Positions 1 through 64,000 of a stretch of 64,000 nucleotides of DNA are shown piece by piece. The notes under the pieces were generated by a model, which saw only the letters and a list, made by a program, of their open reading frames with translations, was not told the DNA's origin and ran no database searches. How positions within the stretch are numbered: the stretch's first letter is position 1; each line of letters opens with the position of its first letter. A program made the translations under genes and the position numbers. Source of the DNA: Paeniglutamicibacter cryotolerans (GTDB taxonomy: Bacteria > Actinomycetota > Actinomycetes > Actinomycetales > Micrococcaceae); assembly GCF_014190875.1 (NCBI RefSeq), contig NZ_JACHVS010000001.1:1488001-1552000 (forward strand), read 5' to 3'.

Positions 1-46
1 CGGGTTTGGCGCTCACCCTCTGCGGGTCCGCTGGTAGGCTCTAATC

Positions 47-62
47 TAGAATCTATGTTCTA
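47..62. promoter_or_regulatory. SOS (LexA) box upstream of umuDC
   Basis: The 16-bp element TAGAATCTATGTTCTA is an inverted repeat (TAGAA-N6-TTCTA) that keeps the layout of the Gram-positive/actinobacterial LexA box (consensus TCGAAC-N4-GTTCGA). It ends 15 bases before the umuD ATG and its last bases run into the ribosome binding site. Position and family of the downstream genes make LexA repression of umuDC very likely. Confidence 0.8.
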
Positions 63-77
63 GGAAAGGTGGCTTGG

Positions 78-476
78 ATGTTTGGCAACAACCTGCCGAT
101 CCCTGCCGTTTCCGACACCACTCCGCGTGGATTCCCGTCTCCGGCGCAGGACTATTTCAGTGGTGGAATCGACCTGAATCGGCACCTGATCCGTGACCGT
201 ACCTGCACGTTCATCATGCGGGTCGAGGGAAACTCCATGGCCGACTCCGGTATCGCCAGCGGAGATGAAATCATCGTCGACCGATCACTCACGCCCAAGG
301 ACGGATCAGTCGTCGTCGTGGTGCTCGAGGGCGAGTTGTCGATCCGGCGGATCCGGCTTGGTGTCGAGGGGATCCGCCTGGAAACCAGCCGGACCGCAGA
401 CCCCGGGCTGCGCGTCGACGAACTGGCCGACCTGACCATCTGGGGTGTTGTCACCCGCTGCCTGCACCATGTCTAG
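78..476 (+). CDS. umuD: UmuD-like S24 peptidase-fold subunit, probably not self-cleaving
   Basis: A 132-residue LexA/UmuD-family (S24) protein, the accessory subunit of DNA polymerase V. ATG 78 is preferred over GTG 69 because AGGAAAGG sits 8 bases before it. The family layout is clear: GFPSPAQDY near residues 18-25, IDLN at 31-34, GNSM with the serine nucleophile at Ser53, then the C-terminal beta barrel. Two key positions differ from E. coli UmuD. The cleavage dipeptide before GFPSPA (Cys-Gly in E. coli, commonly Ala-Gly in relatives) reads Arg17-Gly18. The general-base lysine in the GEFTVKK segment is replaced, because the matching segment is GELSIRR. RecA-stimulated autocleavage may therefore be lost. 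Overlaps umuC by 8 bases and is under the SOS box at 47-62. Confidence 0.88.
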
Positions 477-1749
477 GAACCCCATCGCGCTGGTGGACGT
501 GAACAACTTCTACGTCTCATGTGAGAGGGTCTTCGATCCTTCACTGGAGGGGCGCCCGGTGGTGGTGCTCTCCAACAACGACGGGTGCGTCGTCGCGCGC
601 TCGCAGGAAGCCAAGGACCTGGGTATCGAGACCGGGACGCCGTGGTTCAAGGTCAAGCCCTCGGCGGCGGCATGGAACCTGGTGGCGCGCAGCAGCAACT
701 ACGAACTCTATGGAGACATGAGTGCCCGGGTGATGGAGGTCGTGGGCCGCTTCGGCACCTGGCAGGAGGTCTACTCGATCGACGAGTCGTTCCTGGGCCT
801 GACCGGCACCGAGGGACAACTGCGTGAGATCGGGGAAGAAATCCGGGCCGCAGTGGCGCGGCAAGTGGGGGTGCCTGTCTGCGTGGGCATCGCCTCGACC
901 AAGACCCTGGCCAAATTCACCAACCGCATTGCCAAGCAGAACGCCGCCATGGGCGGTGTCTGCTCGCTGGATTCCATGCCGGTGGGGCAAGTGGAGACCA
1001 TCCAGGAGCGGGTGCCGGTGACCGGGTTGTGGGGAGTGGGCGCGCGTACCGGAGACCGGCTCAAGGCCCAGGGCATCGTCTCGATCGCCGACCTGAAGCG
1101 GGCCGACCCGCTGGCGATCAGGAAGAAGTTCTCGGTGGTCTTGCAGCGTACGGTGCTCGAATTGAACGGAACCGCCTGCATCCCGCACACCGAGGAGCGG
1201 GTGGACAAGCAACAGATCATGTTTTCGCGCAGCTTCTCGACTCCCGTCACGACACTGGAGGAAATGGGACAGGTCTTCTCGATCTATGCCCAACGCGGGG
1301 CGGCACGGCTGACGGCCGGGGGCCAATGCGCCACGATGCTGACTGTCAGCGCCGGAACCAGCAGGTTCGCCGGCGGCGATGCGAGTTTCCCCGCAGTGAC
1401 GTTGCGTCTGCCTGCTCCAACCAGCGATCCGATAGTGCTGACGCGGCTGGCCGTTTCGGCGCTGCGCGGGATGATCGTGCCAGGAACCTCCTATGTGCGA
1501 GCCGGTGTCATGCTCGGTGGTCTGGAACCAGCCCGGGGCCAGGAGCAGTTCGACACGTTTGTCGATGACCGCGAATCGCTGGACCTGGGCGGGCTGTTGG
1601 GCAGCGTACGGGCCAAATTCGGAGATACGGCGATAGGTCTCGGTGCCGGTGGTCTGGCCGAACCGCCGGGATGGTCAATGAAGCGGGAGCTCTCTTCTCC
1701 GCGCTACACCACCGAATGGGAGGACCTGCCAGTCGTTTCTGCCAGATAG
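469..1749 (+). CDS. umuC: UmuC-type Y-family translesion DNA polymerase
   Basis: A 426-residue catalytic subunit of DNA polymerase V. The start at ATG 469 gives the family N-terminus [17 protein letters not shown] with the metal-binding aspartate. The second metal-binding pair lies in SIDESFLGL, the thumb helix-hairpin-helix region follows near residues 180-210, and the little-finger and UmuC C-terminal domains complete the protein. The ATG overlaps the umuD stop by 8 bases, so translation is coupled. Co-transcribed with umuD from the SOS-regulated promoter, it should copy past lesions after DNA damage. Length and motifs look intact, so the polymerase seems functional even though its UmuD partner is atypical. 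Confidence 0.93.
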
Positions 1750-1771
1750 CGGGCGGGTGCAGTTCCCCGCT

Positions 1772-3001
1772 TCAGACGGAAGACGTACCCGGGGCGGTGA
1801 CCAGCCACAAGGGAGCGGTCGAGCCGGGGCGTCCCCACTGTGTGGTTTCCTCGGAGATCAGCCCCTCCAGCGCGTCGGACAGGCATTGTCGCAGGTGCCA
1901 GGGCACGGTGATGAACTCACCGACGTCCACGAGCCCGTCGGCTTGGATCCTCAACAGTTCCTCGCGCAGCAACTGTGCCAGGAAGGCCGAGGGGATACTG
2001 GGAACCCCTGGAAGGGCAAAGTCCCCGTTCCAGACGTCGATGGCCAGCGGGGGATCAGTGGAGGCCGCGCCGAGCAGCACCTCGAGCAGGAACGGTGAGA
2101 TCATGTCGCTGAGGATCAGCAGGTGTTCGCCGCTGATCGACTTCTGGAAGTATGCGGTGGCGATAGTGCGCAATAGTTGTGCGCGGTCCGCGGGCGGCCC
2201 GTCGATCAGCAGCATGCCGTCCGGATTGCAACGGACACTGGTACGCGATTGACGGAGCAGTGGCAGATCCCGGAACAGTTCCCAGACCCGCATGAGTTCA
2301 TCGATGGCCCCCATGGACCCGACCCTGCGCTCGGGAAAACGCGGCGTGGCCGGGAGTTCGATCGATCGGCCCACCAACCTAGCTCGCAAGCCCACACAGG
2401 CGGCCGCCTCGGGCACGTCCCGCAAGCGCAGGACAAGGGTGCTCGTGACATCTCGACCGGGGGCAATGAAACGGGCCATATCGGTAAAGTGCCGGGCAAA
2501 GGACGAATCAAGCAGCGCAGCATCGAGCTGGTCGGCGGGCAACTCCGGAATCCGAATTTCATATCCGGCGGGATCTTCGAACTCTTCGGCAGGCGCGGGG
2601 AGCCTGCTCGACGAAACGGCTGCGAGGGCCGCTTCATAGCTCAGGGGGTCCCCGGACCACTGCCCGGTATCCAGTAGGAACCGCAGGTACCCTGAAGCAA
2701 CTAGGCCAAGCTCGGTGGCCCGCTCGGGCATGGTCGCTTCGAGATGACGGAGCGAAGAATGTAGGAACACGGGGTCCAAGTCCGTTGCCCGGGGATCCGT
2801 GGCCTGCTCGGAATAGGTTTCGAAGAGCGCCCGCAACAAGATCCGGCAGTCCTCAGTACCCAGCTGAAGCGTGCCCGTGGCGGCGTTCCAGTGGACGAAG
2901 TCGGATTCCAATGCATTCGTCGAACGTTCGAAGAGCACCCCGCAGATGGACACGACGTTGGTTACGGGCTGCCTATTGGCATGCTGGCCTGCCTGTTCCA
3001 T
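1772..3001 (-). CDS. Uncharacterised 409-aa protein
   Basis: Not recognised. The product is acidic, leucine/alanine-rich and soluble-looking, with no signal peptide, membrane helix or clear catalytic motif. Residues 1-60 read as a mixed alpha/beta start (VVSICGVLFERSTNALES) and the C-terminal part is helical with many Leu-Leu pairs (FLAQLLREELLRIQ). Codon use is typical of its neighbours (strong G/C third position), so it is a real gene. It converges on umuC with a 22-base gap. The start is taken at ATG 3001, with an upstream region shared with the divergent lipoprotein gene. No function can be assigned. Confidence 0.75.
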   Translation of the reverse strand: MEQAGQHANRQPVTNVVSICGVLFERSTNALESDFVHWNAATGTLQLGTEDCRILLRALFETYSEQATDPRATDLDPVFLHSSLRHLEATMPERATELGLVASGYLRFLLDTGQWSGDPLSYEAALAAVSSSRLPAPAEEFEDPAGYEIRIPELPADQLDAALLDSSFARHFTDMARFIAPGRDVTSTLVLRLRDVPEAAACVGLRARLVGRSIELPATPRFPERRVGSMGAIDELMRVWELFRDLPLLRQSRTSVRCNPDGMLLIDGPPADRAQLLRTIATAYFQKSISGEHLLILSDMISPFLLEVLLGAASTDPPLAIDVWNGDFALPGVPSIPSAFLAQLLREELLRIQADGLVDVGEFITVPWHLRQCLSDALEGLISEETTQWGRPGSTAPLWLVTAPGTSSV

Positions 3002-3322
3002 GGTGGTGCCTCGCGTTCGCGTGGGGAGAGGAGCGGATGGACCTGGGTGCCGCCTGCACGGTGGGTTCAGCCTATTCCTTAGCGGGCCCGATGGAACCCC
3101 GAAACCGAAAAATATCCATCCGGATGGTCACCGGGCTGCAGCCGGACCGCATTCAGGGGCTTTCAGCTAGCCGGCACCTGCCCGGTCTGGTCCGCTGATT
3201 TCGTCGAAATACCGTGGCAGGTGCCTTTGCTCCGATATTTGCGCGGCGGTCCGGGTGTGCAAGGCTGGGGAAGGAAGACGCCGCTGTGCGCGGCGTCAGG
3301 CAAAAGGAGCAGGAGCAAGCAG
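3002..3322. other. Divergent intergenic region
   Basis: 321 bases between two divergent genes. It should hold both promoters. The only obvious structure is a perfect 12-bp palindrome CCATCCGGATGG at 3116-3127, and AGGAG at 3311-3315, the ribosome binding site of the lipoprotein gene. No small gene is convincing. Confidence 0.4.
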
Positions 3323-4606
3323 ATGCGCCCATCCTGGAGGGCCGGGACAGTCGGGCTCATGGCAACAACGTTGGTAGTGGGGATGCTCAGCGCCTGCGCA
3401 ACGCCCACTCCACCCCCGACCGGCACCCCGGCCTCTTCGCCGAGTTCCACGCCGAGCGGGGAAAATGCGCCCCCGACCCAGTCCCCGACCTCAACCCGGA
3501 ATCCGCCGTCCCCCAGCGCCTCGGCGATACGGCCGCCTTCGGCCAGCAGCCAGACAGCCAGCTCCGCGCCCTCGTCCGCTGCACAACGGGCGCTGGACGG
3601 CCTCAGCCTTGAACAGCGTGTGGGGCAGGTGCTGATGATGGGGATTCCTGCCACCGGCGCCGATGCTCCGACACTGCGGATACTGGGTGCCGATCATGTA
3701 GGAAATGTCTTCCTCAAGGGGCGCAGCAAGCTGGGCGTCTCCGGGACCAGGCACGTGGTTGACGCGGTGCGGGCCACCGGCGCACCCGCTGCTACCGGTG
3801 GCATCCGGCGCTTCGTGGCCACCGACCAGGAAGGCGGCGCGGTCCAGGTGCTCAGCGGCCCGGGCTTCAGTGCCATGCCTGCAGGAATCGTGCAGGGCGG
3901 CTGGACCGCCGACCGCCTGGAAGCCTCGGCCCGGACTTGGGCCGTGGAACTGGCCGACGCCGGTGTCGACGTAAACCTGGCTCCGGTCACCGACACCGTT
4001 CCCTCGGCTGCCTTCGCCCCGTCGAATGCGCCCATCGGTGCCTTCGGCCGGGAATTCGGCTATACCACCCAGACGGTGTCCACCCACTCGCTGGCGTTTT
4101 CCCGGGGCATGAAGTCAGGCGGCGTCCAACCCGTGGTGAAGCATTTTCCCGGCCTCGGCCGGGTCACCGCCAATACCGACACCACTGCCGATGTCCTAGA
4201 CACGGTGACGACCCGGAACGATCAGTACCTTCAGCCGTTCGCGGCCAACATCGAGGCTGGAAACGGATGGGTGATGGTCTCCAACGCCCGCTATGAGCGC
4301 ATCGATCCGGAAAATATCGCCCCGTTCTCGTCCAAGGTCATGGAGGGGATGCTGCGCTCGGACCAGGGGTTCTCCGGGATCATCATTTCCGATGACATGT
4401 GCAAGGCCGTCGCCCTCTCGGCGTGGGCGTACGGGAGCAGGGCAGTTAATTTCTTCAACGCCGGAGGCACGATGATGCTGTGCGTCAATGCTGCCGCTAT
4501 TCCCGCCATCACCCGGGCGCTGGTCGCCGAGGCACGGGAATCATCGGCCTTCAGGGCCCGGATCGATGCGGCAGCATTGCTCGTCCTGCGGGCCAAGCTC
4601 GGGTAG
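3323..4606 (+). CDS. Lipoprotein glycoside hydrolase family 3 (NagZ-like beta-N-acetylglucosaminidase)
   Basis: A 427-residue GH3 protein. ATG 3323 follows AGGAG by 7 bases and starts a lipoprotein signal peptide (MRPSWRAGTVGLM...) ending in the lipobox LSAC, so the mature protein should be lipid-anchored outside the membrane. A 60-residue Pro/Ser/Thr-rich linker follows, then the catalytic barrel. The barrel carries the family signature KHFPG (substrate-binding Lys-His) and SDDM near the C-terminus, where the catalytic aspartate lies. NagZ-type GH3 enzymes cut N-acetylglucosamine from peptidoglycan or chitin fragments, which suggests wall recycling or scavenging; the exact substrate is inferred. 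The longer reading frame from 3221 lacks a signal peptide and is rejected. Confidence 0.85.
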   Translation: MRPSWRAGTVGLMATTLVVGMLSACATPTPPPTGTPASSPSSTPSGENAPPTQSPTSTRNPPSPSASAIRPPSASSQTASSAPSSAAQRALDGLSLEQRVGQVLMMGIPATGADAPTLRILGADHVGNVFLKGRSKLGVSGTRHVVDAVRATGAPAATGGIRRFVATDQEGGAVQVLSGPGFSAMPAGIVQGGWTADRLEASARTWAVELADAGVDVNLAPVTDTVPSAAFAPSNAPIGAFGREFGYTTQTVSTHSLAFSRGMKSGGVQPVVKHFPGLGRVTANTDTTADVLDTVTTRNDQYLQPFAANIEAGNGWVMVSNARYERIDPENIAPFSSKVMEGMLRSDQGFSGIIISDDMCKAVALSAWAYGSRAVNFFNAGGTMMLCVNAAAIPAITRALVAEARESSAFRARIDAAALLVLRAKLG

Positions 4607-4627
4607 GGAAGCGCGAGCCGGCGCGGC

Positions 4628-5116
4628 CTACCTGCCCAGCAGGGTCTTCAGCCGTCCCTGATTGAGAAGCCCGGATTTCTCGGCTTCTAGGAAGTATTCA
4701 CGCTGCCAGTCCCGGGTCCTGCGGGCCTGGTTGCCGGGACATGGGGTCCACGGGGCATAGATGCGGAATCCGCGCTTGCCTTCCCGCCCGGGAACGGTGG
4801 CGATCCCGTGGCGTTCCAAGGCCTCGAAGGGCAACACGAACAGGCCGGATCCCAGGGCATCGACCAGATGGATCAGCGCCCCGTCGAGTCCGTCCGAGGC
4901 CAGCAGCGGACGGATCGGCCCGGATTCCGAGCGCCGCCACAGGGTCACGAAGGCGCCGGCCTTCTTCGGTGTGACAAGCGCCTGGCGGTAGGCCCACGCC
5001 AGTCCCCCGAGCCTGATGCTGTGGGCGGCGTAGCGGGCGCCTTGCGGATCGGTTTCGGCTTCGATCGCCGTTGTGTCGAGCCCGATCAGGCCGGGCAGTA
5101 CATTTTCCGGGTTCAC
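4628..5116 (-). CDS. MepB-family protein
   Basis: A 162-residue protein resembling the MepB family, first known from the staphylococcal mepRAB multidrug locus, function unknown. The recognisable part is the C-terminal half: FRIYAPWTPCPGNQARRTRDWQ followed by YFL, which matches the family ending (PW...QA.KTQ.WQ..YF). No signal peptide or membrane segment. It converges on the GH3 gene and is separated from the upstream protease gene by a strong hairpin, so it is probably a single-gene unit. No mepA or mepR relative lies next to it. Confidence 0.7.
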   Translation of the reverse strand: MNPENVLPGLIGLDTTAIEAETDPQGARYAAHSIRLGGLAWAYRQALVTPKKAGAFVTLWRRSESGPIRPLLASDGLDGALIHLVDALGSGLFVLPFEALERHGIATVPGREGKRGFRIYAPWTPCPGNQARRTRDWQREYFLEAEKSGLLNQGRLKTLLGR

Positions 5117-5144
5117 CCGCTAAGACTAGTGCCCGCACACCGCA

Positions 5145-5176
5145 GCGGCGCCCCGGACTGGTGTCCGGGGCGCCGC
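5145..5176 (-). terminator. Hairpin terminator after the subtilase gene
   Basis: A perfect 14-bp G/C stem (arms 5145-5158 and 5163-5176) with a 4-base loop, 35 bases past the protease stop codon. There is no clear T-run on the minus strand, so it may act as a weak or factor-assisted terminator. Confidence 0.65.
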
Positions 5177-5210
5177 ATAGGGGGGTGCTACGTGAGTGTT
5201 AGCCGTGGCC

Positions 5211-8200
5211 TCACTTGTGGCCGTGGCCCTTGGCTGGCTTCACGCGGATCGTACCGAGCTGGGCCCGGTCGCCATCGGAACCGCGCTTGCCGCTGAGGTC
5301 ACCGGTGGCGTTGTGCAGGTGCAGGTACAGTGCCTTGGCTTCCTTCACCCCGGCCTTGGGGTGGGCGGTGAGCTTCTGCCGGTTCAGGTCGGTGAAGACC
5401 GTTCCGGTCCCGTTGCCCTCGAACCACAGGTTCGGGTTCAGCGCGTTGTACTTGATCCACCCCGTCTCATCGACCGGAACGTAAGCCCCGGTGTCGTCCA
5501 AGTTATAGGACGAATACGTGCTGACCCGGTACCGGATCGGTGCGCTGGTGCCGGTCAGGCCCAAGGCAGCCAACGACACGGGCAGCCCGACGACATTGGT
5601 GTCGAAGGTGTTTGCGTCGATGTCACCGGCCAGGCCGTTGGTGAACTGCAGATCAACCTGGTCCCCGGACCTCAGGTCGTAGGTGGCAACGACATCGAGA
5701 TCCAGTCCGTCAACGGTGGTTGTGAAGACCACGAAGTCGGACTGGCCATCGTTGTCCACGTCGATGTCGACGTCGATTTCCGTTCCTCCGGCCAGGTGCG
5801 CCCAGTTTCCCCAGGTGCTGACGCCGAAGTTCAGCATGCCATCCGCCGCCCCGGCGCTGCGGGCGTCGGAGGAGGCGCCCACATATTGCAGGTCCATCTC
5901 GCGGGCTCCGGCAATGGTGTCGATGCTGCGCGGCTGGCGCTTGGACGTGGCTCCGAGCTCGAAGGCCGAAATCAGCGAAACGACCTGCTGGTCCCCGGTC
6001 CCCTGGAGGATGTCCCGGCCCGAGAGCTTGACCTCGGCGCTGTCGGACTTCTTGCCCGTGGTGGCCTTGGCAGTGGCGCGCATGTTACTGACGAGCTTCG
6101 GCGCGCCATGCACCGGAACGCGCAGCGTGGGTGCAGAGGAGGAAGCGAACTGCACGCGGCCCGAAATATCGGACACCCAGGCCCGCGGGACGCCGAGCTG
6201 TTCGCGGTCCATGGTCGGGTCCAGCGTCTTGGCGAACTTCTTCGGGTCGACTCTCAGCGTGACCTTGACCTTCGCCTTGCCGCCGGGCAGCACCGTGACC
6301 GAGCGGCTGTCCAGCGTGTAGCTGGCGCCGGGGATGGTGGTGGCCGGGAGGTAGGAGACCTTGTAGGTCTGGGTCTTTTTGGACTTGTTCACCACGGTGA
6401 TCGACTTGGTGGACGTGTACTTCTTCTTGCCCACCTCGATGACGCCGAAGACCACGCTGGTCAAATCCGGTGCGTCGGTCGCAAAAGCGTAGGCCGGAGT
6501 GGAGACCGCGTTGGAGGCTATCACGCGGCCCGAGCCGACCCGGGCCGGTCCATAGACCGATCCGTTGGGGGCCCGGACGTCGGCCACGGCGGTGTTCATC
6601 ACGATGGACTTGACCTGGTACGGGGTGTACTTCCCGCTACCGGCAACCAGGGCGGCAATGCCTGCGGTCAACGGTGTGGCCATCGAGGTGCCGGTCATGA
6701 CTGCCGGCCCGTTTCCGGTGCCGACGCCTACCGAGCTGATGAGCGTGCCCATGGCCGCCACATCGGGCTTCACGATCCCTTCGGAGCCGTGGACGCCGCG
6801 CGAGGAGCTCGGATTCAACGTGTCCAAGGCACCGGATTCGGTGAAGGCGCTTCCGATCAGTGACGGGGACAGCTGGACCTGTAGCGTGCCCGCTGCAGCC
6901 GCCGGACGCAGCGCGTTGGAGTTGGCCAGGGTGAGCTGTGCACCGGGAATGGTCGCATTGCCGGCGATGCCGGCATCAAAGACGTTGACCTCGGAGTCAA
7001 GGAGCACCCCGGTGGCGCCGGCCGCCTGGGCGTTGTTGAACCGAGTGGCCGAGCCGCAGGGGAAGGCCCCATCTTGGCTCCATTGCAGCCAGACCCATTT
7101 GCCTTGCAGCGAGCCCGCCGCGAACGGCTGGCAGCCGAAGGCGTTGTTCTGGGGCCCCATGACGACATTGCCAGTCAACTGGGCTTGGGTTGCATTGGTG
7201 TAGTCGAAGTTGGCCGAGTACTGTCCGCCCTTGACCCCGGCCTGGTCAGCCGGTGCCAGGACGTTGATGCCGTCCAGCGTGATGTGGGAGCCGACGGAGT
7301 TTGCCACTGTCAGCGAGGACCGGGAATTGCCCGGGGAACCACCGATGTCGGTGATGTCAGCTGCATTGCCGGAGGCCACCACCGAGAGCACACCCTGTCG
7401 GGTCAACGCATCGACGATGGCGTTTTCCGGGTCGTCTGCGGGTGACTGATCCGAACCCAACGACATGTTCACGATCTGGGCCCGGTCATCGAAGTTACCG
7501 TCGTTGTTGGGGTCCAGCACCCGGTCCAGCGCCTGTCCGACCACGTCGGATGAACCATTGCAACCGAAGACGCGCAGGCTGACGAGCCGTGCCTCCGGCG
7601 CCGAGCCCGGCCCGATCCGCATGGCATGGACCTGGGCGGCGGTCAGCGATCCGTATTGTCCGCGGAAAGTTTTCCCCTTGGCGTTTACGCCGAAACCTGC
7701 AGCCGTGCCTGCCACGTGGGAACCGTGACCCTGGCAGTCCAATGGGTTGGAGTCCGGATGAGGGATCGGCTGGTAGGTGGCCGAAGTGGGGTCGGCATCG
7801 TAGTCGTCACCAACCAAGTCCCAGCCGCCGGCGAACTTGGTGGAGTCGAAGAGCCCGGAAGCCTTCGAAGGCAGCTCCTTGGAAGCCTGGGCCTTTTTAA
7901 AGGCCGCTACGGTACCGGGGCCACCAAAATCCGCATGGGTATAGTCCAGCCCGGTGTCCAGTACGGCTATGGTGACGCCCACGCCGGTCTGCTTCAGCGC
8001 CGTCCAGGAATCCAGTGCCTTGGTATCGACGACCGAACCCTTGTTGGTGAGCTTCTTCGGGACGATGGCACTGATCTTCACCACGTCTGCGCGGGAGGCC
8101 AGCGCGCGCAGGGCGTCCGCGTCTCCGCGCAGGGCAACACCGGGAAGCGTATTGGTGGTGTTGTAGATGACGTCGGCCTTCGCCTGCTTGGCCGCGGAAT

Positions 8201-8567
8201 TACCCTGGGCCTTGATGCCGTCCCGGATCTTCTTGACCCGGGTGGGGTCCTTCTTGGGGGCTGCCAGTCCGCTCATGGCCGTGGCGGACTGCGTTTGCTC
8301 GAAGGCTCCATCGCCCGAGAACTGCACGAAGACGGATACCTCGCCCTTAGCTGCCGATAGAGGACCGGAGACCTTGAGGTTTTTCAGGCGGAGTGGTGCG
8401 GCTCCGCCAAGGGCCTGGGAATCGTTTCCTGGGGTGGAGTTGATCTTGGCCGAGCTGATGTTCAATGATGCGGCTGACGTGGGGACGGACATGGTGACGG
8501 CTAGCGCGAGGCCTGTTGCCGAAGCCAGGAGAGTCCTCGCGAGCCGGGGGCGGCGCGAGACTTTCAT
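5211..8567 (-). CDS. Secreted S8 (subtilisin-like) serine protease with PA insert
   Basis: A 1118-residue extracellular protease. ATG 8567 is preceded by AGGAG and begins a Sec signal peptide (basic MKVSRRPRLAR, hydrophobic core, cleavage near PTSAA). An inhibitor-I9-like propeptide covers about residues 60-170. The catalytic triad is visible: Asp204 in VLDTGLDYTHADF, His281 in GHGSHVAGT, Ser628 in GTSMATP. The long His-Ser gap holds a protease-associated (PA) domain around residues 440-570. After residue 700 come Fn3-like beta domains and an Asp-rich segment (EIDVDIDVDNDG) that may bind calcium. Size and order fit large actinobacterial exported subtilases that digest proteins. The reading frame extends upstream to 8879, but the signal peptide fixes the start. 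Confidence 0.93.
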   Translation of the reverse strand: MKVSRRPRLARTLLASATGLALAVTMSVPTSAASLNISSAKINSTPGNDSQALGGAAPLRLKNLKVSGPLSAAKGEVSVFVQFSGDGAFEQTQSATAMSGLAAPKKDPTRVKKIRDGIKAQGNSAAKQAKADVIYNTTNTLPGVALRGDADALRALASRADVVKISAIVPKKLTNKGSVVDTKALDSWTALKQTGVGVTIAVLDTGLDYTHADFGGPGTVAAFKKAQASKELPSKASGLFDSTKFAGGWDLVGDDYDADPTSATYQPIPHPDSNPLDCQGHGSHVAGTAAGFGVNAKGKTFRGQYGSLTAAQVHAMRIGPGSAPEARLVSLRVFGCNGSSDVVGQALDRVLDPNNDGNFDDRAQIVNMSLGSDQSPADDPENAIVDALTRQGVLSVVASGNAADITDIGGSPGNSRSSLTVANSVGSHITLDGINVLAPADQAGVKGGQYSANFDYTNATQAQLTGNVVMGPQNNAFGCQPFAAGSLQGKWVWLQWSQDGAFPCGSATRFNNAQAAGATGVLLDSEVNVFDAGIAGNATIPGAQLTLANSNALRPAAAAGTLQVQLSPSLIGSAFTESGALDTLNPSSSRGVHGSEGIVKPDVAAMGTLISSVGVGTGNGPAVMTGTSMATPLTAGIAALVAGSGKYTPYQVKSIVMNTAVADVRAPNGSVYGPARVGSGRVIASNAVSTPAYAFATDAPDLTSVVFGVIEVGKKKYTSTKSITVVNKSKKTQTYKVSYLPATTIPGASYTLDSRSVTVLPGGKAKVKVTLRVDPKKFAKTLDPTMDREQLGVPRAWVSDISGRVQFASSSAPTLRVPVHGAPKLVSNMRATAKATTGKKSDSAEVKLSGRDILQGTGDQQVVSLISAFELGATSKRQPRSIDTIAGAREMDLQYVGASSDARSAGAADGMLNFGVSTWGNWAHLAGGTEIDVDIDVDNDGQSDFVVFTTTVDGLDLDVVATYDLRSGDQVDLQFTNGLAGDIDANTFDTNVVGLPVSLAALGLTGTSAPIRYRVSTYSSYNLDDTGAYVPVDETGWIKYNALNPNLWFEGNGTGTVFTDLNRQKLTAHPKAGVKEAKALYLHLHNATGDLSGKRGSDGDRAQLGTIRVKPAKGHGHK

Positions 8568-8655
8568 GATGCTCCTATAGATGCCGGTGGAGTGTGAATG
8601 CCAGTGGAGTGATGCGGAGCCTCGGCGACCACGGGGGCCGGACGCTCCTCGGGTT

Positions 8656-8683
8656 AGCTTATGTGAGCCCTGCCGTGTGTCAA
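8656..8683 (-). promoter_or_regulatory. Sigma-A-type promoter of the subtilase gene
   Basis: On the minus strand TTGACA (8683-8678), a 16-base spacer and TAAGCT (8661-8656) form a good -35/-10 pair. Transcription would start near 8649 and give a leader of about 80 bases. Confidence 0.6.
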
Positions 8684-8847
8684 GGGTTTGCTTGACGTTG
8701 TCATCACCGGGAGAACCCAGCGGAATTCCCTTGTCAAGCGCAATCCGAGGACCACCTGACACAATGCGAAAGGTGCTGATCGGAGCCTTAAATGCTGGTG
8801 GCGCCACCACTTGCCGGTGACGCCACTTGGGGGTTACGTTAGGGGGT

Positions 8848-9672
8848 TTAGCGGTTACCACCTTGCCACAGGGCGTCAAACGGGGCTGCCGAGGAAACCC
8901 GGTTCTTGATGCCCTCGGTTACGAAGGCCTTGGCGGTGCGCGCGGCCTCAAGCGGGGTGGCGCCCTTGGCCAGCTCGGCGGTGATGGCGGCGGCCAAGGA
9001 GCATCCGGCGCCGGAGACGGCAACCTCTCCGACCTTCGGGGCCGAGAGTACCTCGGTGACGGTTCCGTCGTAGAAGACGTCGACTGCCTCGGAGCCGGCA
9101 ATCCGGACCCCGCCCTTGGCTAGGACCGCGGCGCCGGACGCCGCGTGGATCAGCCGTGCGGCTCGGGTGAGGTCCTCGACCGTGTTGATGGTGATGCCCG
9201 AAAGCGACTCCGCCTCGAAGTGGTTCGGGGTAACGAACGTTGCCAGCGGAAGCAGAATGGCCTTCAAGGCCTGGTCGGTGTCCAGTGCGTGGCCCGGCTC
9301 CTGGCCCTTGCAGATCAGCACCGGGTCAAGCACGATGTTCTTCCACTGCTGGGACCGCAGTGCCGTGGCTACTGTATCGATCGTGGCGGGGGAGCCCATC
9401 ATGCCCAGCTTGACCGTATCCAGGTCTGCCGCGTAGCAGGTCTGCACGGCTTCCAGCTGGTCGGCAATGACCTGGGTGTCGACCGGGACGAAGCGGTGGT
9501 TCCAGTTGTCCTTCGGGTCGAAGGAGACGATGCAGGTCAATGCGGCGATGCCGAAGACGCCCAGTTCCTGGAAGGTCTTCAAGTCGGCTTGGGCGCCGGC
9601 GCCGCCGGTCGCTTCGGAACCGGCAATGGTCAAGGTGATGGCGGGACGGGATGCGGTTGTGCTCGAAGTCAT
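8848..9672 (-). CDS. pdxK: Pyridoxal/pyridoxine kinase, ThiD-fold type
   Basis: A 274-residue ribokinase-fold kinase of the ThiD/PdxK group. The N-terminal IAGSEATGGAGAQADLKTF binds substrate. VLDPVLICKGQEP is the version seen in Bacillus-type PdxK (DPVMVCKG) rather than the DPVMVA of HMP-phosphate kinases, and VSGAGCSLAAAI carries the anion hole and catalytic region. It should phosphorylate B6 vitamers to feed pyridoxal phosphate salvage; some HMP kinase activity cannot be excluded. It lies alone between the protease and a GNAT-like gene, with no thiamine genes nearby. A 14-bp palindrome (TGGTGGCGCCACCA, 8796-8809) sits downstream and may be part of its terminator. Confidence 0.85.
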   Translation of the reverse strand: MTSSTTASRPAITLTIAGSEATGGAGAQADLKTFQELGVFGIAALTCIVSFDPKDNWNHRFVPVDTQVIADQLEAVQTCYAADLDTVKLGMMGSPATIDTVATALRSQQWKNIVLDPVLICKGQEPGHALDTDQALKAILLPLATFVTPNHFEAESLSGITINTVEDLTRAARLIHAASGAAVLAKGGVRIAGSEAVDVFYDGTVTEVLSAPKVGEVAVSGAGCSLAAAITAELAKGATPLEAARTAKAFVTEGIKNRVSSAAPFDALWQGGNR

Positions 9673-9756
9673 GGCACAAGTTTATGGCCCAGGACACCGG
9701 GCTGCGGACAACGGTGACGCCGTAGGACGGCGCGCCGTCCGATCCTTTGGCCGGGG

Positions 9757-10419
9757 TCAGGCCCCACCCAAGGTGAGCGTCAGCAGCGGGGTGGCCTGCG
9801 ACCAGCCCTCGGGCCGCAGTATGGCACGGCCGGTGTCCGCCTTCGTTGGAACCACCATGAACAACAGCCCATATCCGTGGCGTGCCGCTGCGGCGGCCAG
9901 GTTGGCCAGGGCGGCATCAACATAGGTGCTGGGGTCGACCCGGTCGCTGACCTGTGGTTCGCTGAGCAGCGCATGCCCCTCGCCGAAGACGATTCGGGCC
10001 CGGGCAACGGAGTGGTCGAAATCGGTGATTTCCACGACGTCGTAGTCATCCAGCGGCGCCTCGAAGAGCGTTGCCGTCTCCGGTAGCTTCGCAACCTGGG
10101 CGACATCCTCGGTCCGGGCCGCGAGCAACGTCCGCGTCTCGGTCGGGGCCCAGCCCTGACGGGCCAGCTCCTTGGCCAGGAAGGCGTCGGGCTGCCCCAA
10201 TAGGGTCAGTCGGGTGCCGGGTGCTGAGGGGAGTGCGGCAAGCTGGTCGGCCAGGGCGCCGACCTCGCCCGGAGTCGGCCACCAGCGCAGCAGCTCGGGG
10301 CCGGTCAGGCCGCTTCCGGTCAGCACCATCGAGTAGCCGTCGACCGCCACCGGATGGAGGTCCCGGATCAGCGCGAGGGAGCGTACCCAGTGCGGGATCT
10401 TCTTGGATTCAGTGGGCAT
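9757..10419 (-). CDS. Putative GNAT-like acyltransferase
   Basis: A 220-residue soluble protein. ATG 10419 is chosen because the upstream gene ends at 10409, giving an 11-base overlap; the longer frame to 10833 only shadows that gene. The segment around residues 140-210 (VARARIVFGEGHALLSEPQVSD..., then AAAARHGYGLLFMVV) has the strand-helix-strand pattern of a GNAT acetyltransferase, ending with a GW near the C-terminus. The fold match is by pattern only and no substrate can be named. It is the second gene of a two-gene unit with the membrane protein. Confidence 0.55.
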   Translation of the reverse strand: MPTESKKIPHWVRSLALIRDLHPVAVDGYSMVLTGSGLTGPELLRWWPTPGEVGALADQLAALPSAPGTRLTLLGQPDAFLAKELARQGWAPTETRTLLAARTEDVAQVAKLPETATLFEAPLDDYDVVEITDFDHSVARARIVFGEGHALLSEPQVSDRVDPSTYVDAALANLAAAAARHGYGLLFMVVPTKADTGRAILRPEGWSQATPLLTLTLGGA

Positions 10420-10900
10420 GTGCGGGCTCCGGTGTCGTGGTGGTGTCGGTGAGGTAGATGTTCCCGAGGACCGAGGCACGCCCGATGACGGCCAGCGAAC
10501 CCGCGGCCAGCGCGATGGACAGCACGGCCCAGGTGTCCTTGGGCTCGTGCCTGGAGATGAACGGCGCGATGGCGAGCAGGCCGAAGACCAGGAAAAAGGC
10601 CACGCGATGCAGGGATTGCCGGGCGAGGGGCCGCAACGGCATGCCCGGTCCGATGGCCAGCGGCACGCAGAGAAGCAGGCTCCCCGCGAAGGCCGTGGCC
10701 CAAGTCCCGAGGAGACTGACCGTGGAGCTATCGGCACCGGCTGCCGCCCCGAAGGCCGTGGAGCACAGAAGGTAGCCCAGGGAGGCCAGGCAGAAGAGCA
10801 GGAAGGAAACCAGCCATCCCTTCGCCACGGCATACGGGCCGAATGCGACCAGATGCCGGTTCGCTACGGGGGCCCCCGTCGAGGTTGCCCGTCTACTCAT
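10409..10900 (-). CDS. Four-helix membrane protein of unknown function
   Basis: A 163-residue integral membrane protein with four predicted helices (starting near KGWLVSFLLFCLASLGYLL, TWATAFAGSLLLCVPLAI, VAFFLVFGLLAIAPF and WAVLSIALAAGSLAVIG). No conserved catalytic motif is visible. The stop overlaps the start of the GNAT-like gene by 11 bases, so the two are probably translated together. The divergent side faces the TetR gene about 66 bases away, which is transcribed in the same direction. Confidence 0.7.
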   Translation of the reverse strand: MSRRATSTGAPVANRHLVAFGPYAVAKGWLVSFLLFCLASLGYLLCSTAFGAAAGADSSTVSLLGTWATAFAGSLLLCVPLAIGPGMPLRPLARQSLHRVAFFLVFGLLAIAPFISRHEPKDTWAVLSIALAAGSLAVIGRASVLGNIYLTDTTTTPEPAHAH

Positions 10901-10966
10901 TTCGCTCCTTGATCACTGGTGATTTGACTCTACGCGCATCGGTGGCTGGTGCCCAGCGATCGCGGG

Positions 10967-11614
10967 TCAGCTGCTGCTGCGAACCAGGGAGATGATGTCG
11001 TCCAGAATCGTGCGCACCACCGGCAGCCGGGAAAGTACGGCCAGCCGGGCAATGACCGGAGCCGCATTTCCGATCAACCGCAGGGTTCGTCGGGCATCCT
11101 CAGTGCCGTCGTAGGCCCAGAAGAGGATGATGCCGCGCTGGATGAGCCAGAGCAGCTGGGGAAGGTCCTGCCGGATGGCCAGCGGTGGCTGTGGCCGGCA
11201 GGTGGCAACTGCCTGGCGCCAAAGCCCGAACTCCTTGGCCTTGTTCACGTTTCCGGAGGCCGGGTCTCCTCCGGCGAAGGCTGCGCGGATGAACGCCGGG
11301 CCGAAGTCCCGGTAGGGGGCGAGGACCTCCAGTGTGGCCTCCAGGGTAAGCCGGACGTTGGTCTCCAGGTTGTTGCCTTCCTGCAACCGGGGCCATGCGA
11401 GGGCCCGCTGCCGGTCCTGCAGGAGGCGGAAGAGCTCGCCGACGAGCTGCTCCTTGGATTCAAAGTAGTAGTACGAGTTCCCCAGCGATAGTCCCGATTC
11501 TTCTGCAATGGCGCGCATCGTCGTGCCCTGAAAGCCGTTTTGGGCGAAGAGTTTCATGGCGGCGTTCAACAGCTTTTGCCGGGATTCGGTCCCTTTTGCG
11601 GTTTGCTTGGTCAT
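10967..11614 (-). CDS. TetR-family transcriptional regulator
   Basis: A 215-residue one-component repressor. Residues 8-60 form the TetR helix-turn-helix (SRQKLLNAAMKLFAQNGF then TMRAIAEESGLSLGNSYYYFESKEQL), followed by an all-helical ligand domain. AAGGAAA lies just before the ATG. A perfect 14-bp palindrome at 11658-11671, 44 bases upstream, is the likely operator. The operator lies between this gene and the divergent yhhQ, so it could regulate itself, yhhQ, or both. The ligand is unknown. Confidence 0.88.
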   Translation of the reverse strand: MTKQTAKGTESRQKLLNAAMKLFAQNGFQGTTMRAIAEESGLSLGNSYYYFESKEQLVGELFRLLQDRQRALAWPRLQEGNNLETNVRLTLEATLEVLAPYRDFGPAFIRAAFAGGDPASGNVNKAKEFGLWRQAVATCRPQPPLAIRQDLPQLLWLIQRGIILFWAYDGTEDARRTLRLIGNAAPVIARLAVLSRLPVVRTILDDIISLVRSSS

Positions 11615-11657
11615 TTTTTCCTTGTATTCAGGCGGGTCCGGGTCATTCTAACAAGAA

Positions 11658-11671
11658 TTGAACATGTTCAA
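11658..11671. promoter_or_regulatory. Palindromic TetR operator candidate
   Basis: TTGAACATGTTCAA is a perfect 14-bp palindrome between the divergent tetR and yhhQ genes. On the tetR strand TTGAAC with a downstream TAGAAT at 11650-11645 could form a promoter overlapped by this site (15-base spacer, short). Binding by the neighbouring TetR protein is inferred. Confidence 0.55.
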
Positions 11672-11861
11672 AAACTGGATTCGTGTCAGTAGAACCGAAC
11701 AGCCGGTGAACAGCCGTGAACGGGTCGCGTGGGAGAATGGATGGTCAAGTGCTAATACAGCGGGCAGCCTGCGGAACGCGAACCATTCCCCGACAAGGAA
11801 CGATGGATCGCCAATGCCGCGGGCGGGACCTGGCGAACCACTTCAAGATTGGGTATCCACC

Positions 11862-12566
11862 ATGGGCGTTACTTCCGCCAGCAAAAAAACAGCAGCTCCG
11901 GTCAAGTCCGCGGTCTTCGCGGCAGCCGGTAGCCCGTACTTCTCCACCGTCATGGCCGTCATGGCCGTCGTGGTCATCCTGTCCAACATCGGCGCCGCCA
12001 AGGGCGTGACGTTCGGCCCCGTTGTCACCGACGGCGGATTTTTCCTTTTCCCGTTGGCCTACATCCTGGGCGACGTGATCAGCGAGGTCTACGGATTCCG
12101 CCAGGCTCGCCGGGCCATCGTCACGACCTTCGCCCTGGCCGCGTTTTCGGCCCTGTGCTTCTGGATCATGATCGCGCTTCCCGCCGCCGATTGGTATGAC
12201 GGGCAGGATGCGCTGGAGCGCACGCTCGGACCGGTCTGGCGCATCGTGGCAGCCTCGCTGCTCGGGTTCCTTGTCGGCCAGACCCTGAACTCCCTGGTCC
12301 TGGTGAGGATGAAGGAACGCTTCGGCGAGCGGGGGCTCGTGGGCCGGCTGATGGGATCCACCGGTGTGGGCGAATTCGCCGATACGTTGATCTTCTGCTC
12401 GATTGCCGCCCCGGTGCTGGGTATTTCCGATGCCCCGACGTTCGTCAACTACGTGCTGGTCGGTTTCGCCTACAAGACGGCTGTGGAGTTCGCCTTCGTG
12501 CCAGTCACCGCGGCCGTCATCCGCTGGTTCAAGCGCCGTGAACCCAGCTACGAGCTCCCGCAGTAG
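11862..12566 (+). CDS. yhhQ: Queuosine precursor transporter, YhhQ/VUT family
   Basis: A 234-residue inner-membrane transporter of the YhhQ (vitamin uptake-like) family, which imports queuosine precursors (preQ0, preQ1 or queuine). About six membrane helices; typical family stretches are FPLAYILGDVISEVYGF and TGVGEFADTLIFCSIA. ATG 11862 is preferred because it gives the usual family length (about 220 residues). The frame is open from 11658 but that part is not family-like. The target enzyme of queuine salvage, Tgt, is encoded 2.5 kb downstream on the other strand, so the two probably serve one pathway. No queuosine biosynthesis gene is seen in the window. Confidence 0.85.
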   Translation: MGVTSASKKTAAPVKSAVFAAAGSPYFSTVMAVMAVVVILSNIGAAKGVTFGPVVTDGGFFLFPLAYILGDVISEVYGFRQARRAIVTTFALAAFSALCFWIMIALPAADWYDGQDALERTLGPVWRIVAASLLGFLVGQTLNSLVLVRMKERFGERGLVGRLMGSTGVGEFADTLIFCSIAAPVLGISDAPTFVNYVLVGFAYKTAVEFAFVPVTAAVIRWFKRREPSYELPQ

Positions 12567-12702
12567 CCCCCGGCAAGCCCGCGCGGTACCGCATTAGCCC
12601 GCTCCCGGGCGCCGCCTGCGCTCACCGGTCCGTCGTCCGCGCGGGGCAACTCATCCCTGTGCCGGATCCCCTTTGGCGTCCCTGTTCGATAGCGTGGGCT
12701 CC

Positions 12703-13395
12703 ATGGACACCCACGCCGCACCGCTGATCTCCGCTACCGCCCTGGTCTCCGGGTACGGCGGGCTGGATATCTGTGGTCCGTTGGATCTTCAGCTCCGCCC
12801 GGGCACCGCCCTGGGGATCGTCGGATTCAACGCCGCTGGCAAGTCGACGCTGCTGCGCACCCTGGTCGGCTACCAGGAACCGGTCTCCGGTGACGTGTTG
12901 ATCCTGGGTGCATTCACCGACGATTCCAGCTACCTGTACCGCCGCGCGGTTTCGGTGGTGTTGGATGAGGACGCGTTCTTCCCCTCGCTAAGCGTGCAGG
13001 AGCACCTCGACCTGGTGGCTCGCGGGCACGGCTTGGAGCATGCGGGGGAACTGGTCGAGCGGGAACTGGCGTTCTTCGACCTGGAGGGCGCACGCACCGC
13101 CTATCCGCATGCCCTGTCCTCGGGCCAGCGGCGCCGGCTATTGCTGGCTGCCGCCCTGATCCGTCCGGCGCGGCTGCTGGTGCTCGACGAGCCCGAACAG
13201 CGCCTAGACCCGCAGATGCGTGCCGGCCTTGCAGCCCGGTTGCGTGAGCGGGTCGCTGCCGGTGCCACACTGCTGGTGGTCACGCACGATCCGGGTTTCC
13301 TGGCTGTGGTGGCGGATCACGCGTTGGTCGTAGCGGATGGCGAGATTACTGCCAGAACAGTCGATGCCGCTGCAGCCGCGATCAGGGAATCCTAA
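12703..13395 (+). CDS. ABC transporter ATP-binding protein
   Basis: A 230-residue ABC ATPase. ATG 12703 starts MDTHAAPLISATALVSGYGG. Walker A is GFNAAGKST (about residues 46-54), the signature is LSSGQRRRL and Walker B is RLLVLDEPEQ followed by the D-loop (RLD). It is followed after 2 bases by a large membrane protein gene, with which it should form an exporter. Substrate unknown; there is no adjacent regulator. Upstream frame to 12673 (TTG) is possible but lacks a better ribosome binding site. Confidence 0.85.
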   Translation: MDTHAAPLISATALVSGYGGLDICGPLDLQLRPGTALGIVGFNAAGKSTLLRTLVGYQEPVSGDVLILGAFTDDSSYLYRRAVSVVLDEDAFFPSLSVQEHLDLVARGHGLEHAGELVERELAFFDLEGARTAYPHALSSGQRRRLLLAAALIRPARLLVLDEPEQRLDPQMRAGLAARLRERVAAGATLLVVTHDPGFLAVVADHALVVADGEITARTVDAAAAAIRES

Positions 13396-13397
13396 GC

Positions 13398-15068
13398 ATG
13401 GCAGCGGCAATGCTCAATGAACCCGTCGACTTCGACCCTTGGATTCGGTCCCGGACGGCCGAACGCGAGGCAAAACGAGGACGCTTCGGGGAGCGGGCAG
13501 CTGATGCCTACATGGCGGTGCTCGCCCTTTTCATGGTGGTCCTCTTTGCCACGGGCATCGCCCAGGCATTCACCCAGAACTTCCGCACCGGGCTGGAAGG
13601 CGGACTCCTGCGGCCCGGGCTCGGCGTCGTTCCCCCGGCCTCCGCCGCCTCCGCCCTGTTGATGGTGGCGCTGCTGGCCATGCTCTCGCTCTTCTCCCGG
13701 CTCGGCCCCTCCGCCGTGGACCGGGCCCAGGGTTTCTGGTGGCTGTCACTTCCGGTGCGCCGTACGCCGTTCCTGGCGCGGCTGCTGCGCCAGAGGCTGG
13801 TCTGGATCATCGCGCTGGGCCTGGTGCTGTGGATTCCGTTGGGCATAGCGTTGCTCGATGCCGGGCAACGGTTACCCGCTGCAGTCGGGATTGGTTTGGG
13901 CGCGCTGTGCCTCGGACTGATGCTTGCCGTGCTGGCGTTGATCGCCGCAGTGGCCCAGTTTGCCGGGCGGGCCCGTTGGATCCGCGGCGGTCTGGGGTTC
14001 GGAACGACAGCGCTGGCGCTGGTCTATGCATTGGACGCCGTGCTGCATGCAGCCGGACACCCGGGGCTGGAACGGCTCTGGGCGGTGCTTCCCGTGTCTT
14101 GGCCCGCTGCCGCCCAAGGTGGAGCCTGGTGGATCGTGCCGGCACTTGCGGCATCGGTAGCCGGGTTGTTCGCCTATGTGGCGCCGCGGCTGGAACGTAA
14201 CTCCAGTCGCGAACTGATGGCCCGCGGTGCTTCGAGTGCCCATGCCGGTGCTGCATTGGCCATGCTCGATACAAAGGTGCTGGGCTCGGCCATCGAACAG
14301 GCCGGGGCGCACGAATCGCGGCGGCAGGCGGCCCAACGGGAATCGATTCGCCGTCGCGGCTCCGATGCCTTCGGCCGGATGCTCCCTGCCGCGCTGGCCC
14401 GCGGGCCGTTGGGTGCGTTGATGCGGGCCGAAGCACTGGTACTGCTGCGTACCGGTTCGGTATGGAGTTCGTTGGCTGCCGGGTTGCTGTTGCCCGTCGC
14501 CGGAACCTTGGCAGTGGGCGCGGGGCAGCCGGTGGCACTGTGCACACTGGTATTGATCGGGGCCTGCATCGCGGCAAAGGGGGCAGGTGCGGCAGCTGCC
14601 CAGGCCGCGGATGTCCCCGCGCTGGATTCAATCATCCCGTTGGGCCGCGGGGCCATCCGCCGGGCGCACGGGGCTGTCGCAGGAATCCTTCTAGCCGTCT
14701 ACGGTGCGGTGCTTGCCGCCTACCTGGGCTGGGCGGTGGCATTGGACGGGAGATCGGTCGGCCTGCTGGTGGCGATCGGGGTCCTGGCTGGTATCGGGTT
14801 GGCCGCCGGCACGGTGCGCCTGGCCTACAGGCCGGGGCTGGACTGGGGTTCGGTGATGGTGCTGGCGCTGATGAACAAGGCCACCCAGCCTCTTCTCGCG
14901 CACTTTACCCGCGGTTATGACGTAATGGTGCTGGCCGTCATTCCGCTGCTGGTGGGCCTGTTCCTGGCACCGGTCCCCCCGATGCTGGCAGTGGTGGCGC
15001 TCGTTGTGGCGGGCGTCGCCTGGTTCACCGGAACCCACGTCGCGGACCGGCCCCCTCCCCGGAACTGA
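13398..15068 (+). CDS. ABC transporter membrane subunit (DUF6297-like)
   Basis: A 556-residue protein with about 10-12 membrane helices in two sets (residues 35-250 and 330-550) separated by a basic cytoplasmic segment (ESRRQAAQRESIRRRGSDAF). The start is 2 bases after the ATPase stop. No permease motif is obvious, but the pairing with an ABC ATPase and the two-halves topology suggest the membrane part of an exporter. It resembles proteins annotated DUF6297 in Micrococcaceae; that family name is from memory and not certain. Confidence 0.75.
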   Translation: MAAAMLNEPVDFDPWIRSRTAEREAKRGRFGERAADAYMAVLALFMVVLFATGIAQAFTQNFRTGLEGGLLRPGLGVVPPASAASALLMVALLAMLSLFSRLGPSAVDRAQGFWWLSLPVRRTPFLARLLRQRLVWIIALGLVLWIPLGIALLDAGQRLPAAVGIGLGALCLGLMLAVLALIAAVAQFAGRARWIRGGLGFGTTALALVYALDAVLHAAGHPGLERLWAVLPVSWPAAAQGGAWWIVPALAASVAGLFAYVAPRLERNSSRELMARGASSAHAGAALAMLDTKVLGSAIEQAGAHESRRQAAQRESIRRRGSDAFGRMLPAALARGPLGALMRAEALVLLRTGSVWSSLAAGLLLPVAGTLAVGAGQPVALCTLVLIGACIAAKGAGAAAAQAADVPALDSIIPLGRGAIRRAHGAVAGILLAVYGAVLAAYLGWAVALDGRSVGLLVAIGVLAGIGLAAGTVRLAYRPGLDWGSVMVLALMNKATQPLLAHFTRGYDVMVLAVIPLLVGLFLAPVPPMLAVVALVVAGVAWFTGTHVADRPPPRN

Positions 15069-15079
15069 GGCCGGGGAGG
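15054..15079. terminator. Hairpin between convergent ABC and tgt genes
   Basis: Arms CCTCCCCGG (15054-15062) and CCGGGGAGG (15071-15079) form a 9-bp stem with an 8-base loop, overlapping the end of the ABC membrane gene and 20 bases from the tgt stop. It may terminate both transcripts; no T-run. Confidence 0.5.
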
Positions 15080-15098
15080 CGGGTCAGGCGGCCCGGTG

Positions 15099-17642
<2,544 letters not shown>

Positions 17643-18182
17643 TCAGCCGTTGTAGCCGACGTGGGCCAGAGCCTGGCGGACCAGGTTCCCGCGGCCGCCG
17701 GCGAATTCGTTCTGGATCTCCGGGCTCAGTGCGTCGGCCGGGCTCAGCCAAGTCAGTTCGAGCGCGTCCTGGCGCGGCGTCAATTCCCCGCGCACCGGCA
17801 CGATGTAGGCCAGCGACACGGCGTGCTGCCGCTCGTCGGTCAGCCCGGTCTCCGAGGGCGAGGGGAAGTACTCGGCGACGGTGAAGGGCACCGGGCTCGG
17901 AGGCAGCTGCGGAAGCGTCATCGGGCCCAGGTCCTTTTCGATGTGCCGGATCAGTGCCGCGCGGATCGTCTCGCGGTACATCACCCGTCCCGACACGAAG
18001 GTGCGCAGGAACCGGCCCTGGGCGTCGGCGGAGTAAAGCAGCCCGAGTTCGTTGACGTATCCCAGAGGATCCAAGCGAACCGGGATCGCCTCCACATACA
18101 ATATCGGCATGCGTTGTCGGGCCTCGTGCAGGTCTTCGTCGGAGAGCCAGCCAGGGTACGGATCCGGGGTGCGAACGTTCAT
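17643..18182 (-). CDS. Nudix-like DUF4916 protein with degenerate Nudix box
   Basis: A 179-residue protein typical of the actinobacterial DUF4916 group, a Nudix-fold family. The expected box GX5EX7REUXEEXGU is only partly kept: G-RVMYR-E-TIRAALI-R-H-I-E-K-D-LG. The two central metal-binding glutamates appear as Lys-Asp and the RE pair as Arg-His, so ordinary Nudix pyrophosphatase activity is doubtful. N-terminus (DPYPGWLSDEDLHEAR) and the RFLRTFVSGRVMYRETIR segment are family-like. It sits alone between FUSC and MFS genes. Confidence 0.75.
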   Translation of the reverse strand: MNVRTPDPYPGWLSDEDLHEARQRMPILYVEAIPVRLDPLGYVNELGLLYSADAQGRFLRTFVSGRVMYRETIRAALIRHIEKDLGPMTLPQLPPSPVPFTVAEYFPSPSETGLTDERQHAVSLAYIVPVRGELTPRQDALELTWLSPADALSPEIQNEFAGGRGNLVRQALAHVGYNG

Positions 18183-18412
18183 ACTTCATGTTTAGCGCAT
18201 CCCGGCGCGATCCACACGTATCTGAGCCGGCAATCTGGACGCGTCGGCCGGGTCGACCGTTCCCGCCCCCCCCCGAAGCGAAAGCCACCGGATGGAGGTG
18301 AGCCAGGGAATAGCGGGAAAGTGGCGTCGGTCATTAGACTGGAGAACTTGCCACCGCCGATTCCGGCGGCGGGCCCGCCAAACCATGAAGATGCTCAGAT
18401 CGGGATCCCACC

Positions 18413-19882
18413 TTGCCGCGTACAACATCGCCCGTGACAGACCGACTTTCGAGGCGGGATAAGACCACCATCGGAGTGCTGCTCGTTGCTGCCTTCGTGG
18501 TGATCCTCAACGAAACCATCATGAACGTGGCGTTGCCGCGGTTGATGGAGGAATTCCAGGTCTCCGCCTCGGCCATCCAGTGGCTGGCCACGGCGTTCAT
18601 GCTCACCATGGCGGTGGTCATCCCGATGACGGGCTTCCTGCTCCAGCGCCTGCCCATCCGCACCGTGTTCATCCTGGCGATCGGGCTGTTCTCCACCGGA
18701 ACGCTGTTGGCCGGTGTGGCACCGGGATTCGAGGTGCTGCTGGGGGCCCGCGTCATCCAGGCTTCCGGCACCGCCATCATGATGCCGCTGCTGATGACCA
18801 CCATCCTCAACCTGGTCCCGGCGCACCGCCGCGGGGGCGTCATGGGCAACGTGTCCATCGTGATCTCGGTGGCCCCGGCCATCGGCCCGACGATTTCCGG
18901 GCTGATCCTGCACTCGCTCCCGTGGCGCTTCATGTTCCTGATCGTGCTGCCGATCGCCCTCGCTGCCCTGGTGATCGGCGCCCGGCTGCTGCCGCGCGAT
19001 TCCCGGCAGTCCACGGCGCGGATCTCGGTCCCCTCGCTGCTGCTCTCGGTCCCGGCCTTTGGTGGCCTGGTCTACGGCCTGAGCGGCATTGGTTCCCCGG
19101 ATCCGGCGACGCGCACCATCGCGCTGGTGTCCCTGGGAGTCTCCCTGGTGGCCATGCTCGGATTCGTGCTGCTGCAGCTGCGCCTGCAGCGCACCGACGC
19201 GGCGCTGCTTGACCTGCGCCCGTTCACCTACCGCAACTTCACCCTCTCGCTGATCCTCATGGTCCTGGCCATGGTCGCATTGTTCGGCGTGATCATCCTG
19301 CTGCCGATGTACCTGCAGAACGTGCGTGGGCTCGACACCCTGGGCACCGGCCTGCTGATGCTTCCCGGTGGGCTGCTGATGGGTCTGCTGGCACCGCTAG
19401 TGGGACGGCTTTTCGACAGGGTCGGCGCCCGCCCGCTGATGATCCCCGGCGGCATCCTGCTGGCGGTCGTGTTGTTCAGCTACACCACCATCGGCGAAGC
19501 CACCCCGCTGTGGATGCTGATCGGCCTGCACCTGCTGATGTCCACCGGACTCGCATTGATCTTCACCCCGGCGTTCACCTCGGGCCTGAACCCGCTGCCG
19601 CATTCGCTGCACTCGCACGGCGCGGCCGTGCTCTCGACCCTGCAGCAGCTCGGCGGAGCAGCCGGGACCGCGCTGCTGGTGGGAGTCATGTCCGCCGGTA
19701 CGCGCAATGCGGCGCTGGCGGGCCAGCGCGATATGGCGGCCCAGGCAGCTGGCTTCAACGGAGCTTTCCTGGTCGCTGCCGTTGTTTCGCTTGGAATCAT
19801 CGTCCTGGCGTCGATGATCCGCCGTCCGGAGGGCTCCGGCACGACGGAGCCCAGCCAGGAGGTCGTGCTCGAAGCCCGCTAG
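18413..19882 (+). CDS. MFS multidrug transporter (DHA2, 14-helix type)
   Basis: A 489-residue drug:H+ antiporter-type protein with 14 predicted helices. Typical DHA2 features are LNETIMNVALPRLMEEF in helix 1, WLATAFMLTMAVVIPMTGFL, and the antiporter motif C region GPTISGLI in helix 5. The first usable start is TTG 18413 with a weak ribosome binding site; GTG 18434 is the alternative. It resembles lincomycin-resistance-type LmrB transporters. No regulator lies next to it. Confidence 0.88.
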   Translation: MPRTTSPVTDRLSRRDKTTIGVLLVAAFVVILNETIMNVALPRLMEEFQVSASAIQWLATAFMLTMAVVIPMTGFLLQRLPIRTVFILAIGLFSTGTLLAGVAPGFEVLLGARVIQASGTAIMMPLLMTTILNLVPAHRRGGVMGNVSIVISVAPAIGPTISGLILHSLPWRFMFLIVLPIALAALVIGARLLPRDSRQSTARISVPSLLLSVPAFGGLVYGLSGIGSPDPATRTIALVSLGVSLVAMLGFVLLQLRLQRTDAALLDLRPFTYRNFTLSLILMVLAMVALFGVIILLPMYLQNVRGLDTLGTGLLMLPGGLLMGLLAPLVGRLFDRVGARPLMIPGGILLAVVLFSYTTIGEATPLWMLIGLHLLMSTGLALIFTPAFTSGLNPLPHSLHSHGAAVLSTLQQLGGAAGTALLVGVMSAGTRNAALAGQRDMAAQAAGFNGAFLVAAVVSLGIIVLASMIRRPEGSGTTEPSQEVVLEAR

Positions 19883-19968
19883 CCTCATTCGTGGATACCG
19901 CGGAAAAGCTGAGCACCGATTCGTTTTTCGTCCGCCTGCGTTGTGCAGGATGATCCGACCGGGTCTGC

Positions 19969-20520
19969 TCAGTGCCCGATGCCGTCGATGACCTCCGCGC
20001 CGGGCAGTTCGCCGAGCAGGTATCCGGGAACCAACAGCTTTGAAGTCCTGAGCCCGGAACCGATGATGACCACATCGATCTCCAATGCCCCGGGATCGAC
20101 CAGCAGGCGCCACCCGGCAGGAAGGCCCAGCGGGGTGATCCCCCCGTATTCCATGCCCGATTCCTCTACGGCCCTGTCCATCGCATGGAAGGAGGCGCTA
20201 CGCACATCCAGGGTTCGTTTGACCAGCCCGTTCACATCGGCCCGCCGGTCAGCCCGAACCAACACGGCGGCGATGCGCTCGACGCCGGCACGCTTGCCCG
20301 AGACGATGACGCAGTTCGCGCCCATGTCGGCCGTCAGATCGTATTCGGCCATCATCGCGGCGGTGTCGGCCACGTCAGGATCGATGGCGACAACGGCGAC
20401 TTCTCCGCCATGCTCCCAGCCACGCAGCGCGGCAAGCGTTGGCGCGGCCAGGAGTTCAGGGTGTTGCAGGGCAGGTAGTGAGGTCAAAGGCGCGATGGCA
20501 GGTAGGCTCATGCACCCCAT
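19969..20520 (-). CDS. YbaK/EbsC-family aminoacyl-tRNA deacylase-like protein
   Basis: A 183-residue YbaK-fold protein. Members hydrolyse mischarged tRNA such as Cys-tRNAPro or Ala-tRNAPro. The family core is visible in GANCVIVSGKRAG (lysine in the substrate pocket), RADVNGLVKRTLD and EYGGITPLGLP, where the G-G-(I/V)-(S/T)-P turn forms the active site. ATG 20520 or ATG 20511 may be the start; both lack a strong ribosome binding site. Stand-alone form, without a prolyl-tRNA synthetase next door, fits a trans-editing factor. Confidence 0.85.
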   Translation of the reverse strand: MGCMSLPAIAPLTSLPALQHPELLAAPTLAALRGWEHGGEVAVVAIDPDVADTAAMMAEYDLTADMGANCVIVSGKRAGVERIAAVLVRADRRADVNGLVKRTLDVRSASFHAMDRAVEESGMEYGGITPLGLPAGWRLLVDPGALEIDVVIIGSGLRTSKLLVPGYLLGELPGAEVIDGIGH

Positions 20521-20568
20521 GATGCACCACGGGGAAGGCTTTGGTTCAGCGTAGTTCCCGCAGAACGG

Positions 20569-21684
20569 TTACCACGCGGCACGCCAGTACTGGGCCGCCC
20601 GCGGCAGTTCGTCGCGATGGACGCCGAGCGCCGCGGCCGCGACGACGGGCCAGTTCGGTTGGATGAGTTCAGCGCGCCCGATGCTGACTCCATCGGCCTG
20701 ATGCGTGACGAGGATCTGTTCGGCCTGGGCCGGTTCGGTGATCGCGCCCACCGCCGTCACGAACGATCCCGTCCCCTCCAGCGCGGTGCGCACGGCGGTG
20801 GCCAGCGGGACCTGGAATCCCGGTCCCGAGGGGCCGTGGTAGGCGCCGATCCCGGCGCTGGAGAGGTCGAAGGCGCTCACGCCCAAGTCGCGTATCTCGG
20901 TGGCGAAGCGGACGGTGTCCTCGATCCGCCAGCCCCCGTCGACCCAATCATCGCCGGAGAACCTGATGCCCAGCGGCTTGTGCGCGGGCCAGGCCTCGCG
21001 CACCGCGGCCACGACCTCGCGGGCGTAGCGGGTGCGGTTCTCGTAGCTGCCCCCATAGGCGTCATCGCGCTTGTTGGTCAGCGGGGAAAGGAACTGGTGG
21101 ATGAGGTAGCCGTGGGCTGCGTGGATCTGGATGATGTCGAACCCGGCGGCCTCGGCGCGCTTGGCAGCGTCGACCCAGTCCCTGACCGATGCATGGATCT
21201 CGCCCACGCTCATCGCCCGCGGAGTGTCCAGCCCGAAGATCGTGGTTTCCGAGGGTCCGAGCGTTTCCCAGCCGCCATGCTCCGCAGTGATGGAACCGCG
21301 GTGTCCGGAGCTCGCCTGCTCGGGCAGCCAGGCATAGGTGGAGGCCTTGCCCCCGGCATGGGCCAGCTGGATTCCCGCGGCCGCGCCCTGGCTATGCAGG
21401 AAATCGACGATGCCGACCCAGGCGCCCGCCTGCGCGTCGTTCCAGATGCCGGTGTCTTGGTCCGAGATCCGCCCCTCGGGGCTCACTGCCGTGGCCTCGG
21501 TGAAGACCAGTCCGAACCCGCCGCCGGCGCGGGCGCCCAGGTGGGCCAAGTGCCAGGCATGGGGGACTCCGTCCTTGGCGTTGACCGAATACTGGCACAT
21601 GGGGGCCAGCACCGTGCGGTTGCGCAGGTGCAGCCCGGGTCCCTGGGGTGCCCAGAGGGAGACCGGTTCGAAGAGTTTGCTCAT
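20569..21684 (-). CDS. Old-yellow-enzyme (YqjM-class) NADH:flavin oxidoreductase
   Basis: A 371-residue FMN-dependent ene-reductase. MSKLFEPVSL at ATG 21684 fits the family start; 21696 is four codons upstream. Class-III (YqjM) marks are Cys30 and Tyr32 in LAPMCQYSV, which tune FMN and bind substrate. The HAAHGYLIHQFLSPLTNKR stretch and the YGGSYENRTRY segment are further marks, with a C-terminal Arg-Ala-Glu phosphate site (SIGRAELIQ...). It should reduce activated C=C bonds with NAD(P)H; the natural substrate is unknown. Single-gene unit. Confidence 0.92.
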   Translation of the reverse strand: MSKLFEPVSLWAPQGPGLHLRNRTVLAPMCQYSVNAKDGVPHAWHLAHLGARAGGGFGLVFTEATAVSPEGRISDQDTGIWNDAQAGAWVGIVDFLHSQGAAAGIQLAHAGGKASTYAWLPEQASSGHRGSITAEHGGWETLGPSETTIFGLDTPRAMSVGEIHASVRDWVDAAKRAEAAGFDIIQIHAAHGYLIHQFLSPLTNKRDDAYGGSYENRTRYAREVVAAVREAWPAHKPLGIRFSGDDWVDGGWRIEDTVRFATEIRDLGVSAFDLSSAGIGAYHGPSGPGFQVPLATAVRTALEGTGSFVTAVGAITEPAQAEQILVTHQADGVSIGRAELIQPNWPVVAAAALGVHRDELPRAAQYWRAAW

Positions 21685-21833
21685 GCCAGATGCCAACCGC
21701 CCGGTGGCGGCAGCTATTCCCCCAGAGGAGTCTTTCTTGTATGACGGAGTGCTTTCACGTTCCGGGCCGGAACAATTTAGGCTTTAGACCGGGTGGAGAA
21801 CTGCACGACGGCGCCGAAAAGGATTGAACAGCA

Positions 21834-22394
21834 ATGATGCACGAGGAATCGACGATGCCGGCAACCGCCGAACAGCAGCCGCGGCCGATCGTGATGGTCG
21901 GCAATGCGGCGAGCGGGAAATCTGCGGTCGGCCGGGCGACGGCCGGCGAACTGAAATGGCCGTTCGTCGATAGCGACCAGGTGATCGTGGCCCGGTACGG
22001 GGGAATCACCGACATTTTCGCCACCGGGGGAGAAGCGCAGTTCCGCCGCTACGAGGCCGAGGTGATCCGCGAGATCATCGCCGAGCGAGTCGGGCCCTAC
22101 GTGCTCTCAGTCGGTGGTGGCGCCACCATGGATCCGGGGACCCGCGAACTGCTCGCGGGCCTGACGGTCATCTGGCTCGACGTCGACCTGGCCACCGTCC
22201 TGCCCCGGCTCACGGGCCGCACCGACCGCCCGATCATGAATGGCAATGTCGCCGAAACCTGGACGGCCCGCGATCAGGAGCGCCGCCCGGTCTTCGAGCA
22301 GCTGGCGGATATCCGCATCGATGCCCGAGGTGCGACTGCGGCCCGGGCCGTAGCCCGCGAGATAGCCCGCAGGATTCCGACCCGGACCGCCTGA
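21834..22394 (+). CDS. Shikimate-kinase-like protein
   Basis: A 186-residue P-loop kinase with the shikimate kinase pattern: Walker A GNAASGKSA (near residue 23), FVDSDQVI with the substrate Asp, the FRRYE arginine region, VLSVGGGAT (Walker B/glycine loop) and the lid RTDRPIM with two arginines. It lies outside any aroB/aroC/aroQ cluster, so it may be a second copy or a kinase with another substrate (gluconokinase-like alternatives lack the GGG loop). AAGGA precedes the ATG by about 9 bases. Confidence 0.75.
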   Translation: MMHEESTMPATAEQQPRPIVMVGNAASGKSAVGRATAGELKWPFVDSDQVIVARYGGITDIFATGGEAQFRRYEAEVIREIIAERVGPYVLSVGGGATMDPGTRELLAGLTVIWLDVDLATVLPRLTGRTDRPIMNGNVAETWTARDQERRPVFEQLADIRIDARGATAARAVAREIARRIPTRTA

Positions 22395-22399
22395 TGCCC

Positions 22400-22740
22400 C
22401 GACCTGCCCGGCGGCCTCCGGGGCTGCCTGCTGGGTCTGGCCCAAAGTGGCCAGCAGCTCGGCCAGCTGGGCCGGGGTGAACGGCACGTCCGGGAAGTCC
22501 GGCAGGCAGCCGATCGGGAAGGAGGCCATCATCGCGCCCAGTGGGTTCTCCGACTCGGAGTCGGTACCCTCCGGTGCCGCGGTCGCCTTCATTGCCGGCG
22601 GCAACCCGGGCTGGAACCCCTATGCCCGGGGCAACACCGCCCCCATGGTTTATGGCTACCCTCGCTCCGCCCCCGATGCAGGACGGATACGCGAGCGTGG
22701 CAGCGCTGCGGCCCGCCGCCTTGGCCGCGAAGTAGGTCCG
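22400..22740 (-). pseudogene. Remnant of an unrecognised gene
   Basis: On the minus strand, 22604 to about 22400 has strongly coding codon use (nearly all third positions G/C). It reads PPAMKATAAPEGTDSESENP and later DFPDVPFTPAQLAELLATLG. The same frame meets TAG just upstream, near 22629, while coding-like sequence (AAKAAGRSAATLAYPSC) continues upstream in another frame. Downstream the frame runs antisense into the shikimate-kinase gene without a sensible end. It looks like the tail of a decayed gene. The family is not recognised. Confidence 0.35.
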
Positions 22741-22744
22741 GTGT

Positions 22745-23437
22745 CTACTCTGCGTGGCCGGTATGGCCATGCAGGCGTTCGCTGATCCGGAGCAGGGTTC
22801 CGTCGGGATCGGGCACCAGCACGGTGCGCCCGTGGGCCTCGTCGACCAGCGTGGCGTCAATCCCGCGCGAATGAAGGATGTCCAGCAGCTTCTGTGCCGC
22901 CCCGGCATATTCGAAGGACAAGGCAGCACCCGGTTCGCTGCCGGCATGGGCCGCGACCAGCCCTCCGTTCTTGGCACGGAACTGCTCCCACGTGCCGGCG
23001 TCCGAGGTGGTGTCGGGGCGGGCGCCGATATTGCGCAGGGTTGCCGAGGCCCCCGACACATCCGGCGTGTTCCAGAGCGCCAGCACGATCAGGCCCGGTT
23101 CAGTGCCTGCCGAGGGATCTCCCGGTGTTACCGGCTCGGCGAGGAACGAGAGCCCGTCGGGGCCCGTAATCCGCCCGGCACGGGAACTGCCGTCCCCGGT
23201 GATCGTCACCGGGGTTCCATCGGAGCGGGTCCAGTCGGCGAACTTGTCCAGGTCGCGGATTTCGAAGCCCAGCTCGGTCCAGGGCATTCCGGAGTCCAGG
23301 AGCCGGATCTTGCCGCCGGCCGCGGCGAATTCGCCATGGCCCCCGCTGGCCGGGAGTTCGATCAGGCCCAAAGTCGTCAGTAGCCGGGCCCATTCTTCGA
23401 CATGGGGCGTGTGGTGGATCGGGCGGACGCGCAGCAT
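22745..23437 (-). CDS. VOC (glyoxalase-fold) protein paired with an RHH regulator
   Basis: A 230-residue protein with two VOC-like halves (residues 1-110 and 115-225). Each ends in the typical turn GPDGLSFLAEP or DPDGTLLRISE. The metal ligands expected of glyoxalases are not obvious, so enzymatic activity is uncertain; many such proteins bind drugs or small ligands. Its ATG overlaps the RHH stop codon by one base (TAATG), so translation is coupled. The tight pairing and shared promoter resemble antitoxin-effector layouts but no toxin activity is known. Confidence 0.7.
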   Translation of the reverse strand: MLRVRPIHHTPHVEEWARLLTTLGLIELPASGGHGEFAAAGGKIRLLDSGMPWTELGFEIRDLDKFADWTRSDGTPVTITGDGSSRAGRITGPDGLSFLAEPVTPGDPSAGTEPGLIVLALWNTPDVSGASATLRNIGARPDTTSDAGTWEQFRAKNGGLVAAHAGSEPGAALSFEYAGAAQKLLDILHSRGIDATLVDEAHGRTVLVPDPDGTLLRISERLHGHTGHAE

Positions 23438-23595
23438 TACTTCTCCTCCAGCTGGTTCTGCAATGCGGATTCCACGAAGGCGGACAGGCTGGAACCCTCG
23501 TCGATGGCCGCGTGTTTGATCCGGCGTACCAGGTCGGCGGGCAGATAGATGTTGAATTGGACCTTCGCCCGTGGATCGTCCGGTTCCTTCATCAT
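23437..23595 (-). CDS. Small ribbon-helix-helix (CopG-type) DNA-binding protein
   Basis: A 52-residue protein. VQFNIYLPADLVRRIKHAAIDEG then SLSAFVESALQNQLEEK is a complete ribbon-helix-helix fold: one beta strand for operator contact and two amphipathic helices, as in CopG/MetJ-type repressors and antitoxins. ATG 23595 (or the next codon, ATG 23592) is used; the frame extends to 24117 but upstream sequence is non-coding. An inverted repeat two bases upstream of the start is its likely operator. First gene of the operon with the VOC protein. Confidence 0.8.
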   Translation of the reverse strand: MMKEPDDPRAKVQFNIYLPADLVRRIKHAAIDEGSSLSAFVESALQNQLEEK

Positions 23596-23596
23596 G

Positions 23597-23610
23597 GCTA
23601 GAATGCTAGC
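23597..23610. promoter_or_regulatory. Autoregulatory operator candidate of the RHH gene
   Basis: GCTAGAATGCTAGC is an inverted repeat (GCTAG-N4-CTAGC) ending one base before the RHH start codon. RHH regulators usually bind short inverted repeats in their own promoter, so autorepression is likely. Confidence 0.6.
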
Positions 23611-23715
23611 AAGTTTGCCTTCGTGGCGGAAAAGGGAACGGGTTTTGCCCGGGGATTGGCCGCGGGGCGGGAAGCCCGGTTCAAGGGGAACCAGGGCCCC
23701 CCGCAGCAAGGACAT

Positions 23716-24193
23716 CCAAGAGCGAACAGTCCGAGGTACTGCTTCCCGATGCGGCGGCATGGCGCGACTGGCTCGTCGAAAACCATGATTCATCCCCCGG
23801 GCATCCGGCTGGTGCTGCATAAGAAGGGCAGGAACGTCATGAGGCTGACCGCCGCCCAGGCGTGGGACGAGGCACGGTGTTTCGGCTGGATCGACGGCCA
23901 GCGCGGAGCCCGCGACGGGGAAGCCTTCAAGCGCCGCTACACCCCGCGCGGTGCCAAGAGCGCCTGGTCGGTGCGCAACGTCGAATACTTCGCCCGGCTG
24001 GCCGAGTCCGGACTCATGACACCTGCCGGGGATTCCGCCATCGCCGAGGCACAGGCCGACGGGCGTTGGGAAGCCGCATGCCATTGAGCTGCCAAGGCTG
24101 AACTTCCGGCCGCACAACGTGAAGCGCGAGGAAACTCGAACCCGGAAGATCGCCGAATACCTCGACGCGCCGCACCACGGACGTGGCAGCTAA
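23716..24193 (+). pseudogene. Decayed YdeI/OmpD-associated-family gene
   Basis: Family-like sequence is spread over different frames. EVLLPDAAAWRDWLVENHDS is read from about 23733. After a frame change near 23800 comes LVLHKKGRNVMRLTAAQAWD and CFGWIDGQ, up to DGRWEAACH with a stop at 24087. Then NVKREETRTRKIAEYLDAP, the usual C-terminal motif, appears in another frame up to the TAA near 24193. Intact homologues have roughly 60-70 more residues between the last two parts, so there is also a deletion. No start codon is convincing. Confidence 0.75.
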
Positions 24194-24202
24194 ACCCGGC
24201 GG

Positions 24203-24946
24203 CTAGCCGTTTCCATAGCGCCGTACGAAGTTCGCCAGCACCAGGCCCGGGGCGTCCACCTCGGCGGCCAGCGCGCGCTCCCGCAATTCAAGGGCCCGCT
24301 CCGGCGGGAAGTAGCCGGCGTCCTTGTAGGTCATGATGCGGCCCGCCAGCCCCGCGGGATCCAGCTCAGGATGGAACTGCGTGGCGTAGAGGTTCTCCTT
24401 GATCCGGAACATCTGCACCGGGCATGGGGCCGATGAGGCAAGCAGCACGGCATGCGCGGGTAGCGTGCGCACTGCTTCCTTATGTCCTACGAAGGCATCG
24501 AAGGAGTCGGGAAGCCCCCGCAGCATCGGGTCCGCGCGACCGGCATCCGTCACCACGATGCGGGACGTGCCCACGGGTTCGCCGAAGTTCCGATCGATCA
24601 CGGCGCCCTGGTGGCTGCCCAGCGTTCCCACGCCGTAGCAGGCTCCGAAGAAGGGAAAATCGAGCTCTACCAGTACGTCGAGCAGCCGGTGCAGGTCGGC
24701 CTCGCAGCGCACCTGCACTGAGGACTTCCGCTCCGGCGGATCTGAGGCGTTGAACGGGCTGCCACCCAGGATGATGCCCGAGTAGGTGCGGACCCAGTCC
24801 GCGTCGACCGGGCCCAGCGTCTCGGACTCGAGCGGGAACGTGTGCAGGTCGGTGGGGTCCAAGCCGGAGGCCTGCAGCACCCCGCGCACCTCGTCTTCGG
24901 CAGTGAAGGCGTCGGACCGGGTGGAAATCAGCAGGAACGGCTTCAT
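24203..24946 (-). CDS. Class I glutamine amidotransferase-like protein
   Basis: A 247-residue stand-alone GATase1 protein. The nucleophile Cys lies in [11 protein letters not shown] and the His-Glu pair in ATQFHPELD, with the strand before the oxyanion loop reading [13 protein letters not shown] synthase-type domains look similar but this one has no synthetase partner nearby, so it may be a gamma-glutamyl hydrolase/transferase acting on an unknown compound. ATG 24946 ([12 protein letters not shown]) is chosen; the frame continues to 25495 antisense to the SDR gene. Confidence 0.85.
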
Positions 24947-25049
24947 GGCCCGATCGTACGTCATCCGGGCAGGGGTTCTGGTGTGCCGGCGCGCGGGGTG
25001 CCTAGAGTGGGAAGCACCAGAGACCGGCAAAACCCGTGGAGGACACCTG

Positions 25050-25829
25050 ATGCAGTTGAACGATGGCGTAGCACTGATCGCCGGGGGCGCATCCGGGCTG
25101 GGCGCCGAAACAGCCCGGGCATTGCATGCGGACGGGGCATCGGTGGTGATCCTCGACCTGCCCGGCTCCGCCGGAGCCGAGCTGGCGGCCGAGCTGGGTG
25201 AACGTGCCCGCTTTGCCGCGGCAGATGTGGGAAACGAGGGGCAGGTGCGTGCCGCCATTGCCGTGGCCTCCGATCTGGGACCGCTGCGCGTGCTGGTGAA
25301 CTGCGCCGGAGTCGGCACTCCGGGCAAGGTGCTGGGCCGCGGGGGAGTGCTGCCGCTGGCAGACTTCCAGCGTGTGGTGAACATCAACCTGATCGGTACC
25401 TTCAACATGCTCCGGCTCGCCGCCGAGGCCATGGCAGCCACCGAGCCGTGGATGGACCCGGCCACGGGCACCGCCGAGCGCGGCGTCATCATCAATACCG
25501 CTTCGGTTGCCGCCTTCGACGGGCAGATTGGCCAGGCCGCCTATGCCGCATCCAAGGGCGCCGTGGCGGCCATGACGCTGCCGGTGGCCCGCGAACTGGC
25601 CCGCCAGCTGATCCGTTGCGTGGCCATCGCCCCGGGGATCTTCGAGACCCCGATGCTCGCCGGGCTGCCCCAGGCGGCCCAGGATTCACTGGGCGCACAA
25701 GTACCGCACCCGGCACGGTTGGGTAAACCGGCCGAATACGCGGCGCTGGTGCGTCATATTGTTTCGAACCAGATGCTCAACGGGGAAACGATCAGGCTCG
25801 ACGGGGCCATCCGCATGGGACCCAAGTAG
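25050..25829 (+). CDS. Short-chain dehydrogenase, type-2 3-hydroxyacyl-CoA dehydrogenase-like
   Basis: A 259-residue classical SDR. Nucleotide-binding GGASGLG is at residues 12-18, the NCAG motif follows, catalytic Ser is in INTASVAAF and Tyr-Lys in YAASK. The long insert before the Ser strand ([20 protein letters not shown]) and the PGIFETPML loop are typical of HSD10/type-2 3-hydroxyacyl-CoA dehydrogenases. It probably oxidises short 3-hydroxyacyl-CoA with NAD+. GTGGAGGACACC precedes the ATG. Confidence 0.88.
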
Positions 25830-25834
25830 GCGCT

Positions 25835-26617
25835 CTAGATGGGCTTCTTTTCCCCGGCGGTGACGGGAACGGGAATCAGGTTTCCCGCCAGTGGGGCAGG
25901 GCAGACGGCGAATTCGGAGAAGGCCATCGGGTAGTTCAAGGTGCGGTTGAAGTCCACCCGCACCGCTGCGTCCGGGCCCGGGGCGGGAGCGGGGAACGAG
26001 ACGTGGCGCCATGCGGCCGTATCGGCGCCGTTCGTTGAATCGAAGAAGGCAACGCTCAGGGTTCCATTCCCGTCGTCGCGTGCCGCCAGCGACACGGTCC
26101 GTCCTGCGATGTCCAGCAGAACCTCGCCATCGAACGCGGCCTCGAGCCTGGTGTCGGGCCGGTAGGTGTCGATCGTGGCCACGCGGGGCGCTTCATGGGG
26201 CTGGTAGGTGCCGCTCACGATCCACGCCGGAGAGTAGTCGAAAACCGGGACTCCCGTGAAGGAGGTGCGAAACGGATGTTCCTTCGTGCGGGTGCGGATC
26301 ATGTACCGGCCGCCGCGCATTCCGAGCTCGACCAGGGTGTCGCCGTGGCGCACCCAGTGGATGGATTCGTCCTCGCCCACGCATCGAGTCAGGATACCGT
26401 CGACCGGATCCCCGTCGGTATTGGTGATTCCCTCCTCGGCTCCAACTTCCAGTCTGGCTCCGTCGGCATCGGCACTCCACCGACCGGGAAGCATGTCAAC
26501 GGCCCCTGGCTCGGCCGGCAGCCACTGGTACGAGGTCAGAGTGAGCCAGCCATGCGGAACGGCCAGACCCTCTTCGCGCATGCGCCGCCAGCGGGTGAAG
26601 GCATCGATTTCGTTCAT
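25835..26617 (-). CDS. DUF1684-family protein
   Basis: A 260-residue soluble protein of the DUF1684 family, function unknown. Family marks are the N-terminal WRRMREEGLAVPHGWLTLTS and the C-terminal VDFNRTLNYPMAFSEFAVCP, with the conserved D-F-N-R, Cys-Pro and final AGEK. Convergent with the SDR gene (5-base gap) and divergent from a small gene 30 bases away. Confidence 0.8.
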   Translation of the reverse strand: MNEIDAFTRWRRMREEGLAVPHGWLTLTSYQWLPAEPGAVDMLPGRWSADADGARLEVGAEEGITNTDGDPVDGILTRCVGEDESIHWVRHGDTLVELGMRGGRYMIRTRTKEHPFRTSFTGVPVFDYSPAWIVSGTYQPHEAPRVATIDTYRPDTRLEAAFDGEVLLDIAGRTVSLAARDDGNGTLSVAFFDSTNGADTAAWRHVSFPAPAPGPDAAVRVDFNRTLNYPMAFSEFAVCPAPLAGNLIPVPVTAGEKKPI

Positions 26618-26647
26618 GCTTTCCAGTGTGCCACTACGCTGGAAACC

Positions 26648-26959
26648 ATGCCTTCATTCCGCTCACAATTGAACATCACCGCCCTGCGGCCCGGCCACGC
26701 GCCGGAGGCCGTGATGGCTGCGGCCGTCGCTGCGCTCGCCGAATCCCACCATGTGGAGGGTAACCAGCTGGACATCGTTGCCGGGGTTCCCAGGATTACC
26801 CTGCGCTACACCGTCGAGGAATCGGGCTGGGCACAGGAAAATGCCACGGCATGCGCTTCGGCGGCGTTGATGCGTGCAGCGGTCGAACGGGTTGCCATCA
26901 GCGAACGGCTCGTGGTGCTGCGCAGGATCCGTGGACGCTGGAGCCCGGTGAACCGTTAG
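26648..26959 (+). CDS. Small conserved-looking protein of unknown function
   Basis: A 103-residue protein: SFRSQLNITALRPGHAPEAV, an Ala-rich helix, two beta strands (LDIVAGVPRITLRYTVEES), another helix and a basic tail. Alternating pattern suggests an alpha/beta ferredoxin-like or binding domain. No family is recognised. Its stop overlaps that of the convergent membrane-protein gene. Starts at ATG 26648, shortly after the divergent DUF1684 start. Confidence 0.6.
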   Translation: MPSFRSQLNITALRPGHAPEAVMAAAVAALAESHHVEGNQLDIVAGVPRITLRYTVEESGWAQENATACASAALMRAAVERVAISERLVVLRRIRGRWSPVNR

Positions 26960-28548
26960 AAGATGGTGCTTTGGCCGCGGGCGGCACGGTGTTCGGCATG
27001 GTTGATCTGGTAGCGCCGGTTTTCGGCTGCCACGAGAACCACGAAGGCGCCGAGGCAGGCAGCCAGAGCCACCCAGACCGATGGGAAAGGCCCGAGCAGG
27101 CGCTCCGTTACCACCCAGAACATGCACCAGCCGAAGCCGAGGGCAAGGACCACCCGGCCACGTTCTGTCATGGCCCAGGCGGCGGCCAGGCACACCACTG
27201 CCATTAGGGCCAAGACGGCAAAAAACTGCTGAACCGGGCCGCGTCCGCCGAACAGTCCGGCGATGCTCGCCGGCGTCAGTGCCAGCATCCAACCGAGGAA
27301 CAAGGCCACCGGCGCATCGGTGAAGACCCGTTCCCAGGTACTTCGCGCTGTGAGCAGGTTGAGCTGACGCAGGGCATAGCAAATCGCCGTCGTGGTTCCC
27401 ATGCAGAGGGCCAGCGCCGGCAGCTCGAGCCCGGCGTGGGTGCACCACAGCCAGCCGAAACCCAACAGGAGCGCCGCGGCTGCCGGATAGCCCACGGCCC
27501 GTTGCCGGAGTGCCGAACGCTGGGAGGGGAACCACTGGTAGATCGCAAAGGCGATGAATCCGCTGAAAATGACGGGCCAGATCCATTGGGCCTCCGCGGC
27601 CGGTGCCAGGAGCGAGCGCCCGGGTGAGAACAGATGCCCCTCCGGGAACCCGAAGCCGAGGGCCTCGATCCCGGCCCACCACCAGAAGCCGGCCGGTACG
27701 AGCACCGCGACGAGGCTCACTAGTACCCGCCGCAGCATATCCGCACCGTTGGCCGGTGGATTCGGTGCCGTGGAGGGAAGGTCGTAGGGTGCTACGTAGA
27801 GCGGCGTCCGCGAAGCCTCGATGGCGGCACGGGCGGCTGAAACCTCGGCTTCGAGCCGTTCGGCCGATGTAGGTGGCGGAGGCAGACGGGCTTGGCGGGC
27901 CTCCGCGGCCAGCTGCGCGTCAAGGATGCGTTGATTGCGCAGGAAGGCATCGCTGACTGCCACTGCCTGGAACGCCACGAGCCGCTCCCTTTCAGCCAAG
28001 CGGTGTGCTTCGATGTCGGCTTGCTTGGCCGCGACGGCCAGATGCTCGGCATCCCGCTTCGCTTTCGCTACACGTTGTGCCTCCGCCCTCGCCTTGGCCT
28101 GTGCCTCCTGCTGGTCGGCGATGACCTGTGCGGCCTTGGCCGTGGCCTGGGCCTCGATGAGGTTCAGGCGTTTGGCCTCATGCTCGGCGGCGTTCCGAAT
28201 CGCGCGGACCTTCGCCTGAGCGCGGGTTTCTCGGTAGGTGGTGGCAAGAACGGCAGGGGTGGCCATGACGCGGTCGCCGATGGCTTCCCAGTCCGGTTCG
28301 GGGATCCCGTCAAACCAGTTGCTGAGCGAAAAGCCGCCTTCCGGCGCTTCCGGAGCCGCCCCGGGTGCGGGGCGTTGTGGTGTCGGGGGGATGGCCGGTG
28401 CGTCCCGGGGGTTGAGCGGAATGTGTGAGCCAGAGGTTTCCCGACGCGGGGCTCCAGGCAGTGGAGATGACTGCGGCGCAGGTGCCGAGGCGCTGAGTCG
28501 GCGACGGGCCGCGGCCGCGGGGGATCGGTCGGTGTCGGAATCAACCAT
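26956..28548 (-). CDS. Membrane protein with N-terminal coiled coil
   Basis: A 530-residue protein not assigned to a family. Residues 1-95 are Pro/Ala/Ser-rich and disordered. About residues 110-245 form a long Ala/Glu/Lys/Gln-rich coiled coil (ATAKAAQVIADQQEAQAKAR). From residue 275 onward about eight membrane helices follow in pairs. The cytoplasmic coiled coil joined to a compact helical bundle suggests a scaffold or envelope protein. It stands alone on the minus strand. Confidence 0.7.
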   Translation of the reverse strand: MVDSDTDRSPAAAARRRLSASAPAPQSSPLPGAPRRETSGSHIPLNPRDAPAIPPTPQRPAPGAAPEAPEGGFSLSNWFDGIPEPDWEAIGDRVMATPAVLATTYRETRAQAKVRAIRNAAEHEAKRLNLIEAQATAKAAQVIADQQEAQAKARAEAQRVAKAKRDAEHLAVAAKQADIEAHRLAERERLVAFQAVAVSDAFLRNQRILDAQLAAEARQARLPPPPTSAERLEAEVSAARAAIEASRTPLYVAPYDLPSTAPNPPANGADMLRRVLVSLVAVLVPAGFWWWAGIEALGFGFPEGHLFSPGRSLLAPAAEAQWIWPVIFSGFIAFAIYQWFPSQRSALRQRAVGYPAAAALLLGFGWLWCTHAGLELPALALCMGTTTAICYALRQLNLLTARSTWERVFTDAPVALFLGWMLALTPASIAGLFGGRGPVQQFFAVLALMAVVCLAAAWAMTERGRVVLALGFGWCMFWVVTERLLGPFPSVWVALAACLGAFVVLVAAENRRYQINHAEHRAARGQSTIF

Positions 28549-28677
28549 CGGTGGTGCACGCCCTTCCGTCGATGAGCCCGGGCCGGTGCGCCGGCATGGG
28601 TGACTCCGACCAGCGTACCTAACGGAGCCCAGAACTCAACGGAAATTTCCACCGGACCGGAAGAACGCTACCGCCGG

Positions 28678-29643
28678 CTAGGGGATTGCCGGGTACGGGC
28701 GCTCGGCCAATTCCATGGCCGAGCGGAAAGCGGCGTCCTTGCCGCTCAGCGGATCGGTGAAACACACGCCCCGGGCCAGCAGTTGCAATGGGTGTGCGTA
28801 ATCGTCAGGTGCCTTGTCCAGCAGGTCGGGGTAGAAGGCGTCGTTGAGGATGCCCAGGCCGAGGGCAGCCATGTGCACGCGCAACTGGTGCGTCTTGCCG
28901 CTGTGCGGGCGCAGGACGAAGTGCCCGACCTCGCGCCCGGGCTGGTTGCCGTGGCTGTATCCGGTACCGATCAGATCGATCTCCGACTCGGCGTTCGGCT
29001 CCCCCGGCAGGACCGTCGACAGCAGCTCGCCCTTCGTCTTGCCCATCCGGTTCCTATGGGTCACCGGGAAATCGAGTGCCGCCATTGCCTCGTGCCGCAG
29101 CGGGTCCAGCGCCGAAACGCACTCGTATTCCTTGCGGATCTCGCGGCGCTCGAACAGCGTCTGATAGGCCCCGCGGGTTGCCGGGTTCACCGAGAACATG
29201 ATGACCCCGGCAGTTGCCCGGTCCAAGCGGTGCATCGGGATCAGGTCGGGCATGTCCAACCTGTTGCGCAGCCGCACCAGCGCGGATTCCTGGACGAAGC
29301 GCCCGCCGGGGGTGGTCGGCAGGAAGTGTGGCTTGTCCACCACCAGCAAGTCGTCATCGAGGTGCATGATCGTTTCGGTGAAGGGAATCGGTTCCTCGAC
29401 GGGCAGGGTCCTGTAGTACCAGAGGAATTCGTGCACACCCAGGGGCGTGGTGGGTGTCAGCGGTTCGGCGCCGAGGCCGACGATCTCACCGCACGCGAAG
29501 CGGCGGACGATTCCCTCGGGGTCTACATGCCCGAAGCGTTCGAGCATGTAGTCCATGACCGAACCCCAAGGCCCGGTATCCGGGATACGCAGACGGGTTG
29601 CATTGACGCCGTCACGGACGGGGAGGGGAGAGAGCATGGCCAC
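28678..29643 (-). CDS. RluA-family pseudouridine synthase
   Basis: A 321-residue RNA pseudouridine synthase. The active-site motif HRLDRATAG carries the catalytic Asp. LLVVDKPHFLPTTPGG and RPHSGKTHQLRVHMA complete the family pattern, and no S4 domain is visible. ATG 29637 (MLSPLPV) is an alternative start. Target (23S rRNA or tRNA) cannot be told from sequence. The extended N-terminus (about 85 residues before the core) is typical of actinobacterial members. Confidence 0.85.
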   Translation of the reverse strand: MAMLSPLPVRDGVNATRLRIPDTGPWGSVMDYMLERFGHVDPEGIVRRFACGEIVGLGAEPLTPTTPLGVHEFLWYYRTLPVEEPIPFTETIMHLDDDLLVVDKPHFLPTTPGGRFVQESALVRLRNRLDMPDLIPMHRLDRATAGVIMFSVNPATRGAYQTLFERREIRKEYECVSALDPLRHEAMAALDFPVTHRNRMGKTKGELLSTVLPGEPNAESEIDLIGTGYSHGNQPGREVGHFVLRPHSGKTHQLRVHMAALGLGILNDAFYPDLLDKAPDDYAHPLQLLARGVCFTDPLSGKDAAFRSAMELAERPYPAIP

Positions 29644-29673
29644 CTATCCAGTCTCCCACGCCCGTGCCGATGC

Positions 29674-29880
29674 TCAGTCGACGCGGAAGCCGAGCTTGAT
29701 CCCGACCTGCCAGTCGGCCACGACGCCACCCTTGATGTGGCCGCGGACCTCAGTGATTTCGAACCAGTCCATGTTGCGCAGGGTTTCCCCGGCCGTGCCG
29801 ACTGCATTGTTCACCGCCGCTTCGATGCCCTGGGGTGAGGTTCCTACGAGCTCGGTGATCTTGTAGACGTGCTCAGCCAT
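29674..29880 (-). CDS. Dodecin (flavin/CoA storage protein)
   Basis: A 68-residue dodecin, which forms hollow dodecamers that bind FMN/riboflavin and often Co[21 protein letters not shown], the WFEITEVRG strand with the conserved Trp, and the end [12 protein letters not shown] match the family over its full length. GGGAGG is placed 6 bases before ATG 29880. Stands between the pseudouridine synthase and nei2 genes, same direction. Confidence 0.93.
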
Positions 29881-29966
29881 GACGTCCTCCCAAAACGGTT
29901 CCACGGCCCGGTGCCGGCGGAGTGCATGGGGTAAACCTAGCCCCGCCGACACCAAACGTAAATGGC

Positions 29967-30827
29967 CTACGCCCGGTTGGCCACCCGCAGCCTGACCGAA
30001 TCGTCCACGGCCTGGCAGTTCGGGCAGAAGTACAGGTCACGTTCCACTATCTGGCCACCGGGTGCCTCCGGGTCCGCCATGCGTTCGTGGCTCAGCGTGC
30101 CACCGCAGCGCAGGCAGGGCTTGCCCGTGCGCCCGTACACCCAATAGGGATCGGGTCCCGATGCGCCGGTGGTCATGCGCCGGGCCCGGTCCTTGTTGGC
30201 CTGCAGCAGCTGGTGCGTCACCTCCACGACGTGGGCCAGGTCGGAAATCTGCCCGACCGGTGTGTGCGGGTTAATGCGGCTGATGAACAGCACCTCGCAT
30301 CGGTAGATGTTGCCGAGTCCGGCAACGAGCCGCTGATCGAGCAGGGCCAGGCCGACGGGCCGCTCGGGATCGAGCAGCAGCCTGCGCTGGGCCTCCAGCG
30401 GATCCCAGGAATGCCCCAACGGGTCGGGGCCCAGATGGCCGATGGCTTCCGGTTCGTCGTGGGTGCGCAGTACCCGCAGGAAGCCCAGCTCGAAGCCGAC
30501 CGCCTGGAAGGCCGAGTTGCCCAGCACGCAGCGGGCCTGGAAGGAGGGAGAACGCCAGCGTTCCCCGGAGGCATAGACGTCCCAGTGCCCCTCCATCAGC
30601 ATGTGCGAGTGGATGCTGACCCCGGGTTGATGCTGGTGGGGGCCGGCGGGCGGCACCAGCCGGATCAGCAGGTGCTTGCCGCGGGAAACCACGGATTCGA
30701 CGCGCCACCCAACGAAGTTCAGTGTTGCGTAGCGGGGGATTCGGAAATCGCTGATGTTCAGGACGTGTCCGGTCAGTGCGGCATCGAGCCGTCTGGCGGC
30801 ACGGAATACTGTATCGCCCTCAGGCAT
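29967..30827 (-). CDS. nei2: Fpg/Nei-family DNA glycosylase (Nei2-like)
   Basis: A 286-residue bifunctional glycosylase/AP lyase. Pro2 (the Schiff-base nucleophile) and Glu3 are in [14 protein letters not shown], a lysine is in SRGKHLLIR, the helix-two-turn-helix region contains [12 protein letters not shown], and the C-terminal zinc finger reads CLRCGG...YFCPNCQ. It should remove oxidised pyrimidines. GGAGGG lies 8 bases before the ATG. The gene follows lhr on the same strand with a 290-base gap; lhr and a nei gene are neighbours in mycobacteria too, which suggests a shared repair role. Confidence 0.9.
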
Positions 30828-31117
30828 TTGTCATCCCTCCGGTGGTGGCAGTTGGGCTCGGCCGGTGGAAGGGAGCCAAGCCGGGATTCCCCGAGGCCTC
30901 CTCGGGGGGCCATGCTGCTCCCTCCGTCCGCCGGTGAGATATCGGTACAGTGGTGACCTTTGACATCTGCAAACTCCCCTCCCCATGGTCGCGTCACTGG
31001 TCCATGCCCAGAAACGCCGACGTTCAACATGTGACCCGTGCCACCAGCCTAGTACGAAAGGCCGACAGCCCGCCGAAACTTTTCTTATTCATCTTTTGAC
31101 CTGAGGTTATGGAAGTT

Positions 31118-34100
31118 CTATGACCTGAACCTGAGCCCCGAGGGAGAGGAATAGAAGCCTGCCGACAGCAGTGATGCCGCAAGAGGCGTATCCAAGATGG
31201 TGGCGCCATTCACTTTTTCCAGCGCCAGTTTCTGTACCCGTGCCCGACGCAACACGGCAACAAGGGCCTTCGCCATGGCGTCGCAGGCCTGCGGCGACTG
31301 CTCGAAGAGCAACAGCGTCTTGCCCCCGCGTTCCAGGTACAGGCCCAGCGAACCATCCAGCAGCACCACCAGCGCGCCGGCCTTGCGGCCGGGGCGGTGG
31401 CCGGTGGCCTGCTCATCGCCGGGCACCGGCCAAGGCAGCGCTGCGCCGTAGGGGTTGGCCGGGTCGGTGGCCGCCAGCGCGATGGCCGTGGGAACCCGTG
31501 ACGGGGAACGGGTATCGTCCAGCGCCGCGTCAACCGAGTAGGTGCGCAGTCGGTCGACAGTCGCCGGAACCGAGAACTGTGCAGCGCCGAGCTTCTCGAT
31601 GAAATAGCCGCGCCGGGTCCGCCCTGCCTCCTCCAACCGGGACAGCACCCGGTACATCTGCCCGAACCCGCCGGGGATCCCCTCGGACATGACCGAACCG
31701 CGGGTGAGTACCCCGTAACGGTCCAGCAGATACTCGGCGGAGGCGTGGGCCCTGAGCGTCGGATCCGCCTCGGGTGCTGGCAGCAGTGACCAACGCCCGG
31801 CCCCGTGGGCCGCACCGGGTGCCGTGGAACCCACCCCAACCCGGGCCTCTTCCGGACGTAGCCCGGATGCCGCTGCCAGTGATGCGCGAACTTGGCGCAT
31901 CCTGCCGGGACGCGGCGCGCGTACCCGCGGTGCATGGGCGCGCTGCTTGTGCGCCGTCTTGCCGCCATCGAGCAGCCCACGTACCGGGGCGAACGTGTCG
32001 TTCCCGATCCATCCGGCCCACACCAGGTCCCACAGCCCCTGCAGCACCAGCGCGTCGCTGGGGCGCGGGGAGGGGGCATCGGCCAGCAGCCCGGTGATCT
32101 GGCGGAAGAAGAAACCACCGCCGTTGCCCAGGACTCCGAGCAGCGCGGCGTGTAGTTCGGAGGGCATGAAATCAGGATCCCTGGCCAGTGTCAGCGGGGC
32201 GGAATCGGCCAGGTGCAGCGCCAGCCAGCCGTCGTTGCCGGCCAGCGAACCGGCTCCGGAAAACAGCACCTCACCCGTGGCCAGGAGCTCGTCGAGCATT
32301 GCCGGCCCGTAGTCGGGCACACGGGCCGGCAGGACCAGCGATTCCCAGGCACTCGCCGGAATCGGGACCCCGGAGAGCTGGTCGATGACGGTTGCCACCC
32401 CATCCACCCCGCGCAGGTCCTCCCCGACGTACTGCCAGGGAGGCAGGAAGCGTCCATAGGTCGGCGCGTCGACGGGTTCGACCTCCGCCCGCAGCGCGGC
32501 CAGCGAGCGGGCACGGATCCGGCGTAGGACGTGGGCGTCGCAGTATTCGAGGCCGCCGGTGCTCCCGGGTTCCAGCGGGCGGAATTCGCCCTCCGCGACC
32601 CGGCCCTGGTCGACCAGGGCGCGCAGCGCGGGAGCCACGACGGCAATTCCGAGTCCCAGCGCCGCTGCAACCTCGGCGGCGGTGAAGGGACCGTGCGTGC
32701 GGGCATGGCGGGAGACCAGGTCGCCGAGCGGGTCGGCCACCGGCTCGATGAACGCCAGCGGCACGCCCATGGGCAGCGGGACCCCCAGCGCGTCGCGCAG
32801 CCGCGCGGCATCCTCGATGGCGGCGAAGACGGTTTCCCCGGCCAGCTTCAGTTCCAGCGCCCGACGGGAGCGGACCAGGGCCAGCAGGTGCGCCAGCGCT
32901 TCGGCCTCCGTGGAGTGGAGGGCGCCGGCACTCTCTCCGGCAGCCGGCTCCGGACGCAGCCGGGCGGCGGACTGGGCCGCGGATAGCGGGCCGAGCAGTC
33001 GCAACAGGTCGGCCGCCCCCTCGAGGCCGGCCAACCGGCGTGCGGGAACCAGCCGCTGGAGCTCGGCCTCGACATCGTGGATCACCCCGGCGTCGAGCAG
33101 CTCGCGCAGCTCGGCGCGGCCCAACAGCTCGCCCAGCAGCGCCGGGTCCAGTGACAGGGCGGCGGCCCGGCGTTCGGCCAGCGGCGAGTCGCCCTCGTAG
33201 AGGAACTGCGCGACGTAGCCGAAGAGCAGCGACTGGGCGAAGGGCGAGGGGGAGCGGGTAGTGGTCTCGACCAGCCGCAGGGTGCGCGAGGCCAGTGCGT
33301 CGGCGAGTTCACGCAGCGCCGGCAGGTCGTAGACGTCGGCCAGGCATTCGCGCACGGTTTCCAGGATGATCGGGAAATCCGGGTACTTCTTCGCCACGTC
33401 CAGCAGTTGGGCCGAGCGTTGGCGCTGCTGCCAGAGCGGGGTGCGCTTGGCCGGGTTCTGCCGCGGCAACAGCAATGCGCGGGCGGCGCATTCGCGGAAG
33501 CGGGCGGCGAAGAGCGCCGAGCCGCCGACCTCGCGGGTGACGATGTCCTCCAGCTCGTCGGCGGAAAAGTCGAAGAGCTCGGCGCCGGGCGGTTCATCGT
33601 CCATGGCCGGCACGCGCAGCACTATCCCGTCGTCCGCCGCCATCGCCGAGCCGTCCAGTCCGTAGCGCTGGTGCAGCCGCGCCCCGACGGCCAGCGCCCA
33701 GGGCGCATGGACCGGCAGGCCGTACGGCGAATGCAACACCACGCGCCAGTCCCCGAGCTCGTCGACGAAGCGCTCGAGCACCAGCGTCTTGTCATTCGGT
33801 ACGGTCCCGGTGGCCTCGGCCTGGGCGTCCAGGTAGGAGCGCACATTTTGTGCCGCCCAGGGATCGAGCCCGATGCCCGCCAGCCTGGCCGCGGTGGCCG
33901 GCGGGGACAGCGCGGCGACCTCGCGTCGAAAGGCGCCCACGGCCCGGCCCAGCTCGTAGGGGCGGCCCAGGGTGTCGCCCTTCCAAAAGGGAAGCTTGCC
34001 CGGCTGCCCGAACGCCGGGGAGACCAACACCTTGTCGTGGGTGATGTCCTCGATCTTCCAGCTGGTGGCGCCGAGCGCGAACACGTCACCGACCCGGGAC

Positions 34101-35932
34101 TCGTAGACCATCTCCTCGTCGAGCTCGCCGACCCGGCGCCCTCCCCTGGCGCTGTCCTCCGTGCCGATCAGGAAGACGCCGAAGAGCCCGCGGTCCGGGA
34201 TGGTGCCGCCGGATGTCACTGCCAGCCGCTGGGCGCCGGGACGCCCGGTGATGGTCCCGGCCTCCCGGTCCCAAACGATGCGCGGGCGCAGTTCGGCGAA
34301 CTCGTCGGAGGGGTACTTGCCGGCAAGCAGGTCAAGCGTCGCCTCGAAGGCCGAGCGCGGCAGCACGGCGAAGGGGGCTGAGGCGCGCACCATATCGAAC
34401 CACTCCTCCACCTCGACCGGGCCCAGGGCGCAGGCGGCGACGGTCTGTTGGGCCAGGATGTCCAGCGGGTTGGCGGGGATCCGCAGCGATTCGATCTTCC
34501 CGGCGCGCATGCGTTCGACGGTGACCGTCGTATTGAGCAGGTCCCCGCGGTGCTTGGGGAAGAACACGCCGGTGGAGACCTCCCCGACCTGGTGCCCGGC
34601 ACGGCCCACGCGCTGCAGCCCCGAGGCCACCGAGGAGGGGGATTCGACCTGGATGACCAGGTCCACCAGGCCCATGTCGATGCCGAGCTCCAGCGAGCTG
34701 GTCGCCACCACGCAGCGCAGCCGTCCGGTCTTCAGGTCGTCTTCGATGCCGGCGCGCTGCTCCTTGGAGACCGAGCCGTGGTGGGCGCGGGCCAGCAGCG
34801 GTTCGGCCCCGGCACTCGAGCCGGCCTGCGCCATGATTACCGCCGGCGTCGCCGGGGTGGTCCGGGTTGGGTGGCCCTCAACGATGCCGGCCGCCGTCGA
34901 ACCCCTCCCGCCGGGTGCGGAGCCGTCCGGCGGCTCGGCTCCGGTGCGTTCGGCGTGGATCTCGTTGAGCCGCCCGGTCAGCCGCTCGGCCAGCCGGCGG
35001 GAGTTGGCAAACACGATCGTTGACTGGTTGACCTCGATCAGGTCGACGATCTTCTCCTCGACGTGCGGCCAGATGCTCGCCTTGGGCTGGAGCCCGGAGG
35101 CCGGGCCCAGGTCGTGCGCCGCGGCCGCCGAGGGAAGGTCGGTCATGTCCTGCACGGGCACGGTAATGCTCAGGTCCCAGGTCTTGGTGCCGGGAGGCGC
35201 GACGATCGATACGGGGGCCGCACCGCCCAGGAAGCGGGCGACCTCGGCATGCGGTTCCACCGTGGCGGAGAGCCCGATGCGCTGGGCCGGCCGGAGGAGC
35301 AGGGCATCGAGGCGTTCCAACGAGAGCGCCAGGTGGGCGCCGCGCTTGGTGCCGGCCACCGCATGGACCTCGTCGATGATGACGGTGTCGACCTCGGCGA
35401 GGGTTTCGCGCGCCTTGGAGGTCAGCATCAGGAACAGCGATTCGGGGGTGGTGATCAGGATGTCCGGCGGATTGACCAGCAGCCGGCGGCGTTCGTTGGC
35501 CGGGGTGTCGCCGGAGCGCACTCCCACTGCGATCACCGGCGTCGGCAGCCCCAGCCGGCGCGCCGTCTGGGTAATGCCCACCAACGGGGAGCGCAGGTTG
35601 CGCTCCACGTCCACGCCCAGGGCCTTGAGTGGCGAAATGTAGAGCACCCGCGTGCCGCGGGCCGGTTGCTTCTTTCCGGGCGGGGGAAGTTCCAGCGGCA
35701 GTTCGGGCTGCCCCTGGGCCCGGCGGATGAACGAATCCAGGGCCCACAGGAAGGCCGAGAGCGTCTTGCCCGATCCGGTGGGCGCCACGACCAAGGCGTG
35801 GGCGCCGGAGGAGACCGTGTCCCAGGCTCCGAGCTGGGCCGGGGTCGGGGCGCTGAAGGCGCCGGCGAACCATTCGCGGGTTGCCGGGGTAAAGCGGTCC
35901 ATGACCGGGTGCGGGGCGCTGTTTTCTTCCAT
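31118..35932 (-). CDS. lhr: Full-length Lhr helicase
   Basis: A 1604-residue superfamily-2 DNA helicase, the long Lhr form. Walker A VVAPTGSGKTLSAF lies near residue 50, the DEVH box in VIIDEVHAVAGTKRGAHL, and helicase motif VI in GLQRVGRAGHQ. The Lhr-core winged helix and beta-barrel follow up to about residue 870, then the long Lhr C-terminal domain with its own tandem winged helices. Lhr is a 3'-5' ssDNA-dependent translocase induced by DNA damage in mycobacteria. ATG 35932 (MEENSAPHPVMDRFTP) is chosen; the frame to 36019 overlaps the promoter of the divergent tetR. Confidence 0.93.
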   Translation of the reverse strand: MEENSAPHPVMDRFTPATREWFAGAFSAPTPAQLGAWDTVSSGAHALVVAPTGSGKTLSAFLWALDSFIRRAQGQPELPLELPPPGKKQPARGTRVLYISPLKALGVDVERNLRSPLVGITQTARRLGLPTPVIAVGVRSGDTPANERRRLLVNPPDILITTPESLFLMLTSKARETLAEVDTVIIDEVHAVAGTKRGAHLALSLERLDALLLRPAQRIGLSATVEPHAEVARFLGGAAPVSIVAPPGTKTWDLSITVPVQDMTDLPSAAAAHDLGPASGLQPKASIWPHVEEKIVDLIEVNQSTIVFANSRRLAERLTGRLNEIHAERTGAEPPDGSAPGGRGSTAAGIVEGHPTRTTPATPAVIMAQAGSSAGAEPLLARAHHGSVSKEQRAGIEDDLKTGRLRCVVATSSLELGIDMGLVDLVIQVESPSSVASGLQRVGRAGHQVGEVSTGVFFPKHRGDLLNTTVTVERMRAGKIESLRIPANPLDILAQQTVAACALGPVEVEEWFDMVRASAPFAVLPRSAFEATLDLLAGKYPSDEFAELRPRIVWDREAGTITGRPGAQRLAVTSGGTIPDRGLFGVFLIGTEDSARGGRRVGELDEEMVYESRVGDVFALGATSWKIEDITHDKVLVSPAFGQPGKLPFWKGDTLGRPYELGRAVGAFRREVAALSPPATAARLAGIGLDPWAAQNVRSYLDAQAEATGTVPNDKTLVLERFVDELGDWRVVLHSPYGLPVHAPWALAVGARLHQRYGLDGSAMAADDGIVLRVPAMDDEPPGAELFDFSADELEDIVTREVGGSALFAARFRECAARALLLPRQNPAKRTPLWQQRQRSAQLLDVAKKYPDFPIILETVRECLADVYDLPALRELADALASRTLRLVETTTRSPSPFAQSLLFGYVAQFLYEGDSPLAERRAAALSLDPALLGELLGRAELRELLDAGVIHDVEAELQRLVPARRLAGLEGAADLLRLLGPLSAAQSAARLRPEPAAGESAGALHSTEAEALAHLLALVRSRRALELKLAGETVFAAIEDAARLRDALGVPLPMGVPLAFIEPVADPLGDLVSRHARTHGPFTAAEVAAALGLGIAVVAPALRALVDQGRVAEGEFRPLEPGSTGGLEYCDAHVLRRIRARSLAALRAEVEPVDAPTYGRFLPPWQYVGEDLRGVDGVATVIDQLSGVPIPASAWESLVLPARVPDYGPAMLDELLATGEVLFSGAGSLAGNDGWLALHLADSAPLTLARDPDFMPSELHAALLGVLGNGGGFFFRQITGLLADAPSPRPSDALVLQGLWDLVWAGWIGNDTFAPVRGLLDGGKTAHKQRAHAPRVRAPRPGRMRQVRASLAAASGLRPEEARVGVGSTAPGAAHGAGRWSLLPAPEADPTLRAHASAEYLLDRYGVLTRGSVMSEGIPGGFGQMYRVLSRLEEAGRTRRGYFIEKLGAAQFSVPATVDRLRTYSVDAALDDTRSPSRVPTAIALAATDPANPYGAALPWPVPGDEQATGHRPGRKAGALVVLLDGSLGLYLERGGKTLLLFEQSPQACDAMAKALVAVLRRARVQKLALEKVNGATILDTPLAASLLSAGFYSSPSGLRFRS

Positions 35933-36037
35933 CGGGATCAGCTTACGACGCACCCGGGTCCGTAGTCCGCCGGGGTCCCCAAAAGTCCCGGCGGAGAACC
36001 ATTGCCATCGGCTATACACGCGGGTAGCGTCCTATAC

Positions 36038-36712
36038 GTGAGTACAGCATCGACGGATCTCACCGGTCGGGCACGGCTGCGGGATGCCGCCATCGAATGC
36101 TTTGCGGCGCGCGGATTCGGTGAGTCCCTCCGGGCCATTGCGGCACGCGCCGGCGTCACCGCGGGACTGGTCCGCCACCACTTCGGTTCCAAGGACGTGC
36201 TGCGGGCCGAGTGCGATGCCACGGTGCTCGAACGCTACCGGATGCTGAAAACCCAAAGCATGGATACCGACCCGGCGCTGCTCTTTTCCACGTTCCCCTC
36301 CTCCCGCGAGGGCGGGATCCTGATGCTCTACATCCTGCGCAGCGTGCGCGACGGCGGCACGGCGGGACGCGAATTCCTCGCGAACCTGGTCACCGAGGCG
36401 CTCGTCTTCACCCGGGACGCCGTGGCCCGCGGCATCGTGGTGCCCAGCCGCAACGAGGAGGCCCGGGTCAGGTTCCTGGTCCAGCAAGCGGTTGGCGGGC
36501 TGATCGTGAAGCTCGCCATGTACCCGGACACCGACCTCGATGACTTCAGCGGCGTCATGGAGTGCTTCTCCGCCGAAACCATGCTGCCCACGCTGGAGCT
36601 GTACACGGAGGGCCTGTTCGCCGACTCGGGCTACCTCGATCAATTCCTGGCGTACGCGGCGGCAACGCCGAACCCGCCCGCGGGCCCCGCGGGAGAACCA
36701 GCTCATCGGTAA
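36038..36712 (+). CDS. TetR-family regulator of the adjacent ABC exporter
   Basis: A 224-residue TetR repressor. GTG 36038 is used. Residues 8-55 hold the helix-turn-helix (LRDAAIECFAARGF, LRAIAARAGVTAGLVRHHFGSKD), and the C-terminal ligand domain follows. The upstream region (36013-36040) contains two CTATAC motifs about 20 bases apart that may be part of promoter or operator. It is followed after 9 bases by an ABC ATPase gene and a permease gene, so it most likely represses that drug-type exporter and senses its substrate. Confidence 0.88.
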   Translation: MSTASTDLTGRARLRDAAIECFAARGFGESLRAIAARAGVTAGLVRHHFGSKDVLRAECDATVLERYRMLKTQSMDTDPALLFSTFPSSREGGILMLYILRSVRDGGTAGREFLANLVTEALVFTRDAVARGIVVPSRNEEARVRFLVQQAVGGLIVKLAMYPDTDLDDFSGVMECFSAETMLPTLELYTEGLFADSGYLDQFLAYAAATPNPPAGPAGEPAHR

Positions 36713-36721
36713 GGAAAAACG

Positions 36722-37651
36722 ATGTCCACGAATACCCCGGCCATCGAGGTCACCGGACTGCGCAAGCACTTTGGACGCACCAGCGCCCTGGCGGGACTGG
36801 ACCTGAGGGTGGAGCAGGGCGTCGTCGCCGGTTTCCTCGGGCCCAACGGATCAGGCAAGTCCACCACCATCCGCATCCTGCTCGGCCTGCTGCGTTCCGA
36901 CGGCGGCGACGCGAAAATGCTCGGGTCCGACCCCTGGCACGATGCCGTTGCCCTGCACCGGCGCATCGCCTACGTCCCCGGAGAGGTGAGCCTGTGGCCG
37001 AACCTCACCGGAGGCCAGGTGATCGACATCCTCGCCAAGCTGCGCGGCGGGGTGGATGCCTGCAGGCGCTCCGAACTGCTGGAGCGCTTCGAACTGGACC
37101 CGACCAAGAAGTCCCGCAGCTACTCGAAGGGAAACCGGCAGAAGGTGGCGCTCGTGGCGGCCCTGGCCTCCGATGCCGAACTGCTGATCCTGGACGAGCC
37201 GACATCGGGCCTCGACCCGCTGATGGAGCAGGTGTTCACGGCCTGCATCCAGGAGGTCAAGGAACAAGGACGCAGCGTGCTGCTTTCCAGCCACATCTTC
37301 GCCGAGGTGGAAAAGCTCTGCGACACGGTGACAATCATCCGCGACGGGAAGACGGTGGAGGCGGGCCGGCTCGAGGAGCTGCGGCACCTGCACCGCACCA
37401 CCGTGTCAGTGCTGCTGGACCGCGACGCCTCGGTGCTGGCCGGGGTTCCCGGGGTCAACGACCTCGCAGCCGTGGGCAACAAGGCGGTCTTCACCGTCGG
37501 CGAGGCCGAACTCGGCTCCGTGCTGCGGGCTGTGTCGGCCTATTCGCCGCGCTCGTTGATCTCCAGCCCGCCATCGTTGGAGGACCTGTTCCTGCGCCAC
37601 TACGGCGGCGGTCTCCGGCCTGGTCCGGCCCGGACGGCGGGCGTGCGATGA
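36722..37651 (+). CDS. ABC-2-type exporter ATP-binding protein
   Basis: A 309-residue ATPase of the drug-resistance (DrrA/antibiotic) ABC group. Walker A GPNGSGKST (residues 40-48), signature YSKGNRQKV (in place of LSGGQ, common in this group), Walker B LLILDEPTSGLDP and the H-loop SSHIF are all intact. The stop overlaps the permease start by four bases (ATGA). Co-transcribed with tetR and the permease. Confidence 0.92.
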   Translation: MSTNTPAIEVTGLRKHFGRTSALAGLDLRVEQGVVAGFLGPNGSGKSTTIRILLGLLRSDGGDAKMLGSDPWHDAVALHRRIAYVPGEVSLWPNLTGGQVIDILAKLRGGVDACRRSELLERFELDPTKKSRSYSKGNRQKVALVAALASDAELLILDEPTSGLDPLMEQVFTACIQEVKEQGRSVLLSSHIFAEVEKLCDTVTIIRDGKTVEAGRLEELRHLHRTTVSVLLDRDASVLAGVPGVNDLAAVGNKAVFTVGEAELGSVLRAVSAYSPRSLISSPPSLEDLFLRHYGGGLRPGPARTAGVR

Positions 37652-39288
37652 GCACCGCAACGGCCCGCACCCGGCAGGCCAGGCGGTCCCCGGCCCTGGC
37701 CGCGTCGTTGACCGGATTCATGATCGCCGTGCTGTTCATCGCCCGCCGCAACTGGTTGCGCCTGCTGATCTGGGCGGCGGTACTCGCTGCCATGATCCCG
37801 GTGGTCTACGACTCGCAGCAGCAGGCCTTCCCGACCCAGGCGGCCCGGGACGCCTACGCCCAGGTCGCCAACACCCCTGCCGTCGCTGCCATGACCGGCC
37901 TGCCCTACGCCGCCGGATCACTCGGCGGCATCCTGGTCATCAAGATCTGGATGACACTTGCCGTTGCGCTGGCCTTCGCCTCGGTCTTCCTGGTCACCCG
38001 CAATGGGCGGGCCGACGAGGAAACCGGCCGCACCGAACTGCTGCGTGCCTCGGTACTTGGCCGCCACGCCTATAGCCTGGCGAACTACGCCGTTGCTTCG
38101 GCCCTGAGCGTGGTGGTCGGCGTGCTGATCTCGGTGCTCTGTCTGGCGGTCTTCCTGCCGGTGACCGGCTCCCTGCTCATGGGGGCCTCGATCGCCGGGA
38201 CGGGACTGGCCTTCGTTGGCATCTCCGCGATCTGCGGCCAGCTCAGCTCCACCAGCCGCGGGGCGAATTCGCTGGGGGTCGCCGTGCTGGCGGTGTTCTA
38301 CTTCATCCGGGCCGGAGCCGACCTGCAGTCCGACGGTAGCAGCACCACGGCGCTGAGCTGGTTCTCACCCATCGGCTGGGCGCAGAACATGCGCGCCTTC
38401 GGCGAAGACAACTGGTGGCCACTGCTGGCACTGCTGGCTTTGGCCATGGCTGGTTGTGCCCTCGCCCTGCTCATCGAAACCAACCGCGACCTGGGCATGG
38501 GCCTGCTGCCCGAACGGCGCGGCGCTGCCAGCGCATCGGGATTCCTCACCCGGCCAGTCGGGCTGGCGTTGCGGCTGCAACGCTCCTCGCTGTTGGGCTG
38601 GCTGGCCGGCGCGGTGGTCGCCGGTGCGTTCTTCGGAGGTGTCGCGAAGGCCATGTCCACGCTGCTTGACCCCTCCAACGCTTGGGCCCAGGCCTTCGTC
38701 GGATCCACGGGCAACATGCTCAACGGGGTGCTGAGCATCTTCGTGTTGTTCAACGGCATGCTGGCCGGGGCGTTCGCCGTGCAGTGCCTGTCGATGGCCA
38801 GCGCCGAGGAGGCCAGCGGCCGGCTGGAACCGCAGCTGGCCGGGGCGCTATCCCGTTCCGGCTGGCTGGGCGCGCACGTACTGGTAGCTGCCCTCGGCTC
38901 GGGGCTGATGCTGGTGATCGGAGGTTACCTCACCGGTGCCGCCTCGGCCGGGGCGGCAAGCGGCTCCGACCTGGCATTGGCCAGCCTGGCCTACTGGCCT
39001 GCGGTACTGCTGATACTGGGTCTGCAGCTGTTCCTGCATGGCTTCGTGACCCGCCACGGCGTCAGCATCACGTGGGCCGTCTACGGGGTTTCGGTCATGG
39101 TCGCCATGTTCGGCGAACTGTTCTCACTCTCCGAACGGGCTATCAAGTCCACTCCATTCGGCGCCGTGCCGAGGCTCCCGGCCGAGGCTTTTTCGCTGAC
39201 ACCGCTGCTGGTGCTCATCGCCATCGCAGTGGTCCTGGCCGGGCTCGGGATCCGGCGCTTCGCCACCCGTGACATCGTGCAGGAGTAG
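37648..39288 (+). CDS. ABC exporter permease (polyketide-antibiotic type)
   Basis: A 546-residue permease with about 12 membrane helices in two halves (residues 22-290 and 325-540), the pattern of the long ABC-2 permeases annotated as polyketide antibiotic exporters. The cytoplasmic motif RNGRADEETGRTELLRASVLGR and its repeat SAEEASGRLEPQLAGALSRS mark the two halves. ATG 37648 overlaps the ATPase gene by ATGA. With TetR upstream this is a self-contained, substrate-inducible efflux operon. Frames from 36562 are artefacts. Confidence 0.9.
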   Translation: MSTATARTRQARRSPALAASLTGFMIAVLFIARRNWLRLLIWAAVLAAMIPVVYDSQQQAFPTQAARDAYAQVANTPAVAAMTGLPYAAGSLGGILVIKIWMTLAVALAFASVFLVTRNGRADEETGRTELLRASVLGRHAYSLANYAVASALSVVVGVLISVLCLAVFLPVTGSLLMGASIAGTGLAFVGISAICGQLSSTSRGANSLGVAVLAVFYFIRAGADLQSDGSSTTALSWFSPIGWAQNMRAFGEDNWWPLLALLALAMAGCALALLIETNRDLGMGLLPERRGAASASGFLTRPVGLALRLQRSSLLGWLAGAVVAGAFFGGVAKAMSTLLDPSNAWAQAFVGSTGNMLNGVLSIFVLFNGMLAGAFAVQCLSMASAEEASGRLEPQLAGALSRSGWLGAHVLVAALGSGLMLVIGGYLTGAASAGAASGSDLALASLAYWPAVLLILGLQLFLHGFVTRHGVSITWAVYGVSVMVAMFGELFSLSERAIKSTPFGAVPRLPAEAFSLTPLLVLIAIAVVLAGLGIRRFATRDIVQE

Positions 39289-39333
39289 CGCAGGGCCCGC
39301 TTCCCACCCGGTGGGCGGCGTTACACTGGGGCC

Positions 39334-40371
39334 GTGGATGAGGAGCAAGCCGGGCAGCAGCGGGCCACCGTGCTGCGGTTCAGTACCCGGGGCATAGCCC
39401 CGGGGGACCGGGTGACGATGTGGGAGGGGCACAACGCCCGCGCCCTGATCTCACTGGACATCAGGACCATCGACGAGTCCCCGATGCATGCCACCGAGTC
39501 GAACCTGCAGCTGGCCTCGCTGCGGCTCGCACAGGTCACCGGGACCCCGCAGATCGTGGAACGCTCCGAATCGTTCATCAGGGCCAACCCGACGGGTGTC
39601 GTGGCGGTCTTCTTCGCGCTCGAGGGAGAGGCGTTCTTCTACCACCGCGGCGGACACGAATCGCTGCGCCCGGGGCAGGCGCTGGTCTGTGACGCGGACG
39701 CGCCGTTCATGCGCGGGTTCTCGCGCGGGCTACGCGAAACGGTGCTGACCATCCCGAAGGAGCTCTACCGGGAAATCACCGGATCCCCGGCCCCTTCCAG
39801 CCCGCGGGTCTTCGAGTTCGGCCCCGGAGCCGGACCCCGCGAGCGGGCCCTGGCCCGGCTGCTGCACCGGACCCTGGCCCGGGTGCCGGTGGCACCCGGC
39901 GCCGAATCGTCGATCGCCGCTGCCGGAACGATCGAAAGCGAGGCCATCGACCTGCTGCGCCTGGTCCTGGGCGATGGCCATGGCGGTGCCGGCGGCTACA
40001 TCGCGGCGGCCAAGGAACACATCGAACGCAGGCTTTCGGACCCGGCGCTGGACGTGGCCGAAATCTCCGCAGCCGTCGGACTCAGCGAGCGGCAACTGGG
40101 CCGGGTCTTCGCGGCCGCCGGAACCACCGTGGCGCGCTACCTGCTGGCCCGGCGGCTCGAGACCGCCCACGGTTACCTGGTCTCCCCGGCGCACGGGGCG
40201 CTGGCCATGTCGGAGGTGGCCGCGCTCAGCGGCTTCGCCTCGCCCAGCCATTTCGGCAAGCGCTTCCGCGAACACCACGGGAACACGCCGCTGCAGGTCC
40301 GCAGCGCGACCCGGGCAACCTTCCTGGCCGAGTACGCCAAGGCCCGGGTCGTACCGCCCACCGGGGCCTGA
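39334..40371 (+). CDS. AraC-family activator, likely of the downstream monooxygenase
   Basis: A 345-residue AraC/XylS-family regulator. Residues 10-190 are a cupin-type sensor domain similar to AraC-binding-like domains that detect aromatic compounds (TRGIAPGDRVTMWEGHNARAL...). Residues 225-330 are the two helix-turn-helices: VAEISAAVGLSERQLGRVFA and ALSGFASPSHFGKRFREHHG. GTG 39334 is the start. The gene lies directly upstream of a phenol-hydroxylase-type gene in the same direction, and tandem 21-bp-spaced repeats follow it, so activation of that gene is likely. Confidence 0.85.
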   Translation: MDEEQAGQQRATVLRFSTRGIAPGDRVTMWEGHNARALISLDIRTIDESPMHATESNLQLASLRLAQVTGTPQIVERSESFIRANPTGVVAVFFALEGEAFFYHRGGHESLRPGQALVCDADAPFMRGFSRGLRETVLTIPKELYREITGSPAPSSPRVFEFGPGAGPRERALARLLHRTLARVPVAPGAESSIAAAGTIESEAIDLLRLVLGDGHGGAGGYIAAAKEHIERRLSDPALDVAEISAAVGLSERQLGRVFAAAGTTVARYLLARRLETAHGYLVSPAHGALAMSEVAALSGFASPSHFGKRFREHHGNTPLQVRSATRATFLAEYAKARVVPPTGA

Positions 40372-40389
40372 AACCCTCCCGAACAGGCG

Positions 40390-40429
40390 GTTTTATCCCG
40401 CCGCGGACGAGTTTTGTCCCGTCCCGGAC
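40390..40429 (+). promoter_or_regulatory. AraC-type direct-repeat operator
   Basis: Two 19-bp direct repeats, GTTTTATCCCGCCGCGGAC at 40390-40408 and GTTTTGTCCCGTCCCGGAC at 40411-40429, match at 16 of 19 positions. Their 21-bp period is two helical turns, the usual geometry of AraC-family activator sites. They lie 135-174 bases upstream of the monooxygenase ATG. Confidence 0.65.
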
Positions 40430-40563
40430 ATGATGACAGTGGCCCCCGTCACTACCGAATATCAGCTGCAACACTTCTGTCAACGGGATTCGATCCCCGA
40501 CCCAGGACCACACCCACCCCCCATCCCCGCCGTCCCCGGTGGGCACCTACTTGGAGGACCCCC

Positions 40564-42408
40564 ATGCCGGTATTCAACGATGGACTTGCAGCAACCGAAG
40601 CGCCCGAGGCGGGCCACGTCGTCACCACCGAGGTGCTCATCGTGGGCTCCGGACCGGCCGGCAGCGCCGCCGCTCTGTTCCTCTCCACTCAGGGCATCGA
40701 GAACATCATGATCACCAAGTACCGGTGGACGGCGAACACGCCACGGGCCCACATCACCAACCAGCGGACCATGGAGATCCTGCGCGATGCGGGCATCGAG
40801 GACCAGGTCCTGGCCGAGGCCACCCCGCACGAGCTGATGGGCGACACGGTCTACTGCGAGTCGATGTCCGGCGAGGAAATCGGCCGCCGCCCCACCTGGG
40901 GAACCCGCCCGGACCGCCGCGCCGACTACGAGCTGGCCTCCCCGTCGCTGCCGTGCGATATCCCGCAGACCCTGCTGGAACCGATCCTGGTCAAGAACGC
41001 CACCAAGCGCGGTACGCAGACCCAGTTCTCCACCGAATACCTCTCCCACGTGCAAGACGCCGAAGGCGTTAGCGTGCGGGTGCGCAACCGCCTCACCGGC
41101 CACGACTACACGATCCGGGCCAAGTATCTGATCGGTGCCGACGGGGCGCGCTCGAAGATCGCCGAGGACATCGGCACCCCGTTCGAGGGCGCGATGGACA
41201 TCGGCGGATCCATGAACATCACCTTCAAGGCCGACCTGGCCCACCTCGCCGCTGAACGTCCCTCGATCCTGTACTGGGTCTTCCAGCCCGGCGCCAACAT
41301 CGGCGGCCTCGGTGCCGGACTGATCCGCTGCGTGCGCCCGTGGAGCGAATGGCTGATCGTGTGGGGCTTCGACATCAACGGCGAGGAACCGACGCTCGAT
41401 GACGACGAGGCGATCCGCATCGTGCGCAACATGACCGGGATCCCCGACCTCGAGGTCGAAATCACCGGCTACTCGCTGTGGGGAAACAACGAACAGTGGG
41501 CCACTCACATGCAGAACGGCCGCGTTTTCATTGCCGGAGATGCCGCGCACCGGCACCCGCCGAGCCATGGGCTGGGTTCCAACACCTCCGTCCAGGACGC
41601 CTACAACCTGGCCTGGAAGATCGCGGCAGTCATCCACGGCCAGGCCGGCGCCGAACTGCTCGAAACCTACAGCGTCGAACGCGCACCGGTGGCCAAGCAG
41701 ATCGTGCAGCGGGCCAACCAGTCCTCGCGTGACTACAAACGCATCTTCGACGCTCTCGGGGTCACCGGTGCGACCAGCAACGAGGAGTACCTCGAGCTGC
41801 TCAAGCTGCGCAAGGAGCCCACGGCCGAGGGTGCCGCCCGCCGCACAGAACTGCGTGCCGCCCTGGACTACAAGGACTACGAGTTCAACGCCCAGGGCAC
41901 CGAAATCGGCCAGTTCTACCAGTCCACGGCAGTCGTCACCGACGGTCTGGACCGCCCGGAAATGACCCAGGACCCGCTGCTTCACCACCAGAAGTCCACC
42001 TTCCCGGGACTGCGCCTGCCGCACGCCTGGATCGGGGATTCGCGCAGGAAGTACTCCACCCATGATGCGGCGACCGGAACCGGCTTCACGCTGTTCACCG
42101 GCATCACCGGCGCCCCCTGGGCCGAGGCTGCCCGCGAGGTGGCACTGGAGCTGGGCATCGAGCTGAAGTCCGTGGTCATCGGCGAGGGACTCGAGGTCCA
42201 GGACCTGTATGGCGACTGGCTGCACCAGCGCGAGGTGGCAGAGGACGGCATCGTGCTGGTCCGGCCGGACAAGCACATCGCCTGGCGCGCACAGAGCCTC
42301 GCGGCCGACCCGAAGGCGGCGCTCACCGCCGCGCTGTCCTCGATCCTGGGTCGCGGCGACGGTTCCGCCTCCATGCCGAGGCAGGAAGCCGCGCTCTCGG
42401 CCTCCTGA
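40564..42408 (+). CDS. FAD-dependent phenol/chlorophenol-type monooxygenase
   Basis: A 614-residue class A flavin monooxygenase of the PheA/TfdB group (2,4-dichlorophenol 6-monooxygenase, phenol 2-monooxygenase). The FAD-binding VGSGPAGSAAA starts near residue 28. The DG motif is in LIGADGARSKIA, and the GD motif is in FIAGDAAHRHPPSHGLGSN. The NTPRAHITNQRTMEILRDAG stretch is characteristic of the group. The thioredoxin-fold C-terminal domain starts near residue 430. GGAGGACCCCC precedes the ATG. It should hydroxylate a phenolic compound at the ortho position to a catechol; no ring-cleavage dioxygenase follows, so the pathway must continue elsewhere. Confidence 0.88.
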   Translation: MPVFNDGLAATEAPEAGHVVTTEVLIVGSGPAGSAAALFLSTQGIENIMITKYRWTANTPRAHITNQRTMEILRDAGIEDQVLAEATPHELMGDTVYCESMSGEEIGRRPTWGTRPDRRADYELASPSLPCDIPQTLLEPILVKNATKRGTQTQFSTEYLSHVQDAEGVSVRVRNRLTGHDYTIRAKYLIGADGARSKIAEDIGTPFEGAMDIGGSMNITFKADLAHLAAERPSILYWVFQPGANIGGLGAGLIRCVRPWSEWLIVWGFDINGEEPTLDDDEAIRIVRNMTGIPDLEVEITGYSLWGNNEQWATHMQNGRVFIAGDAAHRHPPSHGLGSNTSVQDAYNLAWKIAAVIHGQAGAELLETYSVERAPVAKQIVQRANQSSRDYKRIFDALGVTGATSNEEYLELLKLRKEPTAEGAARRTELRAALDYKDYEFNAQGTEIGQFYQSTAVVTDGLDRPEMTQDPLLHHQKSTFPGLRLPHAWIGDSRRKYSTHDAATGTGFTLFTGITGAPWAEAAREVALELGIELKSVVIGEGLEVQDLYGDWLHQREVAEDGIVLVRPDKHIAWRAQSLAADPKAALTAALSSILGRGDGSASMPRQEAALSAS

Positions 42409-42429
42409 ACCACCAACGGGTAGCCCGCC

Positions 42430-42490
42430 CGGCCCCGGTCTGCCGTGAAGGGTCCGTCATCGACGGGCCCTTCACGGCAGACCGGGGCCG
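42430..42490. terminator. Very long perfect hairpin, bidirectional terminator
   Basis: Two perfect 23-base arms (42430-42452 and 42468-42490) enclose a second perfect 5-bp stem (42454-42458 with 42462-42466) joined through one T·G pair, giving a 29-bp hairpin with a 3-base loop. It sits between the convergent monooxygenase and rlmH genes. No U-tract is seen, yet the stem should stop transcription from both sides. Confidence 0.75.
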
Positions 42491-42509
42491 TACCCCGAGG
42501 TCAGCTGGC

Positions 42510-42968
42510 CTAGACGTGGTGGTACGGGCGCCCTCCTGCGATCTCCTGGGCGCGGTAGAGCTGTTCGGCCAGGATCAGGCGCACCAGCTGGTGCGGGAAG
42601 ACCAGCTTGGACAGGCTCCAAGTGAAATCGGCCCGCGAGTGGACCGAGGGGGCGACGCCGTAGGCGCCACCGATCACCACGGTGATGTTGCGCGAAGTAT
42701 CCAGCGGCTGCTGCAGTGTGCGGGCCAGCGTGGGGGAGTCGATGTTCTTGCCGCGCTCATCGAGCAGGATCAGGTAGTCCCGGGTTTCCACCTTGGACAG
42801 GATGCGCTCCGATTCCTCGGTACGCGCCGAATCGCCCTCGCGCGATGAATGCGGCAGCAGTTGCCATTTGAGGTCGAAGGGCTTCTTCATCCGCTTCTCG
42901 TAGCGGTCGATGCCCTCGGTGACCCATGATTCGTGCTTTTTGCCGATGGCCAGAACGCGGATTGTCAT
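42510..42968 (-). CDS. rlmH: 23S rRNA pseudouridine-1915 N3-methyltransferase
   Basis: A 152-residue SPOUT methyltransferase. The trefoil-knot SAM-binding region is VVIGGAYGVAPSV (residues 97-109), preceded by YLILLDERG and followed by LSKLVFPHQLVRLILAEQLYRAQEIAGGRPYHH, the ending of RlmH proteins. Full length. It methylates the ribosomal helix 69 pseudouridine. Confidence 0.95.
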   Translation of the reverse strand: MTIRVLAIGKKHESWVTEGIDRYEKRMKKPFDLKWQLLPHSSREGDSARTEESERILSKVETRDYLILLDERGKNIDSPTLARTLQQPLDTSRNITVVIGGAYGVAPSVHSRADFTWSLSKLVFPHQLVRLILAEQLYRAQEIAGGRPYHHV

Positions 42969-43036
42969 GCACCCATTTTGTCAGGTCTCCGGGCGGGGTT
43001 CCCGGATTCGCCGGCGACCTTAACATGGAGGACATG

Positions 43037-43768
43037 ATGAGTCCGAGGCGAGTGCCCAGCAATGCAGCAAGTCCCGACTATGGGAGGGGGTCGCCCAAGC
43101 GGCCCGGCGGGCGACGGGTCCTGTGGTTTGTCCTGGTCATCACCAGCGCGCTCTTCGGTTTGGCACGCAGGGTCCACCTCTCCATCGGCATGAAAAACGG
43201 CCCGGCATCCTGGGACCAGCCGATTCTGGAATGGATGGTTGCGCACCGGACTCCGGAGCTGAATCAGCTGGTCACGGGGTTCACTAATCTTGGCTCAACA
43301 CCGGGCATGGCGACGATCGCGGTCATAGCCGTTGCCCTCTTGATGTGGCGCTCCCGTTCCTGGTGGCCGCTGATCCTGGTCGTCGTGACGGCGGCGGGTT
43401 CGCTGACTCTGACCTCCGTTCTCAAACAGTCCGTGGGCCGGTCGCGTCCGCCCCATGGTGAGGCAGTGCCGCCGTACGAGTCATCCCCGTCGTTTCCCAG
43501 CGGGCATACGCTGAACGCATCGGCGATCATCGCCGTCATTGCCTACCTGATGGTGCTGCAGCTGCGATCCACGCTGGCCAAGGCCGCGACGATCACCGGG
43601 CTCTCGCTGTTCATCTTCCTCATGGGGGTCAGCCGGAACTATCTCGGGCTGCACTGGTTCACCGATGTGCTGGCGGGCTGGATGATCGGGTTGGGCTGGG
43701 CCGCCCTGGTGATGCTGATCCATTACTTGGTGGTGGTTCGCGGGCGGCATCTGCCCTGGCGCTGGTAG
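43037..43768 (+). CDS. PAP2-family membrane phosphatase
   Basis: A 243-residue phosphatase with about six helices. The three PAP2 motifs are intact: KQSVGRSRPP, PSGH in SFPSGHTLNA, and SRNYLGLHWFTD, with the catalytic Arg-His-Asp. GGAGG ends 5 bases before ATG 43037; 43034 and 43025 are alternatives. It probably dephosphorylates undecaprenyl pyrophosphate or phosphatidic acid at the outer face of the membrane. Confidence 0.9.
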   Translation: MSPRRVPSNAASPDYGRGSPKRPGGRRVLWFVLVITSALFGLARRVHLSIGMKNGPASWDQPILEWMVAHRTPELNQLVTGFTNLGSTPGMATIAVIAVALLMWRSRSWWPLILVVVTAAGSLTLTSVLKQSVGRSRPPHGEAVPPYESSPSFPSGHTLNASAIIAVIAYLMVLQLRSTLAKAATITGLSLFIFLMGVSRNYLGLHWFTDVLAGWMIGLGWAALVMLIHYLVVVRGRHLPWRW

Positions 43769-43806
43769 GCCGGGCGGGCAGGGACCACTCGGCGTAGGCT
43801 GGGGCC

Positions 43807-44562
43807 ATACGCGCAGTCATTTTGGGTGGAACCGGCAACATGGGTTCCCGTGTTGCCAGGTTATTGGAGGCGGATGGACACGAAGTCTTGGCAGCCAGTC
43901 GTGCCACCGGGGTAGACGCCTACACCGGTCAGGGCCTGGGGGAGGCGTTCGCGGGAGCCGACATCATTGTCGATTGCTTGGGCGCGGCCTCCAGGGGCGC
44001 CAAGGCCTGCATCGACTTCCACGTGACGACCGCGGGGAACATCATCCGTGCGGCACGGGCGGCCGGCGTCAACAGGCTGCTGTGCCTGTCGATCATCAAT
44101 GCCCGGGAGCCCTCGGTCAATCGGTTTATGGGCTATTACCAGGGCAAGGCTGCCCAGGAACGGGCCTATTTGCTTTCACCGCTTCACGTCACCATCCTGC
44201 GAACCACGCAGTGGCATGATTTTGCGCGGCGATTCTCACGGACCATGCGCGTCGGGCGATGGGCCTTCGTGCCCCGAATGCAAAGCCAGCCTGTCGCCCC
44301 CGACGTCGTCGCCCGGCTGATGCGCGACACGGTGGAAGCGGCTGATACGTCCCCTCGGATCGTTGAGCTGGCTGGGCCGGAGGCTCGTGACATGGCCGAG
44401 TTGGCGAGGATTCTTTTGTCCGGCGAAGAGCCGGCGGTGCGCGTTGTCGGAATTCCGGGCCTCGGCCTCAAGGTCTTTTCCGGCGGTCTTCTCCCTCCGG
44501 TCGGCGTCCCGCTGGATTCCGAGACCTTCGATCAGTGGCTGGAAGGTGGCCGGAGGGCTTGA
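43807..44562 (+). CDS. NAD(P)-binding atypical SDR with ATA at the start position
   Basis: A 251-residue Rossmann protein (NmrA/atypical SDR group). The first beta strand and glycine loop read RAVILGGTGNMGSRVARLLE, which places the start at 43807, where the codon is ATA instead of ATG. The frame has a stop at 43795-43797 and no ATG/GTG between; TTG 43822 would remove the first strand. Either ATA is used inefficiently, or the gene lost its start. The body (LLCLSIINAREPSVNRFMGYYQGKAAQE) is intact, so the lesion would be recent. Confidence 0.6.
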   Translation: MRAVILGGTGNMGSRVARLLEADGHEVLAASRATGVDAYTGQGLGEAFAGADIIVDCLGAASRGAKACIDFHVTTAGNIIRAARAAGVNRLLCLSIINAREPSVNRFMGYYQGKAAQERAYLLSPLHVTILRTTQWHDFARRFSRTMRVGRWAFVPRMQSQPVAPDVVARLMRDTVEAADTSPRIVELAGPEARDMAELARILLSGEEPAVRVVGIPGLGLKVFSGGLLPPVGVPLDSETFDQWLEGGRRA

Positions 44563-44674
44563 CAGGCGCGGGAATCACAGGGGTGTCGGTCCATGGGTGA
44601 TGGCACGGCGACAGTCCCGGCACATCGCCGTGACATTTGATCTGCGTGGAGACCCGATGTGCTCATCGTTCCAA

Positions 44675-44712
44675 TGTTCATATATTGAGATTCAAATATC
44701 ATTATATGAACA
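44675..44712. promoter_or_regulatory. Nested palindromes upstream of an MFS gene
   Basis: TGTTCATATA (44675-44684) and TATATGAACA (44703-44712) form a perfect 10-bp inverted repeat with an 18-base spacer. Inside it TTGAGATTCAA (44685-44695) is a second inverted repeat. The segment is AT-rich in very GC-rich DNA. It looks like a repressor operator (MarR or TetR style) for the MFS gene downstream; no regulator gene is adjacent. Confidence 0.5.
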
Positions 44713-44805
44713 CGCTTTGGCTGGCCCTTGAAGTGGTTCCTACGATGGCGGCGATGAGACGCTCGCACCACCAGTCATGCCCGGACTCCAGCGAGAGCAG
44801 TCGGA

Positions 44806-46050
44806 GTGAGCGCCGGAGCCGTAACAACAGAAAAGGGCGCCCCGGATTCTCCCCACTGGCGGAGAAATTTGACGGTCTGTTCCTTCGGATCCTTCGCGAC
44901 CATTGGCGCGATGACTCTGCTCCTGCCCATTCTGCCGATCTACGTGGCCGGGCTCGGCGTGAGCGGCCAAGCCGCACTCACCCTGTGGTCCGGCGTTGCC
45001 TACGCCGCAACGGTCGTGATCGCGGCACTGACCGCGCCGTTGTGGGGCAGGCTGAGTGACAGGTTCGGCCGCAAGCCGATGTTGATCCGGGCCAGCCTAG
45101 GCATGGCAGTCGCGATGTCGCTCATCGGCATGGCCTGGAACATCGAACAGCTGGTTGCCTTGCGCCTTCTGGCCGGGCTGCTGGCAGGGTACGCCTCGGG
45201 ATCCACGATCCTGGTTGCGGCTCAAACGCCCAAGCGCCACTCGGCAGCCGTGTTGGGTGTCTTCTCCTCGGCGATCATGGCCGGTCATGTCGTCGGACCG
45301 CTGGCCGGCGGTTTTATCGGTGAAATATTCGGTGTCCGGAACACGTTCCTTGCGGCCGGTGCGCTCATTTTTCTGGGATTCCTGGGTACCGCGTTCCTCT
45401 TGAAGGAAGAAAGGAAGTCCCCGGTCCGATCCCGGGCAACGCATGGCGGGGTAGGCGGGGGTGCCGCGAAAACGACTCATCCTCACGTTGCTGTCCCTCT
45501 CAGCACTACTGATGTTTGCGGTGATCTCGGTGGAACCGGTCATCACCGTGCACATCGAACACCTGTTGGCCGGGGAAGCGCCCGTCGCCGTGGTTGCGGG
45601 GATCGTCTTCGCGCTCGGCGCTGCCGGCGCCATCATCTCCGGACCTGGATTGGGACGGCTGGCCGATCGGATCGGGCACACCCGGGTCCTGACGCTGAGT
45701 CTGGCGGCAGCCACGGTGTTGCTGGCGTTACAGGCTGCTGCGCTCGATATCTGGCGGTTCGCACTTCTCGCTTTCTCATGGGAGTGGCGTTGGGCGGGGT
45801 AACTCCCACGCTTGTCGCCACCCTTGGCGGCCTAGTGCCGGAAAGCAGCGTTGGTTTGGTGTTGGGAAATAGCGTGTCGGCCCAGTACGCGGGCCAGGTG
45901 ATAGGCCCGCTGGCAGCCGGCTGGGTGGGCGGGGTCCTGGGGACGAGCGCCGTCTTCTTCATGACCGCCATCGTGGCCGGGGCTGGAACGGTGTTGGCGT
46001 TCGGCATCCGTCGACGGCTGACTTCGCACGACGCAGTCAATCCGGGATAG
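44806..46050 (+). pseudogene. MFS drug transporter gene with two compensating frameshifts
   Basis: GTG 44806 starts an MFS protein (LLLPILPIYVAGLGVSGQAA, motif A GRLSDRFGRKP, motif C-like GHVVGPLAGGF) that reads well to LKEERKSPV. Around 45430-45465, near a GGGGG run at 45457-45461, the coding signal moves to the next frame (RKRLILTLLSLSALLMFAVI). Near 45775 it returns to the first frame (FLMGVALGGVTPTLVATLGG) and ends at 46050. The nominal single frame contains about 110 scrambled residues (Arg/His/Gly-rich) in the middle. It is a disrupted multidrug-type transporter, or two sequencing errors 320 bases apart. Confidence 0.8.
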
Positions 46051-46535
46051 TGCCGCGGCAGGCAAGGGCCACCCCTCAGCTAATTCTGGCAGGGCCCGAC
46101 AAGCAATGAGACAAGCCGTCGCGTGGCCGTGGTCCACTGCTCGCCCCAACCCAGTGTCATCTCGCCAGGGCTGCCCCACCTGTGGAAGGGCGGCCCGAGA
46201 GGCCTATCGGCATCGGGCCACGCGGCCCACTGGCCATGGGGCTGTTTTGTTTGGCCTCCGGGCCTGTCGGCTTCATTCGTGATGGGTTCTCGAAAAGAAC
46301 AGCCGTTGATGCCACAGGGGACCTTGATCGCGCTATCACCCATGCCATCGGAGGGCCCATTGCGCCAGCGTTGCTTGAACGCCGGCTTCCGCCTCGGGGC
46401 TGGGGCGGCGACCCGGTCACAGTGGCAACGGCGGGCGAATCGCGAGCCATGTCAGCTGCCGTGCCGTGGCTCGTTGCGCCGCTCGGAAACGGATGAGATC
46501 CGTGTGCCGGCATGTCCCTGATATCCGATTTGATT
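46051..46535. other. Gene-poor stretch
   Basis: 485 bases after the broken MFS gene without a convincing gene. Several overlapping frames are open on both strands (for example 46182-46496 plus) but none shows a recognisable domain or a clear codon bias. It may be decayed sequence. Confidence 0.4.
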
Positions 46536-46805
46536 CTACGGATCGGTCAGGGGCTTGCCCCAGGGATAGTCCACCCATGGCCCGGTGCCCACTTCCGGGC
46601 ACGCACTTTCCGCGCCTTTTCGAACGACGTGCGCATCGGCAGGGTAACGTCCGCCTTGGAGAACGGTGTCGTAGTGGACGTGAATTTCTTCGGTCCCATC
46701 GGCAAACCGGGCGTCGTAGTGGAAACAGCGGAACCGGCGCTTGAGGTAGAACGACCGACCCCAGTATGCCGTGGCCCGGAACGCAATCGGTAGTTGAGGA
46801 TTCAT
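46536..46805 (-). CDS. Small hypothetical protein, distal gene of a coupled pair
   Basis: An 89-residue product: AYWGRSFYLKRRFRCFHYDA, then TEEIHVHYDTVLQGGRYPAD. Third codon positions are mostly G/C, as in real genes here, and the plus-strand alternative has a poorer pattern. No family recognised; rich in aromatic and basic residues, no membrane helix. Its ATG overlaps the stop of the upstream small gene (ATGA). Confidence 0.5.
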   Translation of the reverse strand: MNPQLPIAFRATAYWGRSFYLKRRFRCFHYDARFADGTEEIHVHYDTVLQGGRYPADAHVVRKGAESACPEVGTGPWVDYPWGKPLTDP

Positions 46806-47041
46806 TTATCCATCTTGGCACGGCCGTAAAACGCGTGAAAACGGTTGTGGCGGCAGGCAAAGCGGTATTTCCATGGCGACTGGGAGAAGGGCGCGACCAA
46901 TTCCTGCCACCTGGCTCGATCGCCGTTCCTGGTCGGGGGCATTGCCCGCGAGCTGACCGATTGCCGGTCCCTGACATGGTCGATGCCTGCCAAGCGGGCC
47001 CCATCCGAAATGTGACCCATAAGAATCCATGGTTGCCGCAA
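46802..47041 (-). CDS. Small hypothetical protein, proximal gene of a coupled pair
   Basis: A 79-residue product: ISDGARLAGIDHVRDRQSVS, later RWQELVAPFSQSPWKYRFAC and FHAFYGRAKMDK. Basic, no membrane helix, no known domain. The 4-base overlap with the next small gene and shared direction suggest a two-gene unit just past the tRNA-Ser terminator. Codon bias is moderate, so a non-coding explanation remains possible. Confidence 0.4.
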   Translation of the reverse strand: MRQPWILMGHISDGARLAGIDHVRDRQSVSSRAMPPTRNGDRARWQELVAPFSQSPWKYRFACRHNRFHAFYGRAKMDK

Positions 47042-47127
47042 GGCGTATCTGGTGTAAGTGGATCAAGCGTGCTGCCGACATATCGCTACCATCAGTGTTG
47101 ACGGTGGAGATATTCGAGGGAAAACAA

Positions 47128-47172
47128 AAGAAGGCTCTTGGTTTCCTTTTCAAGGAAACCAAGAGCCTTCTT
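47128..47172 (-). terminator. Rho-independent terminator of tRNA-Ser
   Basis: Perfect 21-bp stem (arms 47128-47148 and 47152-47172) with a 3-base loop, beginning 6 bases after the tRNA 3' end on the minus strand and followed there by a T-rich run (TTTGTTTT). Confidence 0.88.
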
Positions 47173-47177
47173 GCTCG

Positions 47178-47265
47178 CGGTGACGGTGGGATTTGAACCC
47201 ACGGTACGGGGTTACCGTACACAACATTTCGAGTGTTGCACCTTCGGCCGCTCGGACACGTCACC
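47178..47265 (-). tRNA. tRNA-Ser (anticodon CGA)
   Basis: The 88-base minus-strand sequence folds as a class II tRNA. The acceptor stem is GGTGACG/CGTCACC, the anticodon stem is CAACA/TGTTG around loop CTCGAAA (anticodon CGA, codon UCG). A long variable arm TACGG...CCGTA follows, then T-arm GTGGGTTCAAATCCCAC, with G at the discriminator position. CCA is not encoded. A strong terminator follows. tRNA genes are common integration sites, but no integrase or repeated 3' end is seen here. Confidence 0.95.
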
Positions 47266-47281
47266 AGACTGAACCACTGTA

Positions 47282-48196
47282 CCGGAAGGAGGTCCCAGAA
47301 CCCAAAACGGGGGTTCCCCGATGCAGAATGGGGCCATGTCCCGCCAAGCAGGCCCGCCGTACGCCCGAATTACTGTGTGCCTGTGCCTGGCCCCGTCAGG
47401 GCCTCGGCGGCTCATTGGGTGGCGCTACCGCGGTCGAGGTCTTCTTCCGTTCCAGGTGGACCCAGCCCGGCAGTGGATCGCACGCCCCGCCGCCGACAGG
47501 AAATTGGCGAGCAGGGACATCCATGAACTGCCCACGGATCGTGGCTGTACCTGCATCTGCGGTGCTCGGGACTTCGCCTCGGGTTTGCGTGTGAGCCAAG
47601 GGGCGCCCACGGCGGCCTTCCGCGCCATCGAAAAGATCGGTGTCGGCCGGGACGGAATCGCGATGCCCTAGCAGGCGACGCTCGCCGCGTTGGAACCTGC
47701 GTCCGGTCCGCTGGATCTGCGGGCATAGAAGGAAGCCGCCGGCGATGCGACACGGAACCCGGCTGGGGAGGGACGCAAGAAGGGTGCAGCCAGGACGCTG
47801 CCGACTGCCCGGGGCTTCCTGCAGGTGGACGCGCGGATCCGCCAGGCCTGCCACACCCGCCGCTGGGACACCAGGCCCAAATGCAAACCCTGACGGTCAG
47901 CACCTACTTCTTGGAGGACTTTCTCAGCGTGGGTTTTCGCACCGGTCCTTTTTGTCCCGCGGCTTCACGCTGGAGGGACTTTCCGCTGGCAGCTAGCCCG
48001 CTCATTCGATGACTCGTTTCGTGGATCCCCAGAAAGCCTGGAACCGACACTGGCAAGCCTTGATGCGCCTCCGCAACAATCTGCGAGGCCCTTGCTTTGC
48101 CTGTGCGGTGCGGTGGGCGTGACTCAGGTAACCTTTGATCAGCGGAAAATTGATCTCCAGCAGGAGCAACGTCGCTACGAAATGGGGAAGTGCAAC
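47282..48196. other. Gene-poor region between tRNA-Ser and the H-NOX gene
   Basis: 915 bases with one possible small gene (47321-47671) and otherwise overlapping open frames without domains. GC content looks lower than in the flanks, and no repeat, integrase or transposase sequence is seen. The last 50 bases carry the ribosome binding site of the H-NOX gene. Confidence 0.5.
47321..47671 (+). CDS. Doubtful small hypothetical protein
   Basis: A 116-residue frame with fairly G/C-biased third positions. The product is basic and has a short Cys motif (CTCICGARDFAS) and no recognisable fold. ATG 47336 is an alternative start. Overlapping frames on the minus strand are also open, so it may not be a gene. 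Recorded because it is the best candidate in the gap. Confidence 0.35.
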   Translation: MQNGAMSRQAGPPYARITVCLCLAPSGPRRLIGWRYRGRGLLPFQVDPARQWIARPAADRKLASRDIHELPTDRGCTCICGARDFASGLRVSQGAPTAAFRAIEKIGVGRDGIAMP

Positions 48197-48748
48197 GTGA
48201 AGGGAATTATCTTCAATCTGCTGGAGGAGGTTGTGGTCCGGCACCATGGCGAGGATGTTTGGGAAAACCTGCTCGATGAATCGGGTTTGGACGGCGCCTA
48301 CACGTCTCTGGGCAGCTATCCCGATGCCGATGTTCTTCAGTTGGTCAGCATTGCCGCCCACACACTCGATTCGACCTCTTTCGAGGTGCTGCGCTGGTTT
48401 GGACGCCAAGCCATGCCGCTGCTCGCTGCCCGGTACCCGGTCTACTTCAGTGGACACTCGACCACCCGGCCTTTCGTGCTCAGCGTCAACAGCATCATCC
48501 ATCCCGAGGTCCGCATGATCTATCCAGGTGCGGACGTGCCAACTTTCGGTTTTCGCGACGAACCGGATGGCTCGCTGTTGATGACCTACGCCTCAGCACG
48601 AAAGTTCTGTGCGCTGGCCCAAGGCTTCGTCGAGGGTGCGGCCGACGAATTCAGTGAAACACTTGGCTTCGAGCACCTGCAGTGCATGCACAATGGCGAC
48701 GCGACATGCATCTGCCGCATCATCTTCCACGGTCCGAAACCGGCCTGA
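48197..48748 (+). CDS. H-NOX heme nitric-oxide sensor
   Basis: A 183-residue stand-alone H-NOX (HNOB) domain. GTG 48197 follows GGGGAAG by 6 bases and gives the canonical start VKGIIFNLLEEVV. The heme ligand His102 (SIIHPEVR) and the propionate-binding triad Tyr131-x-Ser133-x-Arg135 (YASAR) fall at exactly the same numbers as in the Thermoanaerobacter H-NOX. Position 140 is Leu, not the distal Tyr of O2-binding members, so NO (not O2) is the likely ligand. Cys138, Cys163, His165 and Cys171 resemble the zinc site of proteobacterial H-NOX proteins. The stop is directly followed by the start of a GAF-GGDEF-EAL gene. In proteobacteria such pairs let NO control c-di-GMP. Confidence 0.93.
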   Translation: MKGIIFNLLEEVVVRHHGEDVWENLLDESGLDGAYTSLGSYPDADVLQLVSIAAHTLDSTSFEVLRWFGRQAMPLLAARYPVYFSGHSTTRPFVLSVNSIIHPEVRMIYPGADVPTFGFRDEPDGSLLMTYASARKFCALAQGFVEGAADEFSETLGFEHLQCMHNGDATCICRIIFHGPKPA

Positions 48749-50731
48749 GTGACCATGGACCATATTGAGCAGGCCGAGGCGGAGACCTGGAAACTCCAAC
48801 GACGGCTTGACCGGGAACGGCGAGCTCGCTTGGAAGCGGAATCGATTGCCGAGCAAGGTTTTCGGGACCTCTTTGAAAAGAACCAGCAACTACTCATGCT
48901 GGAGGCCATTGCCGATGCTGCGAATCAGGCGGATTCCATCACCGACGCCCTGCAATCCGCCCTGCGCACGGTATGCCGTTTCACCGACTGGCAGGTTGGC
49001 CACGCCTACATCGTGGAAGAATCCAAGGAGGGGCCGTACCTGGCACCAACCTCGATCTGGGACCGGGTGGAGGAAGAGTCCTTTCACGATTTCTATCTGT
49101 CCACCGAGACCCTCGAATTCAGGCCCGGTGCTGGCTTGCCCGGCCGCGTCCTAGCCTCAGCGGAGCCTGTCTGGATCAGGGATCTCGCCCTGGACTCCAA
49201 TTTTTTGCGTACAGCCACGTCCGGTCGAGCTGGGCTGAAGTCCGCTGCCGCCTTCCCGATACTGCTTGGCACCGAGGTGACGGCCGTCCTGGAGTTCTTC
49301 TCCAACCGGGTGCTGGAACTCGATGAAACCCTGATGCGGCTGATGGCAAAAATCGGCACGCAACTGGGACGGGTAGTCGAACGCAATCGCGCCCAGGAAC
49401 AACTGATTCACCACGCTTTCCATGACCCGCTGACGCGGCTGCCGAACCGTGCCCTTTTCGCGGACCGGCTGGCCCATGCGGTCGCACGCAGCCATCGGCA
49501 TGGCGAGGACAAGTTTGCCGTGCTGTTCATAGACCTGGACCGCTTCAAGCTGGTCAACGACAGCCTTGGCCATCCGGCAGGCGATGACCTGATCGTGCAG
49601 GTGGCAGAGCGTTTGCGAGCCTGCCTGCGAGAGGAAGACACGCTGGCTCGGATGGGCGGCGATGAATACACTGTGCTGCTGGACAGTATCGAGGACGTCA
49701 ATGACGCGATGCGTATCGCCGAACGCCTCATCAGCGCATTTCAGGAACACTTCGTGATAGCGGGTGAGGAACTGTTTGCCAGCGCGAGCATTGGTATTGC
49801 CACCAGCACCGGCGGCGGTGAGACTGCCCCAGAGATCCTTCGCCATGCCGATCTGGCCATGTATCGAGCCAAATCACTGGGCAAGGGCCGCTTTGAGCTT
49901 TATGACCCGGGCATGCATGAGCTGGCAGCCAGTCGCCTTGCGCTGGAAAACAGGTTGCGGCGCGCGTTGCATGAGAACGAATTTGTGGTTCATTACCAGC
50001 CGATCATCTCCTTGAGCGAAGGGGGCATCGTCGGTGTCGAGGCGCTGGTGCGCTGGCGTAAATCGGAGACCGAACTCGTCTACCCGGATGGCTTCATTTC
50101 CGTAGCCGAGGAGACCGGCCTGATTCTGTTTCTTGGTATGTGGGTGCTGCGAGAGGCGTGCAGCACCATGGTCCGCTGGCACAAGGAATTCCCCAGAACC
50201 CCCGAGCTCACCGTCAGCATCAACGTTTCTGCCCTCCAATTCGCCCAGAATGACTTTGTGCAGCAGGTCTCCAAGGTCCTTCGGGAAACCGGGATTCGTC
50301 CGGAAACGGTCAGTTTGGAGATTACCGAAAGCGTTTCCATGACGAATTCGGAACACACCATGACTGTGCTCGCCCGCCTGCGTGCACTGGGCGTGCGCAT
50401 TAGCATCGACGATTTCGGCACAGGATATTCCTCATTGGCCTACCTGCACCGTTTCCAGCTGGACACTTTAAAGATTGACCGCTCCTTTGTGGCGCAGCTA
50501 GATGACAGCAAGGAGGGGCTGCACGTTGTGCAGTCCATCATGGATCTAGCACAAAACCTCGGCCTTAATGTTGTTGCCGAGGGTGCGGAAAACGCGCGGC
50601 ACGTCGCTCAATTGACGGCGATGGGCTGTGAATTCGCGCAGGGATTCTATTACTCCAGGCCGGTCGAAGCAGGCGCCCTATCCGCGCTGCTGGAGGAACA
50701 AGGCCAGCAACCGAATTCGATAGTTGCCTGA
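48749..50731 (+). CDS. GAF-GGDEF-EAL cyclic-di-GMP enzyme, H-NOX partner
   Basis: A 660-residue signalling protein. Residues 1-50 form a coiled coil, about 50-215 a GAF domain, 225-385 a GGDEF domain and 400-650 an EAL domain. The GGDEF motif is GGDEY with an intact I-site (REED five residues before), so diguanylate cyclase activity and product inhibition are possible. The EAL domain keeps GVEALVRW, ITESV, IDDFGTGYSSL and KIDRSF, so it should be an active phosphodiesterase. GTG 48749 begins right after the H-NOX stop; ATG 48755 is the alternative. No membrane helix. H-NOX most likely controls it through contact. Confidence 0.93.
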   Translation: MTMDHIEQAEAETWKLQRRLDRERRARLEAESIAEQGFRDLFEKNQQLLMLEAIADAANQADSITDALQSALRTVCRFTDWQVGHAYIVEESKEGPYLAPTSIWDRVEEESFHDFYLSTETLEFRPGAGLPGRVLASAEPVWIRDLALDSNFLRTATSGRAGLKSAAAFPILLGTEVTAVLEFFSNRVLELDETLMRLMAKIGTQLGRVVERNRAQEQLIHHAFHDPLTRLPNRALFADRLAHAVARSHRHGEDKFAVLFIDLDRFKLVNDSLGHPAGDDLIVQVAERLRACLREEDTLARMGGDEYTVLLDSIEDVNDAMRIAERLISAFQEHFVIAGEELFASASIGIATSTGGGETAPEILRHADLAMYRAKSLGKGRFELYDPGMHELAASRLALENRLRRALHENEFVVHYQPIISLSEGGIVGVEALVRWRKSETELVYPDGFISVAEETGLILFLGMWVLREACSTMVRWHKEFPRTPELTVSINVSALQFAQNDFVQQVSKVLRETGIRPETVSLEITESVSMTNSEHTMTVLARLRALGVRISIDDFGTGYSSLAYLHRFQLDTLKIDRSFVAQLDDSKEGLHVVQSIMDLAQNLGLNVVAEGAENARHVAQLTAMGCEFAQGFYYSRPVEAGALSALLEEQGQQPNSIVA

Positions 50732-50810
50732 AGCCCGCGCGCCAAGAGCGATCCTGGGTGGTTGAGCTGGACGCTTGGTTTTTAGGGATCCGGTTTCATT
50801 TGGGTTAGGC

Positions 50811-51293
50811 TCAGCGCATCGCCTTGAAGAAGTCCGAGAGCATCGACGCGCATTCTGCCTCGCGCACCCCGGGGAAGACCTCGACCCAGTGGTTCAGCCG
50901 GGGTTCGCGCAAGATGTCGAACACGGAACCGGAAGCCCCCGCCTTTTCGTCCCAGGCTCCGAAGACGACCCGGGGGATCCTGGCAAGGATGATGGCACCG
51001 GCACACATGGCGCAGGGTTCCAGGGTCACCACGAGGGTGCAGTCTTCCAGCCGCCAGCCGTCGTCGATTCCTGCGGCACGTAGTCGCGCTGCCGCATCGC
51101 GGATGGCCATGATTTCGGCGTGTGCCGTGGGATCCCCATCGGCCTCGCGCTCGTTGCGACCAGTGCCGAGGACCTCGCCATCGGGGCCCACAATGACCGC
51201 ACCGATGGGCACGTCGCCGGTCTGCAATGCGGCCGTGGCCTCGGCCAGGGCCAGGCCCATCAGGGCCTGCTGGGTGGATTTGTCGCGAATCAC
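50811..51293 (-). CDS. tadA: tRNA adenosine(34) deaminase TadA-like
   Basis: A 160-residue zinc deaminase. The active site is HAE (TAHAEIMAI) with PCAMCAGAI as the PCxxC zinc ligands, and the DVPIGAVIVGPDG and RVVFGAWDEKAGASGS stretches are typical of bacterial TadA, which converts A34 of tRNA-Arg(ACG) to inosine. Divergent from upp, a frequent actinobacterial arrangement. Confidence 0.92.
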   Translation of the reverse strand: MIRDKSTQQALMGLALAEATAALQTGDVPIGAVIVGPDGEVLGTGRNEREADGDPTAHAEIMAIRDAAARLRAAGIDDGWRLEDCTLVVTLEPCAMCAGAIILARIPRVVFGAWDEKAGASGSVFDILREPRLNHWVEVFPGVREAECASMLSDFFKAMR

Positions 51294-51349
51294 GCTTCCA
51301 ACTGTAGTTCCGGGGCCACTGGGGGTCGAACGGCTGGTAGTTTTGGAGC

Positions 51350-51988
51350 ATGCGCGTACAGGTAATCGACCACCCGTTGGTGGCCCATAAGGTTTCGGTC
51401 CTGCGGGATAAGAACACCCCCTCGCCGGTCTTCCGGCAGCTGACCGACGAGTTGGTGACCTTGCTGGCCTACGAGGCCACCCGCGAGGTCAAGACCGTCC
51501 AGGTCGAGGTCGAAACCCCGGTGGCGGTGACCATCGGCACCGCTTTCGCCAAACCAACCCCGTTGGTCGTCCCGATCCTGCGTGCCGGGCTCGGCATGCT
51601 CGAGGGGATGACCCGTCTGGTTCCCACGGCAGAGGTCGGCTTCCTGGGCATGGCCCGCAATGAGGAAACACTCGACATCATCACCTACGCCGAGCGCCTG
51701 CCCGCCGATCTGACCGGCCGCCAGGTGTTCGTGCTCGATCCGATGCTCGCCACCGGCGGCACGCTGATCGAATCGATCAAGTTCCTCTTCGACCGCGGCG
51801 CCGAAGATGTCACCTGCATCTGCCTGATCGCCGCACCGGAAGGACTGGCCCGTCTGGAAGCAGCCTACGGAGACAACGACAAGGTGCACCTGGTGCTCGC
51901 CTCGCTGGACGAGCGTCTCGACGAAAACGCTTACATCGTCCCTGGCCTCGGCGATGCCGGTGACCGCCTCTACGGGGTGGCCCACTAG
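51350..51988 (+). CDS. upp: Uracil phosphoribosyltransferase
   Basis: A 212-residue PRTase that makes UMP from uracil and PRPP. The PRPP loop is [14 protein letters not shown] (about residues 124-137). The uracil-binding C-terminal motif is [13 protein letters not shown]-terminus [20 protein letters not shown] is typical. Pyrimidine salvage; single-gene unit closed by a terminator. Confidence 0.95.
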
Positions 51989-52002
51989 TCGACCGCCTCA
52001 CT

Positions 52003-52067
52003 AAAAGGCGTCGCTTGCGCACCTCCTTCCCACACCTCGGGAAGCGGGTCGGAAGCGACGCTTTTTT
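52003..52067. terminator. Bidirectional terminator between upp and the GT39 gene
   Basis: AAAAGGCGTCGCTT (52003-52016) pairs with AAGCGACGCTTTT (from 52053), with one G·U pair, and is followed by TTTTTT on the plus strand. On the minus strand the other arm supplies TTTT. It lies just before the stop codon of the convergent GT39 gene. Confidence 0.8.
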
Positions 52068-53964
52068 ACCGCGCCGGCCCGGTGGCGGTCAAGTCGTACA
52101 GCACCGTTCCATTGGCCTCGGTCGGGATGAAGGTGGCACTGACCCAGTCGTTGATCTCCTTGGATGTCCGCGATCCGCCATGGGACTTTTCCGGCAGTCC
52201 ACCGCCGATCCAGTAGTGGATATCCCCTCGCGAGACCATGGTCTTGAACTGTGCAAGCGTGGGGAAGGGATCTGTGCCGTTGAATCCGCCAGCAGGCATT
52301 ACCGGGAGCCCGGTGGCCAACTGGTAGCCGGCCGCGTTGTTCGCCCCGATGGCCGCCGCCACCCAGCGGTAGGAATCTCCACCCTCGCGAAGTAGCCGGA
52401 CCGCCGCGGCGGAGGGGACAGGCGCCTGCACCAACCCGCCGGGAATCGTCGGGGCTCCGGCGGGGTGATGGCCGAACCCGGAGTGGTGCGCGATGGTCGG
52501 GCGCGGCCCGGCGATGATGATGGCGCCGGTCTTGGCCACCTGGGTTGTAGCCGCCGAATAGGCTGCCGGTGCAGCCAGTGCCGAGGCGATGGCGAGCACC
52601 GCAGCCACCGGGAGCAGGATCAGTGACACCCTCGAGTTCGCGGGACGCCGAGCGCAGAGGGCCAGCCCGATGGCGCCGGCCAGCGCAGCCATGGCCACGT
52701 ACCCGCCCCAGCCCTGGAGGAAGCCCCGCCCGGTCAGGTACCAGGCCCAGAAGCCGGTGGCCGCGACGGCCGCGCCGAGCATCGTGATGGCCCCGGTGTG
52801 TTTGCGGTGCCGCCACAGCAGCCATGACCCAAGCCCGATCAGTGCGCCGATCGCCGGGACCAGCGCCACGGTGTAATAGGTATGAATGATGCCGCGCATG
52901 AACGTGAAGACCAGCCCGGTGAGCAGCAGCCAGGTTCCGAAGGCAATGACCATGCCGGTGAATTGCCGGCCAGCGGGGATCCGCCACGCCCGGGTTCGGT
53001 AAAGCACCCAGGCCGTGCCGCCGAGCAGGATCAATGCCGCGGGCAGCAGCCAGGAGGCCTGGATGGCGAAGCCTCCGCCGAAGAGCCTGAACAGCCCGGC
53101 GGTCAGTGTGCGCCGGGTGCCGACGCTGCCGTCCTCGGTGCCGCTGAGCCGGCCCAATCCGTTGTAGCCGAATGTCAGTTCAAGCACCGAGTTGTGCTGG
53201 GACCCGCCGATATAGGGCCGGGCGGACGCCGGCCAGAGCTCCACCAGCAGCACCCACCAACCAGCGGCGAGAACCAGGCCGGCAGCGGCCGCCAGCAGGT
53301 GCCCGATCCGCCGGACCCATCCGATGGGCGCCGCCAGCAGATAGGCGAGCCCGAACCCGGGCACCACCAGCAACACCTGCAGCTGCTTGGTCAGGAAGCC
53401 CAGCCCCAGTAGTGCCCCGGCCGCGAGCATCCACCACACTGCCTGTTTCCCGTTCTGCAGTGCCCGGCACAGGGCGTAGGCCGCCGCCGTCATCAGCAGC
53501 ACCACCAGGGCGTCGGGGTTGTTGTACCTGAACATCAGCGTGGCCACGGGCGTCAGTGCCAGCACGGAACCGGCGAGTAGTCCTGCAGGCCGCCCGGCAA
53601 CCCTGGCCACTGTGGCGTAGAGCAGGAAGAACGCAGCGAGTCCCATGAGTACCTGGGGCACGAGGATCGAGTAGCTGTTGAGTCCGAAGACCCGCACTGC
53701 CAGGGCCGGGATCCAGAGCGAGGCCGGTGGCTTGTCCACGGTGATCGAGTTCGATGCGTCGAAGGAGCCGAAGAGGAATGCCTCCCAGCTTTTCGATGCC
53801 GCTTGGATCGCCGCCGAATAAAACGGGTTTGCCCATCCGTTGACTCCCAGGTTCCACAGGTAGAGCACACCGGTTCCTGCCATGAGCACCACCAGCGCCC
53901 AAGCCTCGGCTGGCCGCGGTGGGCCAGTCGTTCGAGGAAGTGCTCCCGTGGCGGGGGAGCTCAT
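52066..53964 (-). CDS. GT39/ArnT-like membrane glycosyltransferase
   Basis: A 632-residue GT-C membrane protein with about 11-12 helices. The extracellular loop 1 carries the PMT-type motif NGWANPFYSAAIQAASKSWE, followed by ASNSITVDKPPASLW, typical of actinobacterial ArnT-like enzymes. The C-terminal ~130 residues are an extracellular domain. It should transfer a sugar from a polyprenyl phosphate to an outside acceptor. Its ATG overlaps the GT2 stop by four bases (ATGA), so the polyprenyl sugar donor is probably made by that partner. Confidence 0.88.
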   Translation of the reverse strand: MSSPATGALPRTTGPPRPAEAWALVVLMAGTGVLYLWNLGVNGWANPFYSAAIQAASKSWEAFLFGSFDASNSITVDKPPASLWIPALAVRVFGLNSYSILVPQVLMGLAAFFLLYATVARVAGRPAGLLAGSVLALTPVATLMFRYNNPDALVVLLMTAAAYALCRALQNGKQAVWWMLAAGALLGLGFLTKQLQVLLVVPGFGLAYLLAAPIGWVRRIGHLLAAAAGLVLAAGWWVLLVELWPASARPYIGGSQHNSVLELTFGYNGLGRLSGTEDGSVGTRRTLTAGLFRLFGGGFAIQASWLLPAALILLGGTAWVLYRTRAWRIPAGRQFTGMVIAFGTWLLLTGLVFTFMRGIIHTYYTVALVPAIGALIGLGSWLLWRHRKHTGAITMLGAAVAATGFWAWYLTGRGFLQGWGGYVAMAALAGAIGLALCARRPANSRVSLILLPVAAVLAIASALAAPAAYSAATTQVAKTGAIIIAGPRPTIAHHSGFGHHPAGAPTIPGGLVQAPVPSAAAVRLLREGGDSYRWVAAAIGANNAAGYQLATGLPVMPAGGFNGTDPFPTLAQFKTMVSRGDIHYWIGGGLPEKSHGGSRTSKEINDWVSATFIPTEANGTVLYDLTATGPAR

Positions 53965-55256
53965 GGCGTTTCTGGTTCAAATGCCGGTGCCTGCTCCTTC
54001 GAATGCGTACCCCGGGCAAAGACCCAGTTTCTGAACAGGACGAAGCGGAGCGCCGTGGCCAGCAGGTTGGCCGCGACGAGCACTGCAAGTTCGCCTGCGT
54101 GCGATGGCGTCGTCGTCGCATTCACCGCAAACAGCGCCCCGGCCGTCAGTGCCCAGCCCAGGGTGAAGATGGCCAGGCCCTGCAGGTGCTGGGTGACCAC
54201 GGCGGTGCTGCCACGGATACCGAAGGTGAAGAAGCGGTTGGCCGCAGTGTTGCCGATGGCCGTGAGTAGCAGCGCGGTGAAGTTCGCGAACTGCGCCCCG
54301 GTGCCTTGGCGCACCAACCAGTAGATCAGTACGTAGGCGGCGGTGGAAGCGAGGCCGATCGCCGCGAAGCGGACCAGCTGGCTGAACAACGTGTGGGCCC
54401 CTTCGGTCGGCGGGATGCGGGAGAGTTCCCGGCGCACATCGCCGATCGGGATCCGCCCGGTGCCCAAGCAGAGCACCAGGCGTCCGACTCCACGCAGGTC
54501 GCCGGCCGCCGTGTGGACCACATGGACGCTGGAGACCGGATCATCCGTCCAGTCCACCGGGACCTCGGCGACGCGCAGCCCGGCCTGTTCGGCAAGCACC
54601 AGCAGCTCGGTGTCGAAGAACCATTCGTTGTCTCGGATCAGCGGCAGCAGGGCATCGGCGACATCCCGGCGCAGCGCCTTGAACCCGCATTGGGCGTCGC
54701 TGAAGTGGGTGCCCAGCACCGTATGCAGCAGCAGGTTGTAGCTGCGGGAGATCACCTCTCGCTTGGCACCGCGGCTGACGTGCGAACCGTGGGCCAGCCG
54801 GGTGCCGATGGCCACATCCGAGTGCCCGCTCAGCAGCGGCGCCAGGAGTGGGCCCAGCGCCGCGAGGTCGGTGGACAGGTCGACGTCCATGTAGGCCAGC
54901 ACCTGGGCGTCGGATTGCTCCCAGACGGTGCGCAGTGCCCTGCCGCGGCCCTTTTCGGGCAGGTGGAAGACCCTCACGTCGCAGAACTCGCGGGCCAGGC
55001 GTTCGGCGATGGCCAGAGTGTCGTCGGTGCTTGCATTGTCGGCGATGCTGATCCGGGTGGCATAGGGCAGCGATGCCGTGACATACCCTTGCAGCTTGCG
55101 GATGCACGCCTCGATCCCGGCCTGCTCGTTATATACCGGGATGACGATGTCCACCACGGCGGCTGCGGGCGTCGTTGCTATCGGTGCCCGGTTCCGGAAT
55201 CCGACCGAGGAATGGCCGGCGGCCGATTGGCGGGTCCGATGCTGGGAAAGGCTCAT
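53961..55256 (-). CDS. GT2 polyprenyl-phosphate sugar transferase fused to GtrA
   Basis: A 431-residue two-domain protein. Residues 35-270 are a GT2 dolichyl-phosphate-mannose-synthase-like domain (VDIVIPVYNEQAGIE, DNASTDDTL, AYMDVDLSTDL as the metal site, CGFKALRRDVA). Residues 305-425 are a GtrA four-helix flippase-like domain. Together they would make and flip polyprenyl-phosphate-sugar for the downstream GT39. Third gene of the RR-HK-GT2-GT39 unit, 22 bases after the kinase. Confidence 0.9.
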   Translation of the reverse strand: MSLSQHRTRQSAAGHSSVGFRNRAPIATTPAAAVVDIVIPVYNEQAGIEACIRKLQGYVTASLPYATRISIADNASTDDTLAIAERLAREFCDVRVFHLPEKGRGRALRTVWEQSDAQVLAYMDVDLSTDLAALGPLLAPLLSGHSDVAIGTRLAHGSHVSRGAKREVISRSYNLLLHTVLGTHFSDAQCGFKALRRDVADALLPLIRDNEWFFDTELLVLAEQAGLRVAEVPVDWTDDPVSSVHVVHTAAGDLRGVGRLVLCLGTGRIPIGDVRRELSRIPPTEGAHTLFSQLVRFAAIGLASTAAYVLIYWLVRQGTGAQFANFTALLLTAIGNTAANRFFTFGIRGSTAVVTQHLQGLAIFTLGWALTAGALFAVNATTTPSHAGELAVLVAANLLATALRFVLFRNWVFARGTHSKEQAPAFEPETP

Positions 55257-55278
55257 GGAACCACTGTGTGCCCCGATA

Positions 55279-56820
55279 TTAGGGGGGAGGTGGGCGTTGG
55301 CTGTGGACAGTCTGTGAAGTGCCGGGAAACGACGGTTCATCGGAATCGGAGAGCGGCAGCCGCACCGCGAATTCGGTGCGTCCGGGCTTGGACGTCACGG
55401 TGATGGTTCCGGCGTGGGCTTCGACGATGGCCTTGACGATGGGCAGCCCCAACCCGGTGGTGCCCTCGGTGCCGGTGCGTGCCACATCGGCCCTGGTAAA
55501 GCGCTCGAACACCGAGGGGAGGAACTCCGCATCGATGCCGGCCCCGTTGTCCGTGACCGTCAGCAGTCCGTATTTTTCGTCCAGCGAGCGACCCACTTCC
55601 AGTTCGATCCGGGTGCCCGGATCGGTGTGCTTGTGCGCGTTGGCCAGCAGGTTGGTGATGACCCGGGTCATCTGCGACGCATCGGCATGCACGATGACCG
55701 GACCCGCGGAGACATCGAGCACCCAGTCGTCCTGCGGCGCCGTGACGGTGAAATCGGCGCAGATTTCCGTGGCCAGTTCGCTCAGGTCCACATCGGCGGG
55801 GGCGAAGCCGTGTTTTTCATCGAGCCGGGCCAACAGCAACAGGTTCTCCACCATCGATCCCATGCGCTGGCTCTGCTCGGTGACCCGTGAGAGCGCTCGG
55901 GTGCCGTCGACGGAAAAATGTTCGGTGGCGGCCAGCAGATCCGAATAGCCGCGGATGGCCGCCAGCGGCGTGCGCAGCTCATGCGATGCATCGGCAACGA
56001 AACGGCGCATGCGTTCCTCAGAGGCGGCCCGGACCTCGAGTGCCGATTCGACGTTGTCCAGCAGCGCATTCAGCGCATGGCCCACGTCCCCGGCCTCGGT
56101 TCCGGGCACCGAATCGGCGGGATCCACACGCTGGGCGAGCGTCACCTCGCCGGCATCCAACGGCAATGCCGCCACGGCAGAGGCCAGTGCGGAGACCCGT
56201 TCCAGCGGGCGCAGCGAGCGGCGGATGATCAGCGAACCGATCAGCGCGGTGGCGCTGAGCCCGGCGACGGAAACGGTGACCATGGTCCAGCGCAGCGCAT
56301 CGAGGGTCTGGTTGGTGGCGGTCAGCGGCAACCCGGTGATCAGCGTTCCGTGGGTGATGGGGTCTTTGCGCGCCACCAGCCGGTAATCGCCGATGGACAG
56401 TCGAGCGCTGATGGGAGGACCGCCCGGGACCAGATCCGCCAGCGCCGGGACGTCCCTCTGCACGATGTCGCTGCGCTCGCCGGTGCGTGGATCGAGCACG
56501 CCGGAGGCCAGCAGCACGCCCGAGGGCAGTAGCCGTGCGTTCAGTGTGCCGGCGCCCTGGCCGGGAGCGAAGATCGGGTCGGAGGCCCCGGTGCTGCCCC
56601 CGGGAGCGGAGGAGGCGAAAGCCGCGGCGCGGGCGGCCGCGTTGGCCAGCTGCCCGTCGACCTGGCCATAGAGCGAGCTCTGCATGAGCGTATTGGTGGC
56701 CACGCCGATGACCATGCAGACCAGCGCCAGCAACCCGACAACGGCGATGAGTAGCCGGCGGCTGAGCGTCCAGGTCCGGGCCGGCCTGGTGCCGGCTGGC
56801 GCAGGCGGGTATGCACTCAC
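55279..56820 (-). CDS. Sensor histidine kinase
   Basis: A 513-residue membrane kinase. Two helices (residues 22-45 and 175-200) flank an extracellular sensor domain. A HAMP domain follows, then the H-box DASHELRTPLAAIRG, N-box NLLANAHKHTD, G boxes DNGAGID and TTGLGLPI. It starts with GTG 56820, overlapping the response regulator stop by four bases (GTGA). Signal unknown; the operon context suggests control of surface glycosylation. Confidence 0.92.
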   Translation of the reverse strand: MSAYPPAPAGTRPARTWTLSRRLLIAVVGLLALVCMVIGVATNTLMQSSLYGQVDGQLANAAARAAAFASSAPGGSTGASDPIFAPGQGAGTLNARLLPSGVLLASGVLDPRTGERSDIVQRDVPALADLVPGGPPISARLSIGDYRLVARKDPITHGTLITGLPLTATNQTLDALRWTMVTVSVAGLSATALIGSLIIRRSLRPLERVSALASAVAALPLDAGEVTLAQRVDPADSVPGTEAGDVGHALNALLDNVESALEVRAASEERMRRFVADASHELRTPLAAIRGYSDLLAATEHFSVDGTRALSRVTEQSQRMGSMVENLLLLARLDEKHGFAPADVDLSELATEICADFTVTAPQDDWVLDVSAGPVIVHADASQMTRVITNLLANAHKHTDPGTRIELEVGRSLDEKYGLLTVTDNGAGIDAEFLPSVFERFTRADVARTGTEGTTGLGLPIVKAIVEAHAGTITVTSKPGRTEFAVRLPLSDSDEPSFPGTSQTVHSQRPPPP

Positions 56821-57557
56821 GTGGCGGGCTTCAGCATGTAGCCGGCGCCGCGGACGGTGTGGATCATTGGCGGGGCGTCGGCCTCGATCTTCTTGCGCAG
56901 GTAGGAGACGTAGAGTTCGACGATGTTGGCCTGGCCGCCGAAGTCGTAGTGCCAGACGCCGTCGAGGATCTGGGACTTGGAGACCACTCGGCGGGAGTTT
57001 TCCATCAGGTAGCGCAACAGGTCGAATTCGGTGGCGGTGAGCGCTACCTGCTTCCCGGCCCGGGTTACCTCGCGGGTATCGGTGTTCAGGGTCAGGTCAC
57101 CGACGACGATTTCGGCCTCGTCCGCCGTGGCGATGCCGGAGCGTTCCACCAGCCGGTGCAGGCGCAGCAGGACCTCCTCGAGGCTGAAGGGTTTGGTGAC
57201 GTAGTCATCGGCGCCGAAGCGCAGCCCGTCGATCCGGTCCTCGACCGCGTCCTTGGCCGTCAGGAAGAGCGCGGGAATCCCCGGGCGGAAGGAGCGGATG
57301 CGGGTCAGCACCTCGGTGCCGTCGAATCCGGGAAGCATCCGGTCCAGCACCAGCACGTCGGGGGAGAAGGTCCGGGCCTCCGCGACGGCAGCCGGGCCGT
57401 CATGCGCCACCCGCACGTCCCAGCCGAGCATGCGGGTGCCCATGGAAACGAGTTCGGCCAGCGAGGGTTCGTCGTCCACGATCAGGGCCCGCACCGGGGT
57501 TCCGTCGGGGTGCTCAAGGCGAGGCAGCTGGCTGGGCGAGAAGCGAGAGGTCGACAT
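56817..57557 (-). CDS. OmpR-family response regulator
   Basis: A 246-residue regulator. Receiver domain residues 20-140: Asp pair VDDE, phospho-acceptor Asp72 in VLVLDRMLPG, Lys in FLTAKD. Winged-helix domain 150-245 (TATEFDLLRYLMENSRRVVS, VELYVSYLRKKIE, HTVRGAGYML). ATG 57557 starts MSTSRFSPSQLPR; the frame to 57626 overlaps the promoter. First gene of a four-gene operon; an 11-bp-period repeat lies about 40-60 bases upstream and may be its own site. Confidence 0.93.
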   Translation of the reverse strand: MSTSRFSPSQLPRLEHPDGTPVRALIVDDEPSLAELVSMGTRMLGWDVRVAHDGPAAVAEARTFSPDVLVLDRMLPGFDGTEVLTRIRSFRPGIPALFLTAKDAVEDRIDGLRFGADDYVTKPFSLEEVLLRLHRLVERSGIATADEAEIVVGDLTLNTDTREVTRAGKQVALTATEFDLLRYLMENSRRVVSKSQILDGVWHYDFGGQANIVELYVSYLRKKIEADAPPMIHTVRGAGYMLKPAT

Positions 57558-57598
57558 GTGAACCACTCTCCGTGGCCGCGATGGGCCGGGTCTATGTT

Positions 57599-57618
57599 TG
57601 GGCTGTGCGTGGGCTGTG
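57599..57618. promoter_or_regulatory. OmpR-type direct repeat upstream of the response regulator
   Basis: TGGGCTGTG occurs at 57599-57607 and again at 57610-57618, an 11-bp period (minus strand CACAGCCCA twice). OmpR/PhoB-family dimers bind such tandem half-sites. The site is 42-61 bases upstream of the response regulator start, so autoregulation of the four-gene operon is likely. Confidence 0.55.
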
Positions 57619-58149
57619 AATGCCATTGCTTCGCACCAGCCTATGCATCGCGGCGCGCTAATTCACCGCGTGCCGGCCGCAATAGTCAAGGGTGAAGGCG
57701 GCGTTCGGTGATGTCCGGAGTGTTGCGAACGGATAGCTCATGAAATGCCAAAACGTCGTTCGGTTGGTCAGATGGGTCAGTAAAATGACGTTCTGGTGCG
57801 CATACCGCAGGTGGTTTGCGTGTTCTGCGGCAAGATCTGAACAAGGTGACCATGGTCACTTATGCGACCACTCATCTCACCATGTGGACCAATGAGTTGA
57901 ATATTACTTGCGGGTTGCCAATATTACGGGGAAACTGATCAATGTGAATAGCGACGCAGCAGTACCCGGAGCCCCGCAGCGGGGCAACAGGGCGGGCCCT
58001 GCCCGCGGCTTCTGTCGAATGCCCTGCTGAGCCCGGACTCCGTGTCCGGTGCTTGGAACCACTCGCATCGTCTAGTCGGCTCTGCCGGTGGGGCACCCCT
58101 GGCATTCGCGCCATCACAGGCACTTCACACGAGTTAGAGGTAAGCAAAG
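57619..58149. promoter_or_regulatory. Long, relatively AT-rich regulatory intergenic region
   Basis: About 530 bases with no credible gene but several sequence signals. A perfect 14-bp palindrome GTGACCATGGTCAC lies at 57846-57859. AATATTAC occurs at 57900-57907 and 57920-57927 (20-bp period). Two small GC hairpins lie at about 57970-58010 (GCCCCG/CGGGGC and GCGGG/CCCGC). Part is likely the promoter and leader of the winged-helix gene that starts at 58150. Confidence 0.5.
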
Positions 58150-58953
58150 ATGTCCGTTACGTCGGGATACGTCCACATCTCCATACGCAATGCCCAGAAC
58201 CGGGCTGCCGCTCAGCGGCAGGCCGCAAGCCGCGGCGACTTCGCCCCGCAGGGCTATCGACAGCTCCACGCAGTGCCCAGTCATGAGGAGCCCCGGCCGA
58301 TGACGGCGCCGACCCCGGTGGTTTCCGCCGGACAGGTCCCGTCGACGCCCGCGCCGGGAACCGATGCCGCGGCCCGAGGCTTCGTGCTCTACGTCGGACT
58401 CGACGAGTCAGTGGCCCAAGCCCAGGGCACCTCGTTGGGCAAGCTGGCCACGCAGGTCCGTGCCTTCCTGCAGACCCTGTCGCCGGAGGCCCAGACCCAT
58501 GCAGCCGTGGCCCTCGCTCCGGCCAGCGCGCCGGGCGAGAACATCGACGTGGTCCGGCAGGCACTGGGGGACCCCACGGTCAACCGCCGCCCGCGCACCG
58601 AATCCCGCTCCGGGGCCGTCGCACCGCGCCCCTCCGGCGTGCTGATCGACCTGTCCCGCCGCGAGGTGCATCTGGACGGCGAGACGCTGAACCTCACGTT
58701 CAAGGAGTTCGAGCTGTTGAACTACCTGGTGGAGAACGGCACCCGAACCGTCGGGCGCGAAGAGCTGCTGGCCAACCTGTGGCGCAACGCCGACGAGGTG
58801 CCGAACGAGCGCACCATCGACGTGCACATCCGCCGCCTGCGTTCCAAGCTGGGCCGGTTGGCCAACACCGTGCGTACAGTGCGAGGCCAGGGCTACCGCT
58901 TCTACGAGCACCCCGAGGTCGTCGTCTGGGCGGCCCCGGAATACACGATCTAG
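58150..58953 (+). CDS. Orphan OmpR-type winged-helix regulator without receiver
   Basis: A 267-residue protein. Residues 1-75 are low-complexity and basic (Ala/Gln/Pro-rich). About 75-135 form a small alpha/beta domain (GFVLYVGLDESVAQAQGTSL...) that lacks the acidic pair, phospho-Asp and Lys of a receiver. Residues 160-255 are a clear OmpR C-terminal winged helix (NLTFKEFELLNYLVENGTRT, ERTIDVHIRRLRSKLG, VRTVRGQGYRFYEHP). It probably binds DNA without phosphorylation. AGAGG lies before the ATG. A terminator follows. Confidence 0.85.
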   Translation: MSVTSGYVHISIRNAQNRAAAQRQAASRGDFAPQGYRQLHAVPSHEEPRPMTAPTPVVSAGQVPSTPAPGTDAAARGFVLYVGLDESVAQAQGTSLGKLATQVRAFLQTLSPEAQTHAAVALAPASAPGENIDVVRQALGDPTVNRRPRTESRSGAVAPRPSGVLIDLSRREVHLDGETLNLTFKEFELLNYLVENGTRTVGREELLANLWRNADEVPNERTIDVHIRRLRSKLGRLANTVRTVRGQGYRFYEHPEVVVWAAPEYTI

Positions 58954-58975
58954 CCCGGTACCACCTCCGGCACCC

Positions 58976-59027
58976 GGCGATGCGCCGGTCGTTCCCCGCT
59001 GCGGGAGCGGCCGGCGCATCGCCTTTT
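58976..59027 (+). terminator. Rho-independent terminator
   Basis: Perfect 13-bp outer stem (58976-58988 with 59011-59023), extended inward with a few more pairs, and TTTT at 59024-59027. It ends the winged-helix transcript 23 bases after the stop codon. Confidence 0.82.
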
Positions 59028-59087
59028 GCGTGCCCGGCGCCGCACAGCCGGTGCCCTGCGGGTCCGAAGGAGCATAGGCTTGGGTGC

Positions 59088-59612
59088 ATGAGCAAGCATC
59101 ACATCAAGCGGCTGCTTCTGCTGCGTCACGCCAAGTCAGACTATCCGCGCGGGGTCACCGACCATGAGCGCCCGCTGGCCTCGCGCGGTGACCGCGAGGC
59201 GCCCGCGGCGGGGGCCTGGATGGCGAAGGCCGGGATTTACCCGGACTACATCGTTTGCTCCGACGCGCTGCGCACGCGCTCCACCTGCGCTTGGGTGATC
59301 AGCGAGTTGGGCGAGAAGGCGCCCACACCGTATCTGGACTCGCGCATCTACACGGCGTCGTCGACGCAGCTGCTCTCCATCATCAATGAAACACCGGAGA
59401 CGGTGGGCACGCTGCTTCTCATCGGGCACATGCCCGTGCTCCAGGACCTGGCCATGCGCCTGGCCTCCATCGATTCCGACGAGGAAGCGGTGATGGAGAT
59501 GGCCATGGACTACCCCACGCTGGGACTGACCGTCTTCGCCGTGGACAAGCCGTGGGCCGAGCTGGACGGGCGCGATGCGCACGTGACCGATTTCGTGGTG
59601 CCAAGGCCCTAG
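59088..59612 (+). CDS. SixA-type phosphohistidine phosphatase
   Basis: A 174-residue histidine phosphatase. The catalytic LLRHAKSDY (His14) opens the protein; the second His is in LLIGHMPVLQDLA, and Arg in SDALRTRST. SixA family members dephosphorylate phosphohistidine proteins. ATG 59088 follows a GGAG-poor leader; single-gene unit. Confidence 0.88.
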   Translation: MSKHHIKRLLLLRHAKSDYPRGVTDHERPLASRGDREAPAAGAWMAKAGIYPDYIVCSDALRTRSTCAWVISELGEKAPTPYLDSRIYTASSTQLLSIINETPETVGTLLLIGHMPVLQDLAMRLASIDSDEEAVMEMAMDYPTLGLTVFAVDKPWAELDGRDAHVTDFVVPRP

Positions 59613-59657
59613 CCGGCAGCGATTCGGGCGCCCAACGGGTCGGTCTGAAGGATCCGC

Positions 59658-60239
59658 TCAGCGGGGAATGAAGGCCGTGGCCGCCGCGACGCAGGCCCCG
59701 ATGCCGCGTTCGGGGTGGAACACGTGCCGGTCCCTGCCCAGGATCAGCGTCGCACCGAACAACGCGGTGGCCATTGCCCCGGAATCGACGCCCGGCGTGG
59801 TGGGCAGGCGCTCGACCGCGGTGCGGACCACACCGAGCACCTCGTCGCGCATCACTGCCAGGGTGTCCGCCCAGATGCTCGGGGACTGCCACTGCTCGCT
59901 GATCCACAACTGTGCGAAGGAGGGGTATTCCTCCATGAAGCGCAGCGCGTCGGCCACCATGGTTTCCAGCCCGGCGCGCGGGTCCGTGAGCGCGGCACCG
60001 GAAACCAGCCGCTCGTGCAGGATGGCCGTGCCGTACTCGAGCAGCTCGCCGATCAGCTCCGACTTGGAGCCGAAGTTGTAGTAGACGGTTCCCTTGGAGA
60101 CCCCCGCCGCCGCCGCTATCTCATCGACAGTGACGTTGTGGTGTCCACGCTCGCCGATGAGTTTCATCGACGCCTCGAAGAGCCGGTGCTTGGAGGAGGT
60201 GGCACGGATCCGGGTTCGTGGGGCGGGGGTTTCACTCAT
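59658..60239 (-). CDS. TetR-family regulator of the YhgE operon
   Basis: A 193-residue TetR regulator. Helix-turn-helix residues 18-62 (HRLFEASMKLIGERGHHNVT, IAAAAGVSKGTVYYNFGSKSE). ATG 60239 overlaps the yhgE-like stop by four bases (ATGA). Last gene of a three-gene leftward operon, so it is transcribed from the same operator-controlled promoter it probably binds (palindrome at 63165-63178). Confidence 0.88.
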   Translation of the reverse strand: MSETPAPRTRIRATSSKHRLFEASMKLIGERGHHNVTVDEIAAAAGVSKGTVYYNFGSKSELIGELLEYGTAILHERLVSGAALTDPRAGLETMVADALRFMEEYPSFAQLWISEQWQSPSIWADTLAVMRDEVLGVVRTAVERLPTTPGVDSGAMATALFGATLILGRDRHVFHPERGIGACVAAATAFIPR

Positions 60240-62503
60240 GCGCTCAGCTCCGGTTGCAGGGTTTTGATGGTCCAGGTCTTGTGCCTGCGCACGGCGATGG
60301 TGCTGGCCGCCAGGCCCAGCACAGTGTAGCCGATCAATGCTGCAACGATCGGTACCAGAACGCCCAGGTCCGCCCCGTACATCAGGTGCCGCAGACCCGT
60401 CACGACGTGCCCCATGGGCAGCCAGCGGTGGGCGATCTGCAGCGGGCCGGGAATGGTCTCCCAGGGGAAGGTGCCGCCGGCGGAGACCAGCTGCAACACC
60501 ATGAGCACCAGCACCACCATCTTGCCCGGGGTGCCCAGCAGCGCGCAGACACCCTGGATGATCGCCGTGAAGGCCATCGAGGCGAGCAGGAACAACCCCC
60601 AGGTCATCCAGGGGTGGGCTGGGTCCAAGCCCAGCCACCAGAGCACCACCGAGTAGAGCACCGTGGCCTGCAGGATGGAGAGCAGCAGGAACGGCAGCCA
60701 GCCGCCGACGGCGATCTTCCAGCTTGCCGCATTCGATGCCAGCGCGCGCTTGGTGATCGGGCGCATGATCTGAATCAAGATGAACGCGCCGATCCAGATG
60801 GCCAATGTCATGAAGAACGGTGCCAGGCCCTCGCCGTAGGTCCCGGCCTTGGCCTGGTCGGTGCGTTCGATGGAGACAGGGTCCCCGATGACGTTGGATG
60901 CGCTCTCGCGCTGGCTGTCGTTGGGGTTCGGGACCTCGGAGGTTCCGTCGTCCAACCCGGTGGCCAGTTCGCCCGCTCCGTCTTTCAGCTCCCCGGCGCC
61001 GGTGGACAGCGTGCCGGTGCCGTCGAGCAGGGAATCGGTGCCCCCCGCCAGCGAATCAGTGCCGCCGGCCAGCTTCCCGGCTCCGACGTCGAGCTTCTTC
61101 GCCCCGGCCAGGGCATCCTTCTGCCCGGAAGCCAGTGTCGCGGCACCGGTGTGCAGGTCCCCGGCCCCGGCGGCCAGCGCATCGGCTCCGCTTGCCGCAC
61201 CGGAGATGCCGGACACCAGTGCCGGCATGGAATCGGCAAGGGTGTCGGTCCCGGTAGCCAGGGTGCCCAGTCCTGAGTCCAGCGCGGCGGCCCCGTCGGC
61301 CACTTTGCGCGAGCCGGCGGCCAGTGCATCGATTTTCTCCTGGGCGCCCTTGAGGTCAGCCTTGGCGGTCTTCGCCTGGGCGTCCAGTCCGCTGGCATGG
61401 GCCTGGGTCTGCAACGACGTGCGGATCCGGGCAGCAAGCGCGTCGAAGGTTTCCGGGTCGGTGATGCCGCTGGCCTTCAGATCGGCCAGCGCCGTGTTGA
61501 GCCGTTTGTCGGCGTCGGCCTCCAGCTGGGTGATGGTGGCTGCGGCCGTGCCCACCTTGTCGCTGAGTTCCTTGTTGCCGTCGGCCACCGCCTTGGCGCC
61601 CTGGGAGAGCTGGCCGGAGGCCTTGGCCGCGGCCGCTGCGCCGTCCGAGAGCTGCCTGGTCTTATCCGGCAACTGCGCCGTTTTGGCCTTGAGCGTGGCC
61701 AGGCCGTTATCGAGCTGGGTGGCACCGGTATCTAGCTTGTCGGCGCCGACTGCCAGCTTCTGCGCGCCGGTGAGCAGCTTGCCCTGCCCGGTGACCAACT
61801 CCGAGGTGCCCCCGGCCAACGTGTGTGCGCCCTCGGACAGGTCCCGGGCCCCGGAATCGAGCTTCTTGGCCCCGTCGGCGAGGGTGCCGATGCCATCGGA
61901 CAGCTTGATCGTGCCCTGGTGCAGGTCGGAGGCGCCATCGGCCGCCTTGGTCATCTCCGCATGGATGCGCCCGAACCCGGTGAGCAGTGCATCGGCTGTC
62001 TGCGTGCCGACCTCCCTGGCCACGGTGTCGTGCACCTTGTCGGCGAGCTTGTCGGCGAAGGTGCCGACCATGTAGTTGTTCGCGTCGTTGGTGGTGAGCT
62101 TGAGGATGGCCTGCTTGGCGGCATCGAAATCGGCGGGAGATGCGAGGTTGGCGGAGAAGTCCCGCGGGATGGTCAGGGCGAAGGCGTAGTCGCCGGCACT
62201 GACCCCGTTGGCGGCGGCGGCTTCAGAATCCGTGGCGACCCAGCCGAACGTTCCGTCCTCCATCAGGGACTCGACGACATCGTCTCCGACCTTGAGGTCC
62301 TTGCCTTCCAGCGTGGAGCCCTCGTCGAGGTTCACGATGGCGGCCTTGACGTTATTCAGGTGGGAATAGGGGTCCCAATTGGCGTAGAGGTAGAGCGAGC
62401 CGTAGAGCAGCGGGACCAGCGCCATGGCGATGATGGCCAGGCGCGGCAGCGTGCCGCTGGTCATGCGCTTGAGTTCGGACAGTGCGAGACGCAGGGTGGT
62501 CAT
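60236..62503 (-). CDS. YhgE/Pip-family membrane exporter with X-G-A/L heptad repeats
   Basis: A 755-residue membrane protein. One N-terminal helix (residues 20-40), then an extracellular domain of about 480 residues with long runs of heptad-like repeats (GTSELVTGQGKLLTGAQKLA, KLAGGTDSLAGGTDSLLDGT), then five to six C-terminal helices of ABC-2/YhgE type. ATG 62503 starts MTTLRLALSELKRM. Members are linked to phage reception (Pip) or to drug/lipid export; the role here is inferred from the family. Two bases downstream of a pseudo-ATPase gene. Confidence 0.88.
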   Translation of the reverse strand: MTTLRLALSELKRMTSGTLPRLAIIAMALVPLLYGSLYLYANWDPYSHLNNVKAAIVNLDEGSTLEGKDLKVGDDVVESLMEDGTFGWVATDSEAAAANGVSAGDYAFALTIPRDFSANLASPADFDAAKQAILKLTTNDANNYMVGTFADKLADKVHDTVAREVGTQTADALLTGFGRIHAEMTKAADGASDLHQGTIKLSDGIGTLADGAKKLDSGARDLSEGAHTLAGGTSELVTGQGKLLTGAQKLAVGADKLDTGATQLDNGLATLKAKTAQLPDKTRQLSDGAAAAAKASGQLSQGAKAVADGNKELSDKVGTAAATITQLEADADKRLNTALADLKASGITDPETFDALAARIRTSLQTQAHASGLDAQAKTAKADLKGAQEKIDALAAGSRKVADGAAALDSGLGTLATGTDTLADSMPALVSGISGAASGADALAAGAGDLHTGAATLASGQKDALAGAKKLDVGAGKLAGGTDSLAGGTDSLLDGTGTLSTGAGELKDGAGELATGLDDGTSEVPNPNDSQRESASNVIGDPVSIERTDQAKAGTYGEGLAPFFMTLAIWIGAFILIQIMRPITKRALASNAASWKIAVGGWLPFLLLSILQATVLYSVVLWWLGLDPAHPWMTWGLFLLASMAFTAIIQGVCALLGTPGKMVVLVLMVLQLVSAGGTFPWETIPGPLQIAHRWLPMGHVVTGLRHLMYGADLGVLVPIVAALIGYTVLGLAASTIAVRRHKTWTIKTLQPELSA

Positions 62504-62505
62504 GT

Positions 62506-63147
62506 TCAGGCCTCCAGTGCCGGGAACGGGTTGGCGTGGCCGACGCGCGCGACGGGAACGGAGCAGCGATCGGGAATGCGGCCGACGATCGCGACGACGG
62601 CGGGGTTCCGGCGGCCCCCCGCGACGCCGGAGAGGTAGTCGAGCCAGTCGGCGGAGGGGATGCCGTGGCGGTCCGGTGCGTCGAAGACCAGCAGATCGGC
62701 GTGGCTGGACTCGAGGGCCAGGTGGGTGAGCAGGCGCAGCCGGTCGAAGGGGTCGATGGCATCGAGCCATTGCCCGGACAGATCGTCCATCCCGTGGAGC
62801 TCCATCCACTTTTCGACGGCGCTCCGGCGCCAGAACGGACCGGGATGCAGCGCCAGGTCTTCGGCGACCAGATCCCTGACCTTCAGGTGGGCTTCGGGCT
62901 CGTTGATTTCGGGGGAATCGACAAGCGCGCTGATCCGGCGCACTCCGCGCAGCGTGGAATCGCCGCTCCAGGAAACGGCGCCGGCGCTGGGCCGCATCCG
63001 GGCGGTGAGGCCCAGTGCCAGCGCGGTGCGGGTCTGTTGCGGTTCGGCATGGACCAGCAGCAGCTCCCCGCGGGCGGCGGCGAGGCTAGTGGGTTCCAAG
63101 AGCGGGGCATGTCGGCCGTCGATGGCCAGTGAATCGGCAATAAGCAC
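62506..63147 (-). CDS. ABC-ATPase-like protein with degenerate Walker A and B
   Basis: A 213-residue ABC-like protein. The sequence GELLLVHAEPQQTRTALALG replaces the usual GxxxxGK[ST] loop: the last glycine is Thr39 and the lysine is Arg40. Walker B LLVFDAPD has Ala where the catalytic glutamate is expected. The helical domain and C-terminal strands look normal. It probably cannot hydrolyse ATP and may be a structural subunit of the YhgE-type exporter. GTG 63147 is the start; a TATTCT -10 motif 6 bases upstream suggests a leaderless mRNA. Confidence 0.75.
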   Translation of the reverse strand: MLIADSLAIDGRHAPLLEPTSLAAARGELLLVHAEPQQTRTALALGLTARMRPSAGAVSWSGDSTLRGVRRISALVDSPEINEPEAHLKVRDLVAEDLALHPGPFWRRSAVEKWMELHGMDDLSGQWLDAIDPFDRLRLLTHLALESSHADLLVFDAPDRHGIPSADWLDYLSGVAGGRRNPAVVAIVGRIPDRCSVPVARVGHANPFPALEA

Positions 63148-63153
63148 AATTCC

Positions 63154-63178
63154 AGAATAAACAAACTGACCGGTCAGT
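63154..63178 (-). promoter_or_regulatory. Operator and promoter of the YhgE operon
   Basis: ACTGACCGGTCAGT at 63165-63178 is a perfect 14-bp palindrome, typical of a TetR operator, followed on the minus strand by TATTCT (63159-63154) as -10. The first gene starts at 63147, so the transcript would begin at or next to the GTG. The operator overlaps the -35 region, so repression by the operon's TetR is likely. Confidence 0.7.
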
Positions 63179-63276
63179 ACAAATAAGCGTGCCGTCTGTT
63201 TCCTCACATGCGACTCCGGCGTCACCCTCGCTTCCCACTTTGCCGCGTTCCCATGCTGGTGGGTCAGGATATTGCC

Positions 63277-64000
63277 ATGGACATCGGATTCTGGGTTGGC
63301 GGATACACGGGCAACGACGGCAACGCTCAGGGCATTTCACTGCTGGACGTCGTAAACATGCCGGGGGAGTGCCATCTGGCCGGCGCCGCGGCATCCCCGT
63401 CATGGGTGGCGGTGAACCCCCGTGTGCCGGTGCTCTATGCGGCTCTCGAGCGCGAGGGAAGGCTCGGGGTCTTCTCGATCACCGAGGAAGGGGGCCTTGA
63501 ACCGCTCGGTGCCGGGCGTGAGGCCGGTGAGCTGGTCTGCCACGTTGCGGTTTCCCCCGACGGACGGCATGCCGTGGCCAGCTGCTACGGCGACGGCCGG
63601 GTCATCTACTATTCCCTCGCCGATGATGGAGCGCCGGGCGAACCGGTGATCGCCGCGGCAGCCCGCAACCCCCACGCGGCAGCCCGCAACCCCCACGCGG
63701 CAGCCCGCAACCCCCACGCGGCAGCCCGCAACCCCCACGCGGCAGTCGCCGGACGGCCCAGTCGCGCCCACCAGGCGCTCTTCCTGACGGACGGACGGCT
63801 TCTCACCACCGATTTGGGACTAGACCTGGTGCGGGTATGGAAGATATCGGACGGGGGACTGGAACTGTCCCAGGAGCTCGTCGTGGATCCCGGTAGCGGG
63901 CCCCGGCACATGGCAGCGCATCCGACGGGCGTCGTCTTCGTGGTCACCGAGCATTCGAACGAGATCCTGACTCTGGCCCCAGACGCCCGTGGTATCTGGC
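63277..64000 (+). CDS. Lactonase-family beta-propeller protein (6-phosphogluconolactonase type), truncated by window end
   Basis: The 241 visible residues belong to a seven-bladed propeller of the YbhE/Pgl lactonase family. Start WVGGYTG, then LAGAAASPSWVAVNPRVPVL, YAALEREGRLGVFSI and HVAVSPDGRHAVASCYGDG, and near the end GPRHMAAHPTGVVFVVTEHS. ATG 63277 is used. Where relatives carry the loop R-Q-E-G-P-H-A-H, this gene has four copies of AARNPHA (tandem 21-bp repeats) followed by RPSRAHQALF. The gene runs past the window end. Confidence 0.85.
   Translation, partial: MDIGFWVGGYTGNDGNAQGISLLDVVNMPGECHLAGAAASPSWVAVNPRVPVLYAALEREGRLGVFSITEEGGLEPLGAGREAGELVCHVAVSPDGRHAVASCYGDGRVIYYSLADDGAPGEPVIAAAARNPHAAARNPHAAARNPHAAARNPHAAVAGRPSRAHQALFLTDGRLLTTDLGLDLVRVWKISDGGLELSQELVVDPGSGPRHMAAHPTGVVFVVTEHSNEILTLAPDARGIW
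63655..63738 (+). repeat. Four perfect 21-bp tandem repeats in a coding region
   Basis: A 21-bp unit beginning GCGGCAGCCCGCAACC occurs four times without change (63655-63675, 63676-63696, 63697-63717, 63718-63738), followed by seven bases of a fifth. It encodes the heptapeptide AARNPHA inside the lactonase-type protein, in the reading frame, so copy-number changes would keep the frame. Confidence 0.95.

Follow-up and report, generated by a model that had tools for sequence, protein, structure and literature searches.

Pairing of a stand-alone H-NOX protein with a GGDEF-EAL enzyme is established, and direct regulation of the enzyme has been reported, for SWOO_2751/SWOO_2750 of Shewanella woodyi (PMC8738867) and for Hnox1/Lpg1057 of Legionella pneumophila (PMC8846402), in the portions of those papers used here. 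The scheme for grouping zinc H-NOX proteins in PMC7108781 gives, in its excerpted sections, the Legionella protein as an example of group 2 and one from Pseudomonas sp. as an example of group 3. The only characterised member of group 3 is that of Caulobacter; the relevant passages of PMC12329717 report that it forms an NO complex, that the NO form does not inhibit the kinase in vitro, and that oxidation of its zinc-ligand cysteines does. Micrococcaceae are already listed in group 3 in a 2022 review (PMC8738867), whose excerpts say that its authors knew of no Gram-positive species with a reported putative NO-sensing H-NOX, and call this a potentially interesting area. Placement of the present host in Micrococcaceae draws on a FAD-monooxygenase, among whose best plasmid matches are Citricoccus, Kocuria and Pseudarthrobacter, along with Pseudomonas.

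We examined 64,000 nucleotides of the actinobacterium Paeniglutamicibacter cryotolerans (this whole stretch is called the window), which include an H-NOX (haem-NO-binding) gene at 48197..48748 on the plus strand. The gene has a GTG start, a TGA stop and 183 encoded residues, and a Shine-Dalgarno-like GGGGAAG can be read upstream of the start (48184..48190, plus strand). Its product has the H-NOX fold and matches the Pfam family HNOB (PF07700) at 1e-35. In an alignment, it retains the proximal histidine H102, P115, and the Tyr-x-Ser-x-Arg motif as Y131, S133 and R135; position 140 is Leu, and the distal tyrosine is lacking, as in the NO-selective subclass of H-NOX proteins. C138, H160, C163 and C171 make up a complete Cys3His motif of candidate zinc ligands, each numbered one below the Shewanella oneidensis ligands Cys139, His161, Cys164 and Cys172 in the numbering excerpted from PMC7108781. 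Three Cys with His or Gln is the ligand pattern of group 3 in the excerpts of that scheme, and is common to group 2 as well. An extra cysteine beside the zinc site, C173 (48713-48715), occurs in only 6 of 25 rows, those of the window, two genomes from another genus of the family (g7) and three Pseudomonas. In our H-NOX tree, an analysis separate from the published group network, the window protein falls with those of Pseudomonas, Caulobacter sp. and rhizobia, apart from Vibrio. Judged by its sequence, it looks like a group-3 protein, and is predicted to bind both haem and zinc. The first-pass annotation of this DNA had named the same His, Tyr, Ser and Arg residues, the missing Tyr140 and a probable zinc site; all of these hold, the last as a full set of candidate ligands.

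The TGA of the H-NOX gene (48748) directly abuts the GTG start (48749) of a 660-residue GAF-GGDEF-EAL protein, encoded at 48749..50731 on the same plus strand and in the same reading frame. As a protein with GGDEF and EAL domains that adjoins an H-NOX gene on the same strand, it is an H-NOX-associated c-di-GMP enzyme (HaCE). Its GAF_2, GGDEF and EAL domains all score above Pfam cut-offs, at residues 62-211 (48932..49381, with a GAF fold in the model), 223-380 (49415..49888) and 401-638 (49949..50662), respectively, all on the plus strand. The GGDEF domain has its active-site motif as GGDEY at 303, the last letter being Tyr, with an RxxD motif (REED) at 294, five residues upstream; the EAL domain retains EAL, N, E, DD (in DDFGTG), K, E and Q. 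We take these motifs to have catalytic roles, and the protein would be both a cyclase and a phosphodiesterase. Only one promoter-like site was found in 47800-50850, on the other strand, where 0.9 would be expected by chance.

The pairing is recurrent. At 10 loci, a homologue of the partner (46-66% identity) lies behind an H-NOX homologue in the same order and orientation. Long tblastn matches to the GGDEF-EAL region occur at 14 loci; in 10 of these, all from the same H-NOX clade, the match extends through the GAF domain, while in the remaining four (L080-L083), from another H-NOX clade, it begins at partner residue 200. The GAF domain had been read initially as an added second input, a view we abandon, as the domain is present in the 10 same-clade partners and in a Caulobacter kinase partner. 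The rest of that first observation, including the touching stop and start codons and the precedent for such pairs in proteobacteria, is correct in nearly every detail as to anatomy, and its functional reading is partly supported: the window unit is a transferred pair of an already known kind.

Like the S. woodyi and Legionella pairs, the window pair joins a stand-alone H-NOX to a GGDEF-EAL enzyme (passages of PMC8738867 and PMC8846402). It differs in its high-GC actinobacterial host, in being known from genes alone, and in an H-NOX that looks like group 3 where excerpts of PMC7108781 place that of Legionella in group 2. The window partner has a GAF domain ahead of GGDEF. The H-NOX of Caulobacter sp. 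HMWF025 (L012), which is not the strain of PMC12329717, is 52-54% identical to that of the window and has the same zinc ligands without C173; its partner has the GAF domain and the N-terminal helix described below. The output described for Caulobacter HnoK, in passages of PMC12329717, is a histidine kinase with a receiver domain, whereas that of the window is GGDEF-EAL. Among named relatives, three Pseudomonas pairs (L004, L005, L010) come closest, with 67-70% identity for H-NOX, 61% for the partner, and the same order and architecture; in them six bases separate the stop from the next start, where those of the window abut. In four actinobacterial loci (L080, L082, L083, L084), the H-NOX also adjoins a regulated output, GGDEF-EAL in three of the four, but all four partners have HNOBA (PF07701) where the window partner has the helix, and the H-NOX proteins belong to another clade, those of L080, L082 and L084 having 25-27% identity to that of the window.

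Residues 13-48 of the partner (48785..48892, plus strand) form a conserved helix common to other H-NOX partners, which we propose as a docking element. When other H-NOX loci were searched by tblastn with the partner, its residues 10-73 were matched, in whole or in part, immediately downstream of H-NOX genes with partners other than GGDEF-EAL. In the extracted downstream frames, the shared N-terminal segment is present in GGDEF-EAL, GAF-kinase-receiver and plain kinase partners. Its 36-residue consensus is xAxLxRRLERERxARxEAExIAERGxRxLYxxxQxL, with R7, R10, R15, A18, E19, E23 and L29 invariant in 17 partners. Between the 10 GGDEF-EAL and the 7 other partners among these, mean identity is 0.52 in the helix and drops to 0.12 and then 0.07 over the two following stretches of 36 residues, in an ungapped comparison that understates the later segments.

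We searched with a 22-row profile of the helix in 14 whole genomes that bear H-NOX and obtained 20 matches at E<=0.1, of which 16 had E-values under 1e-5. Fifteen of the 16 strong matches lie directly behind an H-NOX gene (13 of the 15 had themselves gone into the profile); the remaining one is a HisKA kinase from genome G913, which has an H-NOX elsewhere. Eighteen genomes from the genus of Pseudomonas locus L004 gave 10 matches in 9 genomes, every one behind an H-NOX gene and seven of them new, one of these being a kinase that follows a very dissimilar H-NOX. In total, 22 of 23 distinct strong matches, 13 of which were already in the profile, stand directly behind an H-NOX gene. Among 396 genomes of the phylum, for some of which the best 19 candidates were scored, strong matches occur in only five, the same five that hold the closest H-NOX relatives, apparently in the same draw of genomes. 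The other eight matches in the phylum are weak (E 2.7e-4 to 0.0075), with no H-NOX within their 3-kb loci, and five distant H-NOX relatives gave no helix match in that search.

In 3963 frames, a 17-row profile recognized plasmid-borne partners outside its own rows, from rhizobia (3e-16 and 1.5e-14), Pseudooceanicola (1.4e-5), Persicobacter JZB09 (1.9e-4), Vibrio (3.4e-4), Rhodobacteraceae SC52 (1.5e-3), Pseudoalteromonas (0.012) and Persicobacter psychrovividus (0.031). From 3.9e-4 on, plasmid partners are intermixed with five weak matches that have no H-NOX (L142, L143, L145, L146 and L147), loci included because of prior weak helix matches. A Comamonadaceae partner (L118) was not reported by this profile at E<=10, and its segment aligns by eye. 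Helix-less relatives also exist: the four scanned partners from another actinobacterial clade all bear HNOBA instead, and the archaeal relative L120 has an unrelated neighbour gene. In a Sinorhizobium partner (L115:4513-6518), the helix lies in a frame at 4513-4914 and GAF-GGDEF in another from 4773, the gene being either broken or mis-sequenced.

No Pfam family above cut-off covers the helix in the scanned proteins; in the G913 kinase, residues 6-55 match HEPN_SAV2148 below cut-off (E=0.0047). A sequence search of the PDB returned nothing at E<=1. An AlphaFold model of H-NOX and partner fused as one chain shows a single unbroken helix at residues 187-244, equivalent to partner residues 3-60. 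Its pTM is 0.50, residues 184-190 have pLDDT below 50, and the relative lie of H-NOX and helix is unfixed; against human sGC, the rmsd is 9.8 and 11.8 over model residues 1-238 and 1-241, respectively. The contact has also been approached by HDX, reportedly by Rao in 2017 and Guo in 2018. That work placed the H-NOX side on helices A-C and F, as summarized in a passage of PMC7108781.

In the open-access literature, as represented by listings and passages, we found no description of a shared helix in H-NOX partners. The excerpted passages of the signalling-helix paper PMC1592074 make no statement on helices of stand-alone H-NOX partners. From the alignments, the N-terminal 36-residue helix common to partners of unlike output appears to be new here. 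The outputs found behind it are GGDEF-EAL, GAF-kinase-receiver, plain HisKA kinases, PAS-GGDEF-EAL and a protein without a Pfam match. That last protein (L091:2040-2771) lies directly behind an H-NOX gene and has no match at 0.01. We regard it as an even bet that the helix is the common docking plug of stand-alone bacterial H-NOX proteins, that outputs have been swapped behind it, and that possession of the helix is enough to mark a protein as an H-NOX client, even one encoded elsewhere in a genome. A HisKA/HATPase kinase with the helix at its start (L150, G913:C4:242449, also L137), whose 3-kb locus holds no H-NOX, is a candidate second H-NOX client in trans.

The site of the pair can be compared across 15 genomes of the genus, counting that of the window, all of which match the window at a tRNA-Ser (CGA) gene (47177..47265, minus strand) and at upp and a deaminase gene (50811..51293, minus strand). 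The latter has deaminase domains, is presumably tadA, and marks the right-hand border common to the genus. None of the 14 other genomes has HNOB, and none matches the pair's DNA within the 5-6.5 kb (4 kb in one genome) taken around the site. Twelve of the 14 have an intact AlkZ-like gene in the interval from tRNA to tadA (PF06224, E=9.5e-23 in the one copy scanned); in L056 it is split over two frames, and in L066 there is no AlkZ-like match and only about 100 bases separate tRNA from tadA. In the window, the corresponding DNA is a decayed part of this gene (47361..47875, plus strand; E=6e-23, with stronger values where the tRNA stretch was taken in) in two frames with two stops, and homology to the other genomes restarts at about 50805-50848. 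Because a stump is left and homology resumes to the right of the pair, we place the pair in an inserted segment of some 2.9 kb, approximately 47876..50805, that replaced the rest of the AlkZ-like gene and is missing in 14 of 14 congeners. The tRNA neighbour noted in the first-pass annotation is confirmed, and what it took for gene-poor DNA is the AlkZ-like stump. A mobile element was considered and rejected: 46000-52100 contains no flanking direct repeats of at least 18 bases, its one hairpin lies beside the tRNA, and no integrase was noticed among the listed open reading frames of the window. Farther left, a gene that we take to be MFS-like (44806-46050) has its middle, about 45461-45802, in another frame; the two frame shifts reflect either sequencing errors or decay, in which case two decayed genes would lie close to the insert.

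The pair is rare in the surrounding taxa. Counting the window's own genome each time, HNOB occurs in 3 of 395 family genomes and in 9 of 396 from the order, and a protein search found relatives of the window H-NOX in 10 of 396 genomes of the phylum. No H-NOX was confirmed in viral contigs. The pair is present in 2 of 15 genomes of g7, at one shared place and at 91% DNA identity. At 0.585 (H-NOX) and 0.591 (partner), its GC content is the lowest of 21 window genes examined; in codon cost among the same 21, the partner ranks second and H-NOX third, behind a gene we presume to be PAP2-like, the gene names in this comparison being our assumption throughout. Window, g7 and Pseudomonas sequences form one clade in both trees (99/96 for H-NOX, 97/99 for the partner), which are midpoint-rooted and thinly sampled, the partner tree without kinase partners and the H-NOX tree without distant rows and L083, whose H-NOX frame was read short. 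In the partner tree, this clade belongs to a starred group otherwise made up of Pseudomonadota. In the H-NOX tree, the nearest further rows are also Pseudomonadota, at weak forks, and the wider clade takes in other actinobacterial H-NOX proteins with kinase-type or unassigned partners, so that either H-NOX entered actinobacteria more than once or these rows are unresolved; its starred branches require at least two label changes. Within the clade the trees disagree, the partner tree uniting the three actinobacterial rows (97/97) and the H-NOX tree pairing the window with Pseudomonas (91/78, weak and not starred). The donor was most likely a lineage near Pseudomonas, named no more closely because of the midpoint roots and thin sampling. 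The signs of transfer are strong: the earlier suggestion that the pair may have been transferred is supported by the empty sites, the scarcity in the family, and both lines of evidence to which that suggestion had pointed, composition and the phylogeny of the two proteins.

Our best explanation, to which we assign a probability of roughly 0.72, is a horizontally acquired two-gene H-NOX/HaCE unit in which H-NOX sits on the partner helix and its haem or zinc state sets the balance of GGDEF against EAL. The soluble haem and zinc protein would be seated on the N-terminal helix, which occurs almost exclusively beside H-NOX genes. A switch in the state of the haem (through NO), of the Cys3His zinc site (through thiol oxidation), or of both would reorient the H-NOX subdomains; the change would pass down the helix and through GAF, shifting GGDEF synthesis against EAL hydrolysis of c-di-GMP. 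If S. woodyi is a guide, the signalled state would lower c-di-GMP, the sign of the response being borrowed from that system. Several points count against this explanation: the model geometry of H-NOX and helix is unfixed, GGDEY stands for GGDEF, promoter-like sites are at chance level, other actinobacterial H-NOX proteins fall in the wider H-NOX clade, and both trees are thin. In addition, the characterised group-3 H-NOX was not NO-signalling in vitro (passages of PMC12329717).

Vertical descent, with the pair ancestral to the family and lost in most lineages, would account for the partner-tree clade of three family rows and for the one place shared by two g7 genomes. Yet the pair is absent from all 14 congeners and present in only 2 of 15 g7 genomes, it displaces a decayed gene, and none of the anchors from the window (tRNA, AlkZ gap, tadA/upp) has a match in the 19-kb g7 loci. 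Its GC is deviant in the window and not in g7 (0.70-0.72), and the H-NOX tree joins the window to Pseudomonas, at that unstarred fork. We consider such descent improbable, and slightly more so the idea that the partner has no activity or only a structural role, the pair being mere passing cargo. Decay of the neighbouring genes, the AlkZ-like stump and the MFS-like gene with its shifted middle, would fit cargo, but next to a stump with stops both frames of the pair are open, with the motifs taken as catalytic present (GGDEY for GGDEF). Moreover, with 4 GGDEF and 4 EAL matches in the host genome (contigs C1 and C2) against 0 or 1 of each per congener (one of each in 9 of 14, none in 5 of 14), the host has other c-di-GMP enzymes, more than is usual for the genus.

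The signal itself has a serious rival to NO in redox input. Oxidation of C138, C163 and C171, and of C173, may rearrange the zinc site and drive the partner, with the haem-NO form silent as in Caulobacter. The group-3 zinc ligands of the window protein, the restriction of C173 to 6 of 25 rows, the Caulobacter data (passages of PMC12329717) and the disulfides that four cysteines form in Vibrio cholerae H-NOX (a passage of PMC7108781) all favour this alternative. Against it, the haem-pocket residues are retained, the output is of the GGDEF-EAL type, like that of the NO-responsive S. woodyi pair, where Caulobacter has a kinase, and a single group-3 protein has been studied so far. We hold it as a tentative alternative, behind the combined reading above. 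The pocket without the O2-binding tyrosine is confirmed, and the initial statement that the protein should sense NO is weakened by the silent NO form of the Caulobacter protein (PMC12329717, in excerpt). An NO-to-c-di-GMP switch is plausible by analogy with S. woodyi (passages of PMC8738867), and we regard NO and thiol sensing as both possible because the window protein has the same zinc ligands as that of Caulobacter and the extra C173.

The window thus presents a motif-complete pair in a Gram-positive species, with a readable history of transfer and empty sites in related genomes. The part most worth following is the shared helix. If it is the H-NOX plug, it would allow H-NOX clients to be recognized from sequence whatever their output, and would supply a short peptide with which to map the interface.
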